Source of the DNA: a virus
Direction: 5' to 3' (one strand)
DNA: 26,491 bases
IMG/VR virus record: IMGVR_UViG_3300006802_000466
Coordinates: 1-26,491 of that record
Below the pieces are notes generated by a model, which ran no database searches, had not been told where the DNA came from, and saw nothing but the letters and a program-made list of their open reading frames with translations. Positions 1 to 26,491 of this stretch are shown piece after piece. Position 1 is the stretch's first letter, and each line of letters opens with the position of its first letter. The position numbers and the translations under genes were made by a program.

Positions 1-2
1 AC

Positions 3-221
3 TTTAAAGGAGAGGAAAACATAACCGAACAAGAACTGAAAGCACTAGATGAGGTTAATCTTAAAGCAACAGATAAACGAAAGACACAATCAAAGAAGAT
101 TAGAGAAGAATTATGGAGATGCCACCAAGCCAACAACGAAGGGTTTGAAGAGTTCGAAAATTATTATATATTTGCTACTGAACGAATTATAAGTGAATTG
201 GAAGCGAAAAGGTTTTTATGA
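3..221 (+). CDS. C-terminal part of an unknown small protein
   Basis: This frame is open from the left edge of the window and ends in TGA at 219-221, overlapping the ATG of the terminase small subunit gene in an ATGA junction. No ATG lies in frame, so the start is probably outside the window. An AAAGGAG run at 6-12 followed by ATA at 21 could mark a very unusual start, but I do not rely on it. The visible 72 residues are charged and probably helical (rich in Lys and Glu) and end in a Glu-Leu-Glu-Ala-Lys-Arg-Phe-Leu tail. I do not recognise a family. The tight coupling to terS suggests it belongs to the packaging operon. Confidence 0.55.
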   Translation, partial: FKGEENITEQELKALDEVNLKATDKRKTQSKKIREELWRCHQANNEGFEEFENYYIFATERIISELEAKRFL

Positions 222-652
222 GTGCAGAAAACAACATAGATTCATTTAATAAAATAATCCAACTAATAGAGGAAGGAACGCCACTTAGAAAAGCCGTTTT
301 AGGCATAATGTCTAGCGAAACATTCTATAAGTTGATTCATGATAGCGAAGAACTCACGAAACGGTACGCGCGCGCGTGCGAGGTAAGGGCTGACAAAATG
401 TTCGAGGAAATTCTTGAAATAGCCGACAATAAAGATAATGATATTGAAACATTAGAACTTGATGGCGTAGAAATACAAAAGAGTAATAAAGAAGTTATAG
501 AACGAACAAAGATTCGTATTGATGCGCGCAAATGGATGATAGGTAAAATGCAGCCTAAGAAGTACGGTGATAAGTTAGATGTAACTAGCGCAGGCAATGA
601 AATAAAACAAGCGCCTCCGACAATAACAATAATAAAACCAACCGATGCCTGA
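218..652 (+). CDS. terS: Terminase small subunit
   Basis: Probable DNA-recognition subunit of the packaging motor, 144 residues. The N-terminal half (residues about 8-60) looks like a helix-turn-helix region of the kind used by small terminases: an 'EEGTPLRKAVLG' segment followed by a Tyr/Ala/Arg-rich helix. The C-terminal part carries 'RIDARKWMIGKMQPKKYGDK' at about 101-120, which matches the conserved D-A-R-K-W ... P-K-K-Y-G-D-K signature of many phage small terminases. The gene overlaps the large subunit gene by 8 bases, which supports the assignment. A CG-only palindrome lies inside it at 366-377. Function is inferred from the signature and position; no structure was checked. Confidence 0.85.
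   Translation: MSAENNIDSFNKIIQLIEEGTPLRKAVLGIMSSETFYKLIHDSEELTKRYARACEVRADKMFEEILEIADNKDNDIETLELDGVEIQKSNKEVIERTKIRIDARKWMIGKMQPKKYGDKLDVTSAGNEIKQAPPTITIIKPTDA
366..377. other. 12-base alternating CG palindrome inside terS
   Basis: The sequence ACGCGCGCGCGT reads the same on both strands and encodes Tyr-Ala-Arg-Ala-Cys in terS. It has five consecutive CpG steps in an otherwise AT-rich genome. Packaging start (pac) sites of several headful phages lie inside the small terminase gene, so it is a candidate recognition or nicking site. This is only a positional inference. Confidence 0.25.
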
Positions 653-1988
653 TATTAGGTTTGAGCCTCACCGTAAACAATGGGAAGCATACCAATATTT
701 AACAGACCATGAAACCAGCTTTATCGGTTATGGTGGTGCTGCTTTTGGTGGTAAATCGTATCTAATTTGTTACAATCATCTAATAAACTGCCTAGCATAT
801 CCAAATACTCGTTGGGGATTAGGTAGAAGAGAATTAACCACGCTAAAGAAAACAACATTAATGACGTTGTTTAAAGTGTTTCAAGAAAGTGGAATAAAAG
901 AAGGTGAGCATTATAATTACAACCAACAACTTAACGTAATTAAGTTCTTTAATGATAGTGAGATATTGTTAATAGATACAGCGTATAAACCAAGCGACCC
1001 GTTATATCAAAGGTTTGGAGGTTATGAGTTAACAGGATGCGCGATAGATGAAAGCGGTGAAACAGAGTATAAAGCGATAGAGATATTATTTACTCGTTGC
1101 GGTAGATGGAGGAATAAAGAGTACAATATCAAAGCTAAAATGTTGGAATGTTTCAACCCGTCTAAAGGCCATGTGTATTCGAGATACTATAAACCGTTTA
1201 TAGATGGAAACTTAAAGCCATCATACAAGTTTGTAAAAGCATTGCCGAAAGATAATCCATCTCCTGAAGCATTCGACTATATTAATGGAATTGTAGAAAC
1301 AGCCGATAAAATAACAATTGAAAGGCTTATCTATGGTAATTTTGAATACGATGATGACCCGATGGCACTCATTGATGAGGATAGCATTTCAGATGCTTTC
1401 ACAAATGAACACGTTATAGATGGAGAGGAATTAATCACAGCCGACATTGCGAGGTTTGGTAAAGATACAACGGAGGTATGGCACTGGGCAGGATGGAAGT
1501 TGAAAGCAGTGTACATAATGAAGAAAAACAGCATAACAGAAGCGGCGGACTTCATTAAAAAACTAGCATCCAATAATAAAATACCAATGAGTAGGGTAAT
1601 TGTCGATGAAGATGGTGTTGGTGGAGGTGTTAAGGATATATTGAGATGTGAAGGATTTATTGCCAATTCAAAACCTATCGAATCAACAATACTAAAAGAG
1701 CATAGCATCGACAATTATAAGAATCTTAAAACACAATGCGCATTTATATCGGCTAAGATGGCCAATACTAAAAATGTAATGATTGGTGTTCATCCAGATA
1801 AAGACAAAGTAAAAGAGGAATTAAGATGGCTTAAAAGAAAGGAAAATGATAGTGAAGGGAAAATTGCGTTATTCCCTAAAGAAGAAATTAAGAAGGCTAT
1901 TGGCCGCTCACCTGACAGTTTAGATAACTTAATAATGCGTGGTTATTTTGAAGTAAGAAAAAAAAGAGCGACAATAAGCTCCTTATAA
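645..1988 (+). CDS. terL: Terminase large subunit (ATPase-nuclease)
   Basis: Motor of DNA packaging, 447 residues, a normal length for the family. The ATPase half has a Walker A motif GGAAFGGKS at residues 30-38 and a Walker B end with Asp135-Glu136 in 'GCAIDES'. The RNase H-like nuclease half shows the three expected acidic positions: Asp267 in 'ITADIARFGKDTT', Asp321 in 'VIVDEDGVGGG', and Asp424/Asp427 in 'SPDSLDNL' near the C-terminus. A Gly-Arg-Arg-Glu segment at 60-63 may be part of the adenine or arginine-finger region. It starts inside the end of terS. Unlike most siphoviruses, the portal gene does not follow; it is about 20 kb downstream. Confidence 0.95.
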   Translation: MPDIRFEPHRKQWEAYQYLTDHETSFIGYGGAAFGGKSYLICYNHLINCLAYPNTRWGLGRRELTTLKKTTLMTLFKVFQESGIKEGEHYNYNQQLNVIKFFNDSEILLIDTAYKPSDPLYQRFGGYELTGCAIDESGETEYKAIEILFTRCGRWRNKEYNIKAKMLECFNPSKGHVYSRYYKPFIDGNLKPSYKFVKALPKDNPSPEAFDYINGIVETADKITIERLIYGNFEYDDDPMALIDEDSISDAFTNEHVIDGEELITADIARFGKDTTEVWHWAGWKLKAVYIMKKNSITEAADFIKKLASNNKIPMSRVIVDEDGVGGGVKDILRCEGFIANSKPIESTILKEHSIDNYKNLKTQCAFISAKMANTKNVMIGVHPDKDKVKEELRWLKRKENDSEGKIALFPKEEIKKAIGRSPDSLDNLIMRGYFEVRKKRATISSL

Positions 1989-1999
1989 AAATAAAATTA

Positions 2000-2007
2000 T
2001 ATATTTG
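2000..2007 (+). promoter_or_regulatory. Candidate Bacteroidota -7 promoter box
   Basis: TATATTTG matches the Bacteroidota -7 consensus TAnnTTTG exactly and lies in the short gap after terL, 21 bases before the next ATG. No convincing TTTG is present about 20 bases upstream, so only half of the usual promoter is seen. If used, it would start a transcript with a leader of roughly 17-20 bases and drive the chaperone and the sugar island. Confidence 0.45.
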
Positions 2008-2028
2008 TTCCATAACACGGAATAAAAT

Positions 2029-2184
2029 ATGGCAAACGATAAAAAAGAAAAGCCTTTAACGGTCAAACAGCACATCGAGGCTAGTCTAAAGCAAATAGAA
2101 TCCATTAAGCAAAACAGAGCGGGTGAGTACGTAAAGTTCGTGGGAGTTGAAAAGGATTTGCGTAATGCCTTAATGAAGCTATGA
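2029..2184 (+). CDS. Small 51-residue protein of unknown function
   Basis: This short gene starts with ATG in the ATATGGC context seen at several virion genes here and ends in TGA overlapping the next ATG (ATGA), which is good evidence of translation. The product begins MANDKKEKPLTVKQHIEASL and is Lys-rich and helical, with 'GEYVKFVGVEKDLRNALMKL' at the C-terminus. I recognise no domain. It lies directly before the tail assembly chaperone gene, so it may be a small virion or assembly protein. Translational coupling to the chaperone is likely. Confidence 0.6.
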   Translation: MANDKKEKPLTVKQHIEASLKQIESIKQNRAGEYVKFVGVEKDLRNALMKL

Positions 2185-2936
2185 TTATAGTATCAATCAA
2201 CGAAAAACAGTATAATGTTTGTAGCGACTGGAAAGACGTTACGATATTGCATATTGAAAAAGGCTATGCGCTTAAAGAAAAACTAAGCGAATCACTTAAA
2301 AAGTTCTTCTATTCTGCCGATGAGTTTTCATTCAGCAAAGAACAAGAAGTAGAACTAATCAAGTTCGAGAAGGAATGGATTGAAATATTTAGCAACATTC
2401 CTAAAAACATTCTCAATAAAACGGTGTTGGTAAATGAAGAAGGTGATAACATCACATCGCTTTTTAAGTTATGCCAAAAGTTTATGTATGAACCTCAACA
2501 AAACGAGATAGTAATAAATGAGTGTATCGAGTTCAAAGGAGTGAAGTACTATCTACCCGAAAGCGTGACAAGTGCCAAAGGAATTAAAAAGCTATTTGCT
2601 AAAGGAACGTACGAAGAATACATGGAAAGCAGCGCGTTATTCGATGTGTTCAATGAGAAAGGAGATTTAAGCAAACTATCGAGGCTAACAGCTATTTTAT
2701 TTCGTCCTAAGATTAAAGTAGGCTACTTTTGGAATAAAAAGGAAGTAATTGAAGAGTTTGATGAAGAAAAAGTGAACCAAAGAGAGGAGTTATTTAAACA
2801 ACTTCCAATGAATGATGTTTGGGCGGCATACTTTTTTTTTATTCTTTCCAATTGGAAATTGTTAAGCGGTTTGCAAATATCTTTAAAGGAGGCAAACAGC
2901 CTATCAAAACTGGAAGCATTAGCGAACGAATTGTAA
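2181..2936 (+). CDS. Tail assembly chaperone, zero-frame product (gpG-like)
   Basis: This 251-residue protein is most likely the shorter form of a tail assembly chaperone, the role of lambda gpG. The N-terminus ('IIVSINEKQYNVCSDWKDVTILH') has the pattern of a small beta unit followed by a Trp-x-x-Val-Thr segment that I associate with Bacteroidota phage proteins of this type. Near the C-terminus, 'EREELFKQLPMNDVW'-like residues lead into Tyr-Phe-Phe-Phe encoded by TAC and nine T. A second frame, open from just before this run to 3124, has no ATG near its beginning. That gives the classic G/GT arrangement. The oddity is location: it follows terL, while the tape measure is 12.8 kb downstream. 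Family assignment is moderate, the frameshift signal is good. Confidence 0.65.
   Translation: MIIVSINEKQYNVCSDWKDVTILHIEKGYALKEKLSESLKKFFYSADEFSFSKEQEVELIKFEKEWIEIFSNIPKNILNKTVLVNEEGDNITSLFKLCQKFMYEPQQNEIVINECIEFKGVKYYLPESVTSAKGIKKLFAKGTYEEYMESSALFDVFNEKGDLSKLSRLTAILFRPKIKVGYFWNKKEVIEEFDEEKVNQREELFKQLPMNDVWAAYFFFILSNWKLLSGLQISLKEANSLSKLEALANEL
2832..2858 (+). promoter_or_regulatory. Probable -1 ribosomal frameshift site with hairpin
   Basis: Nine T residues (2832-2840) are read as Phe-Phe-Phe in the zero frame and let both tRNAs re-pair after a one-base backward slip. Four bases later comes a perfect 14-base palindrome, TTTCCAATTGGAAA (2845-2858), which can fold as a five-pair stem with an AATT loop. 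The receiving frame opens at 2816 after a TGA at 2813-2815, only about 17 bases before the slip site, as expected if it is entered only by frameshifting. Confidence 0.7.
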
Positions 2937-3124
2937 GTAAGTTATCATGGCAAATAGAAGCGTACAAAATAGCGGAAAAGGGTATGTTCAACAAAGAAGG
3001 ATTAACACCAATAGAAAGCGTTAAGAAAACAAATATCTACGAAATAATGCTTTACACTTCTTTGATGATTGCGGACGGTACACTACAAAGCGAACGAATG
3101 GAACTTGAATATAAAAAGAAATAA
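2840..3124 (+). CDS. Frameshift extension of tail chaperone (gpT-like)
   Basis: This is the -1 frame continuation of the chaperone. Read from the slip at 2840 it gives 94 residues, beginning 'YSFQLEIVKRFANIFKGGKQ' and ending in a Lys-rich tail. With 220 residues from the zero frame the fusion would be 314 residues. Independent translation is unlikely: the frame opens with TTG at 2819 and has no ATG for many codons. The long product would be the analogue of lambda gpGT, whose T part binds the tail tube and whose G part binds the tape measure. Helical content is high ('WQIEAYKIAEKGMF'). The stop is directly followed by the first glycosyltransferase gene at 3125. Confidence 0.65.
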   Translation, partial: YSFQLEIVKRFANIFKGGKQPIKTGSISERIVSKLSWQIEAYKIAEKGMFNKEGLTPIESVKKTNIYEIMLYTSLMIADGTLQSERMELEYKKK

Positions 3125-3832
3125 ATGATACCACGAATATTAGTAGCAGCCCCAACATCAAATCTAAAAGACTATTGTTTTGATGAGTACGCCGAACAAG
3201 TGAGGAACTTTACTTATCCTAATTACGATATCCTTTTAGTAGATAACAGCGAAGATAAAAAGTATCACCATAAGATTTTAGAGGCTGGAATTAGATGTAT
3301 TCACCATAAGCCAAAAGGAAGCCCAATTGAGTATATTACAGAGTGCCAAAACATTATTAGAGGCGTTGCGATAGAGGGCGGTTATGATTATGTGTTTATG
3401 TTAGAGAGTGATGTTTTTGTTCCCGCCAATATTATGGAGCATATGCTTTGCGGTGGTGCGGATGTGTACACGATTACATACTTTATTACTAAGAAAGGAA
3501 AGCATAGCGTTTGTTTACATGGTATGCCAACAAACGAACTAAGAACCTCAACAAAGGTTTTAGAGGAAGATGTAAGCAGTGCCGTTTGGACGGGTGAAAT
3601 AAAAGATATTAAGCAGTTCAAAATAGGTGAAGATTTTAGGCTTTACGGAACTGGCATAGGTTGCACCTTATTCAAAACATCGGTACTAAAAGAAATTCCA
3701 TTTAGAATAGATAAACAGTTTCCTGCTGCATTTTCAGATTCATACTGGTACTTAGACGCAGAACGCGCAGGAATAACAACAATATTAGATACATCACTAA
3801 TAGCAACACATAAATCATTTAAAATAAAATAG
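3125..3832 (+). CDS. GT-A-like glycosyltransferase (family 2 type)
   Basis: A 235-residue protein with the outline of a small GT-A glycosyltransferase. It starts with a strand 'RILVAAPTS', has 'DILLVDNSED' at 35-44 (typical of the family 2 nucleotide-binding strand), and 'YDYVFMLESDVFVP' at 87-100, where Glu94-Ser95-Asp96 occupies the place of the DxD metal motif. The C-terminal 'IATHKSFKIK' may supply the His often found as a metal ligand. No membrane segment is seen. The ATG follows the chaperone stop without a gap. Donor and acceptor cannot be told from sequence. It opens the sugar island and is co-transcribed with it. Confidence 0.8.
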   Translation: MIPRILVAAPTSNLKDYCFDEYAEQVRNFTYPNYDILLVDNSEDKKYHHKILEAGIRCIHHKPKGSPIEYITECQNIIRGVAIEGGYDYVFMLESDVFVPANIMEHMLCGGADVYTITYFITKKGKHSVCLHGMPTNELRTSTKVLEEDVSSAVWTGEIKDIKQFKIGEDFRLYGTGIGCTLFKTSVLKEIPFRIDKQFPAAFSDSYWYLDAERAGITTILDTSLIATHKSFKIK

Positions 3833-3833
3833 T

Positions 3834-4307
3834 ATGCAAGACAAATCAAGCGCCCAAACATTAATCGACGTTAAGAATCAAATTCAAACACTAGAAAATA
3901 GGATTGTTTTTTTAGATACTTACTGTGATATATTAATGGATGAATCGCAAAAAGAAGGACTATCACACTTAGAAAAATGTGAATTATTAGACAAACACTA
4001 TAAATTCACCATTGAAAGACAATCTAAAATTGATTTACTTCACAATAAAAAGCAAACTGAATACTTGCACGAAGAAATGAGCCGTAGAAATGCAGAGTTA
4101 AAATACATGAGTGCTAACATGGCAGCAATGATTAAAGCGGTTAGAACAGCGCCGATGACAATCGAAAACAGTAAGTTACGCAGCGGAATAATTGATAGAT
4201 TTAGCAAAGGATATTCTAAAATAGAAGAACAACGAAACGATTTTAAATTGCTCGGTGCAATTATTAACGAAAGTAAAATTGAATTCACGCCTGTAACGCC
4301 TGAGTAA
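3834..4307 (+). CDS. Coiled-coil protein inside the sugar island, unknown function
   Basis: A 157-residue, largely helical protein with no enzyme motif. Residues about 5-35 ('DVKNQIQTLENRIVFLD') and 70-100 show heptad-like spacing of Leu, Ile and Met, so coiled coils are likely. It begins one base after the preceding glycosyltransferase and its TAA overlaps the ATG of the next one, so it is firmly embedded in the operon. Because its neighbours are all sugar enzymes, it could be an accessory subunit, a scaffold for the enzymes, or a virion protein that is modified. None of these is shown by the sequence. Confidence 0.7.
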   Translation: MQDKSSAQTLIDVKNQIQTLENRIVFLDTYCDILMDESQKEGLSHLEKCELLDKHYKFTIERQSKIDLLHNKKQTEYLHEEMSRRNAELKYMSANMAAMIKAVRTAPMTIENSKLRSGIIDRFSKGYSKIEEQRNDFKLLGAIINESKIEFTPVTPE

Positions 4308-4858
4308 TGAATATTTGGTACAACATACCGTGGAGTAGTGATAAGGATTTAGGGAAAGCGTACAATGATTTCATGCGCTTAATTCCTAATGATGATTACG
4401 CTTGTTTTATTGACCGCGATGCAATGTTCTTAACGCCTTTCTACGGAAAGCAGTTAATCGACATTGTAAACGCGAATAAAGATTGCGGTATATTTGTAGC
4501 TAAAGCGAACCGTATAGGCTGCCAATGGCAAAGAGAGACTAAGATGTGGGACGAACTAGACATGGGCAAACACATACAGAAAGCAACCGAACTCTTTACT
4601 ACTAAATACGATGAGTGTACGGAAGTATCAACCCCTCCGATTGGTGGTAATTATCTAGGTGGCTTTCTTATGTTGGTTTCAAAAAAGGTGTGGGAGAAAG
4701 TAGGAGGATTTAAAGAAGGTATTGGAATGTTAGGGGTAGATAATGAATTGCACTACGCAGCACAAAGACACAAAGAAAAGATATTATTAATGAATGGCGT
4801 TTACCTTTATCACTGGTACAGAGGTGGAAAAGCCGAAAGAAAAGAACATTTACTATGA
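4307..4858 (+). CDS. Short GT-A-like glycosyltransferase
   Basis: At 183 residues this is shorter than a usual family 2 enzyme. It begins almost directly with 'NIWYNIPWSSDKDLGKAYN' and reaches a clear DxD motif, Asp36-Arg37-Asp38 in 'ACFIDRDAMFL'. A later 'GGFLMLVSKKVWEKVGGFKE' block resembles the acceptor-side signature of polypeptide GalNAc-transferase-like and related family 2 enzymes, and 'YHWYRGGK' near the end may give the third metal ligand. The N-terminal nucleotide-binding strands appear reduced. It overlaps the coiled-coil gene by one base and the next glycosyltransferase by four (ATGA). Confidence 0.8.
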   Translation: MNIWYNIPWSSDKDLGKAYNDFMRLIPNDDYACFIDRDAMFLTPFYGKQLIDIVNANKDCGIFVAKANRIGCQWQRETKMWDELDMGKHIQKATELFTTKYDECTEVSTPPIGGNYLGGFLMLVSKKVWEKVGGFKEGIGMLGVDNELHYAAQRHKEKILLMNGVYLYHWYRGGKAERKEHLL

Positions 4859-5625
4859 AATATATCGTCATCGCACACACTAAAGACTACCACGAAAAAG
4901 CAAAGCAGTATTTGTATTCACTAAACAAGTACGCAAAGGATTGTAAGATAAGAATATTGTGTATAGACTTCATGCCTGAAAAAAAAGAAGATTGGATTGA
5001 ATATGCGACCTGCCAATTAACACAACTACCTTCTTTCCGTAGAGGCTGGCCACACAATAGAAAGTTCTATGTTTGCTTAGAAGGTGGCGATTTCCTTCCA
5101 TACTTCGAATGGAATGATGATGATATAATCATTCACACCGACAGCGATATGTTATTGCAGCGTCCTTTCGATATTGACGAACTAACAGCACTTGACAATT
5201 TACAAACAGGAGAAATAGGCGCTAGTAAGTCTGGCTATAAATTAACGCTACGTGAGGAATATTGGAGATTAAAGCCTAAGGCTGGTAATGTGTATGCAAA
5301 ACAATTCTTTCCCGATGGATGGTTAGAGGAAATGTATTGCGCTGGTATCATAGTTGGCCGTGTTGATACGTATAGAATGTTAAGCAAATACTACCTAGAA
5401 AAGATTGATGTTATGATGCATTTATTTGACCATCATGCAGCAGGGCAATGGATATTTAACCAAGCTATTCACACGGAATTACAATTAGTTGATTTAACTA
5501 GCGTGTTTCATTGCGCGGACTGGTTTATTGATATTAAGACCGAAAAGAAAGACGGAAAACTATACTACAACGGTGCAATGTGTTTATTTAACCACACTAA
5601 ATTTGAAGGTGAATGGACGGTGTAA
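4855..5625 (+). CDS. GT-A-like glycosyltransferase with DSD motif
   Basis: A 256-residue protein. The N-terminal 'MKYIVIAHTKDYHEKAKQYL' is the first strand and helix of a Rossmann-like nucleotide-sugar binding region, and Asp96-Ser97-Asp98 in 'IIIHTDSDMLLQRPF' is a textbook DxD metal and nucleotide-sugar motif. The following 'RPFDI' resembles family 8-like enzymes ('D.Dmlvl.p'). The middle has 'CAGIIVGR', typical of the segment that lines the acceptor site. Exact sugar specificity is unknown. ATGA overlaps link it to the upstream gene, and it overlaps the next gene by 13 bases. Confidence 0.8.
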   Translation: MKYIVIAHTKDYHEKAKQYLYSLNKYAKDCKIRILCIDFMPEKKEDWIEYATCQLTQLPSFRRGWPHNRKFYVCLEGGDFLPYFEWNDDDIIIHTDSDMLLQRPFDIDELTALDNLQTGEIGASKSGYKLTLREEYWRLKPKAGNVYAKQFFPDGWLEEMYCAGIIVGRVDTYRMLSKYYLEKIDVMMHLFDHHAAGQWIFNQAIHTELQLVDLTSVFHCADWFIDIKTEKKDGKLYYNGAMCLFNHTKFEGEWTV

Positions 5626-6281
5626 GAAAAATATGTTATACCGCTATATTTGGCGAGTATGATGATTTAAAAGAGCCTAAAGTAATTACTGAAGGATGGG
5701 AGTATGTTTGCTTTACGAATAATCCTAATTTAGTTAGTAGTGTGTGGAAAATAGAGCAATATCACCCACAAGAAAAGCCGAAAAACAAACGAGAAAATTC
5801 ATTGATAGCGCGCTATTTAAAAATAAATGCGCACAAACAATTTGGTGATGAAAATGTTCTATCTATTTGGGTTGATGGGTCTATTGAGATAGCATCTAAT
5901 TTAGATGACTTTGTGAGTAAATATAAAGGCCGAGCATTAACAATAATGAAGCACCCAACAAGAAATTGCGTATATCAAGAGGCTAATGCTTGCATCGGAC
6001 TACAAAAAGATGATGAAGGTATAATAATAGCACAAATGGCAAAATACAAACACTTATATATGCCTGAACACGTTGGAATGGTAGCAAGTGGAGTAATAAT
6101 CAGAACACACAACGAAGAGGTTAATTCATTCTGCGAGAAGTGGTGGGCGCAAGTCAATAGATTTAGTATTCGTGACCAGCTTTCTTTTAATTTTGTCGCA
6201 TGGATTAGCGGCTTTAAATATAGCGTTATGCCTTTTGAGATACTTCGCAACGAAATGAGAATTAAAAAACATTTGAAATGA
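5613..6281 (+). CDS. TOD1/MUCI70-like (DUF616) glycosyltransferase
   Basis: The 222-residue product matches the pattern of the TOD1/MUCI70 glycosyltransferase-like family (formerly DUF616). It has 'YTAIFGEYDDLKEP' at 9-22, 'YVCFTNNP' at 31-38, a basic and Tyr segment 'LIARYLKINAHKQF', the core 'SIWVDGSIEI' at 84-93, and 'TIMKHPTRNCVYQEANAC' after it. Bacterial members are common in polysaccharide loci. The Asp88 of the VDGS core probably replaces a DxD motif. The start overlaps the previous gene by 13 bases, and no better start was seen because the family signature begins at residue 9. Confidence 0.82.
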   Translation: MDGVRKICYTAIFGEYDDLKEPKVITEGWEYVCFTNNPNLVSSVWKIEQYHPQEKPKNKRENSLIARYLKINAHKQFGDENVLSIWVDGSIEIASNLDDFVSKYKGRALTIMKHPTRNCVYQEANACIGLQKDDEGIIIAQMAKYKHLYMPEHVGMVASGVIIRTHNEEVNSFCEKWWAQVNRFSIRDQLSFNFVAWISGFKYSVMPFEILRNEMRIKKHLK

Positions 6282-7018
6282 TTACAGGAATAACCAATAT
6301 AATATTCAGCAAGAACAGAGCAATGCAGCTTCACGCTCTACTTGAAACAATCTTAGTAAGGTGCAATATCTTTGAAAACAATGTTGTGATTTATACACAC
6401 GATGAAATGCACGCTAAATCTTATGATTTACTTATAGATAGATTTCCTAAAGTTACGTGGATTAAAGAAACTATTCTGAAAGAAAACATATTGCAGGCAA
6501 TGAAAACGCAATATACTTGCTTCATGTGCGATGATGATATTATTTTCGATGGCTTTATAGGTGATGTAACGATGTGTGATAAGACGTTTTGCTATTCATT
6601 AAGGCTAGGCCACAACGTAAACAACAACATCGGCCAGCAATGGAACTGGAGGCAAACAAAAACGGCGCATTACAACTATGCTTTTTCTACCGATGGGCAT
6701 ATTTATTCAACCGATGTGATTAAGCCAATGGTTAGCACTATTCGCTTTGACAATCCAAACGTATTTGAATCGGCAATGTTTAAACACGCTGATAGTTTTC
6801 CGCCTTTGATGAGGTCGCCTGAACTGTCTGTTTTAACTTCCTTTAGTGTTAACCGTGTAAGTGATAAGTCACATTGCGCCACATCAAACCAATACAGAGA
6901 AAACGAACTGCATACAATGTACTTAGAGGGTTATTTGATTGACTGGGCAAATATGGATATGACAGGAGTAGATAAGCCTATTTACGAAGAATACGAACTT
7001 AAATTCAAAATAGTATGA
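6278..7018 (+). CDS. GT-A-like glycosyltransferase with DDD motif
   Basis: A 246-residue protein starting with 'TNIIFSKNRAMQLHALLETI', the start of many family 2-like enzymes ('..i.T.NRp..L...l.sl'). Residues 85-87 (Asp-Asp-Asp in 'CFMCDDDIIFDGF') are the DxD motif. The middle ('CYSLRLGHNVNNNIGQQWNW') and end are less conserved. The sequence 'SVNRVSDKSHCATSN' around residues 190-210 may correspond to the acceptor-proximal His region. It has a four-base ATGA overlap with both neighbours, so it is translationally coupled. Substrate unknown. Confidence 0.78.
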   Translation: MITGITNIIFSKNRAMQLHALLETILVRCNIFENNVVIYTHDEMHAKSYDLLIDRFPKVTWIKETILKENILQAMKTQYTCFMCDDDIIFDGFIGDVTMCDKTFCYSLRLGHNVNNNIGQQWNWRQTKTAHYNYAFSTDGHIYSTDVIKPMVSTIRFDNPNVFESAMFKHADSFPPLMRSPELSVLTSFSVNRVSDKSHCATSNQYRENELHTMYLEGYLIDWANMDMTGVDKPIYEEYELKFKIV

Positions 7019-7917
7019 AAATATTAATCACAGGAGGGGCAGGATATAAAGGATGCCTACTCACACAAGAATTACTAAACAAAGGCCATGAAGTGACTGT
7101 GTTAGACAACTTCATGTACGGCCATAGTTCAATAATGCCCTATTTACCTAATCCAAACTTTAAATCGATAAGTAAGGACATTAGAACTATTACAGAAAGT
7201 GATTTAAAGGAATACGATATTATCTATCACTTAGCTGGTATTAGCGGATATCCAGCTTGTGAAAACAATCCTAACAGCGCGCATATGATTAACGTGGAAA
7301 GCACGAAAAGAATAGTTAATCTACTTGGTAGAAGTCAAAAACTAATCTACGCATCCACAACATCATTTTACGGAAAAGCTGGGATTGAATGTGATGAAAC
7401 TAGTTTTTGTAATCCAGTTAGTACGTACGGAGTAACAAAACTACAAGCAGAAGAAATATGTATGCAGAAAGAAAATGCTTTGGCGCTACGATTTGCCACT
7501 ATCTTTGGCGTTACTCAAAGGATGCGCCCTGATTTATTGCTGAATGACTTTGTTTACCGCGCAATGTACGAAAGAACATTGGTTTTATTTGATAGCGCAA
7601 GCAAAAGGACGTTTATTCATATTAAAGATGCGATTAAAAGTTATACCGACTTCGCACATTTAAAAGGAATATACAATGTTGGTAGCAATGATATGAATTT
7701 CAGTAAGCGTGAATTGGCCGACATGGTAGCAAAGCACATTAAGTTTGAGATTATCGAAGCGTCAACGCCCGACAAAGATAAGCGCGACTTCATTATTAAC
7801 TTCGATAAAATACAAAACGAAGGCTTTAAAATTACCGTATCAATGGATGAAGGTATAAAAGAATTGATTAAATTGTACTCATTTTACAACCCATACCCAG
7901 TTTATGCAAAGATTTGA
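7015..7917 (+). CDS. NAD-dependent sugar epimerase/dehydratase (extended SDR)
   Basis: A 300-residue enzyme of the extended short-chain dehydrogenase family, the usual length for UDP-, GDP- or dTDP-hexose epimerases and dehydratases. The dinucleotide motif TGGAGYKG is at residues 6-13, and Asp31 at the end of the second strand favours NAD over NADP. 'DIIYHLAGISG' (68-78) is the fourth-strand motif. The catalytic set is Ser/Thr in 'YASTTSFYG' (112-120), Tyr138 and Lys142 in YGVTK. It would convert an activated sugar for the neighbouring transferases. The product cannot be named. It overlaps the cupin gene by 14 bases. Confidence 0.9.
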   Translation: MKILITGGAGYKGCLLTQELLNKGHEVTVLDNFMYGHSSIMPYLPNPNFKSISKDIRTITESDLKEYDIIYHLAGISGYPACENNPNSAHMINVESTKRIVNLLGRSQKLIYASTTSFYGKAGIECDETSFCNPVSTYGVTKLQAEEICMQKENALALRFATIFGVTQRMRPDLLLNDFVYRAMYERTLVLFDSASKRTFIHIKDAIKSYTDFAHLKGIYNVGSNDMNFSKRELADMVAKHIKFEIIEASTPDKDKRDFIINFDKIQNEGFKITVSMDEGIKELIKLYSFYNPYPVYAKI

Positions 7918-8293
7918 GGAATACGGAATATTACTGGCAATTGCTAGTATTTCAGAGCCTATTAAAGAAGGTACGCAGTTTATTACTGCTAATCATCACG
8001 ACATACAAGTAGGCACTTGGAAATATGAAGCAGGAAAGAAGCTAAACAGCCACTACCACAAAGACAATGAGCGAAGCATAACGCGCACACAGGAATTTAT
8101 TTACGTAAAGAAAGGCAAAATAAAATGCCTCGTTTATGGTTTGGATTCCATTTTAATTAATAGTTTTGTTTTGAGTGAGGGGGATTACGCTACTTTCTTT
8201 AATGGTGGTCATGGATATGAATTCATTGAAGATAGCGAGGTTATAGAAGTGAAATGCGGAGAGTTTAATTATGATGATAAAGTAAGGATATGA
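7904..8293 (+). CDS. Cupin-fold protein of a sugar-modification locus
   Basis: A 129-residue single-domain cupin. Metal ligands expected for the family are visible: His50 and His52 in 'NSHYHKDNER', Glu64 in 'RTQEFIYVKKGKI', and His103 in 'NGGHGYEF'. The last part, 'SEVIEVKCGEF', resembles the 'EVKqGPY' end of small cupins found in surface-polysaccharide loci. Cupins in such loci may act as ketoisomerases or epimerases of nucleotide sugars, but this one lacks a clear match to that catalytic pattern, so its reaction is not assigned. It lies between the SDR enzyme and a methyltransferase with overlapping ends, so a role in the same pathway is inferred. Confidence 0.8.
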   Translation: MQRFEEYGILLAIASISEPIKEGTQFITANHHDIQVGTWKYEAGKKLNSHYHKDNERSITRTQEFIYVKKGKIKCLVYGLDSILINSFVLSEGDYATFFNGGHGYEFIEDSEVIEVKCGEFNYDDKVRI

Positions 8294-8814
8294 GTTTAAA
8301 ATTACATCTTGGCTGCGGTAAACGTAAAATAGAAGGATTTGTACATATTGACAATGACCATTACGAGCATTTAGATTATTGCCGAGATATTCGCGACTTA
8401 TCTATATTTCCTGATAATAGCGTTGATTTAATTTATTCCTCACACGCATTTGAGTATTTCAAAAATCCTGCTGAAGTATTAACAGAGTGGAAAAGGGTAT
8501 TAAAAGAAGGTGGTAAATTAAGGCTTTCAGTTCCCGACTTCGCACAACTGGTGAAAGTATACCGCAAAACTGATGACATAACAAAAGTTAAAGGCGCTTT
8601 ATATGGCCATTGGGGGGATAAACAGCATTTTACTTGTTACGATAAAAGAAGTTTAGGTATGTTGCTTTGGGATGCAGGATTTAGCGCAATAGAGGAATGG
8701 GATTGGAGGTTAACAGAACATTGCAACGTAGATGATTATTCACAAGCATATTTCCCACACATGGATAAAGAAAACGGAATTCAAATAAGTTTAAACATAC
8801 AAGCAATTAAATAA
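8290..8814 (+). CDS. Class I SAM-dependent methyltransferase
   Basis: A 174-residue methyltransferase. Motif I is 'LHLGCGKRKIEGFVHID' (residues 5-21, with Gly8-Cys9-Gly10 binding SAM), followed by acidic Asp21/Asp23 for the ribose. 'FPDNSVDLIYSSHAFEYF' is the motif II/III region and 'EWKRVLKEGGKLRLSVPDF' is motif IV/V. This is the type often named methyltransferase domain 11 in glycan loci. A sugar hydroxyl or amine is a plausible target given the neighbours, but not proven. ATGA and A-overlap junctions connect it to the cupin and the DegT-like gene. Confidence 0.87.
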   Translation: MSLKLHLGCGKRKIEGFVHIDNDHYEHLDYCRDIRDLSIFPDNSVDLIYSSHAFEYFKNPAEVLTEWKRVLKEGGKLRLSVPDFAQLVKVYRKTDDITKVKGALYGHWGDKQHFTCYDKRSLGMLLWDAGFSAIEEWDWRLTEHCNVDDYSQAYFPHMDKENGIQISLNIQAIK

Positions 8815-9524
8815 TGGAGCAAAAGAAAATTGAATACCCATTAGGACAAGGACGATATGAACGCCCCGAAATTCAAATGTGTAGAGACAAAGGTTACGAC
8901 ATTAAAGACCCACGCGATGCGATAAGCATATTCGAAAAGAAGATTGCAGAGTTTACAGGCGCAAAGTATGCGGTGTCAGTTGACAATCTAACTGACGGGT
9001 TGTTCTTATGTTTAGGGATGCTAAATAATCCATTAAATCCTGTTGTAATTCCAAATAGAACATATTGCAGCGTTCCAATGACAATATTAAACGCAGGTTA
9101 CGGATTGCGATTTAAAGATATTACATGGAGTGGAATGTACCAATTAACGCCAATGCCTATTTGGGATTGTGCCGTTTCATTTAAAAAGGATATGTACAAA
9201 GAAGGGCAGTTGATGGTTCTTTCGTTTCAACACAAGAAAAGGCTTTGTATCGGTAAAGGCGGAATGATTCTAACTGATAATGAAGAGTATTACAAATGGC
9301 TTATTGTAGCACGTTACGAAGGTCGTAATTTAGATGTTAACCAATGGGATGATGAATATTCGATGATTGGATGGAATATGTACATGAGTCCTGATGATGC
9401 GGCGCGAGGCATTTTAATCTTTGATGATTTAATAGAAAACAATATTAACTGGGAAGATTGGGCAGGAAGTGAAAACTATCCCGATTTAAGTACTAAAAAA
9501 ATATTTCAAAGATATGCTTCATAA
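8814..9524 (+). CDS. Compact DegT/DnrJ-type aminotransferase-like protein
   Basis: This 236-residue protein keeps the core of DegT/DnrJ/EryC1 aminotransferases but is far shorter than the usual 360-400 residues. Conserved points: 'FEKKIAEFTGAKYAVSVDNL' (start of the fold), Asp118 in 'WDCAV' at the place of the PLP-pairing Asp, and 'SFQHKKRLCIGKGGMILTDN' (137-156), where Lys142 aligns with the Schiff-base Lys of the family's SFH..K.L..G.GG motif. The segment between strands before Asp118 is condensed and most of the C-terminal domain is absent. It may be an active minimal enzyme making an amino sugar, or a binding-only relative. It overlaps the next gene by 11 bases. Confidence 0.75.
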   Translation: MEQKKIEYPLGQGRYERPEIQMCRDKGYDIKDPRDAISIFEKKIAEFTGAKYAVSVDNLTDGLFLCLGMLNNPLNPVVIPNRTYCSVPMTILNAGYGLRFKDITWSGMYQLTPMPIWDCAVSFKKDMYKEGQLMVLSFQHKKRLCIGKGGMILTDNEEYYKWLIVARYEGRNLDVNQWDDEYSMIGWNMYMSPDDAARGILIFDDLIENNINWEDWAGSENYPDLSTKKIFQRYAS

Positions 9525-10149
9525 GATTATTGAACACCTAGAAAAAGGAGAGAATTTCAGCTTTAGCCGATTTGGGGACGGTGAGTGGGCGTGTCTGTTA
9601 GGTAAGAATGGGGCAAACTGTGACGGACACGCTTATTTTCACGATATGGGCGATAGGCTTTTAAAGATTGTAGAAAGTAATCCTAAGTACTATATGGGAT
9701 TACAGACACTTGCCGAAAACACTTACCCTGATGAGATAGCTAAATACCATATTGAATGGGTAGAGAGTGATTGCCTTCATAGAGCAAGTATAAGAGGTGA
9801 AATACAGCCTTTTTTTGATGTGCTAAACACAAAGAATATCGTATTTGTAGGCAACCACCGCCACGAAAAGCAAAACATCATTAAGGTAAATAAATTTATT
9901 GAAGTGCCTATAAATGATTGCTGGAGAAAGTACAAAGAAACATTAGAGCAAATAAGAACAAGTATCGATAAAGACGATGTACTAATCTATTGCGCTTCAA
10001 TGATGGCCAATGTACTTATAGACGATATTTACAACGAGTTTGGCGATACGGTTACTCAAATAGATTGTGGCAGCCTATTCGAACCGTACATGGGTATATC
10101 AATCAGAAGTTATCACAGTAAATTAATTCAAAAACTAAAACAGAAATAA
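9514..10149 (+). CDS. GT-D fold glycosyltransferase (DUF1792-like)
   Basis: A 211-residue protein with 'FSFSRFGDGEWACLL' at 15-29, the hallmark of the GT-D fold (DUF1792) glycosyltransferases, in which Asp22-Gly23-Glu24 is the DxE metal and nucleotide motif replacing the GT-A DxD. Other matches are 'YMGLQTLAENTYPD', 'NIVFVGNHRH' and 'DVLIYCASMMANVLIDDIY' (about 154-173), the segment containing conserved Cys-Ala-Ser and an Asp pair. In streptococci the fold is known as an additional domain in glycosylation of serine-rich adhesins, so protein O-glycan extension is a possible role here. That transfer of function is inference. Confidence 0.85.
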   Translation: MLHKIIEHLEKGENFSFSRFGDGEWACLLGKNGANCDGHAYFHDMGDRLLKIVESNPKYYMGLQTLAENTYPDEIAKYHIEWVESDCLHRASIRGEIQPFFDVLNTKNIVFVGNHRHEKQNIIKVNKFIEVPINDCWRKYKETLEQIRTSIDKDDVLIYCASMMANVLIDDIYNEFGDTVTQIDCGSLFEPYMGISIRSYHSKLIQKLKQK

Positions 10150-10733
10150 TGACACGTTCACAGATTTTAAACAGCCTAATTAAGAAGTTTGGATATAAAA
10201 CCTTTTTAGAGATTGGCGTAAATAATGGCATCAACTTCGAATCAATCAATTCGGAATACAAAGTAGGCGTTGACCCAGACCCGAAAAGCCCAGCAACATT
10301 AAAAATCACTAGCGATAAGTTTTTTGAAACTAACAACCAAAAGTTTGATTTAATATTCGTTGATGGGTTGCATCATGCTGACCAAGTGTACAAAGATATT
10401 TTGAACTCGTTGGACTTCCTAGAAGATGGTGGCGCAATATTAGTTCACGACTGCAATCCATTAACAGAGGCTAGTCAAATAGTACCACGTATGCAAACAT
10501 ATTGGCATGGTGATGTATGGAAAGCATGGGTAAAACTACGCGCCGAAAGATATGATTTATCAATGTTTGTAATAGATACAGATTGCGGTTGCGGACTAAT
10601 TACCAAAGGCGTTCAGGATAAATTAGTTACGAGTGAAGAAATAAATTATAAAAATCTTGAAAAGCATAGAGAAAATTGGTTAAATTTGAAAACAAAAGAA
10701 TATTATACTGAATGGTTAGAGAAATCAAAATAA
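10149..10733 (+). CDS. Class I methyltransferase (Methyltransf_24-like)
   Basis: A 194-residue protein with the SAM motif I 'FLEIGVNNGINFESI' (residues 19-33), an acidic 'VGVDPDP' (39-45), then 'FDLIFVDGLHHADQVYKDIL' (66-85), and 'GGAILVHDCNP' (94-104). The VDG..H and HD pair are typical of the Methyltransf_24 group found in sugar and glycosylation loci. The last 60 residues are helical and less conserved. It is the last gene before a strong intrinsic terminator, so it closes the sugar operon. Methylation of a terminal sugar is the natural reading, not shown directly. Confidence 0.83.
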   Translation: MTRSQILNSLIKKFGYKTFLEIGVNNGINFESINSEYKVGVDPDPKSPATLKITSDKFFETNNQKFDLIFVDGLHHADQVYKDILNSLDFLEDGGAILVHDCNPLTEASQIVPRMQTYWHGDVWKAWVKLRAERYDLSMFVIDTDCGCGLITKGVQDKLVTSEEINYKNLEKHRENWLNLKTKEYYTEWLEKSK

Positions 10734-10754
10734 AGTTTGTTTTCCTTTGTTTGA

Positions 10755-10784
10755 AAAGGAGGGGGTATTTTTGCCCCCTTTTTT
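10755..10784 (+). terminator. Intrinsic terminator after the sugar island
   Basis: GGGGG (10761-10765) pairs with CCCCC (10774-10778) around an eight-base loop, the stem can extend outward through A-T and G-T pairs, and six T follow (10779-10784). This is a strong rho-independent terminator directly after the methyltransferase gene and 12 bases before the next ATG. Confidence 0.88.
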
Positions 10785-10795
10785 AATTTATTTAT

Positions 10796-11275
10796 ATGGC
10801 AAATATTGATACTATAATAACCGAACTAGAAACTATTGCAAACGCGAGTACTGCGATAGAATCATTCATGTATAAGCGTGTGAGTGAAGTTAACGCAACA
10901 CTTAACACGCCTTTTCCTTTGTTACTTGTAGATTCTGTGCCTAAGATTACTAGAGGAGAGGTAAATAATTCATTCTTACCGCGCAAGAAGAGGTATAACG
11001 TAGATGTTTATTTGTACAACACGTACAACTATGATACAAGAAGCACCACAGATTTAAGCGCAAAACAAGCTGAACTAGAAACTATACTAGACCAGTACAC
11101 AGCAGAAGTGATAAGAAGATGTGTAAATGTAACAACTTCGATAATGCTTGTCGATAGAGCCGCTATAAGTGGTTTTGTCGCAAATGATGTTCACAATCAA
11201 AAGTTAGTACAAGTTAGTTACAGATTTACATTTGAAGTAGATAGTAGTTGTACTTTGGGAACTTTTAACTATTAG
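10796..11275 (+). CDS. Neck / tail-completion protein
   Basis: A 159-residue virion protein. The order of features, a helical start ('IDTIITELETIANAS') followed by strands 'FPLLLVDSVP' and 'RYNVDVYLYNTYNYD', then a long helix and a final strand pair ('VQVSYRFTFEV'), resembles tail terminator or completion proteins that cap the tail tube. I recognise this by pattern, not by a diagnostic motif. It begins a new transcription unit just after the terminator, with ATATGGC start context and no clear promoter box. It is followed after two bases by a gp10-like gene, the usual partner. Confidence 0.6.
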   Translation: MANIDTIITELETIANASTAIESFMYKRVSEVNATLNTPFPLLLVDSVPKITRGEVNNSFLPRKKRYNVDVYLYNTYNYDTRSTTDLSAKQAELETILDQYTAEVIRRCVNVTTSIMLVDRAAISGFVANDVHNQKLVQVSYRFTFEVDSSCTLGTFNY

Positions 11276-11277
11276 CC

Positions 11278-11787
11278 ATGAGTTTAATTCTAACCGAACA
11301 ACTTAAATCTATTGGTAAGCTACTTCAAAAGGAGTTGGTTGATGAGTTGGTTAGGCAAGGCCATGTAAATACTGGTGATTTAGCCGCTTCAATTGATTTC
11401 AAGATAGATATTACAAATGAAGGCGCTGAAATATTCGCAGGCTCTAACTTAGATTATGCGGAATGGGTTAATAACGGTAGAAAGGCAGGAGGTAAAAAAG
11501 TACCTATTGCAGTTTTAATTCAATGGGTAGAAGATAAAGGACTTGCAACAAATGATGATGAAATAAAAAGTATTGCGTACGCTATTCGACAAACAATATA
11601 TAAGGAAGGTATTCCTTCGCCGAACTCATTTAAGTTTAGTGAAACAGGAAGCCGAACTAAATTTGTTGAAACGGTGGCAGGAGAGCAATATTATACGGTA
11701 GTTAAAATGGTAGAAGATTTTGCTATCGGACAAGTAGAAAAAAGTATAAAAACAATGGTGACAAACTTTAATAAAAATAACGCATGA
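11278..11787 (+). CDS. HK97 gp10-like neck protein
   Basis: A 169-residue protein with the pattern of the HK97 gp10-like family: 'GHVNTGDLAASIDFKI' (29-44), 'YAEWVNNGRKAGGKKVP' (61-77), then 'AVLIQWVEDKGL' and 'SIAYAIRQTIYKEGIPSPNSF' (102-122). Members join head and tail. The stretch with the Tyr-Ala and Asn-Gly-Arg residues is the best hallmark. The end (Lys and Asn-rich) is variable. Its TGA overlaps the ATG of the next gene. Confidence 0.8.
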   Translation: MSLILTEQLKSIGKLLQKELVDELVRQGHVNTGDLAASIDFKIDITNEGAEIFAGSNLDYAEWVNNGRKAGGKKVPIAVLIQWVEDKGLATNDDEIKSIAYAIRQTIYKEGIPSPNSFKFSETGSRTKFVETVAGEQYYTVVKMVEDFAIGQVEKSIKTMVTNFNKNNA

Positions 11788-13040
11788 CAGTAGTACTATT
11801 AGAATATCAAAGTAGGTTAACATCGCCTGCGTGCGCGTACAAGCCGTTAATATGGAAATTTGCTAGTACAGATGCTAACATTGTTAGAATGAAGTTTGAT
11901 GTATATGTAACAAACGAAGATTATCCATCTGCTAATTTAGCATCTACTATTTATCATGACTTCGATATTGATAGTACTACGTTTACTTTCGATTTATCGG
12001 ATGTAGCAAAAGACAATCTAGGCTTTAAATTAATAGACATCGATTCGTCAACTAGTAATTATGAAGATAGGGTAGGCGCTATATGGATGCACGGAGGTAT
12101 TACAGAAATAATAGAAAGTTCTTCAGGATTACTAGAGGAAGGAACAACAACAGCACTAGGTAAAGTGGATGTGTACAATATTACTGGGTCGGTGGGTCAA
12201 ATAGTAAGCTATACAAGAAATGATAATTTCTGCAACTATGCCAATATGAAGAAGTTTTTAACTTCATATCCTACTGGAGTTGCAAGCGATTCACCAGCGC
12301 AGCCGCCAACAAGATTAAAAGAAATAGGTAGAGATGAGAATGAGTTCTTAGGCTTTGGTATTACGCCGACTATTGGCGCGTTAGACACGATTAAAATAGA
12401 GATATATGGTTACAATTCAGTAGGCAGTTTGATAATAAACTCTGTATTGAAAACATGGAATGCCAGCACGCTAGGCGCTTTTGATGGTTACAGTAACAAC
12501 TATTTCACATTTCCAGTAGGCACGGCTAATTTAGAGGCAGCAGGAATAGATACGAGCCAGTTATATAGGTACTACATACTTATATCTAACCAAACAGCAG
12601 GTCTGGGCGCTAGTGAGTTTTTTGGATATAAAGTAGTTGATAGATGCGAAGAAAGCACGCGCATTCACTGGCAAAATAGATTTGGCAAAACAGATTCATA
12701 TACATTTGAAGGGAGAAAAATATATTCTCGAGATTCAAAAAGTGAAATAGCTATAAGACCATTGAGGAATGGTTTTACTACAAAAGATGTAGGTAGTTTT
12801 TCTTTTAATACTAATACAGAGGAAGTATATGAAATATGGACGAAAGCGATAGGTAGAGATGAATTACAATGGCTTTCAGAAATAAACATAAATAACAGGG
12901 CTTTTATTGAAATTGATAAAGAGTACTATTCTATTATTATAGAAGATAGTTCATATAGCCTTATTGATTCTGAAGAGGTAGTGTATCAATTCAAATTAAC
13001 ATTTAGAATAGCTAACAGCATAAAAGGGTTGAGAGGATGA
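11784..13040 (+). CDS. Tail structural protein, unknown subtype
   Basis: A 418-residue, beta-rich protein beginning 'MTVVLLEYQSRLTSPACAYKPLIWKF', a Pro/Ala/Tyr start I associate with Bacteroidota phage tail proteins, with no signal peptide or coiled coil. Its C-terminal third ('SYTFEGRKIYSRDSKSEIAIRP', 'VGSFSFNTNTEEVYEIWTKAIGRDELQWLSE') looks like a Dit-like or hub-associated fold, but no diagnostic motif is present. It overlaps gp10-like and the next large tail gene by four bases each. A distal tail or tail-tip component is the best guess. Confidence 0.6.
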   Translation: MTVVLLEYQSRLTSPACAYKPLIWKFASTDANIVRMKFDVYVTNEDYPSANLASTIYHDFDIDSTTFTFDLSDVAKDNLGFKLIDIDSSTSNYEDRVGAIWMHGGITEIIESSSGLLEEGTTTALGKVDVYNITGSVGQIVSYTRNDNFCNYANMKKFLTSYPTGVASDSPAQPPTRLKEIGRDENEFLGFGITPTIGALDTIKIEIYGYNSVGSLIINSVLKTWNASTLGAFDGYSNNYFTFPVGTANLEAAGIDTSQLYRYYILISNQTAGLGASEFFGYKVVDRCEESTRIHWQNRFGKTDSYTFEGRKIYSRDSKSEIAIRPLRNGFTTKDVGSFSFNTNTEEVYEIWTKAIGRDELQWLSEININNRAFIEIDKEYYSIIIEDSSYSLIDSEEVVYQFKLTFRIANSIKGLRG

Positions 13041-15742
13041 GTACAGAAATAAAAATACTAGATACGGTAAACGATATACTCGGTACTTTAGATATGGATG
13101 ATACTATCCAATCGCCTTTTAAGATAAGTAAAAGTAGCGCAACAATTAGCAATATTAAAGCGCGTTCTGGTACATTCTCAACATCTTTTACAGTACCTAA
13201 TACAAACAACAATAACAAGCTATTACAGAACATAAAAAACATAAATCAAGATGTAACAACAAAAAACATTCTTGATAGAAAAGAGGCAGCGATTTATGAA
13301 GATGGGTTATTGGTTGAGCGTGGTTTTATTAAAATAAAGACGGTAATAAATAAAGACGGTGTAGGAGGTTATGAAATAGTATTCTTTGGTGACAATTTAA
13401 AGTGGGCTACTGAAGCTGAAGAGTTGAAAATAAAAGATATTGATTTTAGAAATAATACTTTTACTTTAACAGAGGCAAATATTAAGGCAGCGCAGGCAGG
13501 AACATATGCAGGAGGATATGATTTTACTTTTGCTCTAATAAATAGAGGCCAATACCATAGCGATACTACTTTAACCGTAGAAGATTTCTACCCTGACTTA
13601 TACATAAAAGCCATTGTAGAGCGCGGATTGAATCAATTAGGGTATGTTTTAGAATCTGATTTTATGGATTCTTCAGCATTTGAAAGGCTTATATTTCCAT
13701 TTAATGGGGTATTCGCGCCAAGTGATACACTGAAAGAAGATAATATTACACAAGTTAAAACAACAAGTGATATTACTATTGATTCATTGGACTACGGGCA
13801 ATTTTCAGTCGATACTACGCCGAACCCAAATAAGAATATATTAATAGCCAAAAGAATAAAGTTTCAAGGTATAATCACAGACCAAGAACTTAACTACGAT
13901 TCTAGCACTGGTTATTATACAGCGCCTTTCACTGGTACATACAAGATGAAAGGAACTATTAAATATAGGTCACTAGTAAATAAAAGCAACTTTTGCGTTT
14001 TTGTAGTAAAGGGAACAACACCAGCAGAAAATATTTATGTAACTCAACAAGATTTTCAAGATAATTCACCTTTTGACATTGACGGCCTTAACTCGTACAT
14101 ACACCCGAACGCTCTAGGATATTGGCAAAATGTAAACGCTAGGGTGCTTAATTTCTCGGCTGGTTCGTATGAATACGATTATGAATATAACTTTGATTTA
14201 GATGCTGGTGATGTTGTAAGTTTATATGTTACAACAGATGTGCGTTTTCCTAACCTAACAAACTATGGTGATGAATTAGGTACACCAATTAAGATATTAG
14301 CTGGAACAACGATGGAAAGCTATTTCGTTTCATCTACGTTTTCTACTGGCACGGTAGTATCTGTTGCTGATTTGTACGATAGTGACACAACATTGCTAGA
14401 TGTTATAAATGACATAACTAGAATGTTTAACCTATACTTTGAGACAAACAACAATAATAGAACTGTTAGAATTGAGCCTAGAGATAGCTTTTATAAGTCT
14501 ATCGAATTCTCTTTAGATTGGAGCGATAAGATTGATTTAAAAAAGGAATACACGATAGATTATATTGAGCAATACCCGAAAGAACTCATATTCAAGTATA
14601 AAAAAGATTCAAGTGATGGATATGTTGAAGGATGGGAAAAAGAAAAGAATCTTACACTAGCAGAATATAAGCACGAATTACCAGAGAGATTTGAAAAAGG
14701 AACAGCTAATTATGAATTAGATTTGTTTTGCCCTTCGATGCACATTATAGACGGAAAAGCTAGATATAAAATAGCTGGTGTTGATAAACCTATTACCGCT
14801 AGGTTTTGGAAGCATTACAATAAAGACGAAACATACCCCGATTTCTCAACCGAGTTTGCGCCTAGAATATTGAATTACGTTTACGGCACTCAAACAGACT
14901 ATGCAGGCAACCCAGCGCAAATACATTTCAATGAAGTATTAAGCAATATACCAGCAGCTTTATTTGAATCGTATGAGTACGTGAATGCTCCAATGAATTT
15001 GAACTGGAACGGTGCAGACGGGCTATTCGCAACGTATTATAGTAGAACATTAAAACATATCGAAAGCACGCCGAGAGCAAGCGCGTACTTTGATTTAAAC
15101 AGTAGTGATATACGCAATTTCTCATTTAGAAACCCGATATATTTAGAATATCCTTCTGAATTAAAAGGTTATTATGTTGTAGAAAGCATAGAAAACTTTG
15201 ATTTCAAAAAGAATACTATTAAGGTTAATTTGCTAAAGTATATCAATGTTGACCCTGTAAGCATAAATACAGCGCCAGTAATAAACAGCAATATATCTTC
15301 AAATCAAAAGAATGATGTAACAACATCAACTAAAGGGCAATTAATAAGTATTAACCAAGAATGGGGTTCTTTGCCGCCGCCACCATTAGACGATGCTGGT
15401 ATATCTGGAGATAATCCTTCGACTGTTCTTCAAAACAATAGCGGAAACCAAACAGTTAAAGGTTCGGGTTCTGTGGTTTGGGGTGTAGGTTTGACCTCAA
15501 CAGGGTATTATCAAACAATATACGGTGTAAATAACATACCCGACCCTGATGCTCAAGTGATAATAGGTGGAGGAACTAAAAGCGAGCCAGCAAATGCAAT
15601 AACAATAAAAGATGGTAACGTTCAATTCTTTGGCGGACAAGTGTACATTCAAAAAACACTAGCAGATACAACAAAGATTTGGTTGCCTGTTGTTATTGTT
15701 GGAAATGATGATAAGTTACAAAACGTATATTTAAGTGAATAG
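13037..15742 (+). CDS. Large tail-tip / hub-like protein
   Basis: A 901-residue virion protein. The N-terminal region ('EIKILDTVNDILGTLDMDDT', 'SATISNIKARSGTFSTSFTVP') is a conserved start of large tail proteins in Bacteroidota phages as far as I recognise it. Around 540-720 there are Tyr/Trp-rich strands and 'LKHIESTPRASAYFDLNSSD'. The last 130 residues change to low-complexity and fibre-like sequence ('QNNSGNQTVKGSGSVVWG', 'DAQVIIGGGTKSEPANAITIKDG') and end in 'NDDKLQNVYLSE', suggesting a trimeric tip or fibre attachment part. A tail hub or tip role is inferred. It lies upstream of the tape measure gene, the reverse of the classic order. Confidence 0.65.
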   Translation: MSTEIKILDTVNDILGTLDMDDTIQSPFKISKSSATISNIKARSGTFSTSFTVPNTNNNNKLLQNIKNINQDVTTKNILDRKEAAIYEDGLLVERGFIKIKTVINKDGVGGYEIVFFGDNLKWATEAEELKIKDIDFRNNTFTLTEANIKAAQAGTYAGGYDFTFALINRGQYHSDTTLTVEDFYPDLYIKAIVERGLNQLGYVLESDFMDSSAFERLIFPFNGVFAPSDTLKEDNITQVKTTSDITIDSLDYGQFSVDTTPNPNKNILIAKRIKFQGIITDQELNYDSSTGYYTAPFTGTYKMKGTIKYRSLVNKSNFCVFVVKGTTPAENIYVTQQDFQDNSPFDIDGLNSYIHPNALGYWQNVNARVLNFSAGSYEYDYEYNFDLDAGDVVSLYVTTDVRFPNLTNYGDELGTPIKILAGTTMESYFVSSTFSTGTVVSVADLYDSDTTLLDVINDITRMFNLYFETNNNNRTVRIEPRDSFYKSIEFSLDWSDKIDLKKEYTIDYIEQYPKELIFKYKKDSSDGYVEGWEKEKNLTLAEYKHELPERFEKGTANYELDLFCPSMHIIDGKARYKIAGVDKPITARFWKHYNKDETYPDFSTEFAPRILNYVYGTQTDYAGNPAQIHFNEVLSNIPAALFESYEYVNAPMNLNWNGADGLFATYYSRTLKHIESTPRASAYFDLNSSDIRNFSFRNPIYLEYPSELKGYYVVESIENFDFKKNTIKVNLLKYINVDPVSINTAPVINSNISSNQKNDVTTSTKGQLISINQEWGSLPPPPLDDAGISGDNPSTVLQNNSGNQTVKGSGSVVWGVGLTSTGYYQTIYGVNNIPDPDAQVIIGGGTKSEPANAITIKDGNVQFFGGQVYIQKTLADTTKIWLPVVIVGNDDKLQNVYLSE

Positions 15743-15744
15743 TT

Positions 15745-18741
15745 ATGGCAGAGGAAATAGGAATTAAAATAAAGATTGAAGGAGATGCACAAAGCATTAA
15801 GAAAATCCATGATTTACAAATAGGATTAGACCAACTTCAAAAGGAACTAAAGGCAGTAAATAAAGCCGAAAAAGATAATATAATTACGGCAACAGAGGCG
15901 AGTAAAAAACGCGCTGAATTAAATCTTAAAATAGGCGCTACAAGAAACGCTTTACGTGATGCCAATGTTGAACTATTAAAACAAAACGATGCGCTTCGCA
16001 AATCAACAGGATTAACTGGATTGTTTAAGGATGGGCTAAAAGATATTGGTTCTTCTTTGGCTAATGCTGCTTTGGGTTTTTTCGCCTTAAATAAGGCTAT
16101 TCAAGTTCTAGGCTCAAGCATTAAGACAATGAAGGAGTTTGAACAGCAGATGGCGAAAGTGAAAGCCGTTACTGGGGCAAATGAAGAGCAATTTACACAA
16201 CTAAAGAAAAGTGCAATTGATTTAAGTGGTGCGTTTTCCGCATTAGAGATAGGTAAGCTGCAAGAAGAATTCGCTAAGTTAGGTTTTACTACTGATGATA
16301 TTTTAGCGGCTACGGAGGCAACTATCCAGTTATCGGTTGCAACAGGCGAAGATTTAGCAAACTCGGCTAAAACATTAGCGGCCACATTGAATGGGTTTGG
16401 ACTAGCGGCAACCGACACACAAAAGGTAGTTGATATAATGGCTAAGTCATTTAATGATTCTGCTTTAGGTTTGGAATCTTTTAGTAATGCTATGTCGCAA
16501 GTAGCACCAGTTGCTAAAGTTGCTGGCAGTAGTATTGAGGAAGCTACAGCATTAATAGAGGTATTGGTTAATGCTGGTTTTGAAGGTGGAAAAGCAGGAA
16601 CAGCGCTAAGAAAAATATTTATTGAAGTATCTGAACAAGGGCTAAGTTTAGACCAAGCGTTCAGCCAAATCAGAAATTCAGTTGACCCGTTAACGGAGGC
16701 AGTAAAATTATTCGGAGTAGAGGCAGCTTCACAAGCTGTTACATTGGCTACAAATACTGAAGAGTTAGCGAAGTTTGAGGAAGGGTTAAAAAACGCTGGA
16801 GGAACAGCAGCGCAAACGGCAGGAATAGTTGGCGATACACTAGCTGGTGATGTGGATAAACTTTCTGCTTCATGGGATAAGTTTATTTTGTCGATAGAAA
16901 GTGGGGACGGTGTTATTAATCAAGTATTGAGAAGCCTATCACAAGATTTTGCATCATTATTAAATTCATTTTCTGATGATACCATAGATAGAACACTAAG
17001 CAGACTAACTGCAATGAGTGTTAATGGAGTATTTGACGAAGAAGAGATAAGACGATTTAATTCAGAGTTTGAATTCTTAGATGAATCAATAAAACTAGCT
17101 TCAGGAAGTGTAACTAAATTAAAGTTTGAACAACAAGCATTAAATAATGATATTGCTAGGTTTACTGAAGAATTAAAGAATACTAAAGACGAAGATACAA
17201 TAGAGGTTTTAAATGGTAAAATAGCCGTAAGAAGGCAGCTTTACAGAGATATAAATAAAGAAATAGAGAAAGCCAAAAAAGTAGAAACAGAAAAAGCTGA
17301 AGCAGAAAAAAAAGCAGCAGACCTTAAAAACCAACAATTACAAATAGAGAAGGCGTTTACTGCGCAAATAAATAAAGAATCTGTATCACAGTTAAAAGCA
17401 AGATTAGAGCAAGAAGTTAGCGAAGAAGAAAAAGCGATAATTAAAAAAGCGTTAAAGAGAAAAGAGGCAGCAGAAAAAGAACTAGAGGAGCGAAAAAAAG
17501 CAAATGAAAGTGTATTATCTGAAACGGTAAAGCTAAATGCTGCATTGGAAGAAAACACACTACAAAGAACGCTAAAAGAAATAACGATTGAACGCGATGC
17601 CAACATTAAAAAGATTGAAGAAAGTAAAGCGAATGAAAAATTAAAGGCTGATGCAATCAATGCAATAAAGACAACCGCATTAAGTAAAGAAAAGAAAGCG
17701 CGGGAAGTAGATTCTAAAGAGCAATTCGATAAAGAATTAAAAGCACTAGAAGAACACAACAAAGCCCTTGTATTATTAACTGAAAACGGAAGCAAAGAAG
17801 AGCAAGAAGCGCAAGTAAAAGCAATTGAAGCCAAAAGAGATTTTGAGTTGCAAAACGCTGAATTGACGGCTGACCAAAAGATAATAATCGAGCAAGAGGC
17901 GGCCGATGCTATTGCGGCTATAAACAAAACAACGGCCGACAAGCAAATAGAGGAATCAAAAAGAGTTGAGGAAGCTAAAAGAGAAATACTACAACAATCA
18001 ATAGAAGTTGCAGGTCAATTCGCTACAACATTAGTAAATCTAGCAGGACAAAGAGCCGATAGAGAAAAGCAAATTGAACTCGATAACCTTAAAGCTAAGA
18101 ATGAACAAGGCTTGATTACACAAGCAGAGTATGAAACAAAGAGAAAAGAGATAGAAAAGAAAGCGTTTGAAGATAAAAAGAAACGTGATTTAGCTTTCGT
18201 TGCTATCGAACTAGCAAAGCAAATAGTATCTATTCAAACTTCTGCGGCTGCCAATCCTTCAAACGCCGTAACATTTGGGGCGGCTGGTATTTCACAGGCC
18301 GCGATATTAACTGGTTTGGCTGTTGCAAGTGCTGGTATTCAATCGGCAGCGATTTTAAGCCAACAATTTGCTGAAGGGGGTTATACTGGTGACGGGTTCG
18401 GCAAAAAAGATAGCACAGGTTTTAAACAAGCTGGGGTTGTTCACGAAGGCGAGTATGTTGCGCCTAAATGGGTGCTAGGTACTCGCGAAGGTTCTGAACT
18501 TGTTAATAGATTAGAAAGCATTAGAACGGGAAAACCAAATTTAGTTCCTAACTTTGGCTATGCAAATGGAGGTTTTGTTAAGCAACAGCAAGCGCAATTA
18601 AATATGGAAGAAATGGAGTTTAGGATTACGAAAGCAGTAGTAAATTCAATAGGCGCTATTCCTGTAATAAATAATGCGGTAGATACGGCAAACGTAGCGC
18701 GCAAAGTAAGTAATGTACAAACACAAGCAACTTTTGGGTAA
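15745..18741 (+). CDS. Tail tape measure protein (TP901 type)
   Basis: The largest protein here, 998 residues, sets tail length. After a helical N-terminus, 'MKEFEQQMAKVKAVTGANEEQF' at 129-150 starts the TP901 tape-measure core, which continues through 'LQEEFAKLGFTTDDILAATEA' and 'VAGSSIEEATALIEVLVNAG' to about residue 330. Residues 440-800 are long Lys/Glu/Ala coiled coil. A hydrophobic Ala/Ile-rich stretch near 820-870 and a Gly-Gly-Tyr-Thr-Gly-Asp-Gly segment with 'VVHEGEYVAPKWV' near 895 are typical of the C-terminus. Two bases separate it from the tail-tip gene, and its TAA overlaps the next ATG by one base. Confidence 0.93.
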   Translation: MAEEIGIKIKIEGDAQSIKKIHDLQIGLDQLQKELKAVNKAEKDNIITATEASKKRAELNLKIGATRNALRDANVELLKQNDALRKSTGLTGLFKDGLKDIGSSLANAALGFFALNKAIQVLGSSIKTMKEFEQQMAKVKAVTGANEEQFTQLKKSAIDLSGAFSALEIGKLQEEFAKLGFTTDDILAATEATIQLSVATGEDLANSAKTLAATLNGFGLAATDTQKVVDIMAKSFNDSALGLESFSNAMSQVAPVAKVAGSSIEEATALIEVLVNAGFEGGKAGTALRKIFIEVSEQGLSLDQAFSQIRNSVDPLTEAVKLFGVEAASQAVTLATNTEELAKFEEGLKNAGGTAAQTAGIVGDTLAGDVDKLSASWDKFILSIESGDGVINQVLRSLSQDFASLLNSFSDDTIDRTLSRLTAMSVNGVFDEEEIRRFNSEFEFLDESIKLASGSVTKLKFEQQALNNDIARFTEELKNTKDEDTIEVLNGKIAVRRQLYRDINKEIEKAKKVETEKAEAEKKAADLKNQQLQIEKAFTAQINKESVSQLKARLEQEVSEEEKAIIKKALKRKEAAEKELEERKKANESVLSETVKLNAALEENTLQRTLKEITIERDANIKKIEESKANEKLKADAINAIKTTALSKEKKAREVDSKEQFDKELKALEEHNKALVLLTENGSKEEQEAQVKAIEAKRDFELQNAELTADQKIIIEQEAADAIAAINKTTADKQIEESKRVEEAKREILQQSIEVAGQFATTLVNLAGQRADREKQIELDNLKAKNEQGLITQAEYETKRKEIEKKAFEDKKKRDLAFVAIELAKQIVSIQTSAAANPSNAVTFGAAGISQAAILTGLAVASAGIQSAAILSQQFAEGGYTGDGFGKKDSTGFKQAGVVHEGEYVAPKWVLGTREGSELVNRLESIRTGKPNLVPNFGYANGGFVKQQQAQLNMEEMEFRITKAVVNSIGAIPVINNAVDTANVARKVSNVQTQATFG

Positions 18742-18944
18742 TGTTAGTAAGCGATGAAGAATACAATAAGCGTTTAGAGATATGCACTAATTGCGAATTA
18801 AGCAAGAAAGATGCAAGTTTTCTAAAAGGAAGTATTAAATTTAAAAACAAATTACAATGCGGCGTTTGTAGTTGCTTTATTAGTGCTAAGGCATTATTTG
18901 AGGCTGCTAAATGCCCACACAAAGAAGGTAATAAATGGCAATAA
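18741..18944 (+). CDS. Small Cys-rich protein, probable zinc-binding
   Basis: A 67-residue protein with six cysteines in a C-x2-C ... C-x2-C-x-C ... C array: Cys15, Cys18, Cys40, Cys43, Cys45 and Cys58. The 'RLEICTNCEL' start, 'LQCGVCSCFISAKALFEAAKCP' middle and a final Lys-Trp-Gln are shared with small proteins in Bacteroidota phages near the tape measure. A zinc ribbon is the natural reading. Function is not known. It overlaps the tape measure stop by one base and the next gene by ten. Confidence 0.75.
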   Translation: MLVSDEEYNKRLEICTNCELSKKDASFLKGSIKFKNKLQCGVCSCFISAKALFEAAKCPHKEGNKWQ

Positions 18945-19165
18945 AAGTAAGCGTAACAGATAGGGTAAATGCGATACCTATCGAAGAGAAGCAGAAGATA
19001 AAAGAAGCAGCTAATAAAATAGCTGGCAAACTTCAACCAGATGCACAAGCATTAAGATATTTATTCGAAATGTTTAATAAGCATATTCACCCATACGATA
19101 ATAAATGTGGTGAGTGCAGAAAACATGTGCGAGATTTTTGGATTAACACAAGTAGTAAATGGTAA
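18935..19165 (+). CDS. Small protein with His/Cys cluster
   Basis: A 76-residue protein. The N-terminal half is helical, the C-terminal half has His50, His52, Cys58, Cys61 and His64, a possible zinc knuckle, then 'VRDFWINTSSKW'. It overlaps both neighbours (10 bases before, 7 after). Together with the preceding Cys-rich gene it forms a pair of tiny metal-binding proteins between tape measure and capsid protease. I do not recognise an established family and assign no function. Confidence 0.65.
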   Translation: MAIKVSVTDRVNAIPIEEKQKIKEAANKIAGKLQPDAQALRYLFEMFNKHIHPYDNKCGECRKHVRDFWINTSSKW

Positions 19166-19428
19166 ACAAAGAAACATTAAAAAAATACCTTCAACAGAGA
19201 ATAGAAGGAAGGAGCATTGATGAAATAGTTTTATTGCTTGTCGACACTTCTATGGCCGACTTCCAAACTCTTAGAAACCATTGCATAGTAAAGGACTTTG
19301 AGGCAATGTATAAGATGCCAGCAGTATATAAAACCAATCAATCTATTTACGATGATTTATGCTTTAAGTGGGATATATCCTACACACATTTAAAGCGAAT
19401 AATTGCCGACAAAAATAATAGGGTATAA
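19159..19428 (+). CDS. Small helix-turn-helix-like protein
   Basis: An 89-residue helical protein. Residues about 60-85, 'NQSIYDDLCFKWDISYTHLK' and following Arg-Ile-Ile, have the spacing of a helix-turn-helix: helix, short Asp-Ile-Ser turn, second helix with polar face. A DNA-binding or assembly role is possible, and transcriptional control of the following capsid genes is an attractive but unsupported idea. It is the last gene of its unit, followed by a 67-base gap with a promoter-like box. Confidence 0.55.
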   Translation: MVNKETLKKYLQQRIEGRSIDEIVLLLVDTSMADFQTLRNHCIVKDFEAMYKMPAVYKTNQSIYDDLCFKWDISYTHLKRIIADKNNRV

Positions 19429-19463
19429 AATATCGCCCAAAAAATGAACTAACAAATTTTATA

Positions 19464-19496
19464 TTGTATAGTAATATTACCACAAAATTATATTTG
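19464..19496 (+). promoter_or_regulatory. Candidate Bacteroidota promoter before head protease gene
   Basis: TTG at 19464-19466 and TATATTTG at 19489-19496 (exact TAnnTTTG) are separated by 22 bases, close to the usual spacing of about 20. Its last G is also the first base of the GTG start of the protease gene, so a transcript starting a few bases downstream would lack that start codon. Either this is not an active promoter or the start assignment needs revision. The gap 19429-19495 holds nothing else. Confidence 0.35.
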
Positions 19497-20512
19497 TGAG
19501 TAAATTACTAAACATAAAAAACCAAACAGCCGATTCAATCGATTTATTGATTGATACCGAAATAGGCTCTTATGGTGTTTCTGCTAAAGGATTTATTTCA
19601 GAGGTTAAAAATGCAGGAGTTAAGAACATTAATCTAACTATTAATTCAGTAGGTGGAAGTGTTTTTGATGCTTTTGCGATTTATGATTTCTTAGTTTCTC
19701 CACAAAATAACTTTAATGTATCTGTAAAAATCGAAGGTTTGGCGGCTAGTGCTGCTACTATTATCGCATTGGCCGATAGAAAGAAACCTAAGATGACAGA
19801 AAACAGCTTCTTTATGATTCATAACCCTTCATTGTTGGTTATGAACTTTTCAGATATGGAAGCAAGCGATTTAAGAGAGCAAGCAAAAGAATTTGAATCT
19901 ACTGCTGATTTCTTGGATTCTATCAAAAATAGATTAGCTTCTATCTATTCTAATATTACTGGAAAAAGTAAAGCTAAAATCAATCAAATGATGGATGACG
20001 AAACATGGATGGATGCACAAGAAGCATTATCTAATGGTTTTATTTCATCAATTGAAAAAGGTGTTGCTATTGCGGCTATGGCTGATGAGCAAACGCTTAA
20101 AAAGTACGGCTATAATAAAGCATCATATATTAACAATAAAACCAATTCAGAAATGGATATTAAAAACGAGATTACCGAGTTGAAAGACTTAGTAAAAAGC
20201 TTATTCACTTCTAAAAAAGAAGAAGTAAGCAATGTTGTTACTGAGGTTAAAATCTTAGATAACGAAGAAGTAAAAAATAAAATTGCTTCAATCGAAAGCG
20301 TAATTGCATCTCATGAAACAGAAGTTAACAACAAAATTCAAGAAATTGAAGAGTTGAAAAACAAACTTTCTGCTTTAGAAGATGAAAACGCTCTTTTGAA
20401 AGCAAGTAAATCAGAAATACCAGCAGCGCAAAATACAGCTAACACAGAGCCACAAAACTCTGAAAAAGGTGCATTTGCTCAATGGTTAATTAAAGCGGCT
20501 CAAAACAGATAA
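19496..20512 (+). CDS. ClpP-like prohead protease with scaffold-like C-terminus
   Basis: A 338-residue protein. Residues about 5-190 are a ClpP-type serine protease: 'NLTINSVGGSVFDAFAIYDF', the nucleophile Ser85 in 'GLAASAATI', His109 in 'MIHNPS', and the acidic cluster Asp167-Asp168-Glu169 in 'MMDDETWMDAQEALSNGF' that should supply the third residue. From about 215 on the sequence is helical and charged with a heptad-like 'IQEIEELKNKLSALEDENALL', typical of a scaffold. Start GTG at 19496 is the only sensible one: an in-frame TAA lies at 19472-19474 and the fold begins right after it. An in-frame ATG at 20153 could start a separate 119-residue scaffold. Confidence 0.9.
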   Translation: MSKLLNIKNQTADSIDLLIDTEIGSYGVSAKGFISEVKNAGVKNINLTINSVGGSVFDAFAIYDFLVSPQNNFNVSVKIEGLAASAATIIALADRKKPKMTENSFFMIHNPSLLVMNFSDMEASDLREQAKEFESTADFLDSIKNRLASIYSNITGKSKAKINQMMDDETWMDAQEALSNGFISSIEKGVAIAAMADEQTLKKYGYNKASYINNKTNSEMDIKNEITELKDLVKSLFTSKKEEVSNVVTEVKILDNEEVKNKIASIESVIASHETEVNNKIQEIEELKNKLSALEDENALLKASKSEIPAAQNTANTEPQNSEKGAFAQWLIKAAQNR

Positions 20513-20535
20513 TAACAATTTAATAAATAATCAAG

Positions 20536-21555
20536 ATGGCAAATTTAATCGCAACCAGTTTTTCGCACACGTACGCAGGAGTTGAGTACTTGTCGCAATT
20601 ATTCTACAAACCCCAAGAGGGTAGAGATAACGTATTCGCTAACTACAAAGTTATGCCGAACGTTAAAACAAAAATTAACCTTTATTTACCAGGCACTTTA
20701 GCTAAAGTTGTTCGTGCTTACACTACTTGCGGTTTTTCTGCAACAGGTGGAACTACTACAATCACAGATAGAGTACTTGATGTAAACAAAGTGAAAGTAA
20801 ACTTAGAAGAGTGCGTTGATGCGGTATTTGATACTGTATTCGAAGAAGCAATGAAAGCAGGTGTGCAAATCACTGACCTTTCAGGTACTATCATCGAAAC
20901 AATCGCAAGAACAAAAGTAGTTGAAGCAATTAAATCTGATGTTGGGCGTATCGCTTGGTTCGGTAAAGTTGGTGCTTCTTCTGCTGACTACTCAATGGCT
21001 GATGGATGGGTTGAATTGTTTATCGATTCTTCTGCTACTTTAGGTCAGTTCTTCAATATGGATTCAAGTTCATACGAAACTGCTGGTACTTTAGTAACAA
21101 ACGGTGCATACAACGCATTAAAATATATGTACGAAAACCAAACTAAGGTTTTACGTCAAGTTGCTAAGAAAGACAAAGCGTTCTATGTAACAGCTACGGT
21201 TATTGATAACTTAACTACTACTTACGAGCAATTGGGTACTGGTAACAACTTAGGATTGACTATGTTGATGGATGGTAAACAATCGTTGATGTTCAGAGGT
21301 ATTCCGTTAATCGAAGTAACTGGTTGGGACACTGACTTAGCAGACTCTGACAATCCACAAGCTGCTTTCGTTGGTGATAACATGATTGTTTTAACAATGA
21401 AAGATAACTTGGTAATTGGTACAGATGTAACAGACCCAAGCGCAGAATTGAAATTTAGATTTAATGATGATGATGATGAGAAAATGAAAATCACATCTAA
21501 GTTTAAAATCGGTTTCCAAATTATTCACCCAGAATTAGTATCATTCGGCTACTAG
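20536..21555 (+). CDS. Major capsid protein
   Basis: A 339-residue protein right after the protease-scaffold gene, the standard place for the major capsid protein. It begins 'MANLIATSFSHTYAGVEYL', has 'KVKVNLEECVDAVFDTVFEE' in the middle and ends 'SKFKIGFQIIHPELVSFGY'. Codon use supports very high expression: by my reading all 19 Ile codons are ATC or ATT and none is ATA, while ATA is common elsewhere. The HK97 fold is inferred from position and size. A 23-base gap with an A-rich start context precedes it. Confidence 0.88.
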   Translation: MANLIATSFSHTYAGVEYLSQLFYKPQEGRDNVFANYKVMPNVKTKINLYLPGTLAKVVRAYTTCGFSATGGTTTITDRVLDVNKVKVNLEECVDAVFDTVFEEAMKAGVQITDLSGTIIETIARTKVVEAIKSDVGRIAWFGKVGASSADYSMADGWVELFIDSSATLGQFFNMDSSSYETAGTLVTNGAYNALKYMYENQTKVLRQVAKKDKAFYVTATVIDNLTTTYEQLGTGNNLGLTMLMDGKQSLMFRGIPLIEVTGWDTDLADSDNPQAAFVGDNMIVLTMKDNLVIGTDVTDPSAELKFRFNDDDDEKMKITSKFKIGFQIIHPELVSFGY

Positions 21556-21560
21556 GCCGA
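21545..21560 (+). other. Small hairpin around the capsid gene stop codon
   Basis: TCGGC (21545-21549) and GCCGA (21556-21560) form a five-pair GC-rich stem with the TAG stop codon in the loop. No T run follows, so it is not an intrinsic terminator. It might protect the 3' end of the capsid message or reduce read-through. Confidence 0.3.
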
Positions 21561-21588
21561 GTGATACCATTCTACAAAACTTTAAGAT

Positions 21589-22158
21589 ATGGCAAATATT
21601 GATGAAGATATTTTAATCACGTGCGCGGACGAAAACCGTAGAGGCGGTATAAAACGCGTGTACTTGGCGAATGCCGATAAGATTACTTCTTTTACAGCGA
21701 GTGTAAGTAACCACAGTTACACGTCAGTAACTATGGATTCAACGGCCGATGAGTGGTTCGAAGTACAAGGTGAGTTTGAGAAAAAAGTATTGACTGGTGA
21801 AGGTTCTATCGAGAATGGTTCATCTGTTTCTACCAACACTTTAACTATCCATGTTCCGAAAATTGAGAAAGTAAAAGGTAATGCAATTCAAGAATTATTC
21901 AACTCATGTAAAGTAGTTGCGATTGTTGAAACATATACTGACACTGGCACTTATAACCAAGCTTTGGTTATTGGTTACGATGATATTCTAGGTGTAGATG
22001 CTGGTTTAAGAATGTCAGTTAATCAATCTATTGAAGGTGAGTTGCAAGGCTTAAACGGTTATGATTTAACATTCACTGGTAAATCTGCCGAAGTATTCCG
22101 TGAGTTTGTTGGTTCAATAACTAGCAATAGTTCAGGAACAGTGAACTTTGGTTCATAG
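21589..22158 (+). CDS. Major tail tube protein
   Basis: A 189-residue protein. Features fitting a tail tube: beta-rich, 'WFEVQGEFEKKVLTGEGSIE' at 48-67, 'TNTLTIHVPKIEKVKGNAIQ' with a Lys-rich strand, 'ALVIGYDDILGVDAGLRMSV' (about 122-142), and 'EGELQGLNGYDLTFTGKSAE' near the C-terminus, where an N-G-Y-x-L-T-F-T-G pattern recurs in tube proteins of Bacteroidota phages. It directly follows the capsid gene, and an intrinsic terminator follows. It starts with the same 15 bases as the gene at 10796, but the rest differs. Confidence 0.75.
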   Translation: MANIDEDILITCADENRRGGIKRVYLANADKITSFTASVSNHSYTSVTMDSTADEWFEVQGEFEKKVLTGEGSIENGSSVSTNTLTIHVPKIEKVKGNAIQELFNSCKVVAIVETYTDTGTYNQALVIGYDDILGVDAGLRMSVNQSIEGELQGLNGYDLTFTGKSAEVFREFVGSITSNSSGTVNFGS

Positions 22159-22181
22159 TTAAATAGTCGATAATAAAATTA

Positions 22182-22214
22182 GGGAGAATCGTAAAAAAGT
22201 TCTCCCTTTTTTTT
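22182..22214 (+). terminator. Intrinsic terminator after the tail tube gene
   Basis: GGGAGAA (22182-22188) pairs with TTCTCCC (22200-22206) around an 11-base loop, followed by eight T (22207-22214). It should end the protease-capsid-tube transcript. The T run merges with the next promoter box. Confidence 0.9.
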
Positions 22215-22221
22215 AAATTTG
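22214..22221 (+). promoter_or_regulatory. Candidate -7 box giving a leaderless portal mRNA
   Basis: TAAATTTG fits TAnnTTTG. Four T separate its last base from the portal ATG at 22226, so transcription from the usual distance would begin at or next to the A of ATG. A -33 TTTG is not evident because the terminator stem occupies that region. Confidence 0.4.
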
Positions 22222-22225
22222 TTTT

Positions 22226-23533
22226 ATGTCAGAAACAACAAAAAAACTTAACGTAAAAGCATCTTCTTTAAATCTTGTTGATACAAATGTAAGACAAGAG
22301 AAAAAGAATGAGCAAAGCGTTTCAGATACCCCGTGGATTCCGTTTTTCAAAGATTCAAACAATATTTATATCAATGATTTAGCGTTACGCGCTAGACGTT
22401 CACCAGTTCACGGCTCAATTATTAGAAGTAAAATTGCGTATGCTTGCGGTCAAGGTTTTGAATTCAAGATAAAAGACAAAGAGTATAGGTTTGATGAATT
22501 AGATGTTAAATACAAAAAATGGTTTCAGCAATGCAATGCGGATGGCCAAAGTTTTAACGAGGTGTTTCGCAACATAATGACAAACTTTATAATGTTAGCA
22601 AACGCCTATCCATGGGTAGTTAGAACGACTAGAGAAGGTGTATTTGGCTTATATAGTGAAGATGCTACAAAGGTTAGAATATCAAAGGACAAAAAGAAAA
22701 CATATCGCTCTTCATTTTGGAGAGAGAATTTGAACAATAAAAGCGTAAGCAAAGATACGCCAATTGATAGCGATGTTGATTTATACAGAGGAATCAAAAC
22801 GCAAAGAGAGTATTTAGTACATATCAAACAATATTATCCTGAATTCGATTACTACGGAATACCTGAATATATACAGGCTTTGGAATGGGCAGATGTTGAG
22901 TATAATATTCCTAGATTCAACAACAACAAGTTTAAAAACGGTTTCTTTCCTTCGGCATTAGTTCAATTGTTTTCTAATCCACCTGAAGGAATGGAAGCAG
23001 AGGATTATGTACGTAAAATAGTGAATAGATTTAGCGGTGAAGATAACAACAGCAAGATAATTGTTGAAATGTTAGATTCACCTGAACAAGCAGCAAAAAT
23101 ACATGAGTTTGGAAGCGGAAAGGATGGTGACTTTATAGATTTAGATAAGTTAGCTAGTGAAAATATTATTTCAGGCCATAGATGGTCATCAGCATTAGTT
23201 AAAGAAACGGGCGGTAAATTAGGAGGTAATCAACAGCTTATTAATGAGTATCAAAAAGTAATGAATGGTGTCGTAGTTCCCGACTTTCAAACACCAGTAT
23301 TAAGAGAGGTTAACAAGATATTGAGCCGCGAGTTTAACGATGAGATTGAAGTAAGTATTATTCAATTAGCGCCGCTTGGTGTTGATTCAAATATTGATGT
23401 TAATGCTGTTATGACTATTAACGAAGCGCGTGAAAGAATAGGTTTAGAATCGTTTATGGAAGAGGGAGAAGAAATAGGAAATGAATTTGTGAAGAGTACA
23501 AACAAACAAAACACTTCTAACAATGGCCTTTAA
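22226..23533 (+). CDS. Portal protein
   Basis: A 435-residue protein forming the head vertex through which DNA enters. Portal-like features: 'SPVHGSIIRSKIAYACGQGFEF' (59-80), 'FRNIMTNFIMLANAYPWVVR' (113-132), the segment 'YYGIPEYIQALEWADVEYNI' (209-228), 'KEKTGGKLGG'-type Gly-rich turn near 330, and 'MTINEARERIGLESF' (397-411) at the C-terminal end, a common portal ending. It is placed after capsid and tube instead of between terminase and protease. It overlaps the connector gene by 11 bases. Confidence 0.88.
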   Translation: MSETTKKLNVKASSLNLVDTNVRQEKKNEQSVSDTPWIPFFKDSNNIYINDLALRARRSPVHGSIIRSKIAYACGQGFEFKIKDKEYRFDELDVKYKKWFQQCNADGQSFNEVFRNIMTNFIMLANAYPWVVRTTREGVFGLYSEDATKVRISKDKKKTYRSSFWRENLNNKSVSKDTPIDSDVDLYRGIKTQREYLVHIKQYYPEFDYYGIPEYIQALEWADVEYNIPRFNNNKFKNGFFPSALVQLFSNPPEGMEAEDYVRKIVNRFSGEDNNSKIIVEMLDSPEQAAKIHEFGSGKDGDFIDLDKLASENIISGHRWSSALVKETGGKLGGNQQLINEYQKVMNGVVVPDFQTPVLREVNKILSREFNDEIEVSIIQLAPLGVDSNIDVNAVMTINEARERIGLESFMEEGEEIGNEFVKSTNKQNTSNNGL

Positions 23534-24029
23534 TACTGAAATAATAACATCACAAGAATGTGTAGATATTGCTTTGCAAAACAACATTAATTTTGATAAG
23601 GCAATACTAGATAAATACATCATAAACGCTCAAAGAACGTATTTAAAAAGTACAATCGGAGAAGATTATTATGATGAGATTTTAGACATGGTAGAAACTA
23701 CCTCTACAATGACTAGCGACAATCAAACGGTAATTGATAATTTTATTAAGCCAATGTTGGCTTTCTTTGTCGTTTGGGAGGCAATGCCAGAAAGCAGAAA
23801 CAATATAACCAATCAAGGCATAATGATTAATAGAACCGAGTTCACGAATCAAAGTGACAAGTTCGATTTTAGTACGCTAAGAAATGCGGTATTTAGACAG
23901 GGTGAAATTTACATGAGAGATTTAGTTGAGTATATTAAAAAGCAACAAGAGTTGAATTCATCTAAATATCCTTTGTTTGATTCGAGTGGTAAAAAGCAAC
24001 AGAATAAAAACGGAATAATTTTCTACTAG
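23523..24029 (+). CDS. Head-tail connector (neck) protein
   Basis: A 168-residue, mainly helical protein. 'LDKYIINAQRTYLKSTIGEDYYDEIL' at about 29-54 resembles the first helix block of adaptor proteins ('I..AQ..yl...lG...y..l'), then a helix with 'NFIKPMLAFFVVWEAMP', 'GIMINRTEFTNQSDK' and a final helical hairpin. This is the pattern of connector proteins that follow the portal. The family name is uncertain, the position is supportive. The ATG overlaps the end of the portal gene. Confidence 0.72.
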   Translation: MAFNTEIITSQECVDIALQNNINFDKAILDKYIINAQRTYLKSTIGEDYYDEILDMVETTSTMTSDNQTVIDNFIKPMLAFFVVWEAMPESRNNITNQGIMINRTEFTNQSDKFDFSTLRNAVFRQGEIYMRDLVEYIKKQQELNSSKYPLFDSSGKKQQNKNGIIFY

Positions 24030-24030
24030 A

Positions 24031-25302
24031 ATGGGAATAGTTAACTGGCATAAGGAAATAGAAAACGACCAACTTCACGACCCTAAAGATTTTTCTTTGG
24101 CGGCTAAAGGTGATTTGTTTTGGAAGGATGGATTTAACGAGATTGAATATTTACAGATGCCTGTACTTCCTGCTGTTTTGGATTTAGTGACGGCATCGAG
24201 CGCGCCACCTTCAGAGGTTCACGGAAATAGGTATGTGTTGATTGATACTACGGCTGTAAATGCTGCGTGGGATGGAGCGCAACAAAATGACTGGGTAGAA
24301 TACGATTCATCTGCTGACTTGTGGGTAAATATAACGCCTGAAGAAGGCGCTGTTGTGTACGATAAAAACACAGATGGCTTATATAAGTTTGATGGCTCTA
24401 CATGGAGTTCGGCGAGTGGTTCAAGTGGTTCATTTGTAAAAACAGACGGAACAACACCGCTTACTGCTGATTGGGATGCTGGCGCGTATGAAATAACAGC
24501 CGAAAGTTTAAAAGTAGATGGAACAGCAGGCGCAGGTCATTTTCACATGCGGTATCAAAGCGCAATACCTACAGGCGCAGCTAACAATAGCAAACTATTT
24601 GCAGGTGCTACTGGTGCTTTAGGTTGGGTAGTCGATTCTAATGCTTATGCCTTTTATTTAGATATGACTGGAAATACTGCAAGCATAACATTAACAGTAC
24701 CTAACGCAAGCGGAACAATAGCGCTAACAAGTGATATAACCAACGTATCTACTGATGATATGGTTATTGATGATAACACTAGATACATACGATTAAAAGC
24801 TGGTTACACAACTTCACAATACTTTCAAATTCAAAATACAGGTGGCGAAAACGCTATGAAGTGGCTAGGAGATGGTTCTGCGGAAGCTAAAGGTCAGTAC
24901 AAATTCTACGCGGCCGCAAATGGAGGGCAAGAATTATATGTTATTAGAGCAATTTCACACGGTGGAGCCACTAAGATGAGGGTACAAGCAGAAGATAATC
25001 AAGGTGTTATTGATATTTGGGGGAATCAGGTATATCAATTAATTTCCTTAAATAGTACAAGTACATCGTATTTCTATAACTCATTGATTGTGGGTGATGC
25101 TACAATAGATGCGTCCGCGTTATTCCAAGTAAAAAGCACTACTAAAGGTTTTTTACCTCCTGTTATGACAGCAACACAAGCGGAAGCAATAAGCTCACCA
25201 GCAGAAGGTTTGTTGGTATATTCAACTAACGGCATAGGTTCAACAATTACAAGTAAAGGTTGGTGGGGTTATGATGGTTCAGCATGGAATAAATTAAATT
25301 AA
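24031..25302 (+). CDS. Tail fibre-like / adhesin structural protein
   Basis: A 423-residue protein with modules typical of fibres. The N-terminus ('GIVNWHKEIENDQLHDPKDF') is an attachment region; residues about 55-125 resemble a DUF2793-like module ('GNRYVLIDTT' ... 'QQNDWVEYDSSADLWVNI' ... 'GLYKFDGSTW'); a Ser/Gly/Thr-rich linker follows. The C-terminal end, 'TTKGFLPPVMTATQAEAI' and 'SSPAEGLLVYSTNG', is a signature of Bacteroidota phage tail proteins. It may bind host glycans. It sits one base after the connector gene, so it is in the same unit as the portal. Confidence 0.75.
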   Translation: MGIVNWHKEIENDQLHDPKDFSLAAKGDLFWKDGFNEIEYLQMPVLPAVLDLVTASSAPPSEVHGNRYVLIDTTAVNAAWDGAQQNDWVEYDSSADLWVNITPEEGAVVYDKNTDGLYKFDGSTWSSASGSSGSFVKTDGTTPLTADWDAGAYEITAESLKVDGTAGAGHFHMRYQSAIPTGAANNSKLFAGATGALGWVVDSNAYAFYLDMTGNTASITLTVPNASGTIALTSDITNVSTDDMVIDDNTRYIRLKAGYTTSQYFQIQNTGGENAMKWLGDGSAEAKGQYKFYAAANGGQELYVIRAISHGGATKMRVQAEDNQGVIDIWGNQVYQLISLNSTSTSYFYNSLIVGDATIDASALFQVKSTTKGFLPPVMTATQAEAISSPAEGLLVYSTNGIGSTITSKGWWGYDGSAWNKLN

Positions 25303-25307
25303 AAGAT

Positions 25308-25637
25308 ATGGCACTTAAAATCACATCAGTAGTAGGAATTAAAAAAGGCAACGAAATAAGTTCATCAAATGAATGTTATGTTGTTATAGATAGCACAGAG
25401 CCAAATAAAGCTGGCGATGTTTACATTAATGTAACCACGTTCAAAAGTCAGGCAGAAAGAAATGCAGACTACAACGCTAACCAATGCGAGGTTCAATTTC
25501 CTAAGCGTTTTGCTTTGAAAGGCAATGGAACTCCATTCGATTATACTATGACACTAGAAAGCTATTTTGGGGTGTTGTACGGGTATATCAAATTACAGTT
25601 AGAGGCTTTAGGCTTAACAGTTGTAAATGTAGCGTAA
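25308..25637 (+). CDS. Conserved phage protein, unknown function
   Basis: A 109-residue protein starting in the AAAAGATATGG context also seen before the tube gene. It begins 'MALKITSVVGIKKGNEISSS' and has a beta-rich first half with 'ECYVVIDSTEPNKAGDVYIN', then a helical C-terminus 'SYFGVLYGYIKLQLEALGL'. No catalytic or transmembrane feature is seen. Its place between the fibre and a membrane protein suggests an accessory virion or lysis role, but nothing in the sequence decides it. Its TAA overlaps the ATG of the next gene by one base. Confidence 0.6.
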   Translation: MALKITSVVGIKKGNEISSSNECYVVIDSTEPNKAGDVYINVTTFKSQAERNADYNANQCEVQFPKRFALKGNGTPFDYTMTLESYFGVLYGYIKLQLEALGLTVVNVA

Positions 25638-25993
25638 TGGGCTTACTACTCCTCATAATCGCGCGTTTATTATCGTGGGTTCTTTTCCCGTTGGGTTGGG
25701 CTTACTCATTAATAACATTGCGTTTACGATGGAATAGATTAAATGACTACGCTTTAAGTATTGCGCTATCATTAGACCAACTAGGGAATGTGGTGTTGAG
25801 CAACTTAATGAACGATGTATTGATTCAAAAAGGTGGTTATAAGTTCGGCAATCCTGATGATACTATAAGTGCAGTATTAGGATTTAATAAAAAGATAGGA
25901 ATGCTAAAAAAAGGCGGTAAATTATTATCTTCGCTTTTAAATAAACTAGATGCCAATCATGTAGAGAAGGCAGCAGAAAAAATTAAATTATAA
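25637..25993 (+). CDS. Small membrane protein of the lysis region
   Basis: A 118-residue protein. Residues 3-28 are strongly hydrophobic ('LLLLIIARLLSWVLFPLGWA') and form one membrane segment or an uncleaved signal. The soluble part has 'SLDQLGNVVLSNLMNDVL' and 'KFGNPDDTISAVLGFNKKIG' (69-88) with His108 in 'DANHVEKA'. This recalls small phage membrane proteins with a 'PDETISS.LGK' core that occur in lysis modules of unrelated phages; their role is unknown to me. It may be a spanin or an accessory lysis protein. Confidence 0.6.
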   Translation: MGLLLLIIARLLSWVLFPLGWAYSLITLRLRWNRLNDYALSIALSLDQLGNVVLSNLMNDVLIQKGGYKFGNPDDTISAVLGFNKKIGMLKKGGKLLSSLLNKLDANHVEKAAEKIKL

Positions 25994-25996
25994 GCT

Positions 25997-26221
25997 ATGA
26001 GCGAACAACCACAACCAGTACAATTAAACTCAAAAACCCCAAAAGATTGTTTAATCTTCTTTAATGAGAATCTAAGAAAGAATTTAAGCGCAGAAGAAAA
26101 GGACGGATTCTTCCATGAGTTTAGGCTAGAGGCCGCAGGAACTATTGCGAAGTTGATTGAGGAAAACGAGGCGTTGAAAAAAGAATTAAGTATTTTAAAA
26201 GAAACTCCAAAAATAGGCTAA
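25997..26221 (+). CDS. Small soluble protein, unknown
   Basis: A 74-residue protein with a Pro/Gln-rich start and a helical remainder; residues about 50-70 ('IAKLIEENEALKKELSILKE') look like a leucine-zipper coiled coil. No other motif. It is three bases after the membrane protein gene and directly abuts the next gene at 26222, so it is in the same putative lysis unit. Confidence 0.55.
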   Translation: MSEQPQPVQLNSKTPKDCLIFFNENLRKNLSAEEKDGFFHEFRLEAAGTIAKLIEENEALKKELSILKETPKIG

Positions 26222-26452
26222 ATGAATCCTCAAACCATAACTATACTATTAACCGTTGGCGGAATATTCGTTGGAATTATAGCCTATTTCCTTAACAGAT
26301 TAATTCAGCAAGTAGATAAGTTAACAGAAAAAGCAAATAATATTGAAAATTCAATGACAAAGCTAACCGTTGAATTGTATGGACTTGACAAAAGGCTAAG
26401 CGCAGTAGAGCAAGATATTTATATTGTACATAGAAATATAGCGCAGAAATGA
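26222..26452 (+). CDS. Holin-like protein with one membrane segment
   Basis: A 76-residue protein with one N-terminal hydrophobic helix, residues about 6-24 ('TITILLTVGGIFVGIIAYFL'), followed by a coiled coil at 28-70 ('LIQQVDKLTEKANNIENSMT', 'LDKRLSAVEQDI'). This architecture fits small phage holins or XhlA-like lysis helpers, although XhlA has its membrane segment at the C-terminus. The membrane-then-coil layout could also be a spanin-like protein. Its TGA overlaps the ATG of the last, partial gene. Confidence 0.6.
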   Translation: MNPQTITILLTVGGIFVGIIAYFLNRLIQQVDKLTEKANNIENSMTKLTVELYGLDKRLSAVEQDIYIVHRNIAQK

Positions 26453-26491
26453 GTATAGCTGAAATGTTTGAAAACTACGAATTAAGCCTAT
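26449..26491 (+). CDS. N-terminus of a further gene, cut by the window end
   Basis: ATG at 26449 overlaps the preceding TGA (ATGA). The visible 14 residues are MSIAEMFENYELSL, too short to identify. After a holin-like gene an endolysin would be expected, but nothing here proves it. Confidence 0.45.
   Translation, partial: MSIAEMFENYELSL

Follow-up and report, generated by a model that had tools for sequence, protein, structure and literature searches.

We found that twelve genes at positions 3125 to 10733 of the window, by which we mean the whole 26,491-nucleotide stretch of viral DNA analyzed here, form a real functional unit that builds a glycan and is tied to virion genes, a conclusion we consider well supported. 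The evidence for the tie to virion genes is a slot shared among related phages, an island gene that runs into a tail gene in two of these phages, signs of purifying selection, and the kinship of one methyltransferase, MT2, with proteins of polysaccharide clusters. Our preferred reading, to which we assign a probability of about 0.6, is that the genes encode a soluble pathway whose product is a methyl-capped glycan carried by a virion protein, the candidate acceptor.

All twelve ORFs (12/12) lie on one strand, with neighbors that overlap by 1 to 14 nt or abut within 1 nt, and the island starts at 3125, immediately after the stop codon of the preceding ORF, which ends at 3124. This confirms the tight operon of twelve sugar-enzyme genes described in the first-pass annotation, as well as its flanks: a tail-assembly chaperone encoded by a 0/−1 ORF pair upstream and tail-completion genes, including an HK97-gp10-like gene at 11278, downstream. 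The features are as follows (L numbers denote related phages; percentages are identities).

2181–2936, + strand: tc1, putative first ORF of the tail-assembly chaperone, left slot boundary (ORFs at the same place in L004, 35%, and L140, 30%; phrog_25418 at 1e-3 only)
2819–3124, + strand: tc2, −1 frame extension of the chaperone (slippery run TAC-TTT-TTT-TTT inside the overlap)
3125–3832, + strand: GT1, putative glycosyltransferase (weak Anp1 match, 0.008; relatives at 39–52% in L004, L135, L145 and L150)
3834–4307, + strand: CC, coiled-coil protein (comparable proteins in this position in six phages, that of L150 by position and weak alignment only)
4307–4858, + strand: GT2, glycosyltransferase (PHROG glycosyltransferase phrog_14179, 4e-27; phrog_26101 positions 228–401)
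4855–5625, + strand: GT3, putative glycosyltransferase (DSD motif only)
5613–6281, + strand: GT4, TOD1/MUCI70-like glycosyltransferase (PF04765, 1e-20; phrog_26101 positions 2–196)
6278–7018, + strand: GT5, putative GT-A-like transferase (relatives at 45–48% in L135 and L136, 34% in L304)
7015–7917, + strand: SDR, nucleotide-sugar dehydrogenase/epimerase (strong Epimerase match, 9e-31; PDB 6vo6, 1e-63)
7904–8293, + strand: cupin, probable sugar isomerase or epimerase (weak Cupin_2 match, 0.016; 45–47% in L135 and L136)
8290–8814, + strand: MT1, Methyltransf_11-type methyltransferase (PF08241, 9e-13; 55–58% in L135 and L136)
8814–9524, + strand: DegT, compact DegT-type aminotransferase of 236 aa (PF01041, 2e-17; PLP lysine K142, aspartate D118)
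9514–10149, + strand: GT-D-like glycosyltransferase, right-edge gene in relatives (PF22882, 2e-5, under the Pfam cut-off; 39–48% in L135, L136, L145 and L010)
10149–10733, + strand: MT2, Methyltransf_24-type methyltransferase, probable sugar O-methyltransferase (PF13578, 5e-10; 42 viral loci)
10755–10784, + strand: terminator-like hairpin closing the island (13 pairs, then T-rich; stretch identical in the sister phage)
10796–11275, + strand: neckA, tail terminator-like gene, right slot boundary (relatives adjoin the slot with or without an island; no family match of its own in Pfam or PHROG)
11278–11787, + strand: HK97-gp10-like tail completion protein (PF04883, 8e-5)

The 0/−1 overlap with its T-run upstream of the island is conserved in three phages (the window, its sister and L004), as in tail-assembly chaperones. 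Since the terminator-like hairpin stands between the island and the downstream tail genes, the island is more likely to be co-transcribed with the tail chaperone upstream. This qualifies the earlier suggestion of expression with structural genes. Sigma-70-type promoter matches were no more frequent than in shuffles. A Bacteroidota-type promoter pattern exceeded chance over the whole window, with 8 matches against 2.2, a count that none of 100 shuffles gave, with none of the matches at the island edges. An Rfam search returned no match.

Comparison with related phages revealed a modular island in a fixed place. The sister phage keeps all twelve genes and adds an FkbM methyltransferase absent from the window. 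In L135 and L136, the same slot holds a shared gene set at 42–67% identity, whereas the neighboring tail proteins are only 24–37% identical. A 61-kb contig, which looked circular by eye but has ends without exact overlap, carries an island of about 19 kb in this slot, and four-gene and seven-gene versions occupy it as well; among the versions in the slot, that of L145 is larger than the window's, and those of L150 and L004 are smaller. The island edges are conserved (GT1 and the coiled-coil gene on the left; GT4, the GT-D-like gene and MT2 on the right), while the middle is variable. GT1 is the left-edge gene in every island whose left edge is seen, and CC always lies directly or nearly 3′ of it. 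In L135, the final gene of the island runs 16 nt into the start of neckA, and in L145 this overlap is 4 nt. In other contexts, the GT-D-like gene and MT2 lie ahead of portal and protease genes, and MT2 with a GT4-GT2 pair sits among the head genes of Cellulophaga phages.

The gene order of the island differs among phages, and the slot between the tail chaperone and tail-completion genes is empty in 42 of 44 related contigs, as might be seen if the island were a "moron" region, neutral or mobile cargo taken from host polysaccharide clusters with no virion-linked role. We consider this very unlikely. Between the window and the sister phage, dN/dS is 0.02–0.08 across the twelve genes with a near-saturated dS of 0.40–1.05, which argues against neutral cargo, as do the gene set shared in the same slot and the equal GC content of island and phage. 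The fixed slot, conserved edges and exchangeable middle raise the tentative idea, which we place somewhat short of even odds, that the island, which includes a member of a compact phage aminotransferase family, is a serotype locus for the phage's own particles. The first-pass claim that sets of this size are rare among phages was only partly right: sets of similar size occur in large Flavobacterium and marine phages, and the unusual feature is that small siphophages keep theirs in a fixed slot. The host is probably a member of the Bacteroidota, given that the best terminase match is Flavobacterium phage 11b (44%). A DNA-level search of cultured phages gave no match, and no prophage carrying the tail protein was found in 395 Bacteroidota genomes in a search run without a positive control.

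Family models support four of the six proposed glycosyltransferases, two of them weakly. Among the five initially called GT-A-like, three are supported, GT5 is plausible, and GT3 retains a DSD motif only. GT2 and GT4 match the C-terminal and N-terminal halves, respectively, of the fused phi12:1 gp40. An ESD motif is invariant across GT1 relatives, and the DxD-like motif FMCDDDII of GT5 is invariant in four phages. We found no family match for GT5 or GT3, the latter having a single relative, in the sister phage (96%), and a sequence-only PDB search with GT3, GT4 and MT2 as queries gave no match. AlphaFold2 models of GT3 and GT5 had a mean pLDDT of about 30 and were unusable, leaving both as putative transferases by motif. 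CC is possibly a scaffold or an acceptor.

The best solved relative of the SDR is the heptose C4-dehydrogenase Cj1427 of Campylobacter jejuni (PDB 6vo6, which we take to be this protein), matched over nearly its full length, although the enzymes that follow are a different set from those in the phage. DegT K142 aligns with the lysine in SFHPRK of 9bgp, and both K142 and D118 are present in 76 of 76 phage relatives. The window protein has the PLP lysine (SFxxxK motif) and aspartate but not the full length, about 370 residues, of DegT/DnrJ/EryC1/StrS aminotransferases. Nearly all complete compact relatives span 197–265 aa (median 212), and this family is very common in phages, with no member found in 198 Bacteroidota genomes.

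The methyltransferases bear on whether the phage DNA is the target, with transferases and methyltransferases decorating a modified base. DNA-glycosylating phage transferases are known, the PHROG family of MT2 is labeled "DNA methyltransferase", and a Cellulophaga relative of MT2 has been counted among DNA methyltransferases (PMC11946311). In Pfam, however, the only models hit by MT1 and MT2 are of the class-I small-molecule type, MT2 matching Methyltransf_24 and no DNA-methylase model, and the PHROG label amounts to a family name that tests nothing. We saw no base-modifying enzyme in the window (a fragment), in the left part of the sister or in the examined ORFs of the 61-kb contig. A surface glycan is also indicated by genes of the sulfo-, sialyl- and fucosyltransferase types and by the cellular relatives of MT2, which sit in ABC-type surface-polysaccharide clusters of Flavobacterium, Kaistella and Christiangramia. 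We therefore agree with the initial view that a modified-DNA role has less support and regard it as extremely improbable; the PHROG family in question is probably one of sugar methyltransferases.

No clear membrane-embedded segment was found in any island protein of the window or in the relatives' ORFs seen, and export, polymerization and initiating membrane enzymes were absent from the same island ORFs; the window is a genome fragment, and membrane genes could lie beyond its ends. The lack of a membrane transferase, flippase or polymerase, together with the coupling to tail or head genes in unrelated phages, favors the virion. The first-pass annotation had named virion proteins and the host surface without choosing between them; its glycan island tied to virion genes stands, and we favor the former target. 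The locus would be an exchangeable glycan-biosynthesis unit of a siphophage, fixed between the tail-assembly chaperone and tail-completion genes. We infer that SDR, cupin, DegT and MT1 would derive a rare sugar from a nucleotide sugar of the host, by way of a 4-keto form that is epimerized or 4-aminated and then methylated. Soluble glycosyltransferases, GT1 first and then GT2–GT5 and the GT-D-like enzyme, would assemble a short cytoplasmic chain, which MT2 would cap by O-methylation. The acceptor would most likely be a virion protein assembled at the same late stage. Serine/threonine-rich stretches in virion proteins revealed no clear acceptor. Through their variable middle genes, related phages may differ in the glycans on their particles, a role comparable to that of O-antigen loci in bacteria, and the benefit is probably masking or altering the particle surface. 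For the immune masking proposed earlier, our analysis found no supporting evidence.

The main rival of this virion model is a change of the host surface, in which soluble transferases act on LPS core, O-antigen or the general Bacteroidota O-glycan precursor at the inner membrane face, leading to receptor change or exclusion of other phages. Because many bacterial polysaccharide transferases are also soluble, solubility is compatible with such a role, and since late genes make up about half of such genomes, adjacency to virion genes alone is modest evidence. O-antigen loci typically contain sets of DegT, SDR and cupin genes, the cellular kin of MT2 fit the same picture, and pelagimyophage glycosyltransferases, some near tail-fiber genes, have been interpreted as host-surface modifiers (PMC7029224). 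We nonetheless judge this reading unlikely: the islands lack a flippase, polymerase, polyprenol-phosphate transferase, ligase or any further protein that is clearly of membrane type, the tie to virion genes recurs in several unrelated contexts, a new host surface late in the lytic cycle would bring little gain, and no sign of lysogeny was seen in the window.

Known systems resemble the proposed virion pathway in part. Mycobacteriophages attach glycans to their capsid and tail tube by means of transferases that they encode, as described in PMC12363180, which cites Freeman et al. 2023 for virion glycosylation in Che8, Corndog and Myrna. As in those phages, the island has phage-coded glycosyltransferases, here under selection, but the virion glycan is demonstrated there and proposed here, and one or two transferases there compare with six plus sugar-making enzymes in the window. 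No mycobacteriophage was among the matches of GT1, GT4, MT2 and DegT (GT1 and GT4 by tblastn). In chloroviruses, virus-coded GT-GT-methyltransferase enzymes act on the capsid outside the ER (PMC7019647). The island shares this combination of transferases, here lacking membrane segments, with a methyltransferase, and a cap by virus-coded enzymes outside the ER route, as for A064R of PBCV-1, is what we propose for it. The phi12:1 GT-GT fusion beside a methyltransferase has the same make-up as A064R; PBCV-1 is, however, a eukaryotic virus with a known acceptor (Vp54), and the likeness to the island is one of make-up and working. In the Cellulophaga phages phi12:1, phi17:1 and phi18:1, a gp39-gp40-type pair places an MT2-like gene next to the GT4-GT2 fusion within the block of head genes, although this pair has two genes only, occupies another slot and was published as a DNA methyltransferase and a glycosyltransferase. 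Flavobacterium phage immuto likewise has a compact DegT, glycosyltransferases, a methyltransferase and an epimerase in one run, but it is a 160-kb phage, and the stretch read around its cluster contains no annotated virion genes. Lastly, bacterial O-antigen/capsule loci of the ABC-transporter type share MT2, DegT, SDR, cupin and transferase types, the joining of sugar-nucleotide enzymes with transferases in a single operon, and conserved edges with a variable middle, whereas the island is without their transporter, polymerase, initiating membrane transferase and ligase. The flippase, polyprenol transferase and membrane glycosyltransferase of gtrABC-type serotype conversion were not found in the island.

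Phage particles are usually regarded as bare protein. Phage-encoded glycosylation is already known; what is new is the slot-bound exchangeable island and its compact aminotransferase family. The analysis also calls a database label into question, that of the PHROG "DNA methyltransferase" family. Since cultured Cellulophaga phages share the core enzymes, the question can be tested now. If our reading is true, glycans on the particle would be a trait that uncultured phages regularly carry and that evolves, which would matter for adsorption, predation and recognition.

Twelve same-strand ORFs fill the island, each overlapping the next by 1-14 nt or lying within 1 nt of it, which bears out the tight twelve-gene run of the first-pass annotation. 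The GT1 start immediately follows the preceding ORF (2819-3124). The features of the region are as follows:

645-1988, large terminase, upstream of the island
2819-2936, chaperone overlap with a TTTTTTTTT run, a candidate -1 frameshift site conserved in three phages
3125-10733 (+), the twelve-gene island
10755-10784, terminator-like hairpin, the strongest of its region

The transferase labels of that annotation held in part when the island proteins of this 26.5-kb record were searched against Pfam, PHROG and NCBIfam. GT4 matched a TOD1/MUCI70-like transferase family and GT2 a PHROG transferase; GT1 and the GT-D protein gave weak matches, as did the cupin, and GT3 and GT5 matched no family in the three collections. 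The SDR, the DegT aminotransferase, and one enzyme each of the Methyltransf_11 and Methyltransf_24 types (MT1 and MT2) were supported by family. Novelty was weighed within the open-access literature and the databases that were searched.

Two ORFs upstream of the island, in the 0 and -1 frames, overlap at TAC-TTT-TTT-TTT. Since the overlap with its T-run recurs in the sister phage and in the contig L004, the pair fits a tail-assembly chaperone produced by frameshifting, and the TTTTTTTTT run is likely the -1 site. On the 3′ side lie a tail terminator-like gene (neckA), an HK97-gp10-like gene, two tail proteins and the tape measure. The large tail protein (13037-15742) has a weak C1q-like stretch at residues 269-338 that falls slightly short of the Pfam cut-off. 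Around the hairpin, window and sister differ at one position; dS of the adjoining genes is about 0.5-0.7. We infer the host of this phage solely from its terminase.

A tailB search returned 80 contigs, not deduplicated, 44 of which held both chaperone and tailB within the fetched stretch. The two lie 2.3-3.8 kb apart in 42 of these 44, where neckA, if recognisable, starts 76-412 nt past the chaperone match. The other two are L154, with 5.3 kb, and L150, whose slot holds only four genes, for GT1, a coiled-coil protein, a transferase and a hexapeptide acyltransferase. In the window, 7.67 kb separate chaperone end and neckA. Given the short spacing in the 42 contigs, the island is a discrete block that a minority of these phages carry as an insertion at a single junction.

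The sister (contig 3300020043_002178) served as the reference for pairwise dN/dS. All twelve island genes gave dN 0.013-0.064, dS 0.40-1.05 and dN/dS 0.02-0.08, resembling the tail genes, and island GC equals that of the flanks. In the sister, an additional FkbM methyltransferase gene separates GT5 from SDR, making thirteen; since this gene also follows GT5 in L135, L136 and L145, it was most likely lost from the window's island. A second FkbM gene of the sister (L003:2827-3342) lies outside the island, upstream of the terminase. Tail and island proteins of the two phages are about 95% identical, whereas the sister terminase (L003:4771-5847) is of the Terminase_3/3C type, unlike the window's; the adjacent terminase has thus proved less stable than the island.

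A GT5 search yielded contigs 3300022670_000259 (L135) and 3300022707_001515 (L136). Identity to the window is mostly 42-67% for the island proteins of these two contigs, but only 24-37% for neckA, gp10, tailA and tailB. Leftwards, L135 reaches a chaperone pair and a terminase, and thus occupies the same slot; L136 shows the right island edge alone. Both islands have a gene order unlike the window's and an extra sulfotransferase-like gene (named by eye), whose homologue in the 61-kb contig 3300037247_000367 (L145) matched no Pfam family at 0.001. A clear Sulfotransfer_2 protein adjoins GT-D and MT2 in L010. In L145 the slot is filled by an island some 19 kb long: GT1, the coiled coil, GT2, GT5, FkbM and more transferases (a GT11 type among them), a two-part transketolase (two adjacent genes, L305:1409-2607), radical SAM, DegT, MT2, GT4 and GT-D, then neckA. 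This contig also bears a TnpB/OrfB-type gene and a DDE transposase (L306:2853-4031 and 7604-8842), and its two ends (L307:1-537, L306:12970-13209), which have no exact overlap, share a gene for a short WVYGDARVYGNA-type repeat protein. In L004 the island comprises seven genes, one of them of the GT29 sialyltransferase type, and its right edge lies beyond the contig.

The closest solved relative of the SDR is 6vo6 (1e-63), which we take to be Cj1427, the GDP-heptose C4-dehydrogenase of the Campylobacter capsule pathway. The Cj1427 enzyme is described in PMC10680097. Together with a cupin and a DegT protein that retains the PLP lysine and aspartate, this SDR suggests a 4-keto sugar that would then be epimerised or become a 4-amino sugar, an identity we infer from the enzymes. 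Because cellular MT2 relatives (Flavobacterium, Kaistella, Christiangramia and others) adjoin polysaccharide ABC exporters and transferases, as judged by eye, MT2 is most naturally read as a putative sugar O-methyltransferase. PHROG family 27561, like the annotation published for phi18:1, labels the MT2 relative gp39 of Cellulophaga phage phi12:1 (L007:10546-11013) a DNA methyltransferase; the genes around it and its family point instead to methylation of a sugar.

The window DegT (8814-9524) has 236 residues versus about 370 in solved enzymes. A scan of IMG/VR found at least 581 relatives, of which the best 80 were taken (L224-L303) and 76 could be read. Among these 76, complete proteins are nearly all 197-265 aa, about 212 aa being typical, and every one keeps K142 and D118. 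No compact DegT appeared at 1e-25 in 198 Bacteroidota genomes, while phage controls were recovered in 5/5 cases at 1e-80 or better. Together, these observations make it look like a phage-borne minimal aminotransferase family. Its members are very frequent among phage contigs, and another recognisable island gene lies within 5 kb at 28 of the best 80 loci.

Upon hydropathy analysis, the island proteins of the window and four relatives had no clear membrane-type segment (highest value 1.63, in one DegT copy, versus 2.2 for a holin-like control), nor did the island ORFs of the 61-kb contig, except one on the opposite strand. Serotype-conversion cassettes act across the membrane, so this argues against such a cassette. 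LPS, however, is built by soluble transferases too, so a membrane-free island could still serve the host surface, which is the main, though less likely, alternative. The island is coupled to virion genes: GT-D, for instance, overlaps the neckA start by 16 nt in L135 and 4 nt in L145. In Cellulophaga phages, MT2 and the GT4-GT2 core, there a single fused protein, lie between head-morphogenesis and protease genes, and they accompany related head genes in L042, L046 and L047. In L010, GT-D plus MT2 stand before the portal and protease genes, and in L005 and other large contigs core genes are close to those of the tail. The cultured Flavobacterium phage immuto (L008, 160 kb) has a glycan gene run of similar size; in the part of its record that was read (49172-59988), no virion genes are annotated nearby. 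Transfer of the glycan to DNA appears very improbable. Taken together with published precedents (PMC12363180; PMC7019647), the coupling to virion genes favours a virion protein as the glycan acceptor, with a probability of roughly 0.6.
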